Origin: Nodosilinea sp. FACHB-131
Lineage (GTDB): Bacteria > Cyanobacteriota > Cyanobacteriia > Phormidesmidales > Phormidesmidaceae
Assembly (NCBI RefSeq): GCF_014695395.1
Contig: NZ_JACJOF010000007.1
Span: forward strand, 186,001 to 250,000
DNA: 64,000 nt
Direction: 5' to 3'
Made by a program: the position numbers and the translations under genes
The notes under the pieces: model-generated
What the model was told of the DNA's origin: nothing
Databases searched by the model: none
Seen by the model: only the letters and a program-made list of their open reading frames with translations
Shown: one piece after another, positions 1-64,000 of the stretch
How the letters are laid out: every line of letters starts with the position of its first letter
Numbering within the stretch: position 1 is the stretch's first letter

Positions 1-38
1 TCTGCTGTATTCTAGGGAGGGCATTGGGGGCACCTTGT

Positions 39-755
39 ATGGCTTGGCAACGTCCAGATGGTCGGCAACCTCACGAGCTGAGGCCAGTGAGTTTTGAACG
101 CCAATTTACGAAATTTTCAGCGGGCTCTGTACTCACCCGCTGTGGCCACACCCAGGTGCTCTGCACCGTGTCTGTGGAAGAAGGGGTGCCGCGGTTTTTG
201 CAGGGATCAGGTCGGGGCTGGCTGTCGGCTGAGTACCGCATGTTGCCAGGGGCTACCCCCCAGCGGCAGGCTCGCGAGCTCATGAAGCTGTCGGGCCGCA
301 CCCAGGAGATTCAGCGTCTGATTGGGCGTAGCCTGCGATCGGCTCTTGATTTTGAGCTGCTGGGGGAACGCACTCTTCTGGTAGACGCCGACGTGCTTCA
401 GGCCGATGCAGGAACCCGTACGGCGTCGATTACCGGAGGGTATGTGGCCCTAGCCGATGCAGTGCAGGGCCTAGTCGCGCAGGGATTGCTGGCGCGATCG
501 CCCCTAGTGCACGGCGTTGCAGCTGTCTCTGTTGGCTTGATTGAAGACAACGTCTTGCTCGATTTGCAGTACGACGAAGACGTGGCGGCAGCCGTAGACT
601 TCAATCTGGTGCTCAACGAGGATCTCAACATCGTTGAGGTTCAGGGTACGGCCGAAGAGGGTAGTTTTAGCCGTCAGCAGATGAACCAGATTCTAGAGGT
701 GGGTGAGCTGGGTATTAAGCAGCTCTTGGCGGCTCAGCAGGCAGCATTGCTGTAG
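39..755 (+). CDS. rph: Ribonuclease PH
   Basis: Phosphorolytic 3'-5' exoribonuclease that trims tRNA 3' ends, releasing nucleoside diphosphates. The 238-residue protein starts with the family's MxWQRPDGR signature and carries the RNase PH core motifs [11 protein letters not shown] and [16 protein letters not shown], the latter holding the conserved active-site acidic region. Length matches the usual 238-245. A TTG at 24 would add five residues and lies closer to the GGAGG at 16-20, but the ATG at 39 is where homologues begin, so I prefer it. The gene stands alone, followed by 226 bp before the next gene. Confidence 0.95.
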
Positions 756-981
756 GTACCCCACTTGAGTCAATAGCGGTTTTATCTAGTGCTGCCCTGC
801 TGAAACTGGGCGGTGCTCAGAGTTGCGATCGCCAAGGGGCATTTCCTTCCTAGAGCGAGAGAGTAAAACGAGTTCCTATCGTTAAGAAACGCATCAAGAC
901 TATCGGCTGAATTTTGCCCTTGGGCAGTCTGTAGTTAGGCCACAGTCTGGAATCGTTTTTTCTCGTGCAGGAAGGTTTGCC

Positions 982-1749
982 ATGACATCTATAGATGCGT
1001 TTTCGATTAAAGAAATCACGGTGAGTCGGCAATCTCCGGGAGAAGAGCGCCAGGCAGCCCTACACCAAATCTATGCACAGGTGCTCGAACGCCAGCCCTA
1101 CGGATTTGAGCGCAAACAGCTCGCCAAAATTGAGGCAGAGTTCTTGCGAAATAAGATTGGCGTCAAGCGATTTCTGCGTGAGCTAGGCCATTCTGAGGTG
1201 TATCTCAATGAGTTTTACTACAATTCTTCTAACCTAAAATTTATTGAGCTGTGCTTCAAGCACTTTATTGGTCGTGCCCCTAGTGGACAGGTAGAAATGC
1301 ATCGCTACTGCGACACTTTGATGCGTCAGGGTGTCAAGGCGATGATCACTGCTCTGCTCGACTCGGAAGATTACAGTAAGCATTTCGGCTGCTTTACCGT
1401 GCCCCATGCCTGGGCTGAGGACAGCTATCCGTCTCCTAGAACGTTTTGGGAAACCGAAGTGCTGCTGCATGAGCTGCACGGTCGGCGCGGCTGGATTGTG
1501 CCTACCATGACCTGGCACAACCTTCAGCTCAACTGCGACGGCGGCAGCTGTAGTTTGCCGGGGACATCAACCCATTCAGGCCAGACTCTGCGGTCAACCG
1601 CGGGGGCTACAAGGGCCGTGTCAGGAGCAGAGGCGCTGCACCAGGTGCTAAGCACGATGGGTCCTCAAGATTTGGAAGCCTTTGCCGCCACCCTCTCTGC
1701 CACTGAGCGCGACAAGCTGCGCCACCTGCTGATGCAGACTACTCGCTAG
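982..1749 (+). CDS. Orphan phycobilisome linker-domain protein
   Basis: 255 residues. Residues about 27-150 form one phycobilisome linker (PBS_linker_poly) domain: an opening helix with IYAQVLERQ, then FLRNKIGVKRFLRELG, FIELCFKHFIGRAP and LLDSEDYSKHFG, ending in the VPHAW-type turn. The sequence looks closer to the repeat domains of core-membrane linker ApcE than to CpcG rod-core linkers. There is no phycobilin lyase or chromophore domain and no second linker repeat. The last 75 residues are Gly/Ser/Thr-rich and then helical, with no family I know. No phycobiliprotein gene lies nearby. By family it should sit in the antenna and bridge biliprotein discs; that is inference. Confidence 0.85.
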   Translation: MTSIDAFSIKEITVSRQSPGEERQAALHQIYAQVLERQPYGFERKQLAKIEAEFLRNKIGVKRFLRELGHSEVYLNEFYYNSSNLKFIELCFKHFIGRAPSGQVEMHRYCDTLMRQGVKAMITALLDSEDYSKHFGCFTVPHAWAEDSYPSPRTFWETEVLLHELHGRRGWIVPTMTWHNLQLNCDGGSCSLPGTSTHSGQTLRSTAGATRAVSGAEALHQVLSTMGPQDLEAFAATLSATERDKLRHLLMQTTR

Positions 1750-2042
1750 GTAGACGCGGTGCCCCGATCGCTGGGCTGCATGTCGCCATACTGGTGGTTC
1801 GAAGCTCCAGTATGGCACTAGTGCTCTAGCCTGCGAATCCTTTCTAAATTCGCGCGGGTGTTTTACTTAAACTGGCGTTGGGTGCTGCCAGACGACGCAG
1901 GATGCGGCAGCCTGATAAGGTCCAAGGGAACATCCTCCAGCTTGCCACCGCCGCCTAGCAGCGCTGTCTTTCATTAGTTGCTAACCAGCGTGGCGGTAGC
2001 TCTCAGCTGTCTAAACAAAAGGGCGGGTTCGCCCCGGGTCAT
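1750..2042. other. Convergent intergenic stretch with a 10-bp perfect hairpin
   Basis: 293 bp between the converging linker and tyrS genes with no credible reading frame. Bases 1785-1794 (GCCATACTGG) and 1807-1816 (CCAGTATGGC) are a perfect inverted repeat around a 12-base loop. There is no following T-run, so it is at best an atypical terminator for the linker gene. Downstream, 1890-2000 is GC-rich and could fold, but I recognise no RNA family. Confidence 0.5.
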
Positions 2043-3275
2043 TTAGGGTGTTAGTCGAGCAAACTTTTTCTTGCCCACCTGCACCACTTTGCCGATCAGT
2101 TCAGCGGGGCTAACAAACTCCTGGTTAGGGTCGGTCATCTTCTCGCCGTCGAGCTTCACGGCACCTCCCTGAATCTGGCGGCGGGCCTCGCTACTGCTGG
2201 CGCACAGCGGTGTAGACCCTACCAAATAGAACAGTTTGGCCGGAAAATTGATTTCGGCCAGGGAAAACTCGGGCACCCCAGCCGCAGGTTCACCGGTGCC
2301 TTGAACGAGGCTGATAGCGGCCTGCTGCGCCTGCTGCGCCGCTGTTTCGCCGTGGAATTGGCGGGTGATCTCTAGGGCCAGCAGCTTTTGGCGATCGCGC
2401 GGATTCTCGGGCAGGGTATCAAGTGCGAAGGGCGTCAGCAGCTCAAAGTAGTCTCGAATCAGCGCATCGGGCACCTTTTCGAGCTTGGAGTACATGCTCA
2501 GGGGATCCTCCTGTAGCCCCACATAGTTGCCCAGGGATTTCGACATTTTTTGGATGCCGTCGGTGCCCAACAGCAGCGGCACGAGCAGGCCAAATTGGGG
2601 CAGCAGGCCAAAGTGGCGCTGCAAATCGCGCCCGACGGCAATATTGAATTTTTGGTCGGTACCGCCTAGTTCCACATCGGACTGCACCGCTACTGAGTCA
2701 TAACCCTGCATCAGCGGGTAGAGAAACTCATGGAGAAACACCGGATCGCCCTTGCCGTAGCGCTCGGAGAACCCTTCCTTGGCCAACATCTGCCCTACGG
2801 TCATGGTGCTGAGCAACTCAAGAATTTTGCCTAGGTCAAGGGAAGACAGCCATTCAGAGTTGTAGCGCACCTCCAGCCGACCGGGTGTGTCGAAATCGAG
2901 AATGGGGCGCACCTGCTCCAGGTAGGTCTCGGCATTGGTCTTCACATCTGCTTCTGTGAGCTGGCGACGCACCTCCGACTTGCCAGTGGGGTCGCCGATG
3001 CGGGCGGTGAAGTCACCAATAATCAACACGGCGGTGTGGCCAGCATCCTGAAAGGCGCGCAGCTTGCGGACCGGAATGCTATGGCCTAGGTGAATTTCGG
3101 CGCCGGTGGGGTCAATGCCCAGCTTGACCCGCAGGGGGCGATCGCACTTCAGCAACCGCTGCGTCAGGTTTTGCTCTGGGTCGCTAGAGTCGGGCTGGTG
3201 GGGAAAGACCTCGCTGATACCCCGATAAATGCTCTCAAATTCAACCGGGGAGGAGCTGGGGTTAGCCTGGGTCAT
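2043..3275 (-). CDS. tyrS: Tyrosyl-tRNA synthetase
   Basis: Class I aminoacyl-tRNA synthetase that charges tRNA-Tyr. In the 410-residue form from the ATG at 3275, the Rossmann motifs are plain: HLGH (HIGH variant) at residues 62-65 and KMSKS at 243-247, with the tyrosine-pocket stretch [18 protein letters not shown] near 191-207. The C-terminal 60 residues are an S4-like RNA-binding domain ([13 protein letters not shown]). The open frame runs 28 codons upstream to 3359, but those residues are not typical. It diverges from the PBP gene across a short region with possible promoters. Length is normal. Confidence 0.96.
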
Positions 3276-3599
3276 AGTGAAAACTGAGTTTATGGAATAG
3301 GGACGGCGGGCTGGTATTGCCCAGGGGCCAGAGAAAACAGGTTTAGGGACCAAGGCCACTGACTTATAAATTGTGGCAAAAGTGGCCCTTAGCTTCTCCT
3401 TATAACCATCTGTAAGGCTAGGATAGGCGTGCCTGCGATCGCCCTCAAGCAGTCTTTAGGGCCACTGCTGACGCTCACTTACCTAGAGGGTCATTATAAT
3501 GGCCTAACCGTCACCTACCGACGGCCATCTACACCCTACAAAATAGCCCTCCATCGCTACGCCGCACCGTCGTTCTGTAAGCAGCCTTTAAGAGCCAAC
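3276..3599. promoter_or_regulatory. Divergent tyrS/PBP control region with an inverted repeat
   Basis: About 320 bp separate the preferred starts of tyrS and the PBP. GGCCACT (3354-3360) and AGTGGCC (3381-3387) form an inverted repeat around an AT-rich core; the core read leftward contains TATAAG, a possible -10 for tyrS. CTTATAACC near 3400 could serve rightward transcription. This is motif reading only. If the upstream GTG at 3429 is the true PBP start, half of this region is coding. Confidence 0.35.
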
Positions 3600-5519
3600 G
3601 TGTCAACCAACACCATCCGCCGCAAAAGCCGATCCCAGCCTCAGCCCCTGCGCCGAGCACCCAACGCGCTGAAGTATGTTCAAGACGTAGGGCAGGTAGC
3701 GGCGGCAGCCCTGCTCGGCACCACCATGATTGCCAGTTCGGTACTGGCGGGCGGACTGGTGGGCCTGGCTATCAGCTTTCGCAATTTGCCTGACGTGCGG
3801 GTACTGCGCAACTACGTGCCCAGCGAGACCAGCTATATCTACGACATCAACGGCACCCTATTACACAGCCTCCACGACGAAGCGAATCGCGAAGTCATCG
3901 ACCTCGACGAGATGTCGCCGCACCTCAAACGGGCTGTGCTAGCGGTAGAAGACAGCTATTTTTACTCCCACAACGGCATCAACCCCAGCAGCGTGGGCCG
4001 GGCCTTATTAGCCAACGTAGAAGCCGGAGGGACGGTAGAAGGCGGCTCGACCATCACCATGCAGCTGGTGAAAAACCTGTTTCTCACCCCCGAGCGGGCC
4101 GTCAGCCGCAAAGTGGCGGAGGCCGTGCTGGCCCTGCGCCTAGAGCAAATCTTCAGCAAAGACGAAATTCTGGAGATGTATCTCAACCAGGTCTACTGGG
4201 GCCACAACAACTATGGGGTTGAAACCGCTGCCCAGAGCTACTTTAACAAGTCAGCGAGAGACCTCACCCTGTCCGAAGCAGCTGTGATGGCGGGCCTGAT
4301 TCAGGCTCCAGAAAGCTACAGCCCCTTCCAAAACTACGAAGCCACCAAGGAGCGCCAGGCCGTCGTGCTTAACCGCATGCGCCAGCTGGGCTGGATCTCC
4401 CCAGACGAAGAGGTAGCTGCCAGGGATACGCCCCTGCTGGTGGGCGAAGTGAAATCATTCCGCACCAGTATTTCTCCCTACGTTACCGAAGCAGCGGTTC
4501 AGGAGTTGAAGCAGCGCTTTGGCAACGAAGCGGTGGTGAAGGGCGGCATGCGAGTGCAAACCACCGTCGATCTCAACATGCAGCGCATGGCCGAGGCCAC
4601 GGTGCAGCGACACAATGCCCGCATTAGCCACATCGCTGATCAGATGGCTCTAGTGTCTATCGACCCTCGTACCCATTTTGTGAAGGCTATGGTGGGCGGG
4701 GTCGACTATCAAACCAGCCAGTTCAACCGGGCGATTCAGGCGTACCGCCAGCCGGGCTCAGCGTTTAAGCCGTTTGTGTACTATGTGGCCTTTGCCACGG
4801 GGCGCTATACCCCGGCTAGCAGCATTGCCGATACGCCGGTCAGCTATCCCGATGGCTATCGCTACTACAGCCCCAAGAACTATGACAGCAGTTTTATGGG
4901 GAATATTCCCATTCGCACGGCGCTAGAAACCTCGCGCAACGTGCCAGCGGTGAAGCTGGGCCAGGCGGTGGGAGTGAACCAAATTATTGAGCTGTGCCGC
5001 ACCCTTGGGATTGACAGTCCGATGCAGCCGGTCACCTCGCTGCCCCTAGGTGCCGTAGATCTCACCCCCATGGAAATGGCCGGAGCCTATGCCACCTTTG
5101 CCAGTAATGGCTGGCACTCTGAGCCGACCTTTATCGTGCAGGTGAGCGACAGCAGCGGCAATGTGCTACTGGACAACACCCCCCAGCCTCAGCTGGTGCT
5201 TGACCCCTGGGCAGCTGCGTCGCTAACCGATGTCTTGCAGGGAGTAATTGCTCGGGGAACCGGTAAAGCGGCTCAGATTGGGCGACCAGCAGCGGGCAAA
5301 ACCGGCACCACCGACTCCCAACGAGATGTGTGGTTTGTGGGCTATGTTCCCCAACTCTCGACCGCCGTGTGGATTGGCAACGATAACTACTCGCCGATGC
5401 GCTCTGGTACTACGGGTGGCACCTATGCTGCGCCAGTGTGGCGGGACTTTATGCAGCAGGCTCTAGCCAACACGCCGGCCGAAAACTTCAAGCGACCTTC
5501 GGAATTTGTGCAACCCTAA
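3600..5519 (+). CDS. Class A penicillin-binding protein (PBP1a-like)
   Basis: Bifunctional peptidoglycan polymerase and crosslinker anchored in the plasma membrane. The 639-residue form has a basic N-terminus, one membrane helix at about 33-60, and a GT51 glycosyltransferase domain with catalytic-Glu motif AVEDSYFYSH (about 115-124) and GGSTITMQLVKN. The transpeptidase domain shows SxxK (PGSAFK), SxN (TSRN) and KTG (AGKTGTT) in order. The GTG at 3600 gives a family-like N-terminus; a GTG at 3429 would add 57 residues rich in non-conserved sequence. It ends six bases before the converging DUF4168 gene. With mreBCD and the L,D-transpeptidase it forms the window's cell-wall set. Confidence 0.93.
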   Translation: MSTNTIRRKSRSQPQPLRRAPNALKYVQDVGQVAAAALLGTTMIASSVLAGGLVGLAISFRNLPDVRVLRNYVPSETSYIYDINGTLLHSLHDEANREVIDLDEMSPHLKRAVLAVEDSYFYSHNGINPSSVGRALLANVEAGGTVEGGSTITMQLVKNLFLTPERAVSRKVAEAVLALRLEQIFSKDEILEMYLNQVYWGHNNYGVETAAQSYFNKSARDLTLSEAAVMAGLIQAPESYSPFQNYEATKERQAVVLNRMRQLGWISPDEEVAARDTPLLVGEVKSFRTSISPYVTEAAVQELKQRFGNEAVVKGGMRVQTTVDLNMQRMAEATVQRHNARISHIADQMALVSIDPRTHFVKAMVGGVDYQTSQFNRAIQAYRQPGSAFKPFVYYVAFATGRYTPASSIADTPVSYPDGYRYYSPKNYDSSFMGNIPIRTALETSRNVPAVKLGQAVGVNQIIELCRTLGIDSPMQPVTSLPLGAVDLTPMEMAGAYATFASNGWHSEPTFIVQVSDSSGNVLLDNTPQPQLVLDPWAAASLTDVLQGVIARGTGKAAQIGRPAAGKTGTTDSQRDVWFVGYVPQLSTAVWIGNDNYSPMRSGTTGGTYAAPVWRDFMQQALANTPAENFKRPSEFVQP

Positions 5520-5525
5520 GAACAG

Positions 5526-5927
5526 TTAGAGATTGGCTTCGTCGATTTGGGCGAGAACGCGATCGCGAAATTCCGGGTCGCTGTTGGCGAGCCCCAGCAG
5601 TTCCCAGTAGGCAGAGAGGGTGAGCCCATTGGCCTGAATCAGATCGAGGGCTGCGGCCTGAATCTCCTGCTGCATCTGGCGCGATTCGGTGTCGGTCTCG
5701 GCTCGCTGCAAGCCAAGTTCGCGTGATTCAATCAGCTTGACAACGGCCATGTAGGCATTAACAAAGCGGCTAACAGTTTCTGAGGGAATATCGTTGGCGT
5801 CGGGCTGGGTAGGGGAGACTGCTGGCGCTGGTACGTCTGCCATTGGTAATGAGGAGACAGCCAGAGCGGGGGTACCCATACCCAGCAGCAGCAGGATGAC
5901 TGCGCCCACATACACCACCCGCTGCAT
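5526..5927 (-). CDS. Exported DUF4168 protein
   Basis: The preferred 133-residue form begins with a signal peptide (hydrophobic core after MQRVVYVG, AxA site at ALA) followed by a short Pro-rich linker. The mature part carries the DUF4168 pattern: a helix with FVNAYMAVVKLIESRE, then LIQANGLTLSAYWELLGLANSDPEFRDRV split across two helices. DUF4168 proteins are exported helical proteins, common in cyanobacteria and without known biochemical role. The frame is open up to 6125, which would overlap the divergent LuxR start. The ATG at 5927, with GGGAGG about 15 bases upstream, gives a proper signal peptide. An ATG at 6002 is also possible. Confidence 0.8.
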   Translation of the reverse strand: MQRVVYVGAVILLLLGMGTPALAVSSLPMADVPAPAVSPTQPDANDIPSETVSRFVNAYMAVVKLIESRELGLQRAETDTESRQMQQEIQAAALDLIQANGLTLSAYWELLGLANSDPEFRDRVLAQIDEANL

Positions 5928-6123
5928 CAGGCATTGGCTTTGCCTCCCTGTTTTGCCCCGCTGTTTTAGACAACGAACGCAGGGCTCAACAGCAGCAGTC
6001 ATCCACTCAAAACCCATAGACCGACGGCTCAGAACGCGTTTCACCAGCCTACCCGAAACCAGATGGCCTATAGTGGTACTAAGCCTAAGCATAAATACAT
6101 AATGACGAAGGAAACGGACTGCC

Positions 6124-6411
6124 ATGGCAAGCGATGATACGGCTCCAGTGCCTGGTCAAGGGAGTCTCTCTGACCGAGAGCTACAGATCGTTGAGCTAGT
6201 GGCATCGGGGCTAACTAACCAAGAAATCTCAGAGAAACTGGAGATCAGCAAACGCACGGTCGACAACCACATCAGCAATATTTTGACCAAGACCGCCACG
6301 GGCAACCGGGTGGCTCTGTTTCGCTGGGCGCTCCAGTCGGGCAAGGTCTGCATCGACGAAGTTAACTGTTGCCTACTGCCTGAAGTCAAGGCCGAGAGTC
6401 AGGAGGCTTAG
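6124..6411 (+). CDS. Small LuxR-type regulator, PedR-like
   Basis: 95-residue stand-alone GerE/LuxR DNA-binding domain with no receiver: LSDRELQIVELVASGLTNQE (15-34) followed by the recognition helix ISKRTVDNHISNIL. In architecture it matches PedR of Synechocystis, a small LuxR protein that controls photosynthesis genes according to electron-transport state through a redox-sensitive cysteine. Here three cysteines (76, 82, 83) sit just after the HTH, in a position suited to the same role; that function is inferred. SD-like GAAGGAAACGG precedes the ATG. It diverges from the DUF4168 gene with about 196 bp between preferred starts. Confidence 0.85.
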   Translation: MASDDTAPVPGQGSLSDRELQIVELVASGLTNQEISEKLEISKRTVDNHISNILTKTATGNRVALFRWALQSGKVCIDEVNCCLLPEVKAESQEA

Positions 6412-6481
6412 GCACCGCCACCGGCCAACCTCAGGCTATGATGGGTGTTCTGTATTGCCCATTGAGAGCGCCTGCCCCGTT

Positions 6482-7792
6482 ATGGAGTCGATTCAATCGC
6501 TGCCCGGAACCGAAGACATTTTGCCCAAGGCGCAGTTTGTCGGCCAAGACCTAAAGGTGGCCGACATTCATACCTGGCAGCGGGTAGAGGCGACGGCGAG
6601 AGAAATTTTGGGCCGAGCTGCCTACCGCGAAATTCGCACCCCGACATTTGAAGCCACTGCTTTGTTTGAGCGGGGCATTGGCGAAGCTACCGATGTGGTG
6701 GGCAAGGAGATGTACAGCTTTAAGGACAAGGGCGATCGCGGTTGCACCCTGCGCCCTGAAGGTACCGCTGGGGTCGTGCGAGCCTACGTGCAGCACAGTC
6801 TCTATGCTCAGGGCGGGGTACAGCGCCTCTGGTATACCGGCCCCATGTTTCGCTACGAGCGTCCGCAAAAAGGTCGCCAGCGTCAGTTTCACCAGGTGGG
6901 AGTCGAGGTGCTGGGCAGCGCCGACCCCCGCGCTGATGTAGAAGTGATTGCCCTGGCTACAGATATCTTGCAGGCTTTGGGCCTTAAGAATCTGACGTTT
7001 TACTTAAACTCGGTGGGCGACAGGAGCGATCGCACCCGCTACCGCGAGGCTCTGGTTACCTATCTCACCCCCTATGCGGCAGATTTGGATGAGGATTCGC
7101 GCGATCGCCTCACCCGCAACCCCCTGCGCATTCTCGACAGCAAAGACGAAAAAACCCAGGCCATTACCCAGGCGGCCCCCAGCATTTTGGACTACCTGGG
7201 CCCTGACTCTAAGCGCCACTTTGATCAGGTGCTGGCCCAGCTCAATGCCCTGGGCATTGTCTACGAACTCAACCCACGTCTAGTCCGAGGACTCGACTAC
7301 TACACCCACACCGCCTTTGAAATTCAGTCAAGCGATCTAGGGTCTCAGGCCACGGTGTGCGGCGGTGGCCGCTACGACGGGTTGGTGGAAGAACTGGGTG
7401 GGCCGTCTACCCCGGCGGTGGGTTGGGCAATTGGGCTAGAGCGTCTTACTCTGCTGCTCGAAGCCCTGGAGCAGGGTAAGGCCACGGCTCCAGATATCTA
7501 TTTAGTCTCTCGCGGTGAGCATGCCGAAGCCAACGCCCTACAGCTGGCCCAAAAACTACGCCATCGAGGAATAGCGGTAGAGCTAGATCTCAGCGGTGCG
7601 GCCTTTGGCAAACAGTTTAAGCGGGCCGATCGCAGCGGGGCCGCTGCCTGCCTAATCATCGGTGACGACGAGGCGGCCCAGGGCACTGTACAGATTAAGT
7701 GGCTGACATCAGGCGATCAAACCAGTCTTTCTCAGGCAGCGTTACTTAGCGATACCGACGGTTTTTTGCGGCAGCTTCAAAGTCGAACATAG
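6482..7792 (+). CDS. hisS: Histidyl-tRNA synthetase
   Basis: Class II synthetase charging tRNA-His. The 436-residue form opens with SLPGTEDILP, has motif 2 RPEGTAGVVRAY and YTGPMFRYERPQKGRQRQFHQ in pieces, the histidine-specific RGLDYYTHTAFE and GGGRYDGLVEELGG, and motif 3 GWAIGLERL. An anticodon-binding domain fills the last 95 residues. The frame opens at a TTG at 6455, but the ATG at 6482 matches family starts. Two consecutive hairpins follow the stop. Confidence 0.96.
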   Translation: MESIQSLPGTEDILPKAQFVGQDLKVADIHTWQRVEATAREILGRAAYREIRTPTFEATALFERGIGEATDVVGKEMYSFKDKGDRGCTLRPEGTAGVVRAYVQHSLYAQGGVQRLWYTGPMFRYERPQKGRQRQFHQVGVEVLGSADPRADVEVIALATDILQALGLKNLTFYLNSVGDRSDRTRYREALVTYLTPYAADLDEDSRDRLTRNPLRILDSKDEKTQAITQAAPSILDYLGPDSKRHFDQVLAQLNALGIVYELNPRLVRGLDYYTHTAFEIQSSDLGSQATVCGGGRYDGLVEELGGPSTPAVGWAIGLERLTLLLEALEQGKATAPDIYLVSRGEHAEANALQLAQKLRHRGIAVELDLSGAAFGKQFKRADRSGAAACLIIGDDEAAQGTVQIKWLTSGDQTSLSQAALLSDTDGFLRQLQSRT

Positions 7793-7800
7793 GAACATTG

Positions 7801-7872
7801 GAGGCCAGATCAGTCTGGCTCCTCTCGGAAAGGTGGGGTTTTCCGTCGCTTGGAAGACCCCACCTTTCTGAG
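7801..7872 (+). terminator. Two tandem hairpins after hisS
   Basis: The first hairpin pairs GGCCAGA with TCTGGCT near 7803-7821 around TCAG. The second pairs 7824-7842 with 7854-7872, a 19-bp arm with two imperfect positions around an 11-base loop. No T-run follows, so this could be an unusual terminator or a leader structure for the methyltransferase that starts 64 bp further on. Confidence 0.55.
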
Positions 7873-7935
7873 AAATTCGTTACGATTATTCACATTGGTA
7901 TTTTCTGCCCAACACCTAATTTATTTGCTGGTTGT

Positions 7936-8994
7936 ATGCCTGACACCATCACAAAATTGGCCTACCAAGCCTTTCAACAGGGTAAGAGCTACTTTGGGCT
8001 AGCCCACAAAGCCGTTAGCACTCAGGTTATGCAGACGGTCAGTCCGCCCAAAGATCTGCAAACTACGCCCTTAGACCTGAAATCTCTGCAACTCCTGCAG
8101 CAGCGCATGGGTGAACTGCTAGAGCGCGACTGGCAAGATGCAGAGGCCGGAGTTTATCCCAAAGAGCTGCTGTTTGATAATCCCTGGGATGCCTTCTTTC
8201 GGTTTTATCCTTTAGTTTGCCTCGACCTACCCCAGATCTGGGAGCGGCTGAACAAGCGCGACCATCACAGTTTTTCTGACGACATCGACACAGCCGGGTA
8301 TCCCAAGTACTACCTGCAAAACTTTCACCACCAGACCGACGGCTACCTGAGCGATATGTCGGCTAACCTGTACGACCTCCAGGTAGAGATTCTCTTCAAC
8401 GGCACCGCTGATCCCATGCGCCGTCGCATTCTCGCTCCTCTGAAGCAGGGCCTAGCGGCGGCTGGCGTTGAGAACGGGGCTAAGGTTTTGGATGTGGCCT
8501 GTGGCACGGGTCGCACCCTCGGCATGATTCGCGATGCTCTGCCCAAAACGTCGCTCTATGGGGTTGACCTGTCGCCCGCCTACCTGCGTAAGGCCAACGA
8601 AAATCTGTTGACTAAGCCAGGAGTATTGCCGCAGCTTGTGCAGGCCAATGGTGAAAACCTGCCGTTTGTGGATAACTACTTTGATGGCGTCGTGAGCGTC
8701 TTCTTGTTCCATGAATTGCCGGCAGTGGCGCGGCAGAATGTAATCAACGAGATTTATCGGGTGGTGAAACCCGGCGGCACTGTGGTGCTGTGTGACTCGA
8801 TTCAGCGGCTTGACTCCCCTGAGTTTGAGGCGGCAATGGAGAATTTCCCGGCCATGTTCCATGAGCCTTACTATCGGCACTACACCACCGATGACCTCAA
8901 TCTGCGCCTGACTGACGCAGGGTTTGAATCGGTCAGCAACCAGGTGCACTTTATGAGCAAGTACTGGGTATGCCGCAAGCCAGTGACGGCCTAG
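7936..8994 (+). CDS. Class I SAM-dependent methyltransferase with a helical N-terminal region
   Basis: 352 residues from the ATG at 7936. The C-terminal half is a Rossmann methyltransferase: motif I VLDVACGTGRTL, the acidic motif II end YGVDLSPAYL, then GENLPFVDNYFDGV and the post-motif RVVKPGGTVVLCDS. The first 150 residues (KLAYQAFQQGKSYFGLAHK onward) are not a methyltransferase part and look helical; I do not know this family by name. The substrate is unknown; the domain resembles the UbiE/COQ5 class that acts on quinones and sterols. The frame upstream of 7936 runs through the tandem hairpins and is unlikely to be translated. A strong terminator follows. Confidence 0.85.
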   Translation: MPDTITKLAYQAFQQGKSYFGLAHKAVSTQVMQTVSPPKDLQTTPLDLKSLQLLQQRMGELLERDWQDAEAGVYPKELLFDNPWDAFFRFYPLVCLDLPQIWERLNKRDHHSFSDDIDTAGYPKYYLQNFHHQTDGYLSDMSANLYDLQVEILFNGTADPMRRRILAPLKQGLAAAGVENGAKVLDVACGTGRTLGMIRDALPKTSLYGVDLSPAYLRKANENLLTKPGVLPQLVQANGENLPFVDNYFDGVVSVFLFHELPAVARQNVINEIYRVVKPGGTVVLCDSIQRLDSPEFEAAMENFPAMFHEPYYRHYTTDDLNLRLTDAGFESVSNQVHFMSKYWVCRKPVTA

Positions 8995-9030
8995 GCACGG
9001 AGCCAACTGAATAAGGCTCGCCAAGGCTTC

Positions 9031-9060
9031 GGAGCCCTCGATTATTCGGGGGCTTTTTTA
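9031..9060 (+). terminator. Rho-independent terminator overlapping the opposite gene's stop
   Basis: AGCCCTCG (9033-9040) pairs with CGGGGGCT (9047-9054), one mismatch, followed by TTTTTTA. It terminates the rightward methyltransferase transcript and includes the TAA (9042-9044) of the leftward methyltransferase. Confidence 0.85.
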
Positions 9061-9536
9061 TCGGGAATGCGCCACAGATAAAGCACCGAATCTTCTTCGG
9101 AGGGTTGTAAGTGCAGGGTGCGGTGGGGTGCCCAGTCGCCCATATCAAACATGTGGGTGACGATGCGGCTGCCAGGTCGCAGCTGGGCCTGGAGCCGAGG
9201 CCGCAGGCGCAGGTTGAGGTGAGGCAGTAGATAGATGAAGACCACCGTGGCGTTGCGGAGATCGGTTGCAAACAGGTTTTCCTGCTGGAAGGTGAGGCGA
9301 TCGCCTACTCCCTCTTGCTCAGCCCTGGCCTGAGCCTGTTGCAGCAACGCCGCATCCACATCGATGCCAACCCCCCGAACGCCGTAGTCTGCAGCCGCCC
9401 GAATTAGCAGCCGCCCATCGCCACAGCCCAAGTCGTAGACCACATCGCTGGGGCTCAAGTCGGCTAGCTTGAGCATGGCCACCGTGGCATCGACGGGGGT
9501 GGGTATAAAACCAATGTCGGGACGGGACGCTGTCAT
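9042..9536 (-). CDS. Small SAM-dependent methyltransferase
   Basis: 164 residues forming a minimal class I methyltransferase fold: motif I VVYDLGCGDGRLLI, motif II VGIDVDAALLQQA, then TFQQENLFATDL and VVFIYLLPHLN. The last pattern and the PTPVDATVAML opening recall the DOT1-like/ribosomal-type small methyltransferases found in many bacteria, whose substrate is unassigned. The ATG overlaps the pyrE stop by one base (TGATG), so it is translationally coupled to pyrE. I cannot name a substrate. Confidence 0.85.
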   Translation of the reverse strand: MTASRPDIGFIPTPVDATVAMLKLADLSPSDVVYDLGCGDGRLLIRAAADYGVRGVGIDVDAALLQQAQARAEQEGVGDRLTFQQENLFATDLRNATVVFIYLLPHLNLRLRPRLQAQLRPGSRIVTHMFDMGDWAPHRTLHLQPSEEDSVLYLWRIPDKKAPE

Positions 9537-10177
9537 CAGGCAGGGTTAAGGGTGGCCCAGTGGGTCTGGATATCCTGGATGGTGAACAGAGCCTTGAAGG
9601 GTAGACCGTGACTTTGATAAAGTTCAGCCCCGCCCTGCTGGCGATCGACTAGGGCAAGAATTTGATTAACTCGATACCCAGCTGCCTGGAGGCGATCGAC
9701 GGCTTTAAGGGCTGATTGGCCGGTGGTAACGACGTCTTCAAGCACGGTGACAGGGCTGCCCAAAGGTAGCTCAAGCCCCTCAATGTAGGCGCGGGTGCCG
9801 TGTCCCTTGGCCTCTTTGCGAATGATCAGCGGGAAGAGGGTGGGTTGGCCCGAGGGGGCTGGGTGGCCATTGCCATAGACACTCACCAGACTCACCGCCG
9901 TGACCAAGGGATCAGCGCCTAGGGTGAGCCCGGCCACCGCTACGGTTTCTGGCGGTACGAGGTCGAGCAGGAGGCGGCCGACCATCAGTGCCCCTTGGGG
10001 GTGCAGCGTCACCAGCTTGCCGTTGATGTAATAGGTGCTGCGCTGGCCTGAGCTGAGCACGAAGTCACCCTCTTGGTAGGCACCGCGGCAAAATAGGTCG
10101 AGCAGGGGCGATCGCAGCTCATCGGTCTTGAGGCTGAGGAGGGTGGCGATGGGCACATCAATCAAAAGCTGATCCAT
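9536..10177 (-). CDS. pyrE: Orotate phosphoribosyltransferase
   Basis: Converts orotate plus PRPP to OMP, the fifth step of de novo pyrimidine synthesis. The 213-residue protein has the PRPP-binding motif VTVLEDVVTTGQS, the substrate loop RKEAKGHGTRAYIEG, and the N-terminal SSGQRSTYYINGK typical of PyrE. Length is usual. It leads a two-gene leftward operon with the small methyltransferase, which starts inside its stop codon. Confidence 0.95.
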   Translation of the reverse strand: MDQLLIDVPIATLLSLKTDELRSPLLDLFCRGAYQEGDFVLSSGQRSTYYINGKLVTLHPQGALMVGRLLLDLVPPETVAVAGLTLGADPLVTAVSLVSVYGNGHPAPSGQPTLFPLIIRKEAKGHGTRAYIEGLELPLGSPVTVLEDVVTTGQSALKAVDRLQAAGYRVNQILALVDRQQGGAELYQSHGLPFKALFTIQDIQTHWATLNPA

Positions 10178-10361
10178 GGGTGAGTAATTCCTTTAAAAAT
10201 GCTCCGGTTTTTTGCGATCGCGCTATAAAGGACATGCACTGGGTGATCGGTGCGGCTGAGTTTCGCGTGATCGGAGGGCCTTGGGGCTCTAGATAGTGCG
10301 AGGCTTGGGGTTTGAGCACCACCAGAATCGCACCAATCCAACGAGTTGAGGAGGCTTGGCC

Positions 10362-10757
10362 ATGGGCATTCAATTAAATCATATTTCTGGGCTGACGCTG
10401 GCGCTGCTAGCCGCTGCCGTTGTTGTGGCTCCGGCAGGGCAGAGCCAGGAGACCCCCCAAACCATTCCCGAGGCGATGGACGAGCTGACCACAACCTACT
10501 CAGGCGATTTCTTTAGAAATCGAGGCATCACCCGTCAGGCCAAACGGCTATTTGGCCTTGACTTTCCCGATCGATCCCTCGACTGGGATGGGAATGCCAC
10601 GGCGGCGGCGGTAAGAGACATTTTGCTGTTGCAAAACACCTCCGATCCCACCATTCGAGTGCCCGACTTGGCGAGCCCTTACACGACAACTCTGCTCACC
10701 CAGCCCAGCAGCACCGTGCCCTACGTTGGGTCTGAGTTTATTTTTGAGGATTTTTAA
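10362..10757 (+). CDS. Exported hypothetical protein
   Basis: 131 residues, not recognised. Residues about 9-29 are a hydrophobic signal segment (LTLALLAAAVVVAPAG), followed by a mature domain with DFFRNRGITRQAKRLFGLDFPDRS and a cluster DWDGNATAAAVRDILLLQNTSDP. The protein ends FIFEDF. No cysteines, repeats or catalytic signature are evident. The ATG at 10362 follows GAGGAGG and an alternative TTG at 10356. It is divergent from pyrE and followed by a tRNA on the other strand. Confidence 0.7.
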   Translation: MGIQLNHISGLTLALLAAAVVVAPAGQSQETPQTIPEAMDELTTTYSGDFFRNRGITRQAKRLFGLDFPDRSLDWDGNATAAAVRDILLLQNTSDPTIRVPDLASPYTTTLLTQPSSTVPYVGSEFIFEDF

Positions 10758-10834
10758 TCGCTGAGCGGGCGTTTCCCGCTAGGCAGGTTCAGCGTCTAAC
10801 TGCCTCCGAAAGGTACTTCGATAACGAGTGCTAA

Positions 10835-10907
10835 TCCAGGGTGCAGGAGTTGAACCTGCCTAACGCGAATTATGAGTTCGCTGCCTAATCCGCTCGGCCA
10901 ACCCTGG
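10835..10907 (-). tRNA. tRNA with CAU anticodon, probably tRNA-Ile2
   Basis: 73-nt cloverleaf. The acceptor CCAGGGT pairs with ACCCTGG and is followed by discriminator A. D-stem is GCC/GGC, anticodon stem GCGAA/TTCGC with loop CTCATAA (anticodon CAU), variable loop of five, T-arm GCAGG-TTCAACT-CCTGC. C1 pairs with G72 and the anticodon stem lacks the three G-C pairs, so it is not the initiator. The D-arm type GGCCGAGCGG resembles plastid trnI-CAU, favouring lysidine-modified Ile2; elongator Met remains possible. CCA is not encoded. Confidence 0.9.
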
Positions 10908-10946
10908 GATTTATGACCTTACCCGATGGTAAAACATGTCCTATTG

Positions 10947-11004
10947 TAGGGCTTGAGCCCAAAATCAGATCTTAAAATTTTGTTTGAGGCTCAAACCCTA
11001 TAAT
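10947..11004 (+). promoter_or_regulatory. Long imperfect hairpin overlapping a TATAAT box
   Basis: The arm at 10947-10959 (TAGGGCTTGAGCC) pairs with 10988-11000 with one mismatch, and an inner CAAAAT/ATTTTG pair extends it. TATAAT at 10999-11004 overlaps the right arm and is a plausible -10 for the gene at 11079. No good -35 is at 17 bp. The structure may be an operator. Confidence 0.4.
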
Positions 11005-11078
11005 TAAGGTGCGTCTAAGTCTGGTTCAGACTAGCTTTGTAAAGTATTTTTGTTTTAAGGTTTTACCCTGCCCCTGCC

Positions 11079-11330
11079 ATGAACCCTGCCGTAGCGTTTA
11101 CGTTGATCTTGCTCTCGCTGATGCTTGGCTCTGGGGTGGTGAGCGCGTCTTGGGGGTTTACCTTAGGGCGACAGGCGCTAACCGGTGTGCGTCAGCCAGA
11201 AACTCGACCGACTAGTGGTTCTCCTGTAGCCCGCGAGGCGGGTGCAGCAAGCCACGGAAATGTGGTTTTAATCAACGAGGCTGAGGTTTTGGAGCAGGTA
11301 AAGGCTCGCGTTAATGGCGGTGGCCAGTAG
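11079..11330 (+). CDS. Small single-span membrane protein
   Basis: 83 residues, unrecognised. One N-terminal membrane helix (about 5-26, AFTLILLSLMLGSGVVSAS) is followed by a soluble tail ending in a short helix EAEVLEQVKARVN. It ends 17 bp before the CNNM-like gene and probably shares its transcript, so a role as a small partner of that transporter is possible, without direct evidence. Confidence 0.7.
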   Translation: MNPAVAFTLILLSLMLGSGVVSASWGFTLGRQALTGVRQPETRPTSGSPVAREAGAASHGNVVLINEAEVLEQVKARVNGGGQ

Positions 11331-11347
11331 CGTTTAGGCGCTGGAGC

Positions 11348-12793
11348 ATGGGCGTTTTACCTCATTTATCAACCGTCTTTATCCCTGAGCAGCTGCCTGC
11401 TGCTGCGATCGCGTCTCGACTGCTGGCGGTGTTGCTGCTAATTAGCATCAACGCCTTTTTTGTGGCGGCAGAGTTCTCGATGGTGTCGGTACGGCGATCG
11501 CGCATCAGCCAGCTGGTCTCCCAGGGGGATGTGCAAGCGAAGACGGTGCAGCAACTCCAGCGCAGCCTCGATCGCCTGCTGTCGACGACTCAGCTGGGTA
11601 TTACCCTATCAAGTCTGGCCCTAGGGTGGGTGGGCGAAAGCACGATGGCTGTCACCCTGGCCTTTTGGATTACTCAAACTCCCCTGAGCGCTGACCAGAG
11701 TGAGGCTCTGGCCCACGCGCTGGCGATCCCGGTGGCCTTTTTCCTGGTTGCCTATCTGCAAATCGTGCTGGGAGAGCTCTGCCCCAAGTCGGTAGCGATG
11801 CTCTATCCCGAGCAAGTAGCCCGGTTTTTAGGCCCTCCCAGCCTGACCATTGCGCGGTTGTTCAACCCCTTCATCTGGATCTTGAACCAGTCGACCCGGC
11901 TGCTGCTGCGGCTGGTCAATATTCAGTACAGCGACCAGGTAACCTACAGCCGCCTCACTCCCGAAGAGCTTCAGCTAATTATTCGCACCACGGCCGAAAC
12001 CCCAGGTTTAGAAGCCGAAGAGCGCGTGATCCTTAACAACGTGTTTGAGTTCCGCGACGTCACGGCTGGGGAAATCATGGTGCCCCGCACCCAGATCAAT
12101 GCCATTCCTCTAGCGGCGACCTTTGGTGAGCTGATCGAGGTGGTAGCTGACACCGAGCATTCTCGCTACCCAGTGATGGGTGACTCCCTAGACGACATCC
12201 AGGGCATGGTCGAGCTGAAGCAGTTTTTGCAGCCTCTGGCTCACCAGCAAATCAACGCTGACACCCTCATCCGGCCCTGGGTCAAGCCCGCCCGCTTTGT
12301 GCCCGAGTACACGTCCCTGCATGAGTTGCTGGCCACGATGCAGCGCACCGGCGAGGAGCTGGTCGTGGTGGTCGATGAATTTGGTGGCACCGCTGGCCTG
12401 CTCACCCTGCGTGATTTGACCACTGAAATTATTGGCGAAATCCACGAGCCCGACAGTGATACTGAGCAGCCCGTGCAGCTGCTCGAAGACCAGTCGTACC
12501 GTGTTAAAGCCCATACCGATCTTGAGGAGGTCAATACGCTGCTTAACCTCACGCTACCCTACTCAGACGACTACCAAACCCTGGGAGGGTTCTTGATCTA
12601 TCAGATGCAAAAAATTCCCCATGCGGGCGATCGCCTGGTGTTTGCCGATCGCGAATGGGTGGTTTTGTCGACCGATGGCCCCCGCCTCGGCGATATTTTG
12701 GTGCGATCGCTCGATCTGCCCCCTCCGTCTGGACGCGGGCCTAATGCTTCAGCAACGGCTGCCACCGACTCCGATGGCTTTCTCCTCAGCTAA
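11348..12793 (+). CDS. CNNM/CorC-type membrane protein (hemolysin C family)
   Basis: 481-residue inner-membrane protein with the standard order: DUF21/CNNM transmembrane domain (about 20-200, opening LLISINAFFVAAEFSMVSVRRSR), a CBS pair (about 218-335, EIMVPRTQINAIP and VVVVDEFGGTAGLLTLRDL), and a CorC_HlyC C-terminal domain (about 350-445, YRVKAHTDLEEVN to REWVV). The family is associated with Mg2+/Co2+ transport or resistance; the old hemolysin label is misleading. The EFSMVS motif and the lone Glu in helix 1 are conserved features. Preceded by a small membrane protein gene. Confidence 0.93.
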   Translation: MGVLPHLSTVFIPEQLPAAAIASRLLAVLLLISINAFFVAAEFSMVSVRRSRISQLVSQGDVQAKTVQQLQRSLDRLLSTTQLGITLSSLALGWVGESTMAVTLAFWITQTPLSADQSEALAHALAIPVAFFLVAYLQIVLGELCPKSVAMLYPEQVARFLGPPSLTIARLFNPFIWILNQSTRLLLRLVNIQYSDQVTYSRLTPEELQLIIRTTAETPGLEAEERVILNNVFEFRDVTAGEIMVPRTQINAIPLAATFGELIEVVADTEHSRYPVMGDSLDDIQGMVELKQFLQPLAHQQINADTLIRPWVKPARFVPEYTSLHELLATMQRTGEELVVVVDEFGGTAGLLTLRDLTTEIIGEIHEPDSDTEQPVQLLEDQSYRVKAHTDLEEVNTLLNLTLPYSDDYQTLGGFLIYQMQKIPHAGDRLVFADREWVVLSTDGPRLGDILVRSLDLPPPSGRGPNASATAATDSDGFLLS

Positions 12794-13075
12794 CCTCACC
12801 TAGACAGCTTAAGAACTGCCACAGCTTACTGAGCACCCTGGCTCAGTCTCGGTATGGTGAATGGAACGGCGAGAAAATCAAGAAACGGTCTGCTAGACCG
12901 CGATCGCGCTATAAATCCGTGGTTCTCCATCAAAGAATGTCGCTATTCTTTACAGTGTGAAGCATTGTGATAGTATCTGAGTAATTTTACCTGGCCGTCT
13001 CAGTTCTCCACTCGCTCTGACGTTCGCACTAGATCAACTGTCGGCGTATCTTTGTCTCCTAGAGGAAGGACAGGC

Positions 13076-14152
13076 GTGCAAAACCCCATATTGTCATCTG
13101 CCTTGAACATGCACCTATCGCGAAATTTGCCCGATCCCATCCGCGTTGGCGTTATTGGTGTAGGTAATATGGGCCAGCACCACACCCGCGTGCTGAGCCG
13201 CTTCAAAGATGTCGAATTGGTGGGTGTGTCTGATGTCAACGTAGAGCGAGGCCTTGACACCGCTGGCAAGTATAGAGTGCGGTTTTTTGAAGACTACCAA
13301 GAGCTGCTCAAGCACGTCGATGCCGTATGCGTGGCCGTACCCACCCGACTGCATCACACCGTGGGTATGGCCTGTTTGCAGGCCGGGGTCCATGTCTTGA
13401 TCGAAAAACCCATTGCCGCCAGCATTGCTGAGGCAGAATCGCTGGTGAACGCGGCCGCCGCCGCTAACTGCATTTTGCAAGTGGGGCACATCGAGCGATT
13501 TAATCCCGCCTTCCAAGAGCTCCATAAGGTACTCAAAACCGAAGAACTGCTGGCCCTAGAGGCCCGCCGGATGAGCCCTTATTCCCAGCGGGCCAACGAT
13601 GTGTCGGTCGTGCTTGATCTCATGATCCACGACATCGACCTGCTGCTGGAGTTGGCAGGCTCTACGGTTTCTACCCTAACCGCCAGCGGCAGTCGCGCCT
13701 CTAATTCGGGTTACCTCGACTACGTCACCGCCACCCTGGGCTTTAGCAACGGCATTGTGGCCACGCTGACCTCCAGCAAAGTGACCCACCGCAAGATTCG
13801 CAGCATTACAGCCCACTGCAAAAACTCCCTTACCGACGCCGACTTTCTCAACAACGAGATTTTGATTCACCGGCAAACTACCGCCGACTGCTCCACCGAC
13901 TACGGGCAGGTGCTCTACCGCCAGGATGGCCTGATTGAAAAGGTCTACACCAGCAATATTGAACCTCTCCACGCCGAGCTGGAGCACTTTGTGAACTGCG
14001 TGCGCGGCGGCGAAAAGCCCTCGGTCGGTGGCGAGCAGGCCCTCAAGGCGCTGCGCTTAGCCAGCCTGATTGAGCAGATGGCCCTAGACGGCAAGCCCTG
14101 GCATCATTTTGACCCCACTGCCCTCGGCAAAGAACTGACGGTAGCTGTATAG
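13076..14152 (+). CDS. Gfo/Idh/MocA-family NAD(P)-dependent oxidoreductase
   Basis: 358 residues. N-terminal Rossmann fold begins IRVGVIGVGNMGQHHTRVL with the GxGxxG dinucleotide motif, followed by the EKP motif (VLIEKPIAAS). GHIERFNPAFQEL marks the subfamily that includes sugar-nucleotide dehydrogenases of the WlbA type; the exact sugar is unknown. GTG at 13076 has AGGAAGG six bases upstream, which decides the start over the more distal TTG 13052 and the internal ATG 13109. A 280-bp region ahead holds two short hairpins, at about 12829-12848 and 12889-12903. Confidence 0.88.
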   Translation: MQNPILSSALNMHLSRNLPDPIRVGVIGVGNMGQHHTRVLSRFKDVELVGVSDVNVERGLDTAGKYRVRFFEDYQELLKHVDAVCVAVPTRLHHTVGMACLQAGVHVLIEKPIAASIAEAESLVNAAAAANCILQVGHIERFNPAFQELHKVLKTEELLALEARRMSPYSQRANDVSVVLDLMIHDIDLLLELAGSTVSTLTASGSRASNSGYLDYVTATLGFSNGIVATLTSSKVTHRKIRSITAHCKNSLTDADFLNNEILIHRQTTADCSTDYGQVLYRQDGLIEKVYTSNIEPLHAELEHFVNCVRGGEKPSVGGEQALKALRLASLIEQMALDGKPWHHFDPTALGKELTVAV

Positions 14153-14169
14153 GTTCTAGCGTGACTCAA

Positions 14170-14790
14170 CTAAGGCACTACTTTAATGGGAGTGCCCACT
14201 TTGACATGGCTATACAAGGTGTTGATGTCGGCTTCGAGCATGCGCACGCAGCCGTGGGAAACGGCCTCGCCGATTAGGGTTTCCTGGTTCGTGCCGTGGA
14301 TGCCGATGTGATACTGCCCCTCCACCAAGAAGCCAATCCATCGGGAACCGAGGGGATTGCTAGGCCCAGGACCAATGGCTTCTTTGGTAATCGGGTGTTG
14401 CCACACCGGGTTGGTGCGCATGTCGCGGATCGCAAATTCACCCGCTGGGGTTTCCCAGTCGTCTTGGCCAATGGCTACCAAAAACTCGCCCCGCACTTCG
14501 TCGTTTTGATAAAGGGTGAGCCGTCGCCGACTGAGGCTGATGACCACGCGAGTGTTAGCGGTCATGAGGGTGTCTGGGGCCTGGGTAATGACCGTGGTGA
14601 GTCGCACTAAGCGGGTGCTGGCGAAGGGTTCTTCAAACTGCCAGCGAGAGCTAACCTGGTCTTGCCAGGCCCCAGCAGCCAGCAACCCTGCTGCGCCGTA
14701 GCACAGCACCATGAGACAGTGATTTAGGGGAGAGGGCGCATCCATCGGGTTGGTGTAGTCTCCCGGTACTCTTTTCCAGCATAACGCCAT
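14170..14790 (-). CDS. L,D-transpeptidase (YkuD domain)
   Basis: 206-residue protein with an N-terminal hydrophobic anchor (CLMVLCYGAAGLLAAGAW, about 27-44) and a YkuD catalytic domain at the C-terminal two thirds. The catalytic signature HIGIHGTNQ and SHGCVRM with nucleophile Cys is intact, and VVISLSRRRLTLYQND matches the domain's first strands. The family forms 3-3 peptidoglycan crosslinks or attaches proteins to the wall. Start is uncertain: GTG 14793, ATG 14790 or ATG 14745, all leaving the anchor intact. It converges on the Gfo/Idh gene. Confidence 0.92.
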   Translation of the reverse strand: MALCWKRVPGDYTNPMDAPSPLNHCLMVLCYGAAGLLAAGAWQDQVSSRWQFEEPFASTRLVRLTTVITQAPDTLMTANTRVVISLSRRRLTLYQNDEVRGEFLVAIGQDDWETPAGEFAIRDMRTNPVWQHPITKEAIGPGPSNPLGSRWIGFLVEGQYHIGIHGTNQETLIGEAVSHGCVRMLEADINTLYSHVKVGTPIKVVP

Positions 14791-14875
14791 CACCTAGGGG
14801 CAGAGTGCAGTCCCGACAAGTGATGCTGAGGGTTGATATGATGAAAGCGCAAACACAAGGTCGGGGTTGGAGACG

Positions 14876-15745
14876 GTGGCGGTAAAACCAGAGTGGCTAC
14901 GGGTTAAAGCGCCTCAGTGGGAACGGGTGGGCGAGGTCAAGGCAATTTTGCAAGACCTCGGTCTCAACACCGTCTGTGAAGAGGCTTCGTGCCCCAACAT
15001 CGGCGAGTGTTTTAAGGCCGGTACGGCCACATTTCTGATTATGGGACCGGCCTGCACTCGCGCCTGTCCCTACTGCGACATAGATTTTGAGAAAAAGCCC
15101 CAGGCGCTTGACCCCACCGAGCCCCTGCGCCTGGCTGAATCAGTGCGGCGCATGAAACTCAACCATGTGGTCATCACCTCGGTCAACCGCGACGATCTGG
15201 CCGATGGTGGAGCCAGCCAGTTTGTGGCCTGCATTGAGGCGGTCAAGCACACGACCCCAGACACCACTATTGAGGTGCTGATCCCTGACCTGTGCGGCAA
15301 CTGGCAAGCGCTGGAGACGATCCTGGCGTCTCGGCCCCATGTGCTAAACCACAACACTGAGACGGTGCCTCGACTCTATCGGCGAGTGCGGCCCCAGGGG
15401 GACTATGGGCGATCGCTCGAACTGCTGCGCCGCAGCCGCGAACTAGCCCCCTGGGTCTACACCAAATCGGGGTTAATGGCGGGTCTGGGTGAAACCGACG
15501 CCGAGGTGCAGCAGGTGATGGATGACCTGCGGGCTGTAGACTGCGACATTTTGACCCTGGGGCAGTATCTCTCACCGGGGCCAAAGCACCTGCCCGTGGC
15601 AGAGTTTGTCACCCCGGCCCAGTTTGACGCTTGGCGACAGGTGGGTGAGGCTAAGGGGTTTTTGCAAGTGGTATCGTCGCCGTTGACGCGCAGCTCATAC
15701 CACGCCGAAGACGTACAGCGGCTGATGGCTCAGAATCCCCGTTAG
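14876..15745 (+). CDS. lipA: Lipoyl synthase
   Basis: Radical-SAM enzyme inserting two sulfurs into protein-bound octanoate. The 289-residue form has the auxiliary-cluster cysteines C34, C39, C45 ([12 protein letters not shown]) and the radical-SAM triad C60, C64, C67 (CTRACPYC), with the C-terminal RSSYHAED motif supplying the serine ligand of the auxiliary cluster. The GTG at 14876 yields the common [17 protein letters not shown] start; a TTG at 14867 would add three residues. Cyanobacteria often carry two lipA copies; this is the full-length catalytic type. Confidence 0.96.
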
Positions 15746-15894
15746 ATCTGCGATCGCTGCTGAGATTCTAATTGGCCTGTGGCATTAGACCTGGGCATCT
15801 TAGGTGAATCGAATGGAACCGCGAATTCTGCGCTGCCGTCAAAGGGATGGCAGGGTCGTCTATCGCCGTTAAGCATTCACCTCAGGAGATACCC

Positions 15895-16419
15895 ATGCAC
15901 CGATGGAAACAGGTTTTAGGCACTAGCTCGACGAGCATTGCCCTACTGGCGGCGGTAGGGGCAGGATTGCTGCCGGTGGCAATAGGGCCAGCGGCGATCG
16001 CCCAACGCCCGCCGGTCACAGTAGCCCAGGCCGATGTGACGATCGCCCAGGAGATTTTGCGCCTGGTCAACGTCGAACGCCAGCGGGTCAATGCGCCGCC
16101 CCTGGTGCTCAACGACAAGCTCACCACCGCCGCCCAGCGCCACGCTCAAGATATGGCCACCAGCCGCCGCATGAGCCACACCGGATCTGACGGCTCAACC
16201 ATGCGATCGCGCATTGACGCCACTCAGTACAACTGGTCAACCATCGGCGAGAACGTCGCTATGGGGCAACCTACCGCCGCCGCCGTCATGGCTGCGTGGA
16301 TGAGTAGCCCGGGCCACCGCCAGAACATTCTCAATCCTGCCTTTACTGAGCTAGGGGTAGGCTATGCCACGGGGGCAAATCGCCCCTACTGGGCTCAAGT
16401 GTTTGCCAGACCGCGCTAG
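15895..16419 (+). CDS. Secreted CAP-domain (SCP/PR1) protein
   Basis: 174 residues with a signal peptide (about 1-40, hydrophobic core then AIAQ) and one CAP domain. Domain motifs are present: ILRLVNVERQRVNAPPL, AAQRHAQDMA, MSHTGSDGSTMRSRI, the IGENVAMG strand and SPGHRQNILNPAFTELGVG. The HTG and GEN residues are the conserved CAP cavity positions. Bacterial CAP proteins are secreted and of mostly unknown biochemical role. ATG 15895 has AGGAGAT upstream. It stands alone. Confidence 0.92.
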   Translation: MHRWKQVLGTSSTSIALLAAVGAGLLPVAIGPAAIAQRPPVTVAQADVTIAQEILRLVNVERQRVNAPPLVLNDKLTTAAQRHAQDMATSRRMSHTGSDGSTMRSRIDATQYNWSTIGENVAMGQPTAAAVMAAWMSSPGHRQNILNPAFTELGVGYATGANRPYWAQVFARPR

Positions 16420-16648
16420 GCCTCACCTAAGGAATGTCTTTGAGGGTAGGCTAATGCCAACCTAGACCAGTGGCCAGGATGAGTGTTCTACATGCAATAG
16501 CATCGTTATCGCTTGAGTACTCATCCAGCCAGAGCCGCTTTTGAACAGGCTTCAACGGTATACCAGGCTACAATGTTGCGCCATATGAACAAAGGTTAAG
16601 GATGCTTATTAACTGCTTCGCTCCCTTTTGTTGGGGTTGCACTATGTA

Positions 16649-16685
16649 GTTGGGATGGTAAGTAGATATCCTTATTGCCATCCAA
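16649..16685 (+). promoter_or_regulatory. Leader hairpin next to the DUF4327 ribosome-binding site
   Basis: GTTGGGATGGTAA pairs with TTGCCATCCAAC, about 12 bp with one bulged G and one wobble, around a loop containing GATATC. The hairpin ends six bases before the GGAGG at 16691-16695 of the next gene, so its folding could affect translation. Inference only. Confidence 0.4.
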
Positions 16686-16703
16686 CCATTGGAGGGCTAT
16701 TCC

Positions 16704-16946
16704 ATGACCACTACAGCATCTAATTCGACCCTGACTCGGCATTACACCTTAGACGACATTCGCGATGAGGCTAAGCAGCTCGTAGAGTGCGGCACACTAG
16801 ATCGTTGTCAGCCCATTTGTGCACTGTGTGGCTACATTGCCGCCCGAGAGTGGCCGTTTATTGAGGCTGAACTGGAAAATCACGACTACGGTCTGCGCGA
16901 TCGCATCGGCGATCTGATCCCCCACGAAACCTGGAGCAATGACTAA
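16704..16946 (+). CDS. DUF4327 family protein
   Basis: 80 residues matching the cyanobacterial DUF4327 pattern: YTLDDIRDEAKQLVECG, then QPICALCGYIAAREWPFIE and LRDRIGDLIPHETW. The family is small, soluble and of unknown role. ATG 16704 has GGAGG eight bases upstream; an in-frame ATG at 16689 precedes the SD. The stop overlaps the end of the convergent hxlR-type gene by four bases. Confidence 0.85.
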   Translation: MTTTASNSTLTRHYTLDDIRDEAKQLVECGTLDRCQPICALCGYIAAREWPFIEAELENHDYGLRDRIGDLIPHETWSND

Positions 16947-17371
16947 CGACCTCTGGAACCATAGAGGGTAGTTGGGCGCTTTCCAGGGCGATCGCTGCGC
17001 GAATCGCTGGGGCTATGCACTAGCCAGTGCTCACCCACCTGGTTAAGGGCTGCCATAATGGGCTGCACTTCCCGCCCTTTGGGGGTCAATGAGTACTCGA
17101 CCCGTGGGGGAACCTCAGGAAACACCGTTCGCTTGACCAAGCCGTAGCTTTCTAGCTCCCGCAGCCGAGCCGTAAGGGTTTTGGTACTAATGCCAGGCAG
17201 GGCCGACAAAAACTCGTTAGTGCGGCGGCTGCCTTGAAACAGCTCTTGCAGGATGAGAATGGCCCACTTGCCGCCAATATATGACAACACCAGATGAACC
17301 GGACAATCGAGCTTCGTACCGTTAAATGTGTGAGGCATAGGCATCACTCCGGTATGGGTGTCATTTTCCAT
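16943..17371 (-). CDS. HxlR-family transcriptional regulator
   Basis: 142 residues. The HxlR winged helix is clear: CPVHLVLSYIGGKWAILIL, then FQGSRRTNEFLSALPGISTKTLTARLRELE and the wing YGLVKRTVFPEVPPRVEYSLT. The conserved N-terminal Cys (redox or aldehyde sensor in characterised members) is residue 23. HxlR proteins usually control a neighbouring gene, but the neighbour here, DUF4327, is convergent. A TGGCA/TGCCA inverted repeat about 35 bp upstream of the start could be its own operator. Confidence 0.9.
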   Translation of the reverse strand: MENDTHTGVMPMPHTFNGTKLDCPVHLVLSYIGGKWAILILQELFQGSRRTNEFLSALPGISTKTLTARLRELESYGLVKRTVFPEVPPRVEYSLTPKGREVQPIMAALNQVGEHWLVHSPSDSRSDRPGKRPTTLYGSRGR

Positions 17372-17715
17372 TGTGAAGGATTATTCCGGGGATGTTGGTT
17401 ACTCTGGCACTGAATGCCAAGAATTTAAGCTTCTTTTTAGATCGATCCCCAAGCCGCTTAGACAAAGCTGCAATCAACCCCTGGGGACTTGGCTAAAGCA
17501 ATTCTGGCTGCACCTAGGCTAGTAAGAAAGTAGCTAAGCTCTTGGTCAATAACGGTCTGAGGGCCTAGGGCTTTTGTCCCTCCTGAGCTTGCCCGTTCAG
17601 ATCAGTACCTAGGCAGTCAGCCTGCAAAAATTAGGGATGATAAGGTAGTCGTACGCCGTGCTAGCCTAGGCTTTCTGCTTAATTTTTTGGTTTCTAACTC
17701 CTACCAGGTGTGGCC
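17372..17715. other. Divergent intergenic region, hxlR to rlmB
   Basis: 344 bp without a gene. TGGCA (17405-17409) and TGCCA (17415-17419) form a short inverted repeat near the hxlR start. CCTAGGC-type palindromic hexamers recur around 17566, 17609 and 17665. A pyrimidine-rich tract with TTTTTTGG lies near 17684. I see no recognised RNA family. Confidence 0.4.
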
Positions 17716-19230
17716 ATGTCGTCCCAAAAGCCTTTCCGCAACCCCAATCGTTCTTCTGGGTCGGAGCCTCGCCAAAATGCTGAGGGTTACCGAGGTGGCA
17801 GACCCCGCCAAGGTGGCGAGGGTAAGCCCCGTTATGACAGCGATAAACCTCGCTATGACAGCGGCAAGCCCCGTTCTAAGGATGACAAACCTCGCTACGG
17901 TGAGGGCAAACCCCGCTACGGCGACGAAAAGCCCCGCTATGACAGCGATAAACCCCGCTTCAAAGACGACAAGCCTCGCTACGAAGGTGGGAAGCCCCGG
18001 CAAGGGGGCGACAAGCCCCGTTATGGGGATGAGAAACCCCGCTATGCTGGCGACAAGCCCCGCTTCAAAGACGACAAACCTCGTTATGACAGCGGTAAAC
18101 CCCGCTTTAAGGACGACAAGCCTCGCTACGAAGGTGGGAAGCCCCGGCAAGGGGATGACAAGCCCCGCTATGACAGTGGCAAGCCTCGCTTCAAAGACGA
18201 TAAACCTCGCTATAGGGGCGACAAGCCTCGTTACGAGGGCGACAAACCTCGCTATGGCAGCGATAAGCCTCGTTATGAAGGCGGCAAGCCCCGCTATGAC
18301 GAAGGTAAGTCTCGCTATAAGGGCGTTGACCGTGCTGCCGCTGCTCCACGCTCGTTTGGAGTTGGCAGCCAGGGGGCGGGGGATGGCGACGATGTGCAGG
18401 ACGAAACCGATTTGATCTACGGTCGTCACGCTGTGGAAGCCGCTCTCCAAACTCAACGGCCCCTAAATCGCGTGTGGGTTAACGATCGCATCCGCTACGA
18501 TCCCCGGTTTTTACCGCTGATCGATGAGGCCAAGGCCAACGGCGCAGTGATTGATGAAGTAGACACGATACGGCTCAACCAGATCACCGGCGGCGCTAAC
18601 CATCAGGGGATCGCTGCCCAGGCCGCTGCTCACACCTACCACGATCTCGACGAGATGATCGAAACCGCCCTAGGAGCGGCTAAGGTGCCGGTGATTATTG
18701 CCGCCGACAGCATTACCGATCCCCACAATTTAGGAGCGATTATTCGCACTGCCGAAGCTCTGGGGGCTCAAGGGATCGTGATCCCCCAGCGGCGAGCGGT
18801 AGGGGTAACATCAACCGTGGCTAAAGTGGCTGCTGGCGCTCTCGAAAGTCTGCCCGTGGCGCGGGTCATTAACCTAAAGCGCGCCCTCGATGCCCTCAAG
18901 GAAAAGGGATTTTGGATCTATGGGCTGTCCTCAGAAGCGAGTCAGCCGGCGCACCGCACCACTTTTGACCGCCCAACGGTAATTGTGGTCGGGTCTGAGG
19001 GCAGCGGTCTCAGCCTCACTGTGCAGCAGAGCTGTGACACGCTGGTATCAATTCCATTACGAGGAATGGTTCCTAGCTTAAATGCATCGGTGGCTACAGG
19101 CATGGCTCTCTATGAGATCTATCGTCATCAATGGGTGGCCCAGGAGCAAATATCCTCTTTGCAAAATCAAAAGCAAGGCAGTATAACCAAAAATGGTGCG
19201 GCGTTGCCTAAGAATGGTCTAGAGCCGTAG
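17716..19230 (+). CDS. rlmB: TrmH/RlmB-type 2'-O-ribose RNA methyltransferase with repeat tail
   Basis: 504 residues. The C-terminal 270 form a SpoU/TrmH methyltransferase: substrate-binding part (LIYGRHAVEAALQT) then the trefoil-knot motifs NLGAIIRTAEALGAQGIV, VVGSEGSGLS and IPLRGMVPSLNASVATGMALYE. These match RlmB, which methylates G2251 of 23S rRNA. The first about 205 residues are disordered: after 36 residues come 24 heptapeptides of KPR[YF]xx[DG] type, dense in both Lys/Arg and Asp/Glu. Such extensions occur on some cyanobacterial relatives; here it doubles the protein. A 16-residue C-terminal extension is also low complexity. RNA-binding by the tail is inferred. Confidence 0.9.
   Translation: MSSQKPFRNPNRSSGSEPRQNAEGYRGGRPRQGGEGKPRYDSDKPRYDSGKPRSKDDKPRYGEGKPRYGDEKPRYDSDKPRFKDDKPRYEGGKPRQGGDKPRYGDEKPRYAGDKPRFKDDKPRYDSGKPRFKDDKPRYEGGKPRQGDDKPRYDSGKPRFKDDKPRYRGDKPRYEGDKPRYGSDKPRYEGGKPRYDEGKSRYKGVDRAAAAPRSFGVGSQGAGDGDDVQDETDLIYGRHAVEAALQTQRPLNRVWVNDRIRYDPRFLPLIDEAKANGAVIDEVDTIRLNQITGGANHQGIAAQAAAHTYHDLDEMIETALGAAKVPVIIAADSITDPHNLGAIIRTAEALGAQGIVIPQRRAVGVTSTVAKVAAGALESLPVARVINLKRALDALKEKGFWIYGLSSEASQPAHRTTFDRPTVIVVGSEGSGLSLTVQQSCDTLVSIPLRGMVPSLNASVATGMALYEIYRHQWVAQEQISSLQNQKQGSITKNGAALPKNGLEP
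17824..18327 (+). repeat. 24 tandem 21-bp units coding for heptapeptides
   Basis: Twenty-four consecutive 21-bp units with no phase break, beginning at Lys codon 17824. Twenty-three read KPR and the last KSR. Position 4 is mostly Tyr or Phe (Gln twice, Ser once) and position 7 Asp, Gly or Glu. Higher-order repetition is visible: the unit pair KPRFKDD-KPRYEGG and KPRQG recurs, suggesting duplication of multi-unit blocks. Codons vary synonymously between units, so the protein pattern is under selection. Confidence 0.97.
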
Positions 19231-19275
19231 CTATCCCTTGAGAGACATTTGAAACTAGGCAGATAGGCAGAAGCT

Positions 19276-19569
19276 ATGAACAACCTTTTAGGTCGCATTT
19301 TTAGTAGCATTTTAGGCCCGAGCAAAGCCTGGTGGGTCGAAATTAAGACCAGTCAGCCCGCTTGCACCTACTACTTTGGCCCCTTTGATAGCGAGTCTGA
19401 GGCCCACAGTGCCAAGGGCGGCTACGTCGAAGACTTGGAGCAGGAAGGGGCGCAAAACATTCAACTGGTAGTTTTGCTGTGCAGCCGCCCCAAGCAGCTC
19501 ACGATCACCGAGGAGTGGGATACTCCCGTAGAAGAATTTTCGACCCCTGCCCTTAGCGGTCAGCCCTAG
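19276..19569 (+). CDS. DUF1816 protein
   Basis: 97 residues of the cyanobacterial DUF1816 family, recognised from WWVEIKTSQPACTYYFGPF, EAHSAKGGYVEDLEQEGAQ and LTITEEW. The family resembles small CpcD-like capping domains only in size; its function is unknown. It lies 45 bp after rlmB and could be cotranscribed. The C-terminal 15 residues are less conserved. Confidence 0.85.
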   Translation: MNNLLGRIFSSILGPSKAWWVEIKTSQPACTYYFGPFDSESEAHSAKGGYVEDLEQEGAQNIQLVVLLCSRPKQLTITEEWDTPVEEFSTPALSGQP

Positions 19570-19810
19570 GAAACTGTAGTCATCGCCAAATCGGTGAGGA
19601 CATTCTGCCTAACCCCTTGAGTCATTGCTATAGGTCAATACGCCGCCCCAGTTCTTGCCAGTGGTAATGACTCGTGTGCAAAACGCAGTGGCTAACGCTA
19701 TGAATCAGTCGCTTAGAGTTTTCCTCCAAAAACGTTATAGGGCAGAACGCATACTCATTTTCTAAGCCTGTTGTGCTTAAGCTCTAGACAGCTATGGCAT
19801 TTGAGCGGGC

Positions 19811-20653
19811 TTATCTCGATTGGCTGTCAGTGTTTCGCAGCGTTAGCTCAGCTTCGTGCCGTTCTAACCAGATGTCAATATCGGCTAGCAATTGATCTGG
19901 AATTTCCCAGGGCAGCAGGTGGGCCGTGTTGGGGTAGCAGTGGCTTTCTGCCCTAGGCAGATGGTCAGCGGTTTCGAGGCTGGCCTGGGCAGTGATGTGG
20001 CAGTCGTCTGCTCCACAGAGCACTAGGCAGGGCACGGCGATCGCCCCTAGATCGGGTAGACGGTTATAGCGGCGGCCTAGGGCGCGGTTGAGGGCACGGT
20101 TCGCCAGGGGCGAAGTGCTTAAGTAAGCCCAAAAGCCTTCCTTTGCCAGACGGTGGTAAGCGTGGGGGGTATGCTGCCGCAGCAGGTATCGGTAGAGCGA
20201 TCGCGGCCCCAGCCCATAGCGCACCAGCCCATTGCCAGGAGCGATCACATTCAGGATTGATCCCAGACCGGTGTTGACCAGCTCCAGCCAGGTGGTGGGT
20301 GGGTGGGCACCCACGGGGCGGGCGGCCGTGGCAATGAGAATCAGCCCCGCCACCCGTTGAGGGTAGCGCAGTGCCAACTCCATCGCCAAAATGCCTCCCA
20401 GCGACCAGCCCAGCACCAGGCAGCGATCAATGCCCTGGGCATCGAGCAGCTCTACTAGATCTGTGAGGCTGTCGTCGAGGTCGAAGGGCGATCGCGTTTG
20501 GCTAGCGCCGTAGCCCCGCAGGTCAGGGGCTATGGTCTGGTAGCGATCGCTCAACCGTTCTATAAACACTCCCATGGTTTTGGCCGATCCCGGGTGCCCA
20601 TGCAGGCAAAGAATAGGAAAGCCCTTGCCCTGGATGGCGCAATGAAGTTTCAT
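19811..20653 (-). CDS. Alpha/beta-fold hydrolase
   Basis: 280 residues. Oxyanion-hole motif LHGHPGSAKTMG, nucleophile elbow GWSLGG with Ser, acid in CGADDCHI and catalytic His in NTAHLLPWE. Between strands lies a four-helix lid. The overall look is of the MhpC/haloalkane-type hydrolases, but the substrate cannot be read. ATG at 20653 gives a family-like start; the frame opens 33 bases earlier. It is followed by the lipoprotein on the same strand, 79 bp upstream. Confidence 0.9.
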   Translation of the reverse strand: MKLHCAIQGKGFPILCLHGHPGSAKTMGVFIERLSDRYQTIAPDLRGYGASQTRSPFDLDDSLTDLVELLDAQGIDRCLVLGWSLGGILAMELALRYPQRVAGLILIATAARPVGAHPPTTWLELVNTGLGSILNVIAPGNGLVRYGLGPRSLYRYLLRQHTPHAYHRLAKEGFWAYLSTSPLANRALNRALGRRYNRLPDLGAIAVPCLVLCGADDCHITAQASLETADHLPRAESHCYPNTAHLLPWEIPDQLLADIDIWLERHEAELTLRNTDSQSR

Positions 20654-20765
20654 GATGTCTGGCGATCCCCGCTGTAGCGCACCCAATTCACCATAGCCCG
20701 GCTAGGCGGGATGCTGCTAAATAACCTTGAGTTGGCGCTTAGCAAGCCGGCTTTAGTCTAGGGCT

Positions 20766-22355
20766 TTAGTCTTGGGCGGCAGGAGCGGTGGTAGCTAGCT
20801 CCGGGGTGGAAGCGGGCCGGCCCATGCAGAGTTCAGCGGCATCGTCTTTGCTTAGAGTGCCTAGATCAAGGCTGGGGTCATTCGGGCTAGAGGGGCTGAA
20901 CTTTGGCAGTGATGCTAGCGAGCCCTGAGCTTCAGCCGCAGTGGGCAAGAACTGACCACTAGGCGATAGGCAGTAGGCGATCGGCAATCCCTTGGCGGGA
21001 GTATTGGCTGTCGGAATCAGGTGAACTGTTTCGGGATCAACCTGGCTTTGGTGATGTAGGACTGGCGCTGCACCGTCCCTCAAGGCAGTGGCTTCAAGCT
21101 GAGCGGTTGGGTTGGGGAGAATGTCTGCCGGGTCAGCCTGTGAGGGCGCGATCGCCGCTTCTTCCGCCAGCGTGACCCTTGGGGTAGAGCTGACCTCAGC
21201 TGCCGATGGGGTCGGTTGAGGAGAAACGAGCTGAGGCTGAGGGGGGGCCGCGTTGAGGGGTAGGCTCTCGGGAAGGGCTCCGGAGGGAACCGCTGTGCCA
21301 GTTGCCGCCCCTGAGCGGACCGACTCCCACAGCACGGGCGACTGACCGGCTGGGCCAGGGTTGACCGCCGCTGACGCCACCTGGCTCTGGTGGTCGGCGG
21401 TGCCTGTCTGGCTAACTGGGCCTGGGGTAGGGGTCAGGGCTACGTTGCCGCTGGATTGATGGGCAACAGACTGGGCGGTCTGGGCTGGGGATGCTGTTCG
21501 CAGAGCATTGACGGGTGCCGGGTTGCTGATAGCAGCGGCATTAGGCGGGCTGCTAGGCTCAGAAGGTACGGCATTCTGACGGACAGCAACCTGAGGAGTT
21601 GTGGTTGCTCCAGGGATAGGGTCTGCTGGCCGGGATGCCACAGTTCCTCCGTGAAGCCTAGTGGTAGCGCTAGAGGTCTCTGCTTCGGCCTGGGCTACGG
21701 TCAACACGGGAGCCTGCTGTTGGGGTCGGGCGCTATAGCCCTGGTGCCCGAGTGGGGCAATGGGATAGGTGCGGGCTACGCTGGCCGACTGTGCTGGGGC
21801 CAAAGCGGCGCTGCTGAAACTAGGAGTATTGACGGGGGAAGGGTTTGCCTCGGGGGCAATGGGTGTAGGCCGAGAGGGTGCGGGCAGAGGGGTGATCCCC
21901 TGTGTGTTAAAGGTGTTGCCCTGGGTAACGTTAAAGGCTGGATTTTCCGCAGCTGCTGTTGGCTGAGAGAGATTGGGACGGGCTAAGGCTGCCGGTTGGG
22001 GAGCGGTCGCCAGCGGGGTTGACGACGATAGGCGAGCACCCTGCTGGCCCCGCAGGCGCTGTAGCCGATCGCGCAGGGCTGCCGCCTGAGGGATGTCGCC
22101 ATTGTTCCTAGCTGTGGTAGAAGCCGCGCCCACAGCCGGGTTAAGACGATAGCTGCCTTGAATGACCTGACGAGGGCGCACTTCGGGGCGGGCCATGGGG
22201 CTAGAAGCTGTGGCTGTGAGCCCTGGTTGAGCCTTGATTTCGGCGGCGTCCCCATCGGGGGGAGCCGTGCTCGGGTTAGGAGAGCTGGATTGTTCGGCAC
22301 TACAGGCCGCCAAAGCCAGTAGCCCGCTGCATGATGCTAGAGCCCAGACACGCAT
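20766..22355 (-). CDS. Pro/Ala/Ser-rich lipoprotein of unknown function
   Basis: 529 residues. Type II signal with lipobox LAAC (Cys18) predicts a lipid-anchored exported protein. The rest is low complexity: long Ala/Pro/Ser/Thr/Gln stretches with few hydrophobics, no clear domain, and one modest patch HLIPTANTPAKGLPIAYCLSP near 450. A C-terminal segment has LGTLSKDDAAELCMG. I do not recognise the family. The architecture suggests a periplasmic spacer or cell-wall-spanning anchor. It is divergent from the EamA gene by 163 bp. Many antisense frames are open simply because of composition. Confidence 0.75.
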   Translation of the reverse strand: MRVWALASCSGLLALAACSAEQSSSPNPSTAPPDGDAAEIKAQPGLTATASSPMARPEVRPRQVIQGSYRLNPAVGAASTTARNNGDIPQAAALRDRLQRLRGQQGARLSSSTPLATAPQPAALARPNLSQPTAAAENPAFNVTQGNTFNTQGITPLPAPSRPTPIAPEANPSPVNTPSFSSAALAPAQSASVARTYPIAPLGHQGYSARPQQQAPVLTVAQAEAETSSATTRLHGGTVASRPADPIPGATTTPQVAVRQNAVPSEPSSPPNAAAISNPAPVNALRTASPAQTAQSVAHQSSGNVALTPTPGPVSQTGTADHQSQVASAAVNPGPAGQSPVLWESVRSGAATGTAVPSGALPESLPLNAAPPQPQLVSPQPTPSAAEVSSTPRVTLAEEAAIAPSQADPADILPNPTAQLEATALRDGAAPVLHHQSQVDPETVHLIPTANTPAKGLPIAYCLSPSGQFLPTAAEAQGSLASLPKFSPSSPNDPSLDLGTLSKDDAAELCMGRPASTPELATTAPAAQD

Positions 22356-22518
22356 AACTCAGATTTTCCTAGGATTGGTCAGACTGTCTTGGTTCTCTCT
22401 ACGGCGATCGCCCCCTCGATCAGCACATTCCTGGGGCAGAAGTGTAAAGATTCTGTTGCATTCCGCTATGGTGACATTACGCAAAATTTAAACGTTGTAA
22501 AGCAGGTCTTACCTAGTT

Positions 22519-23397
22519 ATGCGAGGTGAACTAGCGGCCCTAACGGCGGCCTTTCTGTGGGCGGTTGCCACGGTGGTGTTTGGGCAGCTAGGCAAGGCGC
22601 TGTCGCCGCTGGTGCTCAACTTGGCCAAGGGGGCGATCGCCCTGGTGCTGCTCTCCCTCACCCTGGTGCTGATTGGCCAGAGTGCGGCAGGCCTGGATCG
22701 TCAAGCTGTAAGCATTCTGGCCCTCAGTGGCGTGATTGGCATTGGCTTGGGCGATACGGCTTACTTTGCCGCCATCAACCACCTCGGTCCTCGGCGGGCG
22801 CTGCTGCTCGAAACCTTGGCTCCGCCCCTGGCCGCCCTGCTGGCCCTGGTGTTTTTGCAGGAAACCCTTAGCGGTCGCGCCTGGCTGGGCATGGGCCTCA
22901 CCCTGACCGGAGTGGTTTGGGTCATTGCTGAGCGCGTGCCGGGGGCAGCCTCTGTCCGAGCCGATTACCAAGGCGTGCTGTATGGGGTGCTGGCGGCTCT
23001 GGGGCAAGCCACCGGGGCGGTGATGTCGCGGGCCGTGCTGGCCGGTACTGAGGTTGCCCCCATGTGGAGCTCACTACTGCGGCTGGGGGGTGGCTTCGTT
23101 ATCATTGTGGGAATTTTGCGATCGCAGGGGCCAGTAGTGGGGCAGCTCAGGCCCCTGCGATCGCCCAAATTGCTAGCCGGGGTAGCGCTGGCGGCGGGCT
23201 TCGGCACCTACCTGGCGATTTACCTGCAGCAGATGGCGCTGAAATATGCCGCTACTGGTGTCGCCCAGGCGCTAACCTCTACCAGCCCGCTGTTTGTGCT
23301 GCCCCTGGCGGCGGCCCTGGGCGATCGCGTCAGCCTACGGGCAGTGGTGGGGGCAGTGGTGGCCCTACTGGGCATCGGCATTCTAGTGAATGGCTAG
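22519..23397 (+). CDS. EamA/DMT-family permease
   Basis: 292 residues with ten predicted membrane helices in two EamA repeats. The first repeat begins GELAALTAAFLWAVATVVFGQ and ends with GLTLTGVVWV; the second begins GVLYGVLAALGQATGAVMSR and ends GAVVALLGIGILV. The conserved Pro and the repeat-ending helix pairs are visible. Members export metabolites such as amino acids or nucleosides; the substrate cannot be assigned. It is adjacent to the HugZ-like gene in convergent orientation. Confidence 0.9.
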   Translation: MRGELAALTAAFLWAVATVVFGQLGKALSPLVLNLAKGAIALVLLSLTLVLIGQSAAGLDRQAVSILALSGVIGIGLGDTAYFAAINHLGPRRALLLETLAPPLAALLALVFLQETLSGRAWLGMGLTLTGVVWVIAERVPGAASVRADYQGVLYGVLAALGQATGAVMSRAVLAGTEVAPMWSSLLRLGGGFVIIVGILRSQGPVVGQLRPLRSPKLLAGVALAAGFGTYLAIYLQQMALKYAATGVAQALTSTSPLFVLPLAAALGDRVSLRAVVGAVVALLGIGILVNG

Positions 23398-23406
23398 GCA
23401 AAACGC

Positions 23407-23919
23407 TTAAGCCAGGGCGTTATCGGGGCCGGTTTGGGGTGGGCCGATTAGCTGGCTCAAATTCTCAGGGTCAACGGCGTAGGCAGCCCCAAACCCCATC
23501 ACAAACCGCCCCGCCTGGGGGCTGAGGCAAAAAATTTGAAAGTCATCGAGCGACCGCAGCATGGGGATAATGTCTCCAAAGCGCTGCTCAAAGCGATCGG
23601 CCACCGCGTCCCACGTGGCGGTACCTCGGGGCAGCAAGCTGGCCTGGCAGTCGTAGGCAATGCGCTGCCGGGCAAACGCCTGAGGGGCAACTGCCTCATC
23701 TTCGATCAGCAGAATGCTCGCTAAACCACTGGTTTGCAGGTTCGCTGTGTGGGCCGACAGGCCACTGGTGAAGATATAGATTTGGTAGTCTGCGTCCATC
23801 ACATAGGGCGCGTAGCTGGCGTGGGGCAGCCCAGCGCTGTTGACGGTGCTCAGCATCAAGCTGTGTACCCGGGCGGGCAAGTCTTGGTAGGCCGCTAAAA
23901 CCGCTGCAAAACTAGGCAT
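23407..23919 (-). CDS. HugZ-like pyridoxamine-oxidase-fold protein
   Basis: 170 residues of split-barrel flavin-reductase fold (PNPOx-like). Features: HSLMLSTVNSAGLPHASYAP, YIFTSGLSAHTANL, and the C-terminal GRFVMGFGAAYAVDPENL, which matches HugZ heme-utilisation proteins. HugZ binds and degrades heme in some bacteria; here the role is inferred. Length is shorter than HugZ with its extra domain. No heme-uptake genes are nearby. Confidence 0.8.
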   Translation of the reverse strand: MPSFAAVLAAYQDLPARVHSLMLSTVNSAGLPHASYAPYVMDADYQIYIFTSGLSAHTANLQTSGLASILLIEDEAVAPQAFARQRIAYDCQASLLPRGTATWDAVADRFEQRFGDIIPMLRSLDDFQIFCLSPQAGRFVMGFGAAYAVDPENLSQLIGPPQTGPDNALA

Positions 23920-24015
23920 TGGCGAATGGCAGTAAGCTATAGAAACAACGGATTGGGGCTGTGCCGCAGCGGCGGCTTAGCGCTACAGTAATTGAGTTTT
24001 GGCACTCTGGATATT

Positions 24016-24594
24016 ATGTCGCGTTTATCTCGTCAAGTTCAGCCCGCTGAAGCCTACCTAGGCAAACTGACCCCGGCTGATTGGGCGACGCTAGCCAAAC
24101 GCGATGTGTTGGTGAAGGGCGGCAAGGGCCAGTACGGAATCATGGCGGCGACCCCCGTGTCCCACGCCATGGCTTGGAACGTGCTGACCGACTACGATAA
24201 CTTCTACCAATTTTTGCCAACGGTGGTGAAAAGCCGCGTAGTTGAAACTGACGGCGATCGCACCGTGGTCGAGCAGCTCGATCGCCGCCGCATTTTGCTC
24301 TCCACTATGGAATCAACGGTGCTGACCGAAAATTTGGAGCTAGACGGTCAGCAGATCAGCTTCCGACTGCTCAAGGGCAACTTGGAGTACATGTACGGGC
24401 ACTGGCGCATCGATACCGCCACCCTAGCGCCGGGCACTGAGCCGGTGCGGTTACTCTCGCAACAGGTGCGAGCCGAAGCGGATGTCGGTCCTTTTAAGTC
24501 AATGTTCTATAACCTGTTTGAGGCTGGCTTAGTTGACACCATCAAGGCTCTGCGTGGCGAGATGGAGCGCAGAGCCGCTTCGCCTAATCTTTAG
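24016..24594 (+). CDS. SRPBCC (START-like) protein
   Basis: 192 residues from ATG 24016; a TTG at 23992 opens the frame. The SRPBCC/polyketide-cyclase domain is read from VSHAMAWNVLTDYDNFYQFLPTVVKSR, in which the WxVLTDY helix and FLP turn are typical, and from a C-terminal helix FEAGLVDTIKALRGEMERR. The domain makes a lipid or ligand cavity; ligand unknown. Similar proteins are common in cyanobacteria and plastids. Confidence 0.85.
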   Translation: MSRLSRQVQPAEAYLGKLTPADWATLAKRDVLVKGGKGQYGIMAATPVSHAMAWNVLTDYDNFYQFLPTVVKSRVVETDGDRTVVEQLDRRRILLSTMESTVLTENLELDGQQISFRLLKGNLEYMYGHWRIDTATLAPGTEPVRLLSQQVRAEADVGPFKSMFYNLFEAGLVDTIKALRGEMERRAASPNL

Positions 24595-24928
24595 GAAACA
24601 TAAAGTCTTAGGCATTTTTACGCAGATCAGAGCAAAAAGGTCGACGGCCGCCGCAACTTGTTCGATACTTAAAAGCAATGATCCCCAACGCTTTGCGATA
24701 TAAGCGTTAGGGTAGTCTTATCAGAGCCTAAGCCAAACTCAAGGCTGACTCCTTACAGTTTGTAATGTTTATCCGGATGCAATTGTTCCGGGAATCCTAC
24801 GAAGTGATTGTAAGGAATTCATAAAGACCCCTTAGATTGTGACCCTAGCTATGGGTACTCTCAAGGAAGGTGAAGGTGCTGCTGCCGGCTAATCGTTCTT
24901 CTGGTCGTTTGATTCTGGTCTTTGGGAC
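24595..24928. other. 334-bp gap without a recognised gene
   Basis: Holds an imperfect inverted repeat around 24688-24713 (AACGCTT and AAGCGTT with flanking C/G) and a segment rich in TTGTAA motifs near 24760-24820. A promoter for the next gene is likely but no convincing -35/-10 pair stands out. An octamer AGGAAACA at 24593-24600 lies in a short AT-stem loop and is treated as chance. Confidence 0.35.
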
Positions 24929-25255
24929 ATGCAAACTCCGCTTTCCACTAACCTCAGCCGCTACGCCCCAGCCGTCGATCATTTGCTGTTCTACAAGATC
25001 GTCCCCGATGCCGACGGCATCCGGTTGCGCATTTGGGAAAGTGCCACTGACCTAGATCAAAGCCCATCTCCCTACCTCTACATCCTCAATCTGCGGGTAG
25101 AGTCCATGGCAGAGGCTAAGAAGCGCTTAAAGGCTCACTTGGCGCTCAACGGGGGAACTCTATCCGTTGGTCAAGAGCTGCCTCAAAAAGGCAAAGTCAA
25201 ACTTCTGCCCTATCCCACTTGGGATGGCACTGAAGGCATGGAAGACAGCTACTAA
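24929..25255 (+). CDS. Hypothetical protein
   Basis: 108 residues, unrecognised. Soluble and mixed alpha/beta: an early strand pair HLLFYKIVPDADGIRLRIWES, then YLYILNLRVESMAEAKKRLKAHLA, and a tail ending GMEDSY. No signal, cysteines or repeats. Codon use matches neighbours, and the product is coherent, so I think it is real. The start is weakly supported, with only GGGAC near the ATG. Confidence 0.65.
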   Translation: MQTPLSTNLSRYAPAVDHLLFYKIVPDADGIRLRIWESATDLDQSPSPYLYILNLRVESMAEAKKRLKAHLALNGGTLSVGQELPQKGKVKLLPYPTWDGTEGMEDSY

Positions 25256-25302
25256 CGTACTCCGGCGGACCAAGAGACGAATCTATCTTTGGTTATAGAT
25301 CG

Positions 25303-25320
25303 CTAGGTCTATAGACCTAG
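25303..25320. repeat. 18-bp perfect palindrome between convergent genes
   Basis: CTAGGTCT/AGACCTAG read outward from a central TA step; the whole 18-mer equals its reverse complement. It sits in the 91-bp gap between the hypothetical gene and the IctB-like gene, beside a CTAT...ATAG pair. Being convergent, it is more likely a terminator part or a cruciform than an operator. Confidence 0.6.
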
Positions 25321-25346
25321 GCCGGTTAGCTGTTCCAGTTAACTGG

Positions 25347-26747
25347 CTATTCCTGGCGCACCTTGAAGGAGCGACCGCTCCACACCTGCTGCGCTGGATA
25401 GTAGCTGGCTACTAGGGCGATCGCCATCCACCACAGCGTACTGATTTGAGGCCGATACATTACTGTGTCGGCGATGCCCTGGCCGAGGATGCCGGTGATC
25501 GAGGCGATCGCCCCCATCAGCCAGTAGCCCTGCTGATCCTGCGTGGCCCTCAGTCGCTGAAGCTGCACCCAGCCCTGATGGAAAATCAGCAGCAGCAGCC
25601 ATAGAAACGCCGTCAACCCAATGATGCCCCCCTCGACCAGCACCTCTAAAAAGACTGAGTAGGCACTCAAAGCGGTGTAGCGAGGCCGCTGAAAGAGGGG
25701 ATAGATTGCATTAAAGGCGTCATTGCCGGGGCCGATGCCCAAAATAGGGCGGGCGTAAATCATGTCGATGACGGCAGCCCATACATTCATCCGGAAGTTA
25801 TTGCTGCTGTCGGCTCGACCGACAAAGATACTCAACACCCGCGCCCGCAGCGAATCAACCGAAATTACCCCTGCTATGACTACCGCCGCTGCTCCACCCA
25901 GCAATAGCGGCAGCGCCCAACGCTTCCAGAAAGGCGAAAACCAAATACTCCAGTACTGCACCACCAGCGTCATCAGCACAAAGCCCGCGATCAAAAAGCC
26001 AATCCAGCCGCCGCGGCTGAGGGTCAAAATCAGGCATAGCGTGTTCACTAGGGTGGCCAAAATGGCTAGCCCCTTTGGCACCCAACGAGGCCAGGCAAAC
26101 ACGGCCGCAGCACTCAACATCACCCCTGGAATGAGGTAGCCTGCCAACAGGTTAGGGTTGCCCAGAAAGCTGTACACCCGCGTCACATCGGCCACTGCCG
26201 AGTTGCTGTCTACCCAGGTAGCCAGGGCGGTCGCCCCAAAAAAATATTGCCGCAGGCCGTATATCGCTACGGGTAAGGTGGTCAGAATATAGGCCAAAAT
26301 CAGTAGGCCCCGGGCCTGAGGCCGCCGCGCCACCCGCGCAATTAGCAAAAACAGCAAGATATTGAGCGTCAGCTTGATCAGCCCGCTGACGGCTGCCCCC
26401 CGCACCGGCGAAAAAGCCGTGGCCAGCACCATCACTCCCCAGTAGACCGCCACCGTCAGGTGAACCGGCGACAAGCCCGCCCCGGCTTCATCGGTGAGGG
26501 TGAGCAAGGTCCACAGGGCTGCCGCCTCCAGCAGCAGCACCCCAATTAGCGTGGTCGAGACGTAGGGAGCCAGGGCAAACAGCAGCACCACAATAGCCAG
26601 GCCAATCCAGTCGCCCCAGCGCAGCAGCCAGCTGCCCTGCCGCCACCGCCGCAGCGGGGCCAGCAGCCGGTGGATCAGGCTGGCATCGCGCCACTGTTCT
26701 AGGGCAAAACCAGAGAGGGTGAGCTGTTGCCAAAAGTCAGTCAGCAT
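25347..26747 (-). CDS. ictB: IctB-like O-antigen ligase family membrane protein
   Basis: 466 residues with about ten membrane helices. It matches the IctB family: opening LTLSGFALEQWRDASLIHRL, the loop TWVDSNSAVADVTRVYSFLGNPNLLAGY in parts, and the Wzy/WaaL-type periplasmic stretch PILGIGPGNDAFN. IctB was first named for inorganic-carbon accumulation in Synechococcus and is also suggested to be an O-antigen ligase-like enzyme; the carbon role is disputed. Length agrees. The gene stands alone between a convergent neighbour and a 327-bp upstream region. The first helix begins after about 45 cytoplasmic residues. Confidence 0.9.
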   Translation of the reverse strand: MLTDFWQQLTLSGFALEQWRDASLIHRLLAPLRRWRQGSWLLRWGDWIGLAIVVLLFALAPYVSTTLIGVLLLEAAALWTLLTLTDEAGAGLSPVHLTVAVYWGVMVLATAFSPVRGAAVSGLIKLTLNILLFLLIARVARRPQARGLLILAYILTTLPVAIYGLRQYFFGATALATWVDSNSAVADVTRVYSFLGNPNLLAGYLIPGVMLSAAAVFAWPRWVPKGLAILATLVNTLCLILTLSRGGWIGFLIAGFVLMTLVVQYWSIWFSPFWKRWALPLLLGGAAAVVIAGVISVDSLRARVLSIFVGRADSSNNFRMNVWAAVIDMIYARPILGIGPGNDAFNAIYPLFQRPRYTALSAYSVFLEVLVEGGIIGLTAFLWLLLLIFHQGWVQLQRLRATQDQQGYWLMGAIASITGILGQGIADTVMYRPQISTLWWMAIALVASYYPAQQVWSGRSFKVRQE

Positions 26748-27074
26748 CGGATATAGGAGGGGCGATCGCCGATAAAATCCCTCCCATCATGCCAAGCTTT
26801 GACCGAGTTGACGCACTTGATTAATTTCTATCGGCAGCGAAAATTTGGGTGTAGGGTGCAAGGTATAGGGTTCAAGGCGGCGCCCTAGACCCTATACCTC
26901 GCGCTCTGAACCATTAAGAAACCGTTAGGAATAGGGGATCGTTTAGGGGACACACAATGTTTTGTAACTGCCCTGTAGCTTTAACTAAGGGTTAATGCCC
27001 GGCTCAGAATCCCCTGCTTACAATGGGGATAACACCAGAAATCCCCTTTTGCCCCCAAATTTCAGGAGAAACCC
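26748..27074. promoter_or_regulatory. Upstream region of tal with a 14-bp direct repeat and hairpin
   Basis: Two copies of a TAGGGTKCAAGGYR-like 14-mer lie at about 26852-26878. AGGTATAGGGT (26861-26871) pairs perfectly with ACCCTATACCT (26889-26899) around a 17-base loop. Further right, TTAAGGGTTAA-type AT-rich sequence and AATGGGGATAACA precede the tal SD AGGAGA at 27064-27069. No known RNA family is recognised. Confidence 0.5.
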
Positions 27075-28262
27075 ATGGCCAGCCTCTTAGAGCAGCTTCG
27101 GCAGATGACCGTTGTTGTCGCCGACACCGGCGACATTCAAGCCATTGAGAAATTTACCCCTCGCGACGCCACCACCAACCCTTCACTGATTACGGCGGCG
27201 GCGCAGATGCCCCAGTACCAGGCCATTGTTGATGACACTCTGCTCAAGGCTAAGGCCGATGCCGGGGAGGGAGCGTCGGATAAAGACGTGGCTAACCTGG
27301 CCTTTAATCGCTTGGCGGTCGCCTTTGGTCACAAAATTTTGGGCATTATCCCCGGCCGGGTTTCTACCGAGGTCGATGCTCGGCTCTCCTACGACACCGA
27401 AGCCACGGTGTCCACCGCCCGCGATATCATCGCCCAATACGACAAGCTGGGTATTACCCCTGAGCGAGTGCTGATCAAGATTGCCTCCACATGGGAGGGC
27501 ATCAAAGCCGCTGAGATTTTGGAGAAAGAGGGCATCCACTGTAACCTGACCCTGCTGTTTGGTATTCACCAGGCGATCGCCTGTGCCGAAGCGGGCACTA
27601 CCCTGATTTCTCCGTTTGTGGGTCGCATCCTTGACTGGTACAAAAAAGACACCGGTCGCGAAGAGTACCCTGCCCCCGAAGATCCCGGCGTGCTCTCGGT
27701 AACCGAGATCTACAACTATTACAAGAAATTTGGCTACAAGACTGAGGTGATGGGAGCCAGCTTTCGCAATGTGGGCGAAATCACCGAGCTGGCGGGCTGT
27801 GACCTGCTGACCATCTCACCCCAGCTGCTAGCCAAGCTCGACGAGACCCAGGCCGACCTGCCCCGCAAGCTTGACCCTGCCAAGGCCGCGTCGCTAGATA
27901 TTGAGCAAATCTCCATCGATGAAGCAACTTTCCGGTCGATGCATGAGAGCGATCGCATGGCCACCGAAAAGCTCGACGAAGGCATTAAAGGGTTTAGTAA
28001 GGCCCTCGAAACCCTAGAGGGCTTGCTCGCTAACCGTTTGACCCAGCTCACCGAGAGCAATAGCACGACCGCTACCGCTCGGGATGACCAGTTTGACCTA
28101 TTTAGAGCCTATGACTTAGACGGTGACGGCTTTATTACTCGGGAAGAATGGCTCGGCACCGATGCCGCCTTTGATGCCCTTGACCTTGACCACGACGGCA
28201 AGCTTTCTTCCTCAGAGATTGTGGCCGGACTGGGGCCTGCCTTTGAGGTTGCTTCGGTCTAA
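27075..28262 (+). CDS. tal: Transaldolase with C-terminal EF-hand pair
   Basis: 395 residues. Residues 1-330 are class I transaldolase of the pentose phosphate pathway: [14 protein letters not shown], the Schiff-base Lys135 in [17 protein letters not shown], and [18 protein letters not shown] in parts. Two EF-hand loops follow, D347-E358 ([12 protein letters not shown]) and D370-E381 ([12 protein letters not shown]), both with usable calcium ligands. Other cyanobacterial transaldolases share this tail. AGGAGA precedes the ATG, and a strong terminator follows. Confidence 0.95.
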
Positions 28263-28351
28263 CTTTTGGGGATTGAAATAATCCAGACCTCTGAGAATCC
28301 GAGGTTTTCTCGTCGTCGATACGGGCATGAGAAAATCTGAGCTGGTTAGCG

Positions 28352-28400
28352 ATCGCCAGCTGAACCCTAATGCAGGGTTCGGCTGGCGATTACTTTTACT
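28352..28400 (+). terminator. Strong terminator after tal
   Basis: Stem of 17 bp (28352-28368 with 28374-28390, one G-U) around AATGC, followed by TACTTTTACTTT. The left arm contains a HIP1-derived GATCGCCAGC. The remaining 236 bp up to the ATP-grasp gene show no gene; AGGAGG at 28625-28630 is its ribosome-binding site. Confidence 0.8.
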
Positions 28401-28636
28401 TTGACCAGTTGCCTAGCCCAATATTGCCAGGCTGGGAGTGGCTCTGCCAGGGTGTTTCCGCAAAACCGTATTGAACGCTACAGCTTGCCGCGCCCCTACC
28501 CCAGTATTGGTTAGAGCTACTGGGCTGCTTTCTATCCCTGAGAGAAGGCCCTGCCCCATTCCTATTGCTGTGCTGACTGGCCACCCAGGCACCCTGTAGA
28601 GATGACCCCCAACCCTGGATTTTTAGGAGGCCCCTG

Positions 28637-30118
28637 GTGCTATTTGACGCCTACGACCCCGGCGACTTTTTTGACGAACTGTTTTTAAGCCAGGGCCAGC
28701 CTCGCCCCGAAGCCGAGCTGCTGGTGCGGCGAGTCAACGTCATGTCGTTGGTAGAGCTACAGCAGCGGCAAAAAGCGGTGCAAAATGCTTTATTTAAGCT
28801 AGGTGTCACCTTTAATGTCTACAGCGACAACCAGGGCACCGAGCGCATCTTTCCCTTCGATGTAATTCCGCGCATCGTGCCGGGACACGAATGGGAATGG
28901 ATCGAAAAGGGTCTCAAGCAGCGGATCTACGCGATCAACTGCTTTATCCACGACGTTTACAACGATCAGAAAATTTTGAACGATGGCGTGATTCCGCGCC
29001 ATGTAGTGGAGTCGGCTCCCGGGTTTCTCAAACCCTGCATGGGCCTCAACCCGCCCAACAACATCTGGTGCCACATCACCGGCACTGACCTGGTGCGCGA
29101 CAAAGAGGGCACCTGGTACGTGCTCGAAGACAATATGCGCTGCCCGTCGGGGGTCTCCTACGTGCTCGAGAACCGGCGGGTGATGAAAAATACTTTTCCC
29201 CACCTGTTTGCGGCCATGGATATTGCAGCGGTGGATGACTACGCTAGCCAGCTGCTGGAAACCCTGCTGAACCTGGTGCCCGAGACGCTGATTAACCCTC
29301 GGGTAGCGGTGCTCACCCCCGGCATGTATAACTCGGCCTACTTTGAGCATTCCTTTTTGGCCCAGCAGATTGGCGCTGAACTGGTGGAAGGGCGCGATCT
29401 GGTGGTCTCAGACGGCTACCTCAAAATGCGCACCACCAAGGGTCTGGAGCGGGTCGACGTGGTGTATCGCCGCATCGATGATGACTTTATAGATCCCCTG
29501 GCCTTTCGGTCCGACTCGCTGCTGGGAGTGCCGGGGCTGATGGAGGTGTATCGGGCTGGGCGGGTGGCGATCGCCAACGCCTTGGGCACCGGCGTCGCCG
29601 ACGACAAGCTGATCTATGCCTACGTGCCACAGATGATTCGCTACTACCTCGACGAAGATCAGCTGATCCCCAACGTGCCGACCTACCTGTGCGAAGACGC
29701 CACCCAGCAGGCCCACGTGCTCGACCACTTAGACCAGCTGGTGGTCAAGGCCACCAATGCCTCCGGCGGCTACGGCATGCTGGTCGGTCCCCACGCCACC
29801 GCAGAGGAGCGGGCAGAATTTGGCGATCGCATCCGCGCCAACCCCCGCGGCTATATCGCCCAGCCCACCCTCTGCCTCTCGCGGGTGCCCACTCTGATCG
29901 ACGGCAGCTTCGAGGGCTGCCATGTCGATCTCCGGCCCTACATTCTCTACGGCCAGGATGTCTACGTGAACCCCGGCGGCCTCACCCGAGTTGCCCTCCA
30001 GCGCGGCTCTCTGGTAGTAAATTCCTCCCAAGGCGGCGGCAGCAAAGACACCTGGGTCGTGAAATCCATCGATCCCAACGCCAAATTGCCCATTCAGTTT
30101 GGCGGAGTGTCTGTATAG
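28637..30118 (+). CDS. Circularly permuted ATP-grasp type 2 protein
   Basis: 493 residues of the DUF404/DUF407 circularly permuted ATP-grasp family. Visible family blocks: FPFDVIPRIVPGHEW, ALKQRIYAINCFIHDVYND-like segment near 95, LEDNMRCPSGVSYVLENR, VLTPGMYNSAYFEHSFLA and VVKATNASGGYGMLVGP, the last being an ATP-binding loop. These enzymes are predicted amidoligases that form peptide-like bonds using ATP; the substrate here is unknown. GTG at 28637 is set by AGGAGG seven bases upstream. The downstream alpha-E gene is its constant partner. Confidence 0.93.
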   Translation: MLFDAYDPGDFFDELFLSQGQPRPEAELLVRRVNVMSLVELQQRQKAVQNALFKLGVTFNVYSDNQGTERIFPFDVIPRIVPGHEWEWIEKGLKQRIYAINCFIHDVYNDQKILNDGVIPRHVVESAPGFLKPCMGLNPPNNIWCHITGTDLVRDKEGTWYVLEDNMRCPSGVSYVLENRRVMKNTFPHLFAAMDIAAVDDYASQLLETLLNLVPETLINPRVAVLTPGMYNSAYFEHSFLAQQIGAELVEGRDLVVSDGYLKMRTTKGLERVDVVYRRIDDDFIDPLAFRSDSLLGVPGLMEVYRAGRVAIANALGTGVADDKLIYAYVPQMIRYYLDEDQLIPNVPTYLCEDATQQAHVLDHLDQLVVKATNASGGYGMLVGPHATAEERAEFGDRIRANPRGYIAQPTLCLSRVPTLIDGSFEGCHVDLRPYILYGQDVYVNPGGLTRVALQRGSLVVNSSQGGGSKDTWVVKSIDPNAKLPIQFGGVSV

Positions 30119-30167
30119 GCGAGTGAAGGCCCAAAAGAACCTTGTCACTCCTAACCCCACCTACCCC

Positions 30168-30213
30168 CTACCCTCCGACTCCCTACCCTCCAACTCTCTA
30201 CCCCCTCACCCCC
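30168..30213 (+). repeat. Three C-rich 15-bp tandem units before the alpha-E gene
   Basis: CTACCCTCCRACTCY occurs at 30168-30182 and 30183-30197, and a degenerate third copy fills 30198-30213, ending at the ATG. The tract is almost purine-free, so no Shine-Dalgarno precedes the alpha-E start. It resembles short tandem repeats found between cyanobacterial genes. Confidence 0.8.
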
Positions 30214-31170
30214 ATGCTGAGCCGCGTCGCCGATTCGATCTACTGGCTAAACCGCTACGTGGAGCGGGCCGAAAACGTGGCCCGCTTTGTGGACGTAAAT
30301 CTGAACTTGCTGCTGGATGCCCCTCCCGGCATGGAGCAACAGTGGGAGCCTCTGGTCAGAACTACCGGCGATCAGGCGCTGTTTAAGGCCCGCTATGAAG
30401 ATGCCTCGGCGGAGAATATTCTAAGATTTCTCACTTTCGATCGCGAGTACCCCAACTCGATCATCTCCTGCCTCAGGTCGGCTAGAGAGAATGCGCGATC
30501 GGTGCGGGAGATCATTTCTTCAGAAATGTGGGAGCAGGTAAATTCGTTTTACCTAATGGTGAATGAGGCCGCCGATGGCGGGCTGCTGTCAGAGCTGCAC
30601 AACTTTTTCCCGGAAGTCAAGATGGCCAGTCACCTGTTTGCTGGGGTGATGGATGCCACCATGGCCCACACCGAGGGCTGGCACTTTGGCCAGCTGGGGC
30701 GACTGCTGGAGCGGGCCGACAAAACCGCCCGCATTCTCGATGTGAAGTACTACATTTTGCTGCCTTCGGTAACCGACGTGGGCTCGCCCCTAGACGACTT
30801 GCAGTGGATTGCCCTGCTCAAGTCGGCCAGCGCCTACGAGATGTATCGCAAGTGCCAGTACCGCATTACCCCGCGCGGGGTGACGGAATTTTTGATTCTC
30901 AACCGGGAGTTTCCCCGCTCCATTCAGTTTTGTCTGATCGAGGCGGAGCGATCGCTCCATCAGATCTCTGGCACCTCAATGGGCACCTGGCGAACGGGTA
31001 GCGATCGCGCCCTTGGTCGCCTGCGCTCTGAACTCGACTACCTCACCATCGACGAAATCACCCAGCGGGGCCTGCATGAATTTCTCGACGATCTGCAAAC
31101 CCGGCTCAACACCGTCGGCAAGCAAGTATTCTCTGACTTTTTTGCCCTAGAGCCAGCTTCACTGCCCTAG
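30214..31170 (+). CDS. Alpha-E domain protein (DUF403)
   Basis: 318 residues, all-helical. It opens MLSRVADSIYWLNRYVERAENVARF, the signature of alpha-E proteins, and continues with RYEDASAENILRFLTFDREYPNSI and QLGRLLERADKTARILDVKYY in parts. Alpha-E proteins always partner circularly permuted ATP-grasp enzymes and, elsewhere, transglutaminase-like proteases. The ATG at 30214 is chosen because it matches the family start; an in-frame TTG at 30142 would add a repetitive PPTPY leader. Ends overlapping the convergent zinc-ribbon gene by four bases. Confidence 0.92.
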   Translation: MLSRVADSIYWLNRYVERAENVARFVDVNLNLLLDAPPGMEQQWEPLVRTTGDQALFKARYEDASAENILRFLTFDREYPNSIISCLRSARENARSVREIISSEMWEQVNSFYLMVNEAADGGLLSELHNFFPEVKMASHLFAGVMDATMAHTEGWHFGQLGRLLERADKTARILDVKYYILLPSVTDVGSPLDDLQWIALLKSASAYEMYRKCQYRITPRGVTEFLILNREFPRSIQFCLIEAERSLHQISGTSMGTWRTGSDRALGRLRSELDYLTIDEITQRGLHEFLDDLQTRLNTVGKQVFSDFFALEPASLP

Positions 31171-31520
31171 CGCACCAGCACCAGCAGCAGGCTCAGCAAC
31201 AGTAGCCCACCCAGTGCCATTAGCCCCGGATGATTGCGCAGCCAAAACCTTATTTGCTGACCAAACGCAGGGGTGGGCAGCGCCAGATCTTCAGCCGGCT
31301 TGACCGAGCGATAGAGGGTGCAGGTTGTGGCCTTAGGGCGCTGGGGGAAGTTGCAGGTGTCGTCGGCGTCGTAGAGGCAGGTAGTGCAGAGAGCCTCATC
31401 CCCCTGGGTGCGGTGCAGCGTCATGCCGGGGTGGCCGTGGGCCTTGAGGGTCAGCTGGCAACGGGGGCACTGAATTGTGGTGGGTTCGATCGGGGCTTGG
31501 CAGCGGGGGCACGAAAGCAT
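31167..31520 (-). CDS. Zinc-ribbon membrane-anchored protein
   Basis: 117 residues. N-terminal zinc ribbon CPRCQAP...CPRCQLTL (two CxxC knuckles), then a second cysteine group CTTCLYDADDTCNFP, and a C-terminal membrane helix (about 95-115, ALGGLLLLSLLLVLV) with a short tail. It is thus tail-anchored in the membrane with cytosolic metal sites. Function unknown. First in genomic order of a leftward group (transcribed last) that includes the kinase-like, TIGR03792 and TPR genes. Confidence 0.85.
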   Translation of the reverse strand: MLSCPRCQAPIEPTTIQCPRCQLTLKAHGHPGMTLHRTQGDEALCTTCLYDADDTCNFPQRPKATTCTLYRSVKPAEDLALPTPAFGQQIRFWLRNHPGLMALGGLLLLSLLLVLVR

Positions 31521-31564
31521 AGCAACGGGGGCAGCGTCATACCGTCAACAACTATGGCCGTATG

Positions 31565-32224
31565 CTAGCGCAGGCCAACCCCTACTAGACGGCGAAACAG
31601 CCGGTACCCAACCCGCACCCAGTCCAACATAAAGTAGGGCATCCGCAAGCCCAGGGGGCGAAAAAAAGGCCGATAAAGCCACCAATAGGCACGTTTTACG
31701 TCCTGCCAAGCCCGGTCGGGCGCTGAATTTAGGAAATCGGACACATCAACTACCACCCCACGCCCTTCGTGCTGCATGACGTTGCGCCCGTGGACATCGT
31801 GGGGAAACAGCCCCCGCTGGCGGGCGTAGGCCAGGGCGGCATCAATGTCTCGAATTACCTGGGGCGGAATGTCAAGGCCCCGGTGCAGCGAGTCGTATAG
31901 GTTCACTCCGGCCAGGCGCCTCAAGATTAAAAAGGGAGTTTCACTGAAGTAGCACTGCGAAAAAGCGGGATGCTCGCCCAGGCGGCGATAGACCTCCACC
32001 TCGGCCTCAATGCCCGGTCGGCCCGGAGCGTAGACTTTGACGACCTGCTCGGGATAGTCGGGGTGCGCAAAAACGGCAGCATAGTTGCCAGTCCCTAGGC
32101 AGCTCCAGGGCGTTGGCAGCCGATACACTACGACTGGATCGCAGGGGTCGATACTCTCGAGGTGTAGGTTTGGCAGTAGCTCTTCGCGAACGCGTTTTAC
32201 TAGCGCCTGAATCGGATCCAGCAT
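31565..32224 (-). CDS. Protein-kinase-like protein
   Basis: 219 residues with a small protein-kinase fold. Glycine loop GTGNYAAVF (about 42-50), VAIK-type lysine in QVVKVY, Glu in EAEVEVYRRLGEH, catalytic loop FPHDVHGRNVM with Asp and Asn, and metal motif VDVSDF in place of DFG. The C-lobe is truncated compared with Hanks kinases, as in RIO/LPS-kinase-like families. It may phosphorylate a small molecule or protein. Neighbours do not define the substrate. Confidence 0.82.
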   Translation of the reverse strand: MLDPIQALVKRVREELLPNLHLESIDPCDPVVVYRLPTPWSCLGTGNYAAVFAHPDYPEQVVKVYAPGRPGIEAEVEVYRRLGEHPAFSQCYFSETPFLILRRLAGVNLYDSLHRGLDIPPQVIRDIDAALAYARQRGLFPHDVHGRNVMQHEGRGVVVDVSDFLNSAPDRAWQDVKRAYWWLYRPFFRPLGLRMPYFMLDWVRVGYRLFRRLVGVGLR

Positions 32225-32245
32225 GGGGTGAAATGAATTTGCCGG

Positions 32246-32554
32246 TTAGGGAGAAGGGTAGCGCCGCACCTGGTATTCGCGGGCATCGATCATGCGGTAG
32301 GAAAAATTCACGACGGCGTCAAACTGCTTTTCGATCGCCTCTAAATCGGCTTGAGGAATGGCCTTCCACTGCTCGCGAGTTTGCCAGCGCACGACATACA
32401 CCACCTGGTCGAGCAAATCGGGCGAAATCCACACTTCCTTGGAGATAAAGCCGGGATACTGGCTCAGAGCGGCTGTCCAGATCTCGTTATCGACGCGAAC
32501 AAAGGTTTCACGGTTTTCAGGATCGACCGCAAAGGTGAGCCATTCAATCACCAC
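32246..32554 (-). CDS. TIGR03792 family protein
   Basis: 102 residues of a cyanobacterial dimeric alpha/beta-barrel family of unknown role. It begins VIEWLTFAVDPENRETFVRVDNEIW, then YPGFISKEVWISPD and VVYVVRWQTREQWKAIP in part. Its last base overlaps the first of the TPR stop, so coupled translation is likely. Start ATG 32554. Confidence 0.85.
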   Translation of the reverse strand: MVIEWLTFAVDPENRETFVRVDNEIWTAALSQYPGFISKEVWISPDLLDQVVYVVRWQTREQWKAIPQADLEAIEKQFDAVVNFSYRMIDAREYQVRRYPSP

Positions 32555-33810
32555 TAGGATGCTTCCTCCATCAGACGCGCAATCCGTTCTTCAAAGTAAG
32601 CCTGCTGGGCACCGAGCACCCGCGCCAGCACCAGTCCTTCTCGATAGGCAGCCAGGGCCGATGGGGTGGCCCCTAGCTGCTCGTGCACCTGGCCTAGCTG
32701 GTCGTAGGCGGCCATCATGCCGTAGGCGCTGTGGGCCTGCTGCTCTACCAGCAGGAGCTGTTCATAGAGGTAGCCCACATCGGCCCAGCGGCCAAGGGTT
32801 TTGTAGATCTCGGCCAGGTCGTTAATGGCGATCGCGGCAACTTCGAGCTGCTGCTGCTCGATCGCATTGGTGTAAGCAATTTGGTACTGGCGGGAGGCGG
32901 TGTCGAGATCGCCTAGGGTGCGGTAGTTGTTGGCCACCCGGTGCTGAAGGGGCGCAATTTGCGGCCAGAGGGTTTCGTTGCTTTGGTATAGGGTGAGCAG
33001 GCGCTGCTGTAGGGCGATCGCTCCAGCAAAATCCTGGGCCTGCTCCAGATTCTCGGCCTGGAGTCCCAGGTAGCGAATCTCGTCTTCCAGATCACTGTTA
33101 GCCTGGGCCAGCGCTACCAGCTCGCCGTAGACCTGGGCCGCTTCAGGAAAGTAAAACCAGTCAGCCCGCAGCACCGCCAGAGCATCGAGCTGGCGGCGCT
33201 GCTCAGCGCCATTGCCTCCAACCAGAGCAGCATCGACCAGGTCGCGGCGAATTTCGGCGGCGGCATCGACATCCCCTAGTACTTCGTAGGTGGCGGCCAT
33301 ACCCTCTAGCCGCTCGCCATCGTCCGGCAGCGTGAGGTCGGCGCGAATTTCGTCGAGGCGCAGGGCGTAGAGCTGTAGATCGGGGGTGGCGTTGCGATCG
33401 CGCAGTACCTGTCCGACCCGCTCAATAGCGGCGAGCTCGGCGTCAATACCCAGCAGGCGGCGCAGACGAATCTCCCGCCGCCAGAGCAGGCGAGCCGCCT
33501 CTAACTCTCCCGCTGCGTCTAGGGCGACGGCCTCTAGGGCCAGCTGGTCAAGCTCTTGCTCTAGGGCGTAAAGCTCTAGCGGGCTGAGGGGGCGAGGCAC
33601 CGTCTGTCTCGGCGGCAGCAGCGGGTCGAGGGGGTTGTCTTGCAGGGGGTCGGACAAAAAGGGAAAGCGAATTTCCGGGCGCAGGGCCTGGGCTAGCGCC
33701 AGCGGGGTAGTGCTGAGGGTGAGGGCGATCGCCACAGAAAGACTGCCCAATAGGCGAGTGAGCGGCCTATTTGTCGGTAAAAAACGAGGTGCAAAAAACT
33801 GGCGAGGCAA
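32554..33810 (-). CDS. Exported TPR-repeat protein
   Basis: 418 residues. Signal peptide LGSLSVAIALTLSTTPLALAQA at about 22-42, then about ten helical TPR-like repeats with periodic A/L and Y patterns (for example AAEIRRDLVDAALV, YRTLGDLDTASRQYQIAY, YDQLGQVHEQLGATPSALAAYREGL in part). A periplasmic scaffold is likely. The only upstream start is TTG at 33810; a stop lies seven codons further upstream. The last gene of a leftward group of four in reading order, and the first transcribed. Confidence 0.85.
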   Translation of the reverse strand: MPRQFFAPRFLPTNRPLTRLLGSLSVAIALTLSTTPLALAQALRPEIRFPFLSDPLQDNPLDPLLPPRQTVPRPLSPLELYALEQELDQLALEAVALDAAGELEAARLLWRREIRLRRLLGIDAELAAIERVGQVLRDRNATPDLQLYALRLDEIRADLTLPDDGERLEGMAATYEVLGDVDAAAEIRRDLVDAALVGGNGAEQRRQLDALAVLRADWFYFPEAAQVYGELVALAQANSDLEDEIRYLGLQAENLEQAQDFAGAIALQQRLLTLYQSNETLWPQIAPLQHRVANNYRTLGDLDTASRQYQIAYTNAIEQQQLEVAAIAINDLAEIYKTLGRWADVGYLYEQLLLVEQQAHSAYGMMAAYDQLGQVHEQLGATPSALAAYREGLVLARVLGAQQAYFEERIARLMEEAS

Positions 33811-34108
33811 CGGTTTTTCCCAAGCTGCTCACCCATCATAAACGCCGTCAACCCCCTAATGTGACAACCCCGTAACATCTCTGGAAGGCTCACCCTAGAG
33901 GGAGCCGCATCCTGTAATCTGAAGATTCGGTAGCGATTTAACCGCCCTACCCGTAGCGCTGCCCAAACGGCTGAAAACCGGTTGCCTCGTCCGTTGATCG
34001 GGATGGCCGTTTGGCTCACAACTGCCTAGGCCGATCTCCCCAGGATCCTGACGTAAATGGCGGTTGTCGTAGCGCCGTTACTAACCCTTTGCAAGCTTGT
34101 TTCAGACT

Positions 34109-35086
34109 ATGCAATCCACCGCATCCCCCACTGTTTCGACTTCCCGGCGCACCGTTCGCATCGTGTCTCGCAAGAGCCAGCTGGCGCTGATTCAAACCCA
34201 CTGGGTGCGGGATGAGTTGCAGCGGCACTTCCCCGATCTCGCTTTTGAAATTGTCACCATGGAGACCCAGGGTGACAAGGTGCTCGACGTGTCGCTCTCC
34301 AAAATTGGCGATAAGGGCCTGTTTACCCAAGAGCTGGAAGACACCATGCTGCGGGGCGACAGCGACTTTGCCGTGCACTCCCTCAAAGACTTGCCTACCC
34401 GTCTGCCCGAGGGGCTAATGCTGGGCTGCGTCACCCACCGCGAAGACCCCGCCGATGCCCTAGTCGTCCACGAGAAGAATAAGGACAAAACCCTGGCCAC
34501 CCTGCCCGAGGGCGCGGTGATTGGCACCTCGTCTCTGCGGCGGCTGGCTCAGCTGCGCCACCACTATCCCCACCTCACCTTCAAAGACATTCGCGGCAAC
34601 CTCAACACTCGCCTGCGCAAGCTCGATGAGGGCGGCTACGACGGCATTATTCTAGCGGTGGCCGGTCTACAGCGCATGGATATGGGCGATCGCATCCACG
34701 AAATTCTTCCCGCCGAGATCTCTCTCCACGCTGTGGGGCAGGGTGCCCTGGGCATCGAGTGCCGCACTGGTGATGAGGAAATCCTCAAACTGCTGAGTGT
34801 GCTCTCCCACGCACCTACCACCGCCCGCTGCCTGGCCGAACGCGCCTTTTTGCGCGAGCTAGAGGGGGGCTGTCAGGTGCCCATTGGCGTCAACACAGAC
34901 CTGGTGGGCGATACTCTGACCCTTACCGGGCTCGTAGCCAGCCTCGATGGCCAGCGGGTGATTAAGAACGTTGTGCAGGGGCCTGCGACTGAGGCTGAAG
35001 CTCTCGGTGAACAGCTGGCTCAGCATCTGCGGGCTGAGGGGGCTCAGGCCATTTTGGACGAAATCAACGCCACCAACCGCTCTTAG
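34109..35086 (+). CDS. hemC: Porphobilinogen deaminase
   Basis: Builds hydroxymethylbilane, the tetrapyrrole chain for chlorophyll, heme and bilins. The 325-residue form has [13 protein letters not shown], the catalytic-domain HSLKDLPT and GTSSLRR, and the dipyrromethane cofactor Cys in [14 protein letters not shown] 34109 is preferred over TTG 34097. In the leader, CCAAACGGC (33963-33971) pairs with GCCGTTTGG (34006-34014); I recognise no riboswitch. Confidence 0.95.
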
Positions 35087-35318
35087 TAAGCTGCGATCGC
35101 ACCCCAGGACTAAAGTCTGACCATCGTGGTTTGCCAACTTGCTCAGGGACTAAATGCTTAGTCGGCTGGCATCAGCTTGGGGTACCTAGGGGGCCAATTT
35201 GAAAAGCGGCCCCATTTACCCAGCAGAACTAAAGAAAAGCCTAAAATCTCCACAAAGCGGCCTCTGCATCTGGCCAAAGAGATAAATCATCGGTCACAAT
35301 AAGCTCAAGATTGGCCGG

Positions 35319-36707
35319 ATGCGTGCCCCCGACTCGTCTTCCCTCCGTGTCCAGGCTGGTATTAACACGATGTCAATTCCCTCCTTCCCTCGGCTCCTGT
35401 CTCTGGTGCAGCCCTCTACCCTAGCCTTTGTTCCCCTTGCGTTTGCCGCTGTGGCCGCTGAGGCAACCTTGGCCGCTACACCGCTAACTGAGTTTGAAGA
35501 CAGCCCTAAGGTTGTTATTGATGAAGCCTGGCAAATCATCAATCGCGAGTACGTAGACGACAGCTTTAACCAGGTTGATTGGCAAGCCCTGCGCCAAGAC
35601 CTGCTCGGGCGGGAATACACCTCTAAAGAGGCGGCCTATGGCGCATTGCGGGCTGCTTTGCAGCAGCTCGATGACCCCTACACCCGGTTCCTCTCGCCAA
35701 CAGAATACGCTGACCTCACCGAGCAGACCTCTGGCGAAGCCTCGGGAATTGGCGTGCGGCTAGAGCGCAACAGCCAGACCGGGGCAGTGGCAGTGACGAG
35801 TGTGGCCCCAGGTTCGCCAGCCGAGCTGTCTGGGATTGTTGCGGGCGATCGCATTTTGCTAGTCGATGGTCAAAGCACCGAGCGGCTCACCGCCGAGGGC
35901 GTGCTGCAACAGCTGCGGGGCAACGAGGGCTCCCAGGTAACCCTCACCGTCTCTAGCGCCGGCGGCGCTCCCCGCACCGTAATCATGACCCGCGCTCGGA
36001 TGGATCTGCCCACCGTTGAATACTCCCAAAAAACGGTCGGCGGGCGCCCCATTGGCTACATTCGGCTGATTGAGTTCAACGCCAACGCCGCTACGCAGAT
36101 GGCCGACGCAATTGGCAGCCTGACCGAGGCTGGGGTCGAAGGGTTTGTGCTTGACCTGCGCGGTAACCCTGGCGGACTGCTAATGGCTAGCGTTGACATC
36201 AGCCGCATGTGGCTGCAGCACGGTCAAATTGTGCGCACCCTCGATCGCCAGGGCAATGACGAAGCAATTTCGGCCAATCGCACCGCCCTCACCGATCTAC
36301 CGTTGACCGTACTGGTCGATAGCCGTTCGGCCAGCTCCAGCGAAATCCTGACCGGAGCCCTGCGCGACAACGACCGGGCCACGGTGGTGGGCAACACCAC
36401 CTACGGCAAAGCCCTGGTGCAGTCGCTCCACGGGCTCACCGATGGCTCTGGCCTGACCGTGACCGTAGCTCACTACTACACTCCCGATGGCACCGACATC
36501 AGCAGCCGGGGCATTACCCCCGATGTCGAGGTGGGCTTGAGCGATCGCCAGCGCCGCGAGCTGTTTAGCAACCCCGCCCTGCTCGGTACCGATGCCGATG
36601 CTCAGTACCTCCGTGCTGCCGAGGTGCTAGAGCAAACCATTCTCGCCAGCCAGACGCGACCGACCACTGGCGCTAGCCGTCTGGGCCTCATTAACCCGAC
36701 TGAGTAA
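35319..36707 (+). CDS. Carboxyl-terminal processing protease (S41)
   Basis: 462 residues. An N-terminal signal region (hydrophobic stretch PSTLAFVPLAFAAVAAEATLA near 31-51) suggests export to lumen or periplasm. A PDZ domain (GIGVRLERNSQ to VTLTVSS, about 145-225) precedes the S41 core with DLRGNPGGLL, the Ser motif SRSASSSEI and the Lys of TTYGKALVQ, the catalytic dyad. Cyanobacteria use CtpA to process D1 and have paralogues CtpB/CtpC; I cannot choose. Start may also be the ATG at 35370. It converges on DUF362 across a strong terminator. Confidence 0.92.
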   Translation: MRAPDSSSLRVQAGINTMSIPSFPRLLSLVQPSTLAFVPLAFAAVAAEATLAATPLTEFEDSPKVVIDEAWQIINREYVDDSFNQVDWQALRQDLLGREYTSKEAAYGALRAALQQLDDPYTRFLSPTEYADLTEQTSGEASGIGVRLERNSQTGAVAVTSVAPGSPAELSGIVAGDRILLVDGQSTERLTAEGVLQQLRGNEGSQVTLTVSSAGGAPRTVIMTRARMDLPTVEYSQKTVGGRPIGYIRLIEFNANAATQMADAIGSLTEAGVEGFVLDLRGNPGGLLMASVDISRMWLQHGQIVRTLDRQGNDEAISANRTALTDLPLTVLVDSRSASSSEILTGALRDNDRATVVGNTTYGKALVQSLHGLTDGSGLTVTVAHYYTPDGTDISSRGITPDVEVGLSDRQRRELFSNPALLGTDADAQYLRAAEVLEQTILASQTRPTTGASRLGLINPTE

Positions 36708-36725
36708 CGGCCAAGTTAACTGTTC

Positions 36726-36762
36726 AGGACGGGAGGGTGCAGAATATGCTCCCTCCCGTCCT
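36726..36762. terminator. Bidirectional terminator hairpin between ctp and DUF362
   Basis: AGGACGGGAGGG (36726-36737) pairs perfectly with CCCTCCCGTCCT (36751-36762), and an inner GC pair extends it past one mismatch, around AGAATAT. Long GC-rich stem between convergent stop codons; no long T-run. Confidence 0.75.
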
Positions 36763-36776
36763 CATTTAGAGTCGGC

Positions 36777-37742
36777 TTAGAGACGCTCGGCGTAGGTGGT
36801 CACCGGCTCTTTGATAAAGCGAACGTAGAGGTGCTTGAAGGTGGACTTCACCACCCGAGGCAGGCCAAAGTCGATGGGCATGACTTCGGTGGGCAGCTGC
36901 CAGTCGGTCACCCGCAGATCATCCGGGGTGAGTAGCGGGAAAGCCAATTCCTCCCAATCGGGACAGACTCCTAGGCGCATCGACTGGGCCACCGTGGGCA
37001 CCGCCAGCGGATCGGCCCCTAGCACGGTGACCATGGCGCGATCGAGGGCAAACACGTTAGCAGATGCCCCTAGCACGCCTAAATTTCTGGGCTCCCCGCC
37101 GCTGGGGCCATTGCCCTCGTGGCCCACAATGCCATCCACAATGGTCAGCTCAGGATCGATCAGCCGCGCCGTCTCTACCAGCATGGTGCCAAAGCGCTGC
37201 ACGTCTTTGCCCGCCTCCATGTGCCACCAGGCCTTCATTTTGCCGGGCACGCAGCCAAATAGGTTTTTGACCCCCAATGTGAGGGTGAGCTGCACGTGGG
37301 ACTTAACCTTGGGCAGGTTGATCACCACGTCGGCCTCCATCACTTCTTTGGAGAGACGCAGATGGTCAAATTCAGGGTTGTCAGTGGGGTAGCGATCGCC
37401 GTGCAGCTCTACGATCGGCAGCCCGAGTTCCTGAGCCAGGGGCAGCAGACCGTTGGCCTTGGCCACCCCCCGAGCGCTGCCAAAGGCGGGGCTGTCACCC
37501 AAAAAGGGCTGACCGCCAGCGGCTATGACCTGCTGAGCTACGGCGTAGATCAGCTCAGGCCGGGTAGTGCATTCTTTAGTGGGGCGAGCGCTAGTCAGCA
37601 GGTTGGGCTTGAGCAGCACACGATCGCCCGATTTGACAAAGGCCCCCATGCCACCGAGGGGCGCGAGTAGCTGAGTGAGCGACCGCTCCAGTTCATCTCT
37701 CCGGTAAGACTGAGCGCGCATCAAACTGACTGGCACCACCAT
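36777..37742 (-). CDS. DUF362 protein
   Basis: 321 residues. DUF362 blocks: SGDRVLLKPNLLTS, ADVVINLPKVKSHVQLTLTLGVKNLFG in part, and GNGPSGGEPRNLGVL. Members are often fused to ferredoxin domains or act as iron-sulfur-associated proteins; none of that is present here, and no CxxC clusters occur. ATG at 37742 is supported by GGGAGAG upstream, removing 18 residues of the open frame. Function unknown. Confidence 0.88.
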   Translation of the reverse strand: MVVPVSLMRAQSYRRDELERSLTQLLAPLGGMGAFVKSGDRVLLKPNLLTSARPTKECTTRPELIYAVAQQVIAAGGQPFLGDSPAFGSARGVAKANGLLPLAQELGLPIVELHGDRYPTDNPEFDHLRLSKEVMEADVVINLPKVKSHVQLTLTLGVKNLFGCVPGKMKAWWHMEAGKDVQRFGTMLVETARLIDPELTIVDGIVGHEGNGPSGGEPRNLGVLGASANVFALDRAMVTVLGADPLAVPTVAQSMRLGVCPDWEELAFPLLTPDDLRVTDWQLPTEVMPIDFGLPRVVKSTFKHLYVRFIKEPVTTYAERL

Positions 37743-37841
37743 GGCACTCTCCCGGAATAAATGGTCTGATTGGAGAATAACGCGGAACCGAAGCACCGCG
37801 CATCTACTGTCTGCCCCACCATCCCCTGTGAGGACTTTACT

Positions 37842-38579
37842 ATGCTCAGCCTGTGGGCCAAAACCAGCGGCACCTGGATTAACGTCGCCACCATTCTGCT
37901 GGGCACAACGGTGGGACTCATGCTGCGCAGCCGCTTGCCCAAATCGATGCAGCAGATCATCACCCAGGCCGTGGGGCTGATGACCCTGGTCATGGGGGTC
38001 TCCATGGCCAGTAATCTGTCTGATATCGACGCTGGCCCCATCGACGGCATCATTCTGGCGCTGCTGGTGATGGCGATGGGGGGGATGCTGGGCGAATGGT
38101 GGCAGATTGAGAAACGCCTCTCGGTATTGGGCGACTGGCTCAAGGCCAGGGTGCGAGGCGGAGGCCGCTTCACTGAAGGGTTTGTGGCGGCCAGCCTGTT
38201 GTTTTGCATTGGCCCTATGGCCATTGTCGGCAGCCTCAACAACGGCCTGTCAGGCGACAATGCTCTGCTCACGTTGAAGTCTACGATGGATGGGCTGGCG
38301 GCGATCGCCCTCACCGGCACCTACGGCGTTGGCGTGGGCTTTTCAGCCCTCAGCGTGCTGGGGGTGCAGGGGGCTCTGTCGCTGCTGTCCAGCCTGTTAG
38401 GGTCTGTTCTGGCCGACCCAACCACGAGTCCTCAAGTTTTGCTAATCACTGGGACTGGTGGGCTGATGATTTTAGGTATTGGTCTGAATCTGCTCGAAAT
38501 TGGCCAAGTCAGGGTGGCCTCGTTTTTGCCAGCGCTGCTGCTGTGCCCGGTGGCGATCGCCCTGGCTCAGCATCTATAG
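37842..38579 (+). CDS. DUF554 membrane protein
   Basis: 245 residues with about seven membrane helices. DUF554 (YdfK/YqgA) motifs are WINVATILLGTTVGLMLR, VGLMTLVMGVSMA, and LLFCIGPMAIVGSLNNGLSGDN. The family is predicted to be a transporter but is uncharacterised. ATG 37842 follows GTGAGGA; the frame starts further upstream at 37770. Divergent from DUF362. Confidence 0.9.
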   Translation: MLSLWAKTSGTWINVATILLGTTVGLMLRSRLPKSMQQIITQAVGLMTLVMGVSMASNLSDIDAGPIDGIILALLVMAMGGMLGEWWQIEKRLSVLGDWLKARVRGGGRFTEGFVAASLLFCIGPMAIVGSLNNGLSGDNALLTLKSTMDGLAAIALTGTYGVGVGFSALSVLGVQGALSLLSSLLGSVLADPTTSPQVLLITGTGGLMILGIGLNLLEIGQVRVASFLPALLLCPVAIALAQHL

Positions 38580-38604
38580 CAGCCGTTGAATAAATCGGCT
38601 CCAA

Positions 38605-38644
38605 CAACAATGCCGGGCTGTATCGCTACAACCCGGCATTGTTG
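38605..38644 (+). terminator. Long hairpin after DUF554
   Basis: CAACAATGCCGGG... (38605-38620) pairs with 38629-38644, 16 bp with one mismatch and an 8-base loop. No T-run follows on the plus strand. It lies between the DUF554 stop and the 3' end of the leftward tRNA-Leu, so it may serve both transcripts. Confidence 0.6.
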
Positions 38645-38665
38645 AATCAATCCATGGGAATTTGA

Positions 38666-38747
38666 TGCGGATGGCGAGACTCGAACTCGCACAGCATAAG
38701 CCACACGCCCCTCAAGCGTGCGTGTCTACCAATTCCACCACATCCGC
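38666..38747 (-). tRNA. tRNA-Leu(GAG)
   Basis: 82-nt class II tRNA. Acceptor GCGGATG pairs with CATCCGC, discriminator A; D-arm contains TGGTGGAATTGGTAGACAC; anticodon stem CACGC/GCGTG with loop TTGAGGG gives anticodon GAG; an extra arm and T-arm (GCGAG-TTCGAGT-CTCGC) follow. CCA is not encoded. Confidence 0.95.
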
Positions 38748-39007
38748 TGGTGATGTTCTGAACCGTACCAATTGGGCTCTGAGGGAATGTCACCCAAGCA
38801 CCGGCTCAGATATATAAGAGTAAACCATAATGGCCCCCTTGTTAGAGCACATTTACAGCAATATTTGTCGCACTGGCTGCGTGATAGAATCAGCGACCGT
38901 CGTCATCGTATGATGCTGAGGATGGTCGGTTGCGGCAGTGGGCTGGGGTTGCTTAGCTGGGCTGCTACCCCACAACTCAATGGTCTGTTGCTATTTGCCC
39001 TACGTAC

Positions 39008-40357
39008 ATGCGCTTTTCCAAGATTTTGATTGCTAACCGGGGAGAAATCGCGCTGCGCATCCTCCGCACCTGCGAAGAAATGGGCATAGCCACCGTTGCG
39101 GTTCACTCCACCGTCGATCGCCACGCTCTCCACGTGCAGCTAGCCGATGAAGCGGTGTGCATTGGCGAGGCCCCTAGCCAAAAAAGCTACCTCAACATTC
39201 CCAACATTATTGCCGCCGCCCTGACTCGCAACGCCAGCGCCATTCACCCTGGCTATGGCTTTCTAGCCGAAAATGCCCGCTTTGCCGAAATTTGCGCCGA
39301 CCACCAGATTGTCTTTGTTGGCCCCTCCCCTGACTCAATCCGGCGGATGGGCGACAAATCGACCGCGAAAGACACCATGCAAAAGGTGGGTGTGCCTACG
39401 GTGCCCGGCAGCGGTGGCTTGCTGACCGACGAAGCCGAAGCCTATGCTGTCGCCAGCGAAATTGGGTACCCGGTGATGATCAAAGCCACCGCCGGGGGCG
39501 GCGGGCGCGGTATGCGCCTGGTGAACAACGAGTCCGAGCTGGTCAAGGCCTTTATGGCCGCCCAGGGTGAGGCCCAAGCTGCCTTTGGCAACTCCGGCGT
39601 GTACATGGAAAAGTTTATCGATCGCCCTCGGCACATCGAGTTTCAGATTTTGGCCGATAGCTACGGCAACGTGGTGCACCTGGGCGAACGCGACTGCTCC
39701 ATTCAGCGGCGGCACCAAAAGCTGCTTGAAGAGGCCCCTAGCCCTCGCCTCACAGCAGATCAGCGCGAAAAAATGGGGGCAGCGGCGGTGCTGGCAGCCC
39801 AGTCGATCAACTACGTCGGGGCAGGCACGGTCGAGTTTCTGGTCGATAGCCAGGGCAATTTCTACTTCATGGAAATGAATACCCGCATTCAGGTTGAGCA
39901 TCCCGTCACCGAGATGATTACCGGCATTGACCTGATTGCCGCTCAGCTCACCATTGCCCAGGGCGAGAAGCTACCCTTTACCCAGTCAGAGATTCAAATT
40001 CGCGGCCATGCGATCGAGTGCCGCATCAATGCCGAAGACCCCGACCACAACTTTCGCCCGAACCCCGGGCGCATCAGCGGCTATCTCGCTCCCGGCGGCA
40101 TGGGTGTGCGGATGGATTCCCACGTGTATACCGACTACGAAATTCCGCCCTACTACGATTCGCTAGTGGGCAAGCTAATTGTCTGGGGGCCAGACCGCCC
40201 CACCGCCATTCGCCGCATGCGCCGCGCCCTGCGGGAGTGCGCTATCACTGGCCTGCCCACTACCATCGGATTCCACCAAAAGGTGCTAGAGAACGCCAAC
40301 TTTCTCAGCGGTGATGTGTACACCAACTTTGTCGCCGAAATGATGGCAATCAAGTAG
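39008..40357 (+). CDS. accC: Biotin carboxylase subunit of acetyl-CoA carboxylase
   Basis: 449 residues, the usual length. It carboxylates biotin on BCCP with ATP and bicarbonate in fatty-acid synthesis. Motifs: [20 protein letters not shown], the Gly-rich ATP loop [30 protein letters not shown] and [15 protein letters not shown], containing the catalytic Glu and Arg. ATG 39008. Flanked by tRNA-Leu and convergent yggT. Confidence 0.96.
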
Positions 40358-40519
40358 CTCAAGCTGAGGAACTTTGGCCCAGACCATTCATGACGGGCCA
40401 GAGGCCCATCTCACAAGAGAGTAGTCATTTTTCTTGGGGCTCTGGAGAAAGCCTTGTGGGATAGCCGTCCTGGCTGTCCACTCTCGGCGCACCGCCTATC
40501 ACATTAAGCGACAGAACCT

Positions 40520-40804
40520 CTAACCGAGCATTCTTAACAAGCCCTGTTGCCCAACTAAAATTTCCCGCAGCAGGGTGACGATACCCACCCAAATGACTGG
40601 GGCAATATCGACGCCACCAATGGGCTGAACCAGCTTGCGCATGGGCACCAGCAAGGGCTCCGTGGGCCAAGCGATGAGCGAAAAGGGCAGCTTAGACAGG
40701 TCGGCCTGGGGATACCAGGTCAGCACAATGCGAAAGATAAACAGCAGGGTCATGAGGCCCAATAGCAGGCTCACGCCTATATTCAGCACCTGTGTGGTGG
40801 CCAT
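40520..40804 (-). CDS. YggT family membrane protein
   Basis: 94 residues with two membrane helices separated by the family's PTEPLLVPMRKLVQPIGGVDIAPV loop in part. YggT proteins affect osmotic tolerance in some bacteria and thylakoid or nucleoid organisation in plastids; function here unknown. ATG 40804 follows GGAGG by five bases. Confidence 0.92.
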   Translation of the reverse strand: MATTQVLNIGVSLLLGLMTLLFIFRIVLTWYPQADLSKLPFSLIAWPTEPLLVPMRKLVQPIGGVDIAPVIWVGIVTLLREILVGQQGLLRMLG

Positions 40805-40960
40805 GGGTTCCTCCAAAATACGCTGTTGTTGTAGATGTCATTCTAAAGCCTTCCTCGGCTGATTCTCTAGGCCCTGACGGCTTTGCTAGGGTGCTGGAGT
40901 CGTGGCTGCTGGCGAGGCGATCGCGTTTGTCGGCCAGAGCGTTGGTGAGGTGAGTGTGGT

Positions 40961-40990
40961 TGAGCAATAATGATCAATAATGGTCAATAA
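40961..40990 (+). promoter_or_regulatory. Three phased 10-bp repeats upstream of psbX
   Basis: TGAGCAATAA, TGATCAATAA and TGGTCAATAA occur head to tail, one helical turn apart, ending 36 bp before the psbX ATG. This placement suggests a cooperative binding site or promoter element. The middle copy contains the palindrome TGATCA. No known regulator motif is matched. Confidence 0.6.
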
Positions 40991-41026
40991 CAATTCGGTT
41001 TCAATCGTTAATCGGGATCAAGAGAT

Positions 41027-41146
41027 ATGACATCATCTTTAGCCAACTTCTTGCTGAGCCTGCTTGCTGGGGCTGTGATTATTGTTATACCGGCTAGCGC
41101 TTTCCTGTTTTTTGTTAGCCAGCGCGACAAGATTCAGCGCCAGTAG
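41027..41146 (+). CDS. psbX: Photosystem II protein PsbX
   Basis: 39 residues: MTSSLANFLLSLLAG, a single membrane helix, and the family tail SQRDKIQRQ. PsbX is a low-molecular-weight photosystem II subunit near the QB side. The gene was found by reading the gap; it is below usual frame-length cutoffs. The leader includes three 10-bp repeats and a terminator follows. Confidence 0.95.
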   Translation: MTSSLANFLLSLLAGAVIIVIPASAFLFFVSQRDKIQRQ

Positions 41147-41204
41147 TCTTAAAGGGCTGTGCCCGCTGGCCTAGGTCGGAGGGCACAACCTGGTAGTCTT
41201 GCGG

Positions 41205-41236
41205 TCGGGGACCCTGTGGGCGTTCCCGATTTTTTC
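41205..41236 (+). terminator. Terminator downstream of psbX
   Basis: TCGGG (41205-41209) pairs with CCCGA (41225-41229), and CCC/GGG pairs inside around TGT. TTTTTTC follows. It lies about 60 bp after the psbX stop. Confidence 0.75.
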
Positions 41237-41298
41237 GTTAAGTCGGCTAGAATTAACGTGTCCGGTTGGCAGAGGCGATCGCCTAAGAGGAATTTGAC

Positions 41299-42084
41299 GT
41301 GAATTTTGGTACCCCCGTCCCCCTGCTGCTGGGCATCTTTCTGGTGATCAGTGGTGTAGCGCTATTCTTCTTAGACCGGCTCAAGCCCGGTTACGAGCGC
41401 GACTCTGATAAGGTCTATGCCATTCTGTTTTTGCTGTCAGGGGTATTTCTGCTCGGCAACCTAGGCATGGACGTCATCTCCTCCTTTCAGCAAATGCTGA
41501 TGGCGGGCATGCTGGTGTCGCTGATGATTCAGAATATCAACTCCAGAACGCCGCTGGTCAAAACCGGCTTTCCGGGTGACGGCGGCGATTTTGGTGGCGG
41601 TGGCGGCTACCGTCCACCCCGAGGCAATCGCCCTCCGGCTTACGCTCCTGACAACCGAGCAAACCTTCGTGCCGAGCTAGATCGCCGCGACTATGGCCCC
41701 GCCGATCCCTACAATCGTCCTCGGCCTATGCTTGAGGGGCGCGGTGAGCCAACTGGTCGCCCTCCCTACACCCCTGACGTGTATGGCGATGGTCGCCCCA
41801 TGCGCCGCGAAGATATTCCCATGAATGGGCCTGGCGATCGCCCCGTAGATGGTCGTATGGATCGGCCTAACGATCGCCCCGTAGACGGTCGCTTAATGGG
41901 CGATCGCCCCATGGATGGCCCCGATGGCCAGCCCTACTACGACAATAATTCTCGCCCTGGCGACGATCGCGTGCGTCGTCGTCGCCCTCCCAAAAACCGC
42001 AGCGAATACAACGATCGCTACCGCATTGACCCCGGCCCGCAGCCCCCTCGGCCCGACTACCGCCCCGACCGCGACTCGCTCTAG
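41299..42084 (+). CDS. ycf66: Ycf66-family protein with disordered tail
   Basis: 261 residues. Residues 1-90 form the Ycf66 membrane domain with three helices (LLLGIFLVISGVALFFLDR onward). Residues 95-261 are disordered, rich in Arg, Pro, Asp and Gly, including short repeats GDRPVDGR and DRPNDRPVDGR. The GTG at 41299 has GAGGAA upstream. Ycf66 is conserved in cyanobacteria and moss plastids, role unknown. HIP1 octamers in the tail encode the GDRP element. Confidence 0.88.
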   Translation: MNFGTPVPLLLGIFLVISGVALFFLDRLKPGYERDSDKVYAILFLLSGVFLLGNLGMDVISSFQQMLMAGMLVSLMIQNINSRTPLVKTGFPGDGGDFGGGGGYRPPRGNRPPAYAPDNRANLRAELDRRDYGPADPYNRPRPMLEGRGEPTGRPPYTPDVYGDGRPMRREDIPMNGPGDRPVDGRMDRPNDRPVDGRLMGDRPMDGPDGQPYYDNNSRPGDDRVRRRRPPKNRSEYNDRYRIDPGPQPPRPDYRPDRDSL

Positions 42085-42131
42085 ACGCGGTGAAAGCCTT
42101 CGACTTCGGCTAATGCTTTGGCCCCGCTCCG

Positions 42132-42449
42132 GTGACTGCTTTGTCGTCTTTGCCCGTTGATTTCGATACCGCTACCATTGCTGGCACTGCTCTGTGGGCG
42201 ATCGCGTTGTATTGGGGCTTTTCGCCCTTAGCTGACCGGGTGATTTCAACGTTTGAGGGCTGGCTAGGTGCGGACGCGCCCGTGGCATCGCTATTGAGCG
42301 TCTTGCCATTTTTGGCAGTGGGTGGTTTAGTGCACTACGGTCTTACGCTGTCGCTGGGCAGCAGCTGGGCAGTCAGTTTGGGGGTACTTTCTGCGATCGG
42401 CTGCGGTGTGTACGAGCTAGGCCGACGAGACGGTAAGGCGTCCGAATAG
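42132..42449 (+). CDS. Small hydrophobic membrane protein
   Basis: 105 residues, unrecognised. Three hydrophobic segments at about 15-32, 52-70 and 76-94, with a charged end GRRDGKASE. GTG start at 42132, weak RBS. It lies 48 bp after ycf66 on the same strand and may share its transcript. Confidence 0.6.
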   Translation: MTALSSLPVDFDTATIAGTALWAIALYWGFSPLADRVISTFEGWLGADAPVASLLSVLPFLAVGGLVHYGLTLSLGSSWAVSLGVLSAIGCGVYELGRRDGKASE

Positions 42450-42693
42450 AGCTCACTGTTGACCCACAGCGCATGATTTCTGTGGATCTAGCTACTTGGT
42501 TATAGGCCAAGGTTTTTCCTGTCTATTCTTCAAAAATTTACGTTGGTAAAGTCTTGCGCGATGCGTCTTTATAGAGCTGAGCAGACGGAACTAAAATTGA
42601 CCACAGAGGGTCAACCCAGTAAGCGATGCAGGGTATTCTACCGACAAGACACATCGCCCTAAAGAGTTTCTAAAACGAACGATTCCTAAATTT

Positions 42694-42996
42694 ATGAGTA
42701 ACTCTGACTCTGCCCCCGAAACGAACAGCTTGAAGTCACTGCTGCTTAAAGGGTTGGTCGGTACCGTCGCTTTGGTTGGTACTACTGCTATTCCAATCGT
42801 GGTACAGCGTTCTTTGCAAGCCCCACCTGCGTCTCCAGCTGACTCGGCCGCAACAGTTCCGGTTGCTCCAGCCCAGATCTCTCCACTGCCCGACTCGTCT
42901 CAGGTAAACTCGGCTACAACCCTGCCAGTCGTTGATGAAGATGCAAAAGGGGATTCGTCTAATGAGAAAGGCAAAAAGAAGCGCGGTGACGACTAG
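42694..42996 (+). CDS. Small single-span membrane protein
   Basis: 100 residues, unrecognised. One membrane helix (about 19-40, GLVGTVALVGTTAIPIVV) then a Ser/Pro/Ala-rich periplasmic tail ending in GKKKRGDD. Base composition is lower in GC than neighbours. The 244 bp upstream is free of genes. Confidence 0.6.
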   Translation: MSNSDSAPETNSLKSLLLKGLVGTVALVGTTAIPIVVQRSLQAPPASPADSAATVPVAPAQISPLPDSSQVNSATTLPVVDEDAKGDSSNEKGKKKRGDD

Positions 42997-43096
42997 AAAC
43001 CCAACGCTCGCCGGTTAGGGGAAGACTTTTAGGAGAAAACATTGTGAGCCATCTATCGCCTGGTTTGGGCAGTTTGAGGCTGACCTGTTTTCTCTG

Positions 43097-43921
43097 TTAC
43101 CATCGCTGAGCCCAATCAGGAGCCTCCATCGGCTCCGGCTGCAGTGCAGACAAATCGGCCTCAAAAATGACCTTAAAGGAACGCTTCTGCAACTCGCGAA
43201 CTTGCAGTTTGCCACTGCGAGTAGCGACCAGCAGTTGCCCTTGGGCAGCCCAGTCAGCCCACTGCACATCATTTAGAATAGCGATGTCTTGCTCAGATTC
43301 AAGGGCATAGACTACTCGCAGGCCGTCTACTGCCTGGTCAACACCAAACTCTCCGCCGGCCCGGCCTAGGCTCTCTAGCCGCAGCAAGTAGCGGCCTCCT
43401 GGCTGCGGCTTTTGCAAGCGAGCATTGCGGTTTTCATCCCAGGGACCACCAGCGCTACGGGGTGGTGAATCGGGAGCTTCTAGCCAGCCCCGCCGCCGTT
43501 CGTTAGCGAACTGCTCAACCGGAATGAACGTGAGATCGTAGGGAATGGGTAGGGTGGTAGCTTTTGAGTTTTCATGGCTGCCACCCGTCGTGAAGTAGTA
43601 ACCCCGAGTCCAGGTGCCGCAGGTAGCAAAGGCATGGAGGGCTGTCAGCCAGGGCAGCTTAGATACGGCGACATAGGCTTCTCCGTATTCCCAGCGAGCT
43701 TTGGGATTGTGGGCAAAGTAGCACAGCCAGCGCCCATCAGGAGAAATGTCTGAGCGCCGGGGGAAAATGCGCCCCCGTAGCCAGCCCCCCGGCTCATAGC
43801 AGTTCTGAGCTAAATCCCAGCGACCGACGTGGGCCCACTGACTAGGCCCACGCCGAAATACCGCTACCACTGGAGCGTCAGTAGCTGGGAGGCAGTAAAT
43901 GCGGGGTGGAGACGACGGCAT
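43097..43921 (-). CDS. Hypothetical protein, possibly beta-propeller-like
   Basis: 274 residues, unrecognised. Motifs such as DISPDGRWLCYFAHNPK resemble WD40/TolB-type blade strands, and the C-terminal AILNDVQWADWAAQGQLLVATRSGKLQV gives another blade-like repeat in part. The middle part has an FTTGGSHENS loop and many Trp and Arg. No signal peptide. Start ATG 43921. Similar proteins occur sporadically, so this is likely accessory. Confidence 0.65.
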   Translation of the reverse strand: MPSSPPRIYCLPATDAPVVAVFRRGPSQWAHVGRWDLAQNCYEPGGWLRGRIFPRRSDISPDGRWLCYFAHNPKARWEYGEAYVAVSKLPWLTALHAFATCGTWTRGYYFTTGGSHENSKATTLPIPYDLTFIPVEQFANERRRGWLEAPDSPPRSAGGPWDENRNARLQKPQPGGRYLLRLESLGRAGGEFGVDQAVDGLRVVYALESEQDIAILNDVQWADWAAQGQLLVATRSGKLQVRELQKRSFKVIFEADLSALQPEPMEAPDWAQRW

Positions 43922-44095
43922 AGGGATAGGGCGAACGAAATCAAGGATGGACTTATCACCGTTACTCGAAGCCTAACTTAGCCCAATGGACATTCTTGGT
44001 CGGCCGTTAAGTGAGTTTAAAGAACTCAGGTTTTAGCCCTTTGACCTCGATGATGAAGGTAGGGATGAACAGCGGGTACAAGATATTGCCATTCT

Positions 44096-44986
44096 ATGAA
44101 AACTAAGCAATTTATCCTACTAGGGGCTCCTGGCGTGGGGCTAAAGGCCCAGGCGGCGGCGCTAGCCGAACGCTGGCAGGTTCCCCATGTGGCTATGGGG
44201 GAACTGGTTCGTGGGGCGATCGCTGCCGAGACCGCGATCGGCGTAGAGGCTCGCCCCTACGTAGATGCAGGCCAGCTGATTCCCGATGCGTTGGCAATGA
44301 AGCTGATCCGCAAGCGGTTCGAGCAGCCCGATACGATGCTCAAAGGCTGGGTTTTAGAAGGGTTTCCGCGCACGCTAGCGCAAGCCCAAGCGTTTGATGA
44401 GTGGTGGACCGCGGTGGGCCAGCCACCGGCAACGGTGGCCTATCTCAAAGCGCCACCCGAGTTTTTGATCATTCGGCTCTTAAACGAAAGCAGCGAAAAG
44501 CCGCCAATTTCAGCTATTCGAGAGCATTTAGAGAGTTTTCAGCAGTCGTTAGAGCCGTTGCTTGAGCACTATCAGCAGCGATCGCAGCTCGCCACTATCA
44601 ATGCCAGCCTATCGTCTGCGGAGGTGGCCAGTGCCCTGGCCCAGCTCGGTCAAGAAGACACGGGTGCCGCTAAACTGATTCGCGATGAAGCCGAACTCGA
44701 TACGCTGCTGGCCAGTGAACCCTTGCTAGTGGTCGATTGTATGGCGTCTTGGTGTGGCTCTTGCAAACAAGTAATGCCGTCGATCGATAAGCTGGCCGAG
44801 GCCTATGGCGATTCTGTCAGGGTGATGAAGATCGACTTTGATGCTAATCGGCAGATCACCAAGCGATTTGAACTGAAGGGAATCCCTGCGGTGATGTTCT
44901 TTAAAGACGGTGAGCGGTTAGAAACCCTAACTGGCGTCAAGTCGTACCAGGAATACAGTGCAGCGATAACTCGTCTATTAGCCTGA
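44096..44986 (+). CDS. Adenylate-kinase-like/thioredoxin fusion
   Basis: 296 residues. Residues 1-185 are an adenylate-kinase-like fold: FILLGAPGVGLKAQA where canonical AK has GxPGxGKGTQ, so the P-loop Lys is replaced by Leu with Lys one position later and Thr by Ala; GWVLEGFPRT (84-93) is intact. The LID region (about 128-140) is short and lacks the usual arginines. Residues about 195-296 are thioredoxin with WCGSC (219-223) and cis-Pro in GIPAVMFF. Catalysis by the kinase half is doubtful; the thioredoxin half is likely active. It stands alone, 110 bp from the operator palindrome region. Confidence 0.88.
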   Translation: MKTKQFILLGAPGVGLKAQAAALAERWQVPHVAMGELVRGAIAAETAIGVEARPYVDAGQLIPDALAMKLIRKRFEQPDTMLKGWVLEGFPRTLAQAQAFDEWWTAVGQPPATVAYLKAPPEFLIIRLLNESSEKPPISAIREHLESFQQSLEPLLEHYQQRSQLATINASLSSAEVASALAQLGQEDTGAAKLIRDEAELDTLLASEPLLVVDCMASWCGSCKQVMPSIDKLAEAYGDSVRVMKIDFDANRQITKRFELKGIPAVMFFKDGERLETLTGVKSYQEYSAAITRLLA

Positions 44987-45192
44987 AGCTAAACCGAGAG
45001 AAACTGAGCTTTGCTGCTGCATGGGCATGAGTCAAGAATTCCTGCATAGCACCGTTCAGGGTTGCTTTCGCCTGCTCTGAAAATGGGCGTTGGTCTCCGT
45101 TAGCAGTTCGACTCATGCTTTAGGTTCTAGAAGCCTGGTATGAATCTAGGCGATCGCACCCTTCACAACACGTTACTAAATGGTGTGGTCAT

Positions 45193-45213
45193 TTTACTAA
45201 ACGGTTTAGTAAA
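45193..45213. promoter_or_regulatory. Perfect operator-like palindrome ahead of the FAD monooxygenase
   Basis: TTTACTAAAC-G-GTTTAGTAAA: 10-bp perfect arms about one base, 41 bp before the ATG. A half-site GTTACTAAATGG (45172-45183) lies just upstream. Shape and sequence class are typical of TetR-family operators. No TetR gene is in this window, so the regulator would be elsewhere. Confidence 0.7.
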
Positions 45214-45254
45214 TTAGTGGCAGAGCAACGTAACCTCTTCCGAAGGTAATCGCT

Positions 45255-46499
45255 ATGACATCAGACTCATCAAACGTTCTCCACACAGACTGCTGCATTG
45301 TAGGCGCTGGCCCTGCGGGTGCCGTTTTGGCGCTGTTACTAGCCAGGCAAGGTATTTCGGTCACACTGCTAGAAGCGCACAAGGACTTCGATCGCGATTT
45401 TCGGGGAGATACGCTTCAGCCCTCAGTGCTGACCCTAATGGAAGAACTGGGCTTAAGTGAACAACTGCTGCAAATCCCTCACAGCAGGGCTCATCAACCG
45501 CACATGCACACGGAACAGGGTGATTTCACGTTCATCGATTACAGTCACCTCAATACCCACTTTCCATTTCTGACTGTCATGCCACAGGTGCGTTTTCTGG
45601 AATTCATTGTTGAGCAAGCTAAGCAGTACCCAAATTTTCAGCTAATCATGGGTGCAAATGCTCAAGAATTGGTTGAATCAGCAGGAACGATTCAAGGGGT
45701 GCGCTACCGAGGACAGGGCGGATGGCATGAAATTCGCGCAATGCTGACGATTGGCGCAGATGGGCGACACTCCCGCGTTCGACAAATGGCGGGGCTGACG
45801 TTCCCTAAATCCAATGCCTCCCCTCTAAATGTTTTGTGGTTCCGCTTGCCCCGCTATCCCAATGAACCCGACGAACTCACGGCTTTGGTTGGGCACGGTC
45901 AGTTTATTGCACTGATGAACCGCGATACCCAGTGGCAAGTGGGCTGTGTGATTGCCAAAGGAGCTTACCAAACGTTGCGGAGTCAGGGATTGGAGGCTTT
46001 TCGGCAATCCGTTGTCAAGGCAGTGCCTCAGTTTAGCGATCGCATTGAGCAGCTACAAAACTGGTCTCAAATTGCTTACCTTTCGGTAGAAACGGGCTGC
46101 CTCAAACGCTGGTATCGGCCTGGGCTGCTGCTGATTGGCGATGCGGCCCACGTTATGGCTCCCTTTGGCGGGGTTGGCATTAACTATGCGATCGCTGATG
46201 CCGTGGTTGCGGCCAACATCCTGACTGAACCTCTGAGGGCCAAACAAGTTAACTGCCAAGATTTGCTGAAAGTACAGCGTCGTCGAGCCCTGCCCACCTG
46301 GCTAATCCAAACGTTTCAATCGATCATTCAACGGCAACTGTTTTTGCCAGGTTTAGATCCCACACAGCCTTTTCAGGCTCCTGCACTGATGCGTCTGCCA
46401 TTTGTTCCAAGGCTACTGGCAAGATTTCTTGGCTTTGAACTCATCCCTGTTCACGTCGCGCCAGCCGCCCAACAACCCGCTTTCACATCGGTTGTATAG
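45255..46499 (+). CDS. FAD-dependent aromatic-hydroxylase-type monooxygenase
   Basis: 414 residues. GxGxxG at VGAGPAGAVLALLLARQG, the DG motif IGADGRHSRVRQ and the GD motif LLIGDAAHVMAPFGGVGIN, all of the PHBH/UbiH class. The C-terminus (Arg-rich then PAAQQPAF) has no membrane helix. Substrate unknown. It starts 41 bp after the operator-like palindrome. GC looks lower and codon use less HIP1-rich than neighbours, hinting at acquisition, but I did not compute this. It converges on the tag gene. Confidence 0.88.
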   Translation: MTSDSSNVLHTDCCIVGAGPAGAVLALLLARQGISVTLLEAHKDFDRDFRGDTLQPSVLTLMEELGLSEQLLQIPHSRAHQPHMHTEQGDFTFIDYSHLNTHFPFLTVMPQVRFLEFIVEQAKQYPNFQLIMGANAQELVESAGTIQGVRYRGQGGWHEIRAMLTIGADGRHSRVRQMAGLTFPKSNASPLNVLWFRLPRYPNEPDELTALVGHGQFIALMNRDTQWQVGCVIAKGAYQTLRSQGLEAFRQSVVKAVPQFSDRIEQLQNWSQIAYLSVETGCLKRWYRPGLLLIGDAAHVMAPFGGVGINYAIADAVVAANILTEPLRAKQVNCQDLLKVQRRRALPTWLIQTFQSIIQRQLFLPGLDPTQPFQAPALMRLPFVPRLLARFLGFELIPVHVAPAAQQPAFTSVV

Positions 46500-46525
46500 A
46501 GTTGACTGATGAAGTTTGCGGAACC

Positions 46526-47110
46526 TTAAGCCAATTCTCGATGGCGGAAACAGTCTGTGGTGTGGTCGTTGACCATGCCTGCCGCCTGCATGTAGGCGTA
46601 GCAAATAGTGGTGCCCACAAACTTAAAGCCGCGCTGCTTGAGGTCTTTGCTCATGGCATCGGAGGCGGCGGTGCGAGTCGGGGCATCAGCTAGGGTCGGC
46701 CAGGCATTTTGTACGGTTTCGCCATCGACAAACTGCCAGATGTAGCGATCGAAGCTGCCGAAGGTTTCTTGCACTTTTAGAAACGCCTGGGCGTTGAGGG
46801 TGGCGGCGGCAATTTTGAGTCGGTTGCGCACAATTCCGGCATTGCCTAGAAGTTCCTGATGCTTGGCCTCGTCGTAGCCAGCGACGACCTGAGGGTCAAA
46901 GCCAGCAAAAGCGGCTCGGAAGTTTTCGCGCTTGCGCAGAATGGTGATCCAGCTCAGCCCGGCCTGGAAGCCGTCGAGAATAATGAACTCGAAGTGTTTG
47001 GTGTCGTCGTGCAGCGGCACCCCCCACTCGGTATCGTGGTAGGCAACCTCAAGCGGGTCGTTATGATGCACCCAGCTGCAGCGGGGTAGGGCGTCGGAGG
47101 TGAGGGTCAT
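46526..47110 (-). CDS. tag: DNA-3-methyladenine glycosylase I
   Basis: 194 residues; removes 3-methyladenine from DNA. Family features: CSWVHHNDPLEVAYHDTEWGVP, the ILDGFQAGLSWITILRKRENF block, and the zinc ligands Cys and His near the C-terminus (YAYMQAAGMVNDH). ATG 47110 is chosen as it matches family starts; the frame extends eight codons upstream. Length normal. Confidence 0.93.
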   Translation of the reverse strand: MTLTSDALPRCSWVHHNDPLEVAYHDTEWGVPLHDDTKHFEFIILDGFQAGLSWITILRKRENFRAAFAGFDPQVVAGYDEAKHQELLGNAGIVRNRLKIAAATLNAQAFLKVQETFGSFDRYIWQFVDGETVQNAWPTLADAPTRTAASDAMSKDLKQRGFKFVGTTICYAYMQAAGMVNDHTTDCFRHRELA

Positions 47111-47276
47111 GGCCGTTGCCGAGAGCGAAATCAATGCAATTGTACTGTTTTGGGCAGCGCGATAGTCAAAGACTGGTCGGGGCCATACTTCCTTACCTAA
47201 ACAATCCCAACCCTGACTGCCACGACTCCAGATTCATCGCTAGTATGGAAAATGTCCTTGCGTTCAGAGAGCACCC

Positions 47277-48434
47277 ATGTCTACCGCTGCGCCTCCCATC
47301 CAGCCCCAGGCCATGGATGACATCAAACACGGTCTGCCCGTCACTATCATTACCGGCTTTTTGGGCAGCGGCAAAACCACACTGCTCAACCACATTTTGG
47401 CCAACCAGGAAGGGCTCAAAACCGCCGTGCTGGTAAATGAGTTTGGCGAAATCGGCATCGACAACGACCTGCTGATTGCCACCGAAAACAACGACGACAC
47501 CATGGTCGAACTCAGCAACGGCTGCATCTGCTGCACCATCAACAACGACCTGATGGAAGCGGTGTATAAAGTGCTGGAGCGCCAGGACAAAATTGACTAC
47601 TTAGTAGTAGAAACCACGGGGCTGGCCGATCCCCTGCCCATTGCCCTGACCTTTTTGGGCACTGAGCTGCGCGATATGACCCGGCTCGACTCCATCGTCA
47701 CCGTGGTCGACGCCGAAAACTACAGCCTGGACCTCTTCAACAGCCAGGCGGCCCACAACCAGATTGCCTATGGCGACATTATTCTGCTCAATAAGGCTGA
47801 CCTGGTCGATGACGCCGATCTCGACCTACTGGAAGTCAAAATTCGCGACGTCAAAGAGGGCGCCAGGATTCTCCGTACCACTAAATCGCAGGTGCCCCTG
47901 CCGCTGATTCTCAGTGTGGGACTATTTGAGTCGGACAAATACTTTGGCAGCGACAGCGCTGAGTCCGACCACGACCATCACGGCCATGATCACCATGACC
48001 ATGAGGCCCACGATCACGCCAATTGCGACCACGACCACGGCCACTGTGAGCACGACCACGACGATCACGGTCATGCCCACGACCATACCCACGGGCGTCA
48101 CTCTGACCACTTAGCCATTGATGGGTTTACGTCGCTGTCCTTTGCCAGCGATCGCCCCTTTGCCATTCGCAAGTTTCAGCACTTTCTCGACAATCTGCTG
48201 CCTGAGTCGGTGTTTCGGGCCAAGGGCATTCTCTGGTTTGACGAAAGCCCCAAGCGCCACATCTTTCACCTCAGCGGCAAGCGCTTTTCGCTAGATGATG
48301 ACCAGTGGAAGGGCGAACCCAAAAATCAGCTGGTGCTGATTGGCCAGGGGCTAGACCACGATACTCTGCGCGAACAGCTCAACGCCTGCTTAGGAATTCC
48401 TTCGCCAAAGCGCGGTCAGGGTTTTGGCAAATAG
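47277..48434 (+). CDS. COG0523 (CobW-type) GTPase with His-rich loop
   Basis: 385 residues. G3E GTPase: P-loop GFLGSGKTT (27-35), the GCICC metal motif (82-86), ETTG and NKAD (172-175). Residues 231-278 are His/Asp/Gly-rich with about twenty histidines. The C-terminal domain is standard (RAKGILWFDE to RFSLDDDQW). Such proteins are metallochaperones, often for zinc; the metal cannot be read. It is followed 16 bp later by the Rieske gene and probably cotranscribed with it. Confidence 0.92.
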   Translation: MSTAAPPIQPQAMDDIKHGLPVTIITGFLGSGKTTLLNHILANQEGLKTAVLVNEFGEIGIDNDLLIATENNDDTMVELSNGCICCTINNDLMEAVYKVLERQDKIDYLVVETTGLADPLPIALTFLGTELRDMTRLDSIVTVVDAENYSLDLFNSQAAHNQIAYGDIILLNKADLVDDADLDLLEVKIRDVKEGARILRTTKSQVPLPLILSVGLFESDKYFGSDSAESDHDHHGHDHHDHEAHDHANCDHDHGHCEHDHDDHGHAHDHTHGRHSDHLAIDGFTSLSFASDRPFAIRKFQHFLDNLLPESVFRAKGILWFDESPKRHIFHLSGKRFSLDDDQWKGEPKNQLVLIGQGLDHDTLREQLNACLGIPSPKRGQGFGK

Positions 48435-48449
48435 AGGAAAACAGAGCCT

Positions 48450-48878
48450 ATGAAGCGTCGAGAGTTTAACAATCTGCTGGCGTTGGGGCTGCTGGCGACC
48501 TCGCTGCCGGTGGCGATCGCAGCCTGTCAGTCTGACTCCACCTCTGAGGCAGGTTCAGGAGCCGAGGGTGAGTTTATTCCCCTCGGCTCCGTAGCTGACC
48601 TAGATGCTCAGGGCAGCCTTGCCAATGAGAATTTGCAGGGCAAAAATCTGGCAGTCATCCGCGATCCCAACGCTCCAGATGCTCTGATTGCCGTGAGTGC
48701 GGTCTGCACCCACGCTGGCTGTACCGTGACTTGGAATGGCGATCAAAACCTGTTTGCATGCCCCTGTCACGCCAGCAACTTTAAGCCAGACGGCACCGTT
48801 GACTCTGGCCCGGCGCGGCAGCCTCTAGCAACCTTTGAGGCCAAGGTTGAGGGCGACCAGGTGTTGGTCAAGGTTTAG
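48450..48878 (+). CDS. Rieske-type [2Fe-2S] lipoprotein
   Basis: 142 residues. N-terminus MKRREF (twin Arg, Tat-like) and lipobox IAAC (Cys26) predict an exported lipid-anchored protein. Rieske ligands are present: C86-T-H88 with AGC (C91), and CPCH (C104, C106, H107) then ASNF. It is smaller than PetC and lacks its membrane helix. Redox partner unknown. Sits 16 bp after the His-rich GTPase. Confidence 0.9.
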   Translation: MKRREFNNLLALGLLATSLPVAIAACQSDSTSEAGSGAEGEFIPLGSVADLDAQGSLANENLQGKNLAVIRDPNAPDALIAVSAVCTHAGCTVTWNGDQNLFACPCHASNFKPDGTVDSGPARQPLATFEAKVEGDQVLVKV

Positions 48879-48977
48879 GGTGTCTGGTTTAGGGTTTAAG
48901 GGCTAGCCCAAGTTTTGTACCTTTACCGTCTTTTTTCCGTTGCCTCGTCGTCCCCCCGTCAGCAGGAGGCTTAGGCT

Positions 48978-49478
48978 ATGACCGACAAAGGAACGCAACT
49001 GCATATCGATTGTCTCGCCTGCCAGATGTTGGCGGGCGCTCAATCGGCCCCCGGTGGCATCATCGTCGAAAACCCCTGGTGGGTCGCTGACCACTGCGTT
49101 GGCCCCTACGGTCTGGGCTCGGTGGTGCTCAAAACCCGAACCCACCGCGAAAACCTGTGGGATCTGTCGATGGCTGAGTCGGCATCGCTGGGGCCGTTTT
49201 TGCAGCAGATGTCAGAGGCGATCGCCTTGGCTATGGCCGCCGAGCGGGTCTACGTCAGCCTCTGGGTTGACCAGCCGCCCTACCACGTTCACTTTGTGCT
49301 GCAACCCCGCTACCCTGACCACCACAATCCTCAGGAGCTGGGCCTAAAGGGGCTAGAGCTTCAGGTGTTTCGCACCCTGGGCCAGCCACCCAAAGCCGCT
49401 GAGATGGCTGAGGCGGCCGATCGCATTCGGAGGGTGTGGCAGCAAAAATTTACTTCCCAAGCACCGTGCGAGTCGTAG
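48978..49478 (+). CDS. HIT-like protein
   Basis: 166 residues. A HIT-type histidine triad variant, [12 protein letters not shown], is near residue 100 and two cysteines (CLAC) near the N-terminus could bind metal. Otherwise divergent. The stop lies inside the dtd start, with a 13-bp overlap. Confidence 0.8.
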
Positions 49479-49918
49479 TGCAGCGGGTGACGGCCTCCAG
49501 CGTCACCGTAGACAGCGAAATTGTTGGCAAAATCGGACCAGGGCTGAACCTGCTGGTGGGCATTGCGCCGACCGACACCGCTGCTGAACTGACTTGGATG
49601 GCGCGCAAATGCTTGGATTTGCGGCTGTTTCCATCACCGGGTAGCAGTCGCTGGGATCTCTCGGTTCAAGATATTCGAGGCGAGATTTTGGTGGTGAGCC
49701 AGTTCACCCTCTACGGCGATTGCCGCAAGGGACGCCGGCCCTCCTTCGATGGAGCCGCCCCACCGGCCCAGGCAGAAGCGCTGTACAACGACTTTGTCAC
49801 CCTGCTGCGCACCAGTGACCTGCGGGTAGAAACGGGTAAATTTGGCGCAATGATGCAGGTTGAAATCTACAACGACGGCCCTGTAACCCTGATCTTGGAA
49901 CGGGATGCCTCTGGGTAA
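49466..49918 (+). CDS. dtd: D-aminoacyl-tRNA deacylase
   Basis: 150 residues. Removes D-amino acids from mischarged tRNA. Motifs: [32 protein letters not shown] and the GP motif region [22 protein letters not shown] at 49466 gives the family start (RVVVQRV) and overlaps the HIT-like gene by 13 bp, indicating coupling. Confidence 0.95.
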
Positions 49919-50674
49919 CAAACCCAAGGATACAGCGTTGGCCACTGCGCCTAGGGCACAATTCACTTCACCAATGTTGAACCAGTGCAATTCGGTTCAA
50001 GGTTCTGACCCGTCGGGTTAGGCTTTAATCTCGCCGAGACGGCCATCAGCTCGCTGGCAGCTGAAAGGCGCGGTGGGCGCCCTGCTCTACCAGGTCTCGA
50101 TGCATGAGTCCCCGTGCTGGGCCTGCCCGTCAATCAGAGGGGGTGAGGTCTAGGCAAGGGTGTCGGTTAGCCTAAGCCCGCCCCAGGGCGCTGTATCTCC
50201 AGAGGAAATAGCATTCGTAGATTAAATCAAAGGGGCTGGTGCGCTCCAGCCTGGCGTGCAGAACGGGGTGGCGGGTAGCCACCTACTTGCGCTGGCCAGG
50301 CTGCCCTTGGGCACAGGCGGCAGCTGGTGCAGGGGAACCCCGGCCAGGTCGATGGGGCGGAACACCAACCCGCATCGCAAATAGCTCCACCGTTGTCTCT
50401 TGTGACGCAGAGCGCGAATCCCTTCCTGCACATGGATAGAGCAGATCTTTTGACCCAATACTGGAATGCGCCAACCGGCGCAGACACAGGCAACCGTGAG
50501 ACCCTTCTCATGAACAAAAAGACCAACTTCCTCAAGTTAGAGCAGTGGTCATTTTGAGCTGGGGTTTGCTAAAGTAAACATGCTTTGATTTTTGTAAAGA
50601 AACTATTAATAAAACCAATGTCGGATTGTACTTAACGCGCATTCGCCAACAGCGGTGAGGAGTTTCTGGAGTCT
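49919..50674. other. 756-bp gene-free stretch with several hairpins
   Basis: No convincing protein gene on either strand. It holds a cluster of strong hairpins: GGCGC/GGCGCC near 50067, GGCTGG/CCAGCC near 50234, GGTGGC/GCCACC near 50267, and a nested CTGGCC/GGCCAG element at 50292-50346 enclosing GCTGCC/GGCAGC and GGGG/CCCC. GCGCC/GGCGC occurs near 50469. The last 120 bp are AT-rich, as in a promoter, before the HAD gene. It might encode a structured RNA or be a decayed gene. Confidence 0.5.
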
Positions 50675-51409
50675 ATGTCTGCGATCACCATCTTTTGCGA
50701 TTTTGACGGCCCTATCGCCGATGTCTCTGAGCGCTACTACGCTACCTACCGCCAGGGTTTGGAGTGGGCCCAGGCCAATGCTCAGGCCCAGGGCAACCCA
50801 GTCACCGTGCGTTATTTATCAAAATCACAGTTTTGGACTTTCAAGCAAAACCGAGTGCCCGATCGGCAGATAGCCCACTGGTCTGGGCTAGACGGGGCGA
50901 ACATCGACGCCTTTTTGGCGCAGGTGAGCCGAATCGTCAACCAAACTGCTCTGCTCGATCGCGACCAGGTGCAACCCCAGGCGCGGGCAGGCTTAGATCT
51001 TCTGCGTCAGTTCCAGGTACGGGTGGTGCTCGTGACTCTGCGACCTCCCGATCAGGTTATGGACTTTCTAGACCAGCACGATCTCCGCTGGGCCATTAGC
51101 GATCTCTACGGCATGCCCCAGGTTGACGCCGCCTACATCAACCAGGCGAGCCACAAGGTAGAGCGGCTGCGGGCGGCGATCGCTACCCAGCAACGCCAGG
51201 GCTACGACCTCCGTCAAAGCTGGATGGTTGGTGATACCGAAGCCGATATCATGGCCGGCCAGACCCTTGGACTAGAGACAGTTGCGGTTACCTGTGGCAT
51301 TCGCAGCAGCAGCTACCTCCAAGGGTTTCGTCCTACCCATCTGCTGCCCAATCTATGGACGGCTTGCCAAAAACTCCAGCAGCGAGTCACCCTAGGCGAG
51401 TGCGCTTAA
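50675..51409 (+). CDS. HAD-superfamily hydrolase
   Basis: 244 residues. Motif I DFDGPI (DxDGx), motif II VTLRPPDQ with Thr, Lys in ASHKVERL, and motif III WMVGDTEADIMAGQ. This makes a phosphatase-type HAD with a helical cap. Substrate unassigned. It follows the hairpin-rich gap with GTGAGGAG upstream. Confidence 0.9.
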   Translation: MSAITIFCDFDGPIADVSERYYATYRQGLEWAQANAQAQGNPVTVRYLSKSQFWTFKQNRVPDRQIAHWSGLDGANIDAFLAQVSRIVNQTALLDRDQVQPQARAGLDLLRQFQVRVVLVTLRPPDQVMDFLDQHDLRWAISDLYGMPQVDAAYINQASHKVERLRAAIATQQRQGYDLRQSWMVGDTEADIMAGQTLGLETVAVTCGIRSSSYLQGFRPTHLLPNLWTACQKLQQRVTLGECA

Positions 51410-51510
51410 GCAAGTTCATCTAGGAACCTGTCCGCGCTAGGTTTTAAGGCAGTTATTTGAACAGGATGGGGCTCAGGAATGCGATCGCCCACTGCCCACC
51501 CAGCCAAACC

Positions 51511-52083
51511 TTAAGGCTCAGCAGCGTAGCGTTCCCACCAGTGGTTGAGGGGATAGTACAGCGCTGGAGCCCACAGACTGCTCAAAATAGCCGAGCTTAG
51601 TGCTACCCGCTGGTGATATATCCAGATTCTGCCCAGGGGCGGGTAAAGCGAATTGGCCGATACAAGCTGGTCAAAACTAATTTGCAGCGCCAGCACTGTT
51701 TCTGCAATCACTGCCATTGCAAACACAATTAGCGCCACCGAGACAATGTCTTCCTGGAGGTAGCGCTGCTTTTGCAGCCTTGCCGTTAGTACCCCAACCA
51801 CAATCAAGCTGAGGGTATGGGTTGGGTTAGGGGATGTCATTGCATCCTGCAGCAGGCCCAGCACCAGCCCGGCTACAGCGGCCTCCCACTGGGTGCGTTT
51901 AATGCTCCATGCCACGACCCAAATTAGCAACCAGTGAGGGGCTACCCCCAGCAGTTCCATCCCCGGTATGCGGCTGGGCAGCAGGAGCAGGCAGACCAGC
52001 ACTGACGCCGCTGTGGCTAGGCTGTTAATCACCCAGGGCTGACGCCATAAAGGCAATGATGATGCTCTTACCCCTAAGCTCAT
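51511..52083 (-). CDS. mreD: Rod-shape protein MreD
   Basis: 190 residues with five or six membrane helices, typical MreD opening QPWVINSLATAASVLVCLLLLP in part and YPPLGRIWIY near the end. It couples MreC to the wall-synthesis complex. Its ATG overlaps the mreC stop (ATGA), so the two are cotranslated. Confidence 0.9.
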   Translation of the reverse strand: MSLGVRASSLPLWRQPWVINSLATAASVLVCLLLLPSRIPGMELLGVAPHWLLIWVVAWSIKRTQWEAAVAGLVLGLLQDAMTSPNPTHTLSLIVVGVLTARLQKQRYLQEDIVSVALIVFAMAVIAETVLALQISFDQLVSANSLYPPLGRIWIYHQRVALSSAILSSLWAPALYYPLNHWWERYAAEP

Positions 52084-52904
52084 GGCCGGGCTCCGTCGCC
52101 GCTTTCGGGGACAAGACCATTTTCAGGCGTTGCCCCTGGCAGCACGGGCAAATCCACCGTTTCCTGCGGTTCAAAGGGATGAATGATAGCCCACTCTAGG
52201 ATCGATAGAGGCGATGATACCTGAATGACTGCTTCTGGAGCCGGACTCTTGGTTAAATCGATGGATTCGATGCGTCCAATGGGAATGTCCTGGGGAAACA
52301 GGCGGCTGTAGGAAGAGGTAACAATCACATCACCGGCTTTAACGTCGGGGAGTTTTTCGAAAAACTCCATGACCACTCGGTTGTTAGATTGCCCTCTCAC
52401 CACTCCCATGGCCCGGCTGCGGCTGACCTTAGCCCCTACCCGGCTTGTGGGGTCACTGATTAATAACACCCGTGAAGTGCTAGGAGAAACCGCTACTACC
52501 CGGCCAATCAACCCGCCTGGGCCGGTCACTACATGCCCGGTTGCCACATCGTTGCGGCTGCCCCGGTTAAGAACAATGTGCTGCCACCAGTGGTCGGCTC
52601 CGCGCCCGATCACTGTCGCCCGCACCCCATCTAAGGGATTGGCGGCTTCGTAATCGTTCAGGGTTTGCAGAGACCGGTTTTGGTTCTCTAACTCTACAAT
52701 GCGCTGCTGGAGCTCAAGAATATAGCTGTTTTCGAACTGCTGCTCGCGGCTCATGCCCGGCTGTAGAGGCCGAGTTAACCAGTGATAGGTTTCGTAAATA
52801 ACGGCACCATCATTGGCCCGCATAAGCCAAGCGGAGGAAATGGCCAGGGTAACCATTCCCGCTTTGAGGGCATGACGTGTCCACCAGCGGCGTAGGGCAA
52901 ACAT
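52080..52904 (-). CDS. mreC: Rod-shape protein MreC
   Basis: 274 residues: one membrane helix near 15-30, a coiled coil about 54-85 (LQQRIVELENQNRSLQTL), and the periplasmic beta domains (VTGPGGLIGRVVAVSPSTSRVLLISD in part). Forms periplasmic filaments with MreD in elongation. The C-terminal 30 residues are Pro-rich. Confidence 0.93.
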   Translation of the reverse strand: MFALRRWWTRHALKAGMVTLAISSAWLMRANDGAVIYETYHWLTRPLQPGMSREQQFENSYILELQQRIVELENQNRSLQTLNDYEAANPLDGVRATVIGRGADHWWQHIVLNRGSRNDVATGHVVTGPGGLIGRVVAVSPSTSRVLLISDPTSRVGAKVSRSRAMGVVRGQSNNRVVMEFFEKLPDVKAGDVIVTSSYSRLFPQDIPIGRIESIDLTKSPAPEAVIQVSSPLSILEWAIIHPFEPQETVDLPVLPGATPENGLVPESGDGARP

Positions 52905-52937
52905 AGGTTCTAGGTAGATGATGACTCTGGGGTTGCC

Positions 52938-54298
<1,361 letters not shown>

Positions 54299-54658
54299 AT
54301 GACGATCAATGTGGTAACTCTGGTAGGCCGCGTGGGCACTGACCCAGAGGTGAAATATTTTGAGTCGGGTACGGTGGTGTGCAACCTGACCCTAGCGGTG
54401 CGGCGACGGTCGAGCCGAGACGATAAGCCTGACTGGTTTAACCTCGAACTATGGGGTAAAAATGCCGAGGTGGCAGCTAACTATGTGCGCAAGGGCAGTT
54501 TGATTGGTATAAGCGGTGCCCTGAAGCTAGACCATTGGCAGGATCGCTCTAGCGGTACGGCGCGTTCGAAGCCGGTAGTGCGAGTAGATCGATTAGACTT
54601 GCTGGGCTCTCGCCGGGATAACGAGTCATCAATGAACTACAGCGACGATGAATTTTAG
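54299..54658 (+). CDS. ssb: Single-stranded DNA-binding protein
   Basis: 119 residues: OB fold (VVTLVGRVGTDPEVKYFESG, WFNLELWGKNAEVAANYVRKGSLI in part) and acidic tip DDEF used for protein partners. Short linker, as in cyanobacteria. Divergent to mreBCD. Confidence 0.95.
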   Translation: MTINVVTLVGRVGTDPEVKYFESGTVVCNLTLAVRRRSSRDDKPDWFNLELWGKNAEVAANYVRKGSLIGISGALKLDHWQDRSSGTARSKPVVRVDRLDLLGSRRDNESSMNYSDDEF

Positions 54659-54693
54659 GGGGTTAACTCCTGTTTCAGATAAATACCCAGAGC

Positions 54694-54900
54694 CTATGGA
54701 GTAGCGGGGCCGACTTCCTCGAGCCAGTCAAAGATTTGGCTGAGCTGATCGGTGCTGACTAAGCCGTATTGCCACAGCGCCATAGGCAAGAGGTTTGTGG
54801 CTTGCCCTGCCTTGCGCAATCCCATGGCGATCGCCTCAGAGGACACCGCTAGTTCGGTCTGAAGAAACTCAATGAGCTGATTTTGGCGTTGGGATGGCAT
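54694..54900 (-). CDS. DUF2949 protein
   Basis: 68 residues matching DUF2949: LIEFLQTELAVSSEAIAMGLR, then LPMALWQYGLVSTDQLSQIFDWLEE in part. Small cyanobacterial helical protein, unknown role. Convergent with ssb. Confidence 0.85.
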   Translation of the reverse strand: MPSQRQNQLIEFLQTELAVSSEAIAMGLRKAGQATNLLPMALWQYGLVSTDQLSQIFDWLEEVGPATP

Positions 54901-54996
54901 GACAATCGGGGCAGATGCTGGTAGTTAGCCCTTACTATAGCGGCTCTGACTGAATACTGCCTCTGCCCTGAGAAATCCCGCTCTCGGGGGCGTGCT

Positions 54997-55431
54997 CTAC
55001 CGCCCGGGGCGGCTTTCGAGATAGTTGGTGAGCCGAGTCAAGGTGTCGTTGAGCTTTTCTTCGATGGTGGGCTCTGCTGCTGCCTCAGCGTCATCTTTCC
55101 GCTTTAATTTCTCGAAGGCGCGGATCATCAAGAAGATCACAAACGAAATCACCACAAAGTTGATGACAGCGGCGAGAAATAGGCCGTACTTGATGCCGTT
55201 GGCAGAAAGATTGGCAATATCCTCTACCCCTGCTGCCTGTAACGCCGGATTTAGCAGAACAGGAGTGATGATATCTTCGATAAACGAGGTGACCACAGCA
55301 TTGAAAGCTGCGCCGATGATTACCGCGACAGCTAGGTCAATGACATTGCCGCGCATGAGAAACTCCTTGAAGTCTCTCGCAAAGCCACCTGCGGAATTCA
55401 CCGCCCGATCTCGAGTTTGTCTGTTAGCCAT
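54997..55431 (-). CDS. mscL: Large-conductance mechanosensitive channel
   Basis: 144 residues. FLMRGNVIDLAVAVIIGAAFNAVVTSF is the pore-lining first helix in part, followed by a periplasmic loop, second helix and a cytoplasmic helix bundle. Opens under membrane tension to release solutes. Standard length. Confidence 0.95.
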   Translation of the reverse strand: MANRQTRDRAVNSAGGFARDFKEFLMRGNVIDLAVAVIIGAAFNAVVTSFIEDIITPVLLNPALQAAGVEDIANLSANGIKYGLFLAAVINFVVISFVIFLMIRAFEKLKRKDDAEAAAEPTIEEKLNDTLTRLTNYLESRPGR

Positions 55432-55684
55432 GTCTCCTCAATCCTTATTTTTAATTACGACCATATGGTATGCGACTAAAACAATATCAGCGTTTCAAAG
55501 GCTCTATTTATGTTTGGAATGCTGAGACGGCAAAAACAGAGATTTAAAGTGTGGTTAACCTCCCAAGATGACTGAGCTATAGAATGGCGGCAGCCATGGG
55601 GGAACTGCTGCACCCTGGTAGAATCCAACCAGAGCGAGAGCAGGGCACTGATTTGAGGACGACCCCTGGGAGCGAAGCGAACCC

Positions 55685-56068
55685 ATGCTGAAACCGATTC
55701 AAGTTGTTGAGCTGTTGATGACGACCCCTAGCCATCAAGACTTTGAGGCCGGAGACACAATCTTTGAGGCGGGTGCCTTAGGAAATTGCATGTACGGCAT
55801 CATTCAGGGAGAGGTCGATCTGTGGGTTAGTGGCCGCGTGTTTGAAACCATTTCTGCTGGCGACGTGTTTGGTGAAGGGGCGCTGGTGCAAATTCCCCAT
55901 GTGCGGGCCTCTACGGCAGTGGCTAAAACCGACTGTCGGCTAGCTCTAGTGGATGAGGCTCACTTTAAGTTTTTAGTACAAGAGACGCCGCTGTTTGCCC
56001 TAGAGGTAATTCGTAGCCTCTCAAGCCGTCTACGGGCGGCCAAGGCGGTGGTTAGGAGTGATGGATAG
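55685..56068 (+). CDS. Cyclic-nucleotide-binding-domain protein
   Basis: 127 residues, only a cNMP-binding domain: FEAGDTIFEAGALGNCMYGIIQGEVDLW in part, GEGALVQIPHVRASTAVA (phosphate cassette lacks the canonical Arg-Ala order), no HTH. Likely a ligand sensor or regulator of partners. Binding ability uncertain. Confidence 0.85.
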   Translation: MLKPIQVVELLMTTPSHQDFEAGDTIFEAGALGNCMYGIIQGEVDLWVSGRVFETISAGDVFGEGALVQIPHVRASTAVAKTDCRLALVDEAHFKFLVQETPLFALEVIRSLSSRLRAAKAVVRSDG

Positions 56069-56200
56069 GGCGATCGCCTTCATGGTGCCTTGCCGAGACC
56101 AAGCTGTATGTTTAGCCACCCTTTTTGTAGCGGTGGCCGTCCTATCCTAAACTGCACCTCAGGACGTTAGTGAATACGGTTTAGACCGAGGAGTGACAGG

Positions 56201-57790
56201 ATGGATGCAGCCGCCCTTTGGCAACGCTATAAAGACTGGCTCTACTACCACGAAGGTCTGGGCTTTTACCTAGATGTCAGCCGCATGGGTTTTGACGATG
56301 CCTTTGTCGCTGATATGCAACCCCGCTTTGCTAAAGCCTTTGCCGATATGGCCGCGCTGGAAGCTGGGGCGATCGCCAACCCCGACGAAAACCGCATGGT
56401 GGGTCATTACTGGTTGCGCGATGCCAGCCTAGCCCCCACCTCCGAGCTCAAACAAGACATTCTCGACACCCTGACCAGCATTGAGCAGTTCGCCAGCCAG
56501 GTGCGCACAGGCGGTATCTACCCCCCTGGTCAAGAACGTTTCACCGAGGTCCTCTCCATTGGCATTGGTGGCTCAGCTTTGGGGCCGCAGTTTGTGGCCC
56601 AGGCCCTCGGGCCTGACTTTCCACCCCTGGCGATTCACTTCATCGATAACACTGACCCCGAGGGCATCGATCGCATTCTTGCCCGCCTGGAAGACAAACT
56701 GCCTACCACTCTAGTAATCGTTACCTCTAAATCGGGAGGCACCGCCGAAACCCGCAACGGCATGGTCGAAGTGCGCACCCGGTTTGAGCAACGGGGGCTG
56801 AACTTTCCCAAACAGGCCGTTGCCATCACCGGCCGGGGCAGCAAGCTCGAAAACCAGGCCCTCAGCGAAGGCTGGCTGGCTACTTTCCCCATGCGCGACT
56901 GGGTAGGTGGCCGCACCTCTGAGCTATCGGCGGTAGGGCTGCTGCCCGCTGCCCTGCAAAACATCAGCATTCGCTCCATTCTCGGCGGTGCGAGAGAGAT
57001 GGACGCAGCTACCCGCGTGCCCGATCTGCGCCGCAACCCCGCCGCCCTAATCGCTCTGGCCTGGTATTACGCGGGCAACGGCAAGGGCGAAAAAGACATG
57101 GTGGTGCTGCCTTACAAAGACAGCCTGCTGCTGTTTAGCCGCTACCTGCAACAGCTGGTGATGGAGTCGCTGGGCAAGGAGAAAGACCTAGACGGCAACC
57201 TGGTTTACCAGGGCATTGCTGTCTATGGCAACAAAGGCTCTACCGACCAGCATGCCTACGTGCAGCAGCTGCGCGAGGGCGTGGCCAGCTTCTTCGTCAC
57301 CTTCATTGAAGTACTGAAAGACCGAGCCGGCGACTCGGTGGAGATGGAGCCCGGTGCCACCAGCGGCGATTTTCTCTTTGGCTTTTTGCAGGGCACCCGC
57401 AAAGCCCTTTACGAAAATCAGCGGCAGTCCATCACCTTGACCATTCCTGAAGTCAATGCTCACACCGTGGGGGCATTGATTGCGCTGTATGAGCGGGCGG
57501 TGGGCTTCTACGCGTCGCTGGTGAATATCAACGCCTACCACCAACCGGGTGTTGAGGCGGGTAAACTGGCCGCCTCAGGGGTGCTCGACCTGCAACAGGC
57601 CGTGGTCAATGCCCTGGCTCAAAGCTCAGGGCCGTTAACCCTAAGTGAACTGGCTGCCGCAGCGGGAGCGCCTGACCAAGTGGAGACGATCTATGCGATC
57701 GCTCGCCACCTCCACGCCAACCAACGCAGTCTGGTCATCCACGGCAACCCCGGACATCCCGATGCGATCAAGATTGTGGCCCTGCGGTGA
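56201..57790 (+). CDS. pgi: Glucose-6-phosphate isomerase
   Basis: 529 residues. Interconverts G6P and F6P. Motifs: [47 protein letters not shown], with the catalytic Glu and His. ATG 56201 after GAGGAG. Normal length. Confidence 0.95.
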
Positions 57791-57799
57791 GAGGGGGTG

Positions 57800-57912
57800 G
57801 ATGGGTGGATGGGAGTTTTGAACGGTGAAGGTTGAGTTTTGAGTTTCTGATATACAAACAGGACTCAAAACTCAAAACTAAGCGCTCAAAACTTCCTCTC
57901 TCCCCACCCATC
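57800..57912. repeat. Nested inverted repeat between pgi and a convergent gene
   Basis: TTGAGTTTTGAGT (57832-57844) pairs perfectly with ACTCAAAACTCAA (57863-57875). Outside, AGTTTTGA (57814-57821) matches TCAAAACT (57886-57893), and GGGTGGATGGG faces CCCACCCATCCC at the ends. The AAAACTC heptamer is tandemly repeated on the right arm. Likely a terminator-like cruciform of a short repeat type. Confidence 0.75.
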
Positions 57913-57929
57913 CCGAACCCACCGCTGCT

Positions 57930-58484
57930 TTAGTCCGGAATCCACACGTAGGGGCTGCCCGACACCGTAATGCCCTCAGTCTTAGAGAAGCGGATCACCA
58001 CCAGCCGCGAGCTGTCGCGACCTAGGTCGAGGTAGCCGCTGGCCCAAACCTCAGACCGCACCACGCCAGTGATCTCAAGGCGATAGCCGCCAGGGGGCAG
58101 GTAGAGGGTTTCTTGGCGATCAAAATTGTGGGGGCGATAGACCAGGCGGTTGTTTAAGTAAACTGCGCCCCAATCGTCACCGCGGGCATCAAACTCGATC
58201 CTGACCTGCTCGCTCTCTGGCTCAGGGCGGGGGTAGGGCAGAATAATGATCGATGGGCGAAAAATGTTTGGCGACTGCCGAATGATCACTCGTCGGTTCG
58301 AGCGAATAATGCGGTCTGACTCAGCGGTGGTGCCCTCTTGGGCCTGGGCGATCGGCGCGCAGGGTAGGGCGATCGCCGCCGCTACCCCCCAAAGAAGCCG
58401 CCACCAGTGCTGGGTTGATTTCCTCGGAGCGGTCTTTGACCCCAGCGCTTTAAGAGACTTACTTTCATCTGCCTCCACCACCAT
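57930..58484 (-). CDS. Exported hypothetical beta-rich protein
   Basis: 184 residues. Hydrophobic signal WRLLWGVAAAIALPCAPIAQAQ with AQA site (about 28-49), then a beta-rich domain with VRIEFDARGDDWGAVYLNNRLVYRP in part and LYLPPGGYRLEITGVV, which recalls PEGA-type surface domains. Function unknown. Convergent with pgi. Confidence 0.75.
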   Translation of the reverse strand: MVVEADESKSLKALGSKTAPRKSTQHWWRLLWGVAAAIALPCAPIAQAQEGTTAESDRIIRSNRRVIIRQSPNIFRPSIIILPYPRPEPESEQVRIEFDARGDDWGAVYLNNRLVYRPHNFDRQETLYLPPGGYRLEITGVVRSEVWASGYLDLGRDSSRLVVIRFSKTEGITVSGSPYVWIPD

Positions 58485-58801
58485 CCCACCACTCCTTGAC
58501 TCGCAGCCTCCAGTCCGATGGTAGTCGCCCCTGTTCTTAATCTAGAGAAGTCTGTGACTCTTAGCCAACCGGCGGTCGATTGACGGGTAGATATCCACAC
58601 CCCAGGGCTGCTCACCCAATTCAGTAAAGTTGACTAAGATTTAGATAAGGAAAACCGGTTTGCCCAAACTTAGCGGCTAAGCTAGCTCTGAAGTCTGATT
58701 CAGCTTGTGCGATGGTCAAAGACCGGCTCAGGAGGGCGATCGCCCTAACCGGGCACCTAAATCTATTTTGCCAAATCTATTTCGTCGTAGAGGATAGGGC
58801 T
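58485..58801. other. 317-bp upstream region of the BI-1 gene
   Basis: Holds AAATCTATTT twice (spaced 14 bp) near 58758-58781, and a 14-bp palindrome AGGGCGATCGCCCT (58733-58746) built on HIP1. The open frame upstream of the preferred BI-1 start runs through it and is probably not coding. Confidence 0.4.
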
Positions 58802-59527
58802 TTGAGTAACACCAGCAATTTTCGTGAAGCGATTAGTAAGGCCAAGGGACAAACCCTGATCGGCCCCAATGTGATTAAGAATGCCCTGCCCTATGTGGGC
58901 GGCGGCCTGATTCTAACCGCCCTAGGTTCCTTTGGCGGCCTGAGCGTGATGGCCAGCAACCCGGCCATCTTTATGCCCACCTTTTGGGTGGCGTTCGTTG
59001 CCCAAATCGTGCTTTTCTTTGTGGCAATGAACGTAGCCTCTAAGGGCAACAACAGCACTGCTCTCCCCCTACTCGCCACCTACAGTCTGCTAACGGGCTA
59101 CACCCTCAGCGGCCTACTTTATGTAGCTCTGGGTACTACGGGGGTCGGCGTGACCGGCATTGGTGCCTCGGCTTTAGCCTGTGGGGTGGTCTTTATCGCC
59201 GCCCGCCAGATTGGCTCTAATCTGTCTGAAGAAGATGGCTTCGCTCTCACTAAAACCATCGGTATCGGCGTAATCGCTATCCTAATTGCGGTAGTGGGTC
59301 AATTTATTTTCGCCATGTTTGGCGGCCCCATTCCCCAGTTTCTCGACATTGCCATCTCTGCCTTTGGCGTGTTGGTGTTCTGCGGTGCTTCGGTAGTCGA
59401 TTTCTTCATTCTGCCCCGCACCTACAAAGATGAGCAGTATCTATCGGCCGCGCTGTCGATGTACCTCACCTACATCAACCTGTTTGTCTTCATTCTGCGT
59501 CTGCTGATCGCTATTAACCGCGACTAG
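58802..59527 (+). CDS. Bax inhibitor-1 family membrane protein
   Basis: 241 residues from TTG 58802; the sequence SNTSNFREAISKAKG matches cyanobacterial starts. Seven membrane helices; final segment YLTYINLFVFILRLL is typical of BI-1/YccA, proteins linked to calcium leak or protease regulation. A GTG or ATG start further upstream at 58712 would add a non-conserved 30-residue leader. Confidence 0.85.
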   Translation: MSNTSNFREAISKAKGQTLIGPNVIKNALPYVGGGLILTALGSFGGLSVMASNPAIFMPTFWVAFVAQIVLFFVAMNVASKGNNSTALPLLATYSLLTGYTLSGLLYVALGTTGVGVTGIGASALACGVVFIAARQIGSNLSEEDGFALTKTIGIGVIAILIAVVGQFIFAMFGGPIPQFLDIAISAFGVLVFCGASVVDFFILPRTYKDEQYLSAALSMYLTYINLFVFILRLLIAINRD

Positions 59528-59561
59528 CACGCTGCTAGGGTTTACCTCCCCTATTAAATTG

Positions 59562-59596
59562 AAGTCCCGGAGTCCATGCGGTTCCGGGACTTTTGT
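59562..59596 (+). terminator. Terminator after the BI-1 gene
   Basis: AAGTCCCGGA (59562-59571) pairs with TCCGGGACTT (59583-59592) followed by TTG. Stem of 10 bp around an 11-base loop. Confidence 0.8.
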
Positions 59597-59744
59597 ATTG
59601 ATGGCATTTGCTCAAACATGCACCCCGCTGAACTGTGCGCTAGCAAAGGCTAGGTTGCCCACCCGCACGGTCTGGGTAGATGGCAGTTGCTAGGCGCGAT
59701 CGCCCTTACCGTTAGCCAACTTCCCGCTGCAAATCTACCCCCGG

Positions 59745-59782
59745 CAATCGCTACCCCATCGAATACGGGGGGGTAGCGATTG
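59745..59782. repeat. Perfect 13-bp hairpin upstream of gatA
   Basis: CAATCGCTACCCC (59745-59757) pairs perfectly with GGGGTAGCGATTG (59770-59782), loop of 12. No T-run. It lies about 170 bp before gatA in a 424-bp gap that otherwise shows no gene and, apart from the BI-1 terminator, no known element. Confidence 0.7.
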
Positions 59783-59951
59783 AAATCTTCTGCTAAGACA
59801 GTCCCGTCTCGTTCAATTGGTTAAGCCATAGGCTTTAGAGCCTTCACCAACCTTGCTCAACTAAAAACTGCGTTTCGCGCCCCATCCTTCCTATACTGAT
59901 ACCTTGGTGTCCGTTACCCTTAGTCGCCCCGGATCAGTTTTAAGGAGTCCC

Positions 59952-61394
59952 ATGTCTGTCATCCGCGCTCTGCATCAACAGTTGGTCAGCAAAGAACGCT
60001 CTGCGGTGGAGATTACCCAGAGCTACCTCGACCAAATTGCAGCCCTGGAACCCACAATTCGCAGCTACCTGACCGTGACTGGCGATCAAGCCCTGGCCCA
60101 GGCGGCCCAGGTGGATGACCGCATTGCTGCCGGGGAAGACATTGGCCTGCTAACCGGCATTCCTATTGCCTTGAAGGACAACCTCTGCACCCAGGGAGTA
60201 CGTACCACCTGCGGCTCGAAGATTCTCGAAAACTTTGTGCCACCCTACGAGTCAACAGTGACTGGAAAATTGCGGGATGCGGGGGCGATCGCCCTGGGCA
60301 AAACTAACCTCGATGAGTTTGCTATGGGCAGCTCCACCGAAAACTCCGCCTACCAGATCACTGGCAACCCCTGGGATGTGACTCGGGTACCGGGCGGTTC
60401 CTCAGGTGGCTCTGCCGCCGCCGTAGCCGCTGGGGAATGCGCTGTGGCGCTGGGCTCAGATACTGGGGGTTCTATCCGCCAGCCCGCTTCGTTTTGCGGC
60501 GTGGTTGGGCTGAAACCCACCTATGGGCTGGTCTCGCGGTTTGGCTTAGTAGCCTATGCCTCGTCGCTCGATCAGATCGGCCCGCTGTCCCGCACGGTGG
60601 AAGATGCGGCGCTGCTGCTCCAGGGCATTGCCGGTCACGATCCCAAAGACTCCACCAGTCTGGATGTGAAGGTGCCCGACTACACCCAGTCCCTCAAGAC
60701 CGACCTCAAGGGTCGCAAGGTCGGCATCATCACCGAAACCTTTGCCGCCGAGGGCATTGACCCCGCTGTTAGAACGGCTACCGAGAAGGCCATTCAGCAG
60801 CTCAAGGAGCTTGGGGCTGAGATTCAAGAGATCTCCTGCCCTCGCTTTCCCTACGGTCTGCCCACCTACTACATCATCGCTCCGTCGGAAGCATCCTCGA
60901 ACCTAGCCCGCTATGACGGGGTTAAGTATGGTGTTCGCAACAACAACGACAGCCTAATGTCGATGTATACCAAAACCCGCGCTGAGGGCTTTGGCACCGA
61001 GGTGAAGCGGCGCATCATGATCGGCACCTACGCCCTGTCGGCGGGCTACTACGACGCCTACTATCTTAAGGCCCAAAAGGTGCGCACCCTGATCAAGCAA
61101 GACTTTGAGGCCGCCTTTGGCCAGGTCGACGTGCTGGTGTGTCCCACGGCCCCCACCACCGCTTTCAAAGCGGGTGAAAAGGTAGACGACCCCCTCAGCA
61201 TGTATTTGTCTGACCTAATGACGATTCCGGTGAACTTGGCAGGGCTGCCGGGGCTCAGCTTGCCCTGCGGCTTTGACGACCAAGGGTTGCCCATTGGTCT
61301 ACAGCTGATTGGCAATGCCCTGCGAGAAGATCTGCTGTTTGAGGTGGGCTATGCCTACGAGCAGGCTACGGAGTGGCACCAGCGGGTGCCGTAG
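59952..61394 (+). CDS. gatA: Glu-tRNA(Gln) amidotransferase subunit A
   Basis: 480 residues, amidase-signature enzyme supplying ammonia to GatB. The triad Lys75 (IALKDN), Ser150 (GGSSGGS) and Ser174 (DTGGSIRQ) has exactly the family spacing. ATG 59952 follows AAGGAG; the frame begins 48 bases earlier. gatB and gatC are not here, as usual for cyanobacteria. Confidence 0.96.
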
Positions 61395-61644
61395 CCTACT
61401 GTGTGAAATTGGGCGCAACCTGCGTTGATTTGAGTGAGTAGCTCCCCTGGTCTGGTGCTTTTGACAACCGCGTTTTGAGAAAGCCTGGGCTAATCCGGTT
61501 AGCTACTAAAAAATCGTCACAGAGGAGTATGGGGAAGCGGGACAAATACCCCATAATAGGCAGCAAGCAAGGGCTAAAGTTCCGTTAACCGTCACTGGTT
61601 CTTAACGCCTATCCGCTTACTCACCTACTTCCTTCCTTCATTCC

Positions 61645-62496
61645 ATGCCCATTGTCAAATTTCTTTTCGGCGTTCTGGGCATTGCAGGAGTCATCTATGT
61701 TTCGCTGTGCGGCTGGCTGTGGTTTGCCCAGCGGCGGCTGATGTATTTGCCCTGTCCGGCTATGGGCGTGACTCCGGATGCGTTTGGCGTAGTCTACGAA
61801 GATGTTTGGATACCAACTGATGGGAGCGGGCAGCTGCACGGCTGGTGGCTGCCAGCGAACTCGGGTAATGACCTGACCATTTTGTATCTCCACGGCAATG
61901 CCGGCAACGTCTCTAGCAATTTGGGCAAAGCGTTGCAGCTGCGATCGCTAGGCGCCTCTGTACTGACCATCGACTACCGTGGCTATGGCCAGAGTTCTGG
62001 TCCCTTCCCCACTGAGCAGCGGCTCTACGAAGACGCTCTGGCGGCCTGGCGATTTTTGCAGGTTGAGCAAGGCGTCATGCCTCAACAATTAGTGATCTAT
62101 GGCCATTCCCTCGGCGGGGCGATCGGCATTGAGCTAGCTAGCCATGTGCCCCAGCTGGCAGGACTAGTGGTTGAAGCGTCGTTCACCTCCATGGCCGATA
62201 TGGCGACCCTCTCGCAGTACAATCGCTGGTTTCCGGTACGTCAGCTGCTCACCCAGCGGTTTGAGTCGATCGCCAAGGTCAATCGCCTTAAGATGCCCAC
62301 CCTTTACCTGCATGGCCTAGCGGATGCCTCAGTTCCGGCAGTGATGAGTGAGGCGCTCTACCAGGCTACGGGTGGGCCAAAATCTCTATGGTTGGTGCCC
62401 AATGCCGACCACAACGATCTGCCTGACTGGGCGGGCGACGAGTTTGATCAACGTTTACGCCAGTTTTTGCAAGATTATGTGTTGGTCAAGCACTGA
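61645..62496 (+). CDS. Membrane-anchored alpha/beta hydrolase (BEM46/ABHD13-like)
   Basis: 283 residues. One N-terminal membrane helix (5-27). LHGNAGNVSSN, nucleophile GHSLGGA, acid in HGLADASVP and His in NADHNDL; the YRGYGQSSG block is typical of ABHD13/BEM46. Substrate unknown. Confidence 0.9.
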   Translation: MPIVKFLFGVLGIAGVIYVSLCGWLWFAQRRLMYLPCPAMGVTPDAFGVVYEDVWIPTDGSGQLHGWWLPANSGNDLTILYLHGNAGNVSSNLGKALQLRSLGASVLTIDYRGYGQSSGPFPTEQRLYEDALAAWRFLQVEQGVMPQQLVIYGHSLGGAIGIELASHVPQLAGLVVEASFTSMADMATLSQYNRWFPVRQLLTQRFESIAKVNRLKMPTLYLHGLADASVPAVMSEALYQATGGPKSLWLVPNADHNDLPDWAGDEFDQRLRQFLQDYVLVKH

Positions 62497-62579
62497 CGGC
62501 TGCTCTGCAAAGCTCGCGTGAATCCCGTTGTGAGGGCTGCAAGCGCCCGCACTGAGTTTGCTATCGTTAGCGCTAACTG

Positions 62580-62612
62580 AGCGATCGCCTAGGGTCAAGG
62601 CGATCGCTTTTA
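62580..62612 (+). terminator. Terminator built from two HIP1 octamers
   Basis: AGCGATCGCCT (62580-62590) pairs perfectly with AGGCGATCGCT (62598-62608) around AGGGTCA, followed by TTTTAAATT. It ends the hydrolase transcript. Confidence 0.75.
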
Positions 62613-62708
62613 AATTATCCAGGGCTGCTTGCCAAGCTGGCGCAGGCCCACAGCTCCGCTAGCTCATACCTAAATTCTGCTCCTATTCATTACGCTATAA
62701 AACGCTTT

Positions 62709-63326
62709 ATGGCTCGCCTTTCTACAGAACTTACCCGCTATTTTTTTAAAGAGGTCAGCACTCCCCAGGTCACCCTTAAAGAAATCTTGACCCTGGCCGG
62801 AGAACGCACCTTTGGGTTCTTGTTTGTGGTGTTGGCTTTGCCCTCGGCTCTGCCGCTGCCAGCCCCTGGCTACTCAACCCCCTTCGGCATCGTGATGTTT
62901 TTGCTAGCGGTGCAGCTCATTGCCGGGCGCACTCAACCCTGGATGCCCGCAAACTGGAACCACAAGCAATTTGATTTGGGGTCAGTGCAAAAAATTGTCA
63001 AGGCGGGCACCCCCTGGCTACGGCGGCTAGAGGCGGTTTCGCGACCTCGCTTGACGCCTGTTTGCGCCAGCCTGCCAGGACGCACGGTTTTGGGCATTGC
63101 GATCGCGCTCATGTCTATTTCCATGATGATCCCAATTCCGGGCACCAATACCCTGCCTGCCATGGGCATTTTTGTGACTGGCTTTGGCCTGCTCGACGAC
63201 GACGGTGCCATTAGTCTCGGTGGGCTGGTGCTGTGCTTAATGGGCGGTATTCTCACCACGTTGATCTTGACCTTTGGCTATGAAGCCGTCAAAGCTGGTA
63301 TAGATTTCATCCGCAGCGGCTTCTAA
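62709..63326 (+). CDS. exoD: ExoD-family membrane protein
   Basis: 205 residues. Exopolysaccharide-synthesis ExoD family: LKEILTLAGERTFGFLFVVLALPSALPLPAPG in part, with about four membrane helices and MIPIPGTNTLPAMGIF. ExoD affects exopolysaccharide in rhizobia; the mechanism is unknown. Confidence 0.9.
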   Translation: MARLSTELTRYFFKEVSTPQVTLKEILTLAGERTFGFLFVVLALPSALPLPAPGYSTPFGIVMFLLAVQLIAGRTQPWMPANWNHKQFDLGSVQKIVKAGTPWLRRLEAVSRPRLTPVCASLPGRTVLGIAIALMSISMMIPIPGTNTLPAMGIFVTGFGLLDDDGAISLGGLVLCLMGGILTTLILTFGYEAVKAGIDFIRSGF

Positions 63327-63365
63327 CTCCGAGCCTAGCCCACTCTCATCGACCCATCTAGGGCC

Positions 63366-64000
63366 TTACCCATTCACTGCCAGGGTTAGCGTCCAGCTCA
63401 GCAGCCTGCCGGTAGCCCCTGGGGCATGATCAACCGCGCGCAGCCGCCAGGTTCCTTGAGCTGGCTGGCTTAGGAGCCGCATGAGCACCGGCGTTGTTTG
63501 CAGCGTGTAGGTGGTGTGCAGTTTTGTTTGGCGCCCCAGAGTACGGCCTTGAATTAGAACCGTAGTGCCGTTGGGGGCGATCAGGGACAGGCTGATATCT
63601 CCCAAAAAGGGATGGTCAAGGCGGACCTCGACCTGCACATCGGCTACGATTCCAGTGACAGCTACGGTCACGCTGCTCTCCACTCCACTGGGCTGGTTGT
63701 CGGGTATGCCCTGGGCGGTTTGGTTTTGCTGCTGCACGACCCGGCCCACCTGCCGCCCCGCCAAAGCCCGCCGCTGGGCCTCGCGCACTGCTGCCGCCGC
63801 ATTGACCTTGCCGTAGCCAAACCACTGGGAGTGACCGTTGGCGTTATAGATGCCGTATTGAAGGCCGAGCTGGGGATCGGGGGTGCGATCGACAATCTTG
63901 TCGGCGGTGGCCTGCAAAATTTCGCGCACTTGCCGAGCTGTCAGACTGGGGTTAACCGAGAGCATCAGCCCCGCTACCCCCGCCACCACCGGGCAGGAGC
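63366..64000 (-). CDS. Subtilisin-like protease, C-terminal part (runs off the window)
   Basis: Partial, its 5' end beyond 64000. The first visible residues SCPVVAGVAGLMLSVNP are those just after the catalytic GTS of peptidase S8, so the nucleophile lies outside. After the protease domain and a Gln-rich linker comes a P/Homo B domain (VEVRLDHPFLGDISLSLIAPNGT to TLTLAVNG, last 100 residues). Secretion is expected; the family cleaves proteins after export. The frame-opening GTG is internal, not the start. Confidence 0.9.
   Translation of the reverse strand, partial: SCPVVAGVAGLMLSVNPSLTARQVREILQATADKIVDRTPDPQLGLQYGIYNANGHSQWFGYGKVNAAAAVREAQRRALAGRQVGRVVQQQNQTAQGIPDNQPSGVESSVTVAVTGIVADVQVEVRLDHPFLGDISLSLIAPNGTTVLIQGRTLGRQTKLHTTYTLQTTPVLMRLLSQPAQGTWRLRAVDHAPGATGRLLSWTLTLAVNG

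Follow-up and report, generated by a model that had tools for sequence, protein, structure and literature searches.

A predicted pseudo-adenylate kinase joined to an active-type thioredoxin in a group of filamentous cyanobacteria

The window analysed here is a stretch of 64,000 nucleotides from Nodosilinea sp. FACHB-131, and one of its genes joins a degenerate adenylate kinase (AK) to a thioredoxin (Trx) in one reading frame. Its parts are as follows:

44096..44986, + strand: AK-Trx fusion gene, 296 aa plus stop, ATG start; relatives span both halves in 37 of 63 genomes of the family
44096..44653, + strand: predicted pseudo-adenylate-kinase half, aa 1-186; Pfam ADK match, AlphaFold2 model aligned to AK structures
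44123..44155, + strand: degenerate P-loop GAPGVGLKAQA, aa 10-20; the stand-alone form is GxPGxGK(G/S)TQ
44357..44371, + strand: EGFPR, retained AMP-pocket block, aa 88-92; the equivalent of R88 is kept in 35 of 39 fusions
44474..44527, + strand: LID region without R123, R156, D158 and D159, aa 127-144; the equivalent of R119 is aa 127
44681..44980, + strand: thioredoxin half, aa 196-295, of the DCxAxWC subfamily (Pfam match and Trx tree)
44750..44764, + strand: redox active site WCGSC, aa 219-223; CxxC occurs in 41 of 41 fusion ORFs

Both halves are recognized by Pfam (ADK, aa 8-163, 113.1 bits against a cut-off of 26.8; Thioredoxin, aa 201-291, 76.8 bits against 23.5), and the fusion protein has no Pfam match to a CBS or CP12 domain. 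The best 25 of 42 NCBIfam families all score below their own cut-offs; the fusion reaches 157.9 bits with PRK02496 (adk; equivalog cut-off 262) and 79.8 bits with TIGR01068 (thioredoxin; equivalog cut-off 96.8). Elsewhere the same genome (6.16 Mb, listed as 100% complete) carries a separate adk gene, which passes PRK02496 at 281.1 bits, and nine further thioredoxin matches; its CBS and CP12 matches lie at separate places, never in one protein. A frame error or chimeric assembly as the source of the fusion is ruled out, because relatives of both halves recur together across the family, in a single open frame except in one genome (G344).

The fusion is carried by filamentous cyanobacteria of one group. 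Conservation of both domains together, proposed as a check by the initial annotation, was found in 37 of the 63 genomes of the window's own family (this genome included), in 9 of its 14 genera, and in 30 of 45 when the family is restricted to genomes with completeness of 90% or more and contamination of 5% or less. Of 388 genomes sampled across the class, at least 38 have a match into both halves among the matches listed (E values to ~9e-36): 36 of these belong to the same family and two to a second one (G028, and G003, in which the end of a contig truncates the gene). Three partial class-wide matches with internal stops (G240, G271 and G142) proved to be stand-alone Trx genes. A scan of named genomes by exact peptide words, a method that could miss AK-Trx fusions of separate origin in other bacteria, returned 37 loci. 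Both halves are matched in 24, every one bearing a cyanobacterial title and most being of Leptolyngbya or Nodosilinea type; in the remaining 13 the match is chiefly to Trx, beginning at residue 139 in one and at residue 157 in another. The carriers include Leptolyngbya sp. PCC 6406 and Nodosilinea nodulosa PCC 7104; PCC strains can be obtained in culture. The viral scan found no full fusion, the best 80 of at least 361 relatives matching the Trx part only; nor did the plasmid scan, in which coverage of the query reaches 80% in a single record, a two-gene pair in Nodularia described below. One metagenome-assembled fusion (L015:1376-2284, the same sequence as L067, from G344) has an in-frame stop in its AK part, perhaps an assembly fault or a pseudogene.

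Across 34 fusion loci (some of them the same genome twice), counting families present in at least five, no neighbour of the fusion is conserved beyond close relatives; therefore, no partner can be named for it. The commonest real neighbours occur in eight loci, namely the window and seven others (L001-L007) whose fusions are at least 84% identical. Another family seen at eight loci is an antisense reading of the fusion itself.

The state of the kinase site was scored in E. coli AK numbering (reference from NC_000913). Merging fusions identical over their last 200 residues reduced 72 to 41 distinct ones, and three short pieces (the two parts of L015, plus L090, which lies at a contig end) were excluded from the domain set; of the 58 AK-only frames found, one is the first part of a broken fusion, so that the true stand-alone AKs number 57. 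Residues were compared between 39 fusions and these 57; their functional roles are established adenylate-kinase knowledge. In the window the AK half has lost K13, G14 and T15 of the P-loop (now L, K and A), the LID residues R123, R156, D158 and D159 (E, S, K and P), T31 (M) and R167 (H); it retains G7, P9, G10, G12, R36, G85, F86, P87, R88, Q92, R119 and R165, and has Glu for D84. Thus the reading of Leu in place of the P-loop lysine and Ala in place of the threonine was correct, as was that of a kept GFPR block.

The same losses run through the family. The Walker-A lysine K13 is found in 0 of 39 fusions and in 57 of 57 stand-alone AKs; its column holds V in 28, L in 5, G in 3, A in 2 and C in 1, one fusion (L091) having no alignable P-loop ahead of it. 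R156 is likewise absent from all 39, T15 and R123 survive in two each, D158 in five, D159 in none (three gaps) and T31, of the AMP pocket, in one, against 57 of 57 for every one of these in the stand-alone enzymes. By contrast with these, all 39 fusions keep R119, 38 keep Q92, 37 G85 and 35 R88. R167 is present in 32 (His in the window), G12 of the P-loop in 29, R36 in 25 and D84 in 19. The 57 stand-alone enzymes have R119, Q92, G85, R88 and R167 without exception. At the 46 positions that are at least 95% identical among the stand-alone AKs, median retention in the fusions is 0.77. The eight positions least retained are D159, K13, R156, R123, T15, D158, T31 and G155; R119, Q92 and G85 are among the best retained and R88 (0.90) stands in the upper half, and the ranking is much alike with 27 sequences less than 80% alike. 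As the phosphotransfer residues rank lowest and R119, Q92 and G85 among the highest, phosphotransfer appears to have been erased selectively.

The initial annotation had supposed that the P-loop lysine was displaced by one residue, as the window alone might suggest. Across the 39 fusions the next position holds K in 13, R in 8, E in 7, A in 4, N in 3, and D, S, Q and G in one each; because it varies in this way, the lysine is lost, not displaced. The same column bears on the supposition that the half is an active kinase by another route, an adjacent lysine or other residue doing the catalysis in an ordinary or altered-specificity bifunctional enzyme. The basic residue found there in 21 of 39 is what such an enzyme might use, but the remaining 17 with E, A, N, D, S or Q and the one with G could hardly do so, and T15, R123, R156, D158 and D159 are mostly or wholly gone as well, so that an active kinase is scarcely credible. 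Of the LID, said to be reduced and to lack arginines, only part held: R123 and R156 are gone, but the length is that of the aligned ordinary cyanobacterial AKs, equally short, and the arginine at the LID base, R119, is universal. What has gone from the LID is arginines and aspartates. Fused homologues with an intact GKGT P-loop, set beforehand as counter-evidence to a pseudo-kinase, number 0 of 39, and the pseudo-kinase state proposed from one gene extends to the family. The counts show a kinase site that is, as judged from its residues, dead throughout the fusion family.

Loss of catalysis might mean simply that the AK half is a decaying relic, a passenger losing function since the fusion. 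The missing catalytic residues would fit, as would an N-terminal part that is shortened or divergent in a few fusions (L024, L091) and the in-frame stop of the one metagenome-assembled copy. Selection and fold tell against it. By a simple pairwise Nei-Gojobori estimate, median dN/dS over 66 pairs of 12 close relatives is 0.115 (0.057-0.183) in the AK half, against 0.065 in the Trx half; a set of six genomes (15 pairs each) gives 0.098 for the AK half of the fusion and 0.025 for the housekeeping AK. The AK half is constrained, yet less than the housekeeping enzyme. Many of its residues are invariant in an alignment of 24 sequences, and the AlphaFold2 model made from that alignment (which omits L015) has a mean pLDDT of 87.4 and a pTM of 0.63, at which the orientation of the two domains is uncertain. 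Structure comparison covered aa 2-189, sequence comparison being used for the Trx half; aa 3-188 align with known AK structures, human AK2 (2c9y) giving Z 24.0 and rmsd 2.5 over 185 aligned residues. A half whose model remains that of an AK and on which purifying selection acts (dN/dS near 0.1) is a maintained pseudoenzyme, and with the fusion present in so many genera of the family, mere decay is very improbable.

The Trx half, described at the outset as active-looking, keeps that description. The CxxC of all 41 fusions is WCGSC in 31, WCGPC in eight, WCSSC in one and WCGAC in one; in the window, Asp precedes WCGSC and a proline stands in the cis-Pro place, for which a loose pattern matches 41 of 41. 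The half is thus predicted, from an intact site, to be of active type. A third cysteine ahead of the CxxC, in the motif DCxAxWC, is present in 41 of 41 fusions and in 16 stand-alone Trx that group with the fusion halves; the pattern also matches two unrelated Trx. The DCxAxWC subfamily is split from other Trx with tree support of 100/99. Within the tree a long planctomycete branch (L037) falls among the fusion halves, which therefore need two label changes; the share of the 200 bootstrap trees that unite them on one side of a branch is only 8%. Among the named cyanobacterial clades (TrxA, A3, B, C and Q), TrxC has a WCGLC site, as given in the available part of PMC6262485, which the subfamily lacks; the subfamily may correspond to TrxA3, a cyanobacterial Trx clade described in the portion of PMC9025218 at hand. 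A stand-alone DCxAxWC Trx is also encoded in the window's own genome, 50% identical to the fusion half, to which six other Trx of this genome are 19-31% identical. It lies (L131:7679-8035) between genes that look, by eye, like those of an NDH-1 subunit and a glycogen synthase; no CBS-CP12 cluster surrounds it.

One way to understand how such a protein came about is to look at separate genes for close relatives of both halves, which lie side by side in a patchy cyanobacterial cluster. The cluster runs multi-CBS protein, recombinase-domain protein, AK, (ferredoxin), Trx, unknown protein, CBS-CP12, and was located at:

L081:3065-8062
L082:4029-8379
L083:388-4762
L256:3181-8765

The first three (in G189, G203 and G344) have an AK gene, a ferredoxin gene, a DCxAxWC Trx gene, a short unknown protein and one or more CBS-CP12 proteins, and on the other side of the AK a short recombinase-domain protein and a four-CBS protein; domains were tested with Pfam in L082 and assigned by similarity in L081 and L083. 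Their AK has all the residues scored, and the cluster Trx passes TIGR01068 (97.9 bits against 96.8). All three genomes carry the fusion elsewhere, that of G344 being the interrupted copy. The fourth cluster is on a plasmid of Nodularia spumigena UHCC 0039, where AK and Trx (publicly annotated as nucleoside monophosphate kinase and trxA) are separated by 210 bases that contain no annotated gene; the proteins encoded after them match CBS and, partially, CP12. This plasmid is typed as mobilizable, and an IS5-family transposase lies inside the cluster. Its AK (L256:5998-6654), a 58th stand-alone one, keeps K13, T15, R123 and R119, and has Ser for R88, His for R156 and Ile for T31; partial degeneration therefore also happens without fusion. 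Trx and CBS-CP12 occur together without an AK at two loci, L087 (Pfam-tested) and L146 (by similarity). In all, a CBS-CP12 relative is nearby at 6 of 20 stand-alone DCxAxWC Trx loci, and an AK at four of these six, in a set that is not random, as L081-L083 were chosen for their AK matches and some stretches are short.

The AK tree agrees with an origin from such a pair: the fusion halves (39 of 96 rows) form one side of a branch with support of 100/100, beside the cluster AKs. Placement of the fusion with the housekeeping AKs was not rejected (p-AU 0.147), so that descent from a cluster AK is favoured only, not forced. A reduced tree was built by thinning fusions more than 80% alike (string-similarity ratio) from 39 to 28 and keeping every second of the 49 other stand-alone AKs (25); in the best such tree the Nodularia AK lies outside the fusion-plus-cluster group, and holding all of them together was also not rejected (p-AU 0.373). 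A second AK lineage, which has a GKST P-loop and is placed close to the cluster AKs, comes from another cyanobacterial family (L103, L105, L106 and L107; G188, G195, G229 and G222); the stretches around three of these genes (L148, L149 and L150) showed neither a Trx nor a CBS-CP12 relative, two of the contigs ending a short way from the AK. An AK and Trx pair like those of the CBS-CP12 clusters is the probable source of the fusion. The simplest account is that the AK gene and the Trx gene of the cluster became one gene, after which phosphotransfer was lost.

What, then, might a dead kinase do at the front of a thioredoxin? Most likely it is a docking or regulatory module for an active-type Trx. 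In this proposal, an AK gene additional to the housekeeping one would have merged with the atypical Trx gene beside it, the two being arranged as in the CBS-CP12 clusters; the AK half would then have lost phosphotransfer and would make no ADP, its role being a non-catalytic one, either to guide the Trx to a particular partner or to make access to Trx targets depend on a ligand. The favoured putative ligand would be an adenine nucleotide, most plausibly AMP, held in the retained pocket of G85, R88, Q92 and R119. Taken whole, as a maintained pseudo-AK joined to an active-type Trx, with AMP the ligand favoured, this reading is held as probable. Points that weigh against it are the want of conserved neighbours around the fusion gene, the own genome's stand-alone Trx lying outside any such cluster, with CBS and CP12 matches apart from each other, and the faster evolution of the AK half compared with the housekeeping AK.

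A second perspective supposes a pure scaffold, in which the AK half binds no nucleotide and is only a protein-protein docking or solubility domain for Trx. The erosion of G12, D84 and above all T31 in the fusions would follow naturally, and the half offers no internal substrate: no conserved cysteine was found in it by counting, most halves having none or one, and a Cys pair as internal Trx target is ruled out, since the recurrent Cys, counted at index 0-1 for 12 of the 39 rows, is a trimming artefact upstream of the ATG. Against this, R88, Q92 and R119 are kept at 90-100% and the phosphotransfer residues at 0-13%, a disparity that exceeds obvious folding needs, although G85-R88 and Q92 may be kept for folding; a scaffold of this sort is rather unlikely. 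Residual AMP sensing by the AK half is possible, to go by the residues retained; with T31 in one of 39, R36 in 25 and His for R167 in the window, AMP binding may be gone too. The more specific version, an adenylate-gated Trx in which AMP or another adenine nucleotide in the dead kinase pocket would change the disulfide targets that the tethered Trx can reach, is accordingly put forward as a tentative and, on present showing, unlikely one. For a link between adenylates and redox at all, which had been raised at the start, there is circumstantial evidence in the stand-alone AK and Trx relatives beside CBS-CP12 genes at four loci.

An open question of regulation is how photosynthetic cells bring together adenylates, as a measure of energy status, and ferredoxin-thioredoxin, as a measure of redox status, and the fusion ties one energy module to one redox module, with the chemistry of the kinase apparently erased and its fold kept. 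A dead AK retained as the front half of a working-looking Trx hints at a direct link between energy state and redox switch. If the Trx were indeed gated, energy charge would directly tune redox control of carbon metabolism within one polypeptide, in parallel to CBS-CP12. The stand-alone pair beside the CBS-CP12 genes offers a natural before-and-after comparison for the fusion.

Pseudoenzymes are already known, as are fusions of Trx, CP12 and CBS; the combination of a predicted dead AK with Trx was not found described. The initial annotation knew of no such system, and a search of the open-access literature, with most subscription papers outside it, found no AK-Trx fusion either. The cyanobacterial housekeeping AK (PRK02496) has in common with the fusion its fold, short LID and GFPR block, but the fusion lacks the phosphotransfer residues, carries a Trx half and falls below the PRK02496 cut-off. 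The pairs of L081-L083 and L256 are near relatives of each half in the same order, AK then Trx, but are two separate genes with the P-loop lysine intact, and in L081-L083 a ferredoxin gene lies between them. The AK of Chlamydomonas ADK3 is active. ADK3 resembles the fusion in being an AK with a redox-regulatory appendage, which is, in the accessible part of PMC9406205, a CP12-like tail interacting with GAPDH, not a Trx. NTRC, as the available text of PMC9025218 has it, also puts a Trx module on a partner enzyme, this being a flavin reductase (NTR-Trx) rather than a dead AK; Nme8 and Nme9, in the accessible section of PMC7024210, have a Trx domain on proteins of the nucleoside diphosphate kinase family, again not a dead AK. 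Chloroplast CBSX proteins were proposed to enhance Trx, and a later study saw no effect of CBSX with AMP in vitro on reduction of Trx f/m targets (both from the available portion of PMC7921703). CBS-CP12, according to the part of the review PMC9406205 at hand, binds AMP and inhibits thioredoxin activation of PRK; it resembles the fusion in joining an adenylate-binding module to a redox-regulatory one, with different domains.
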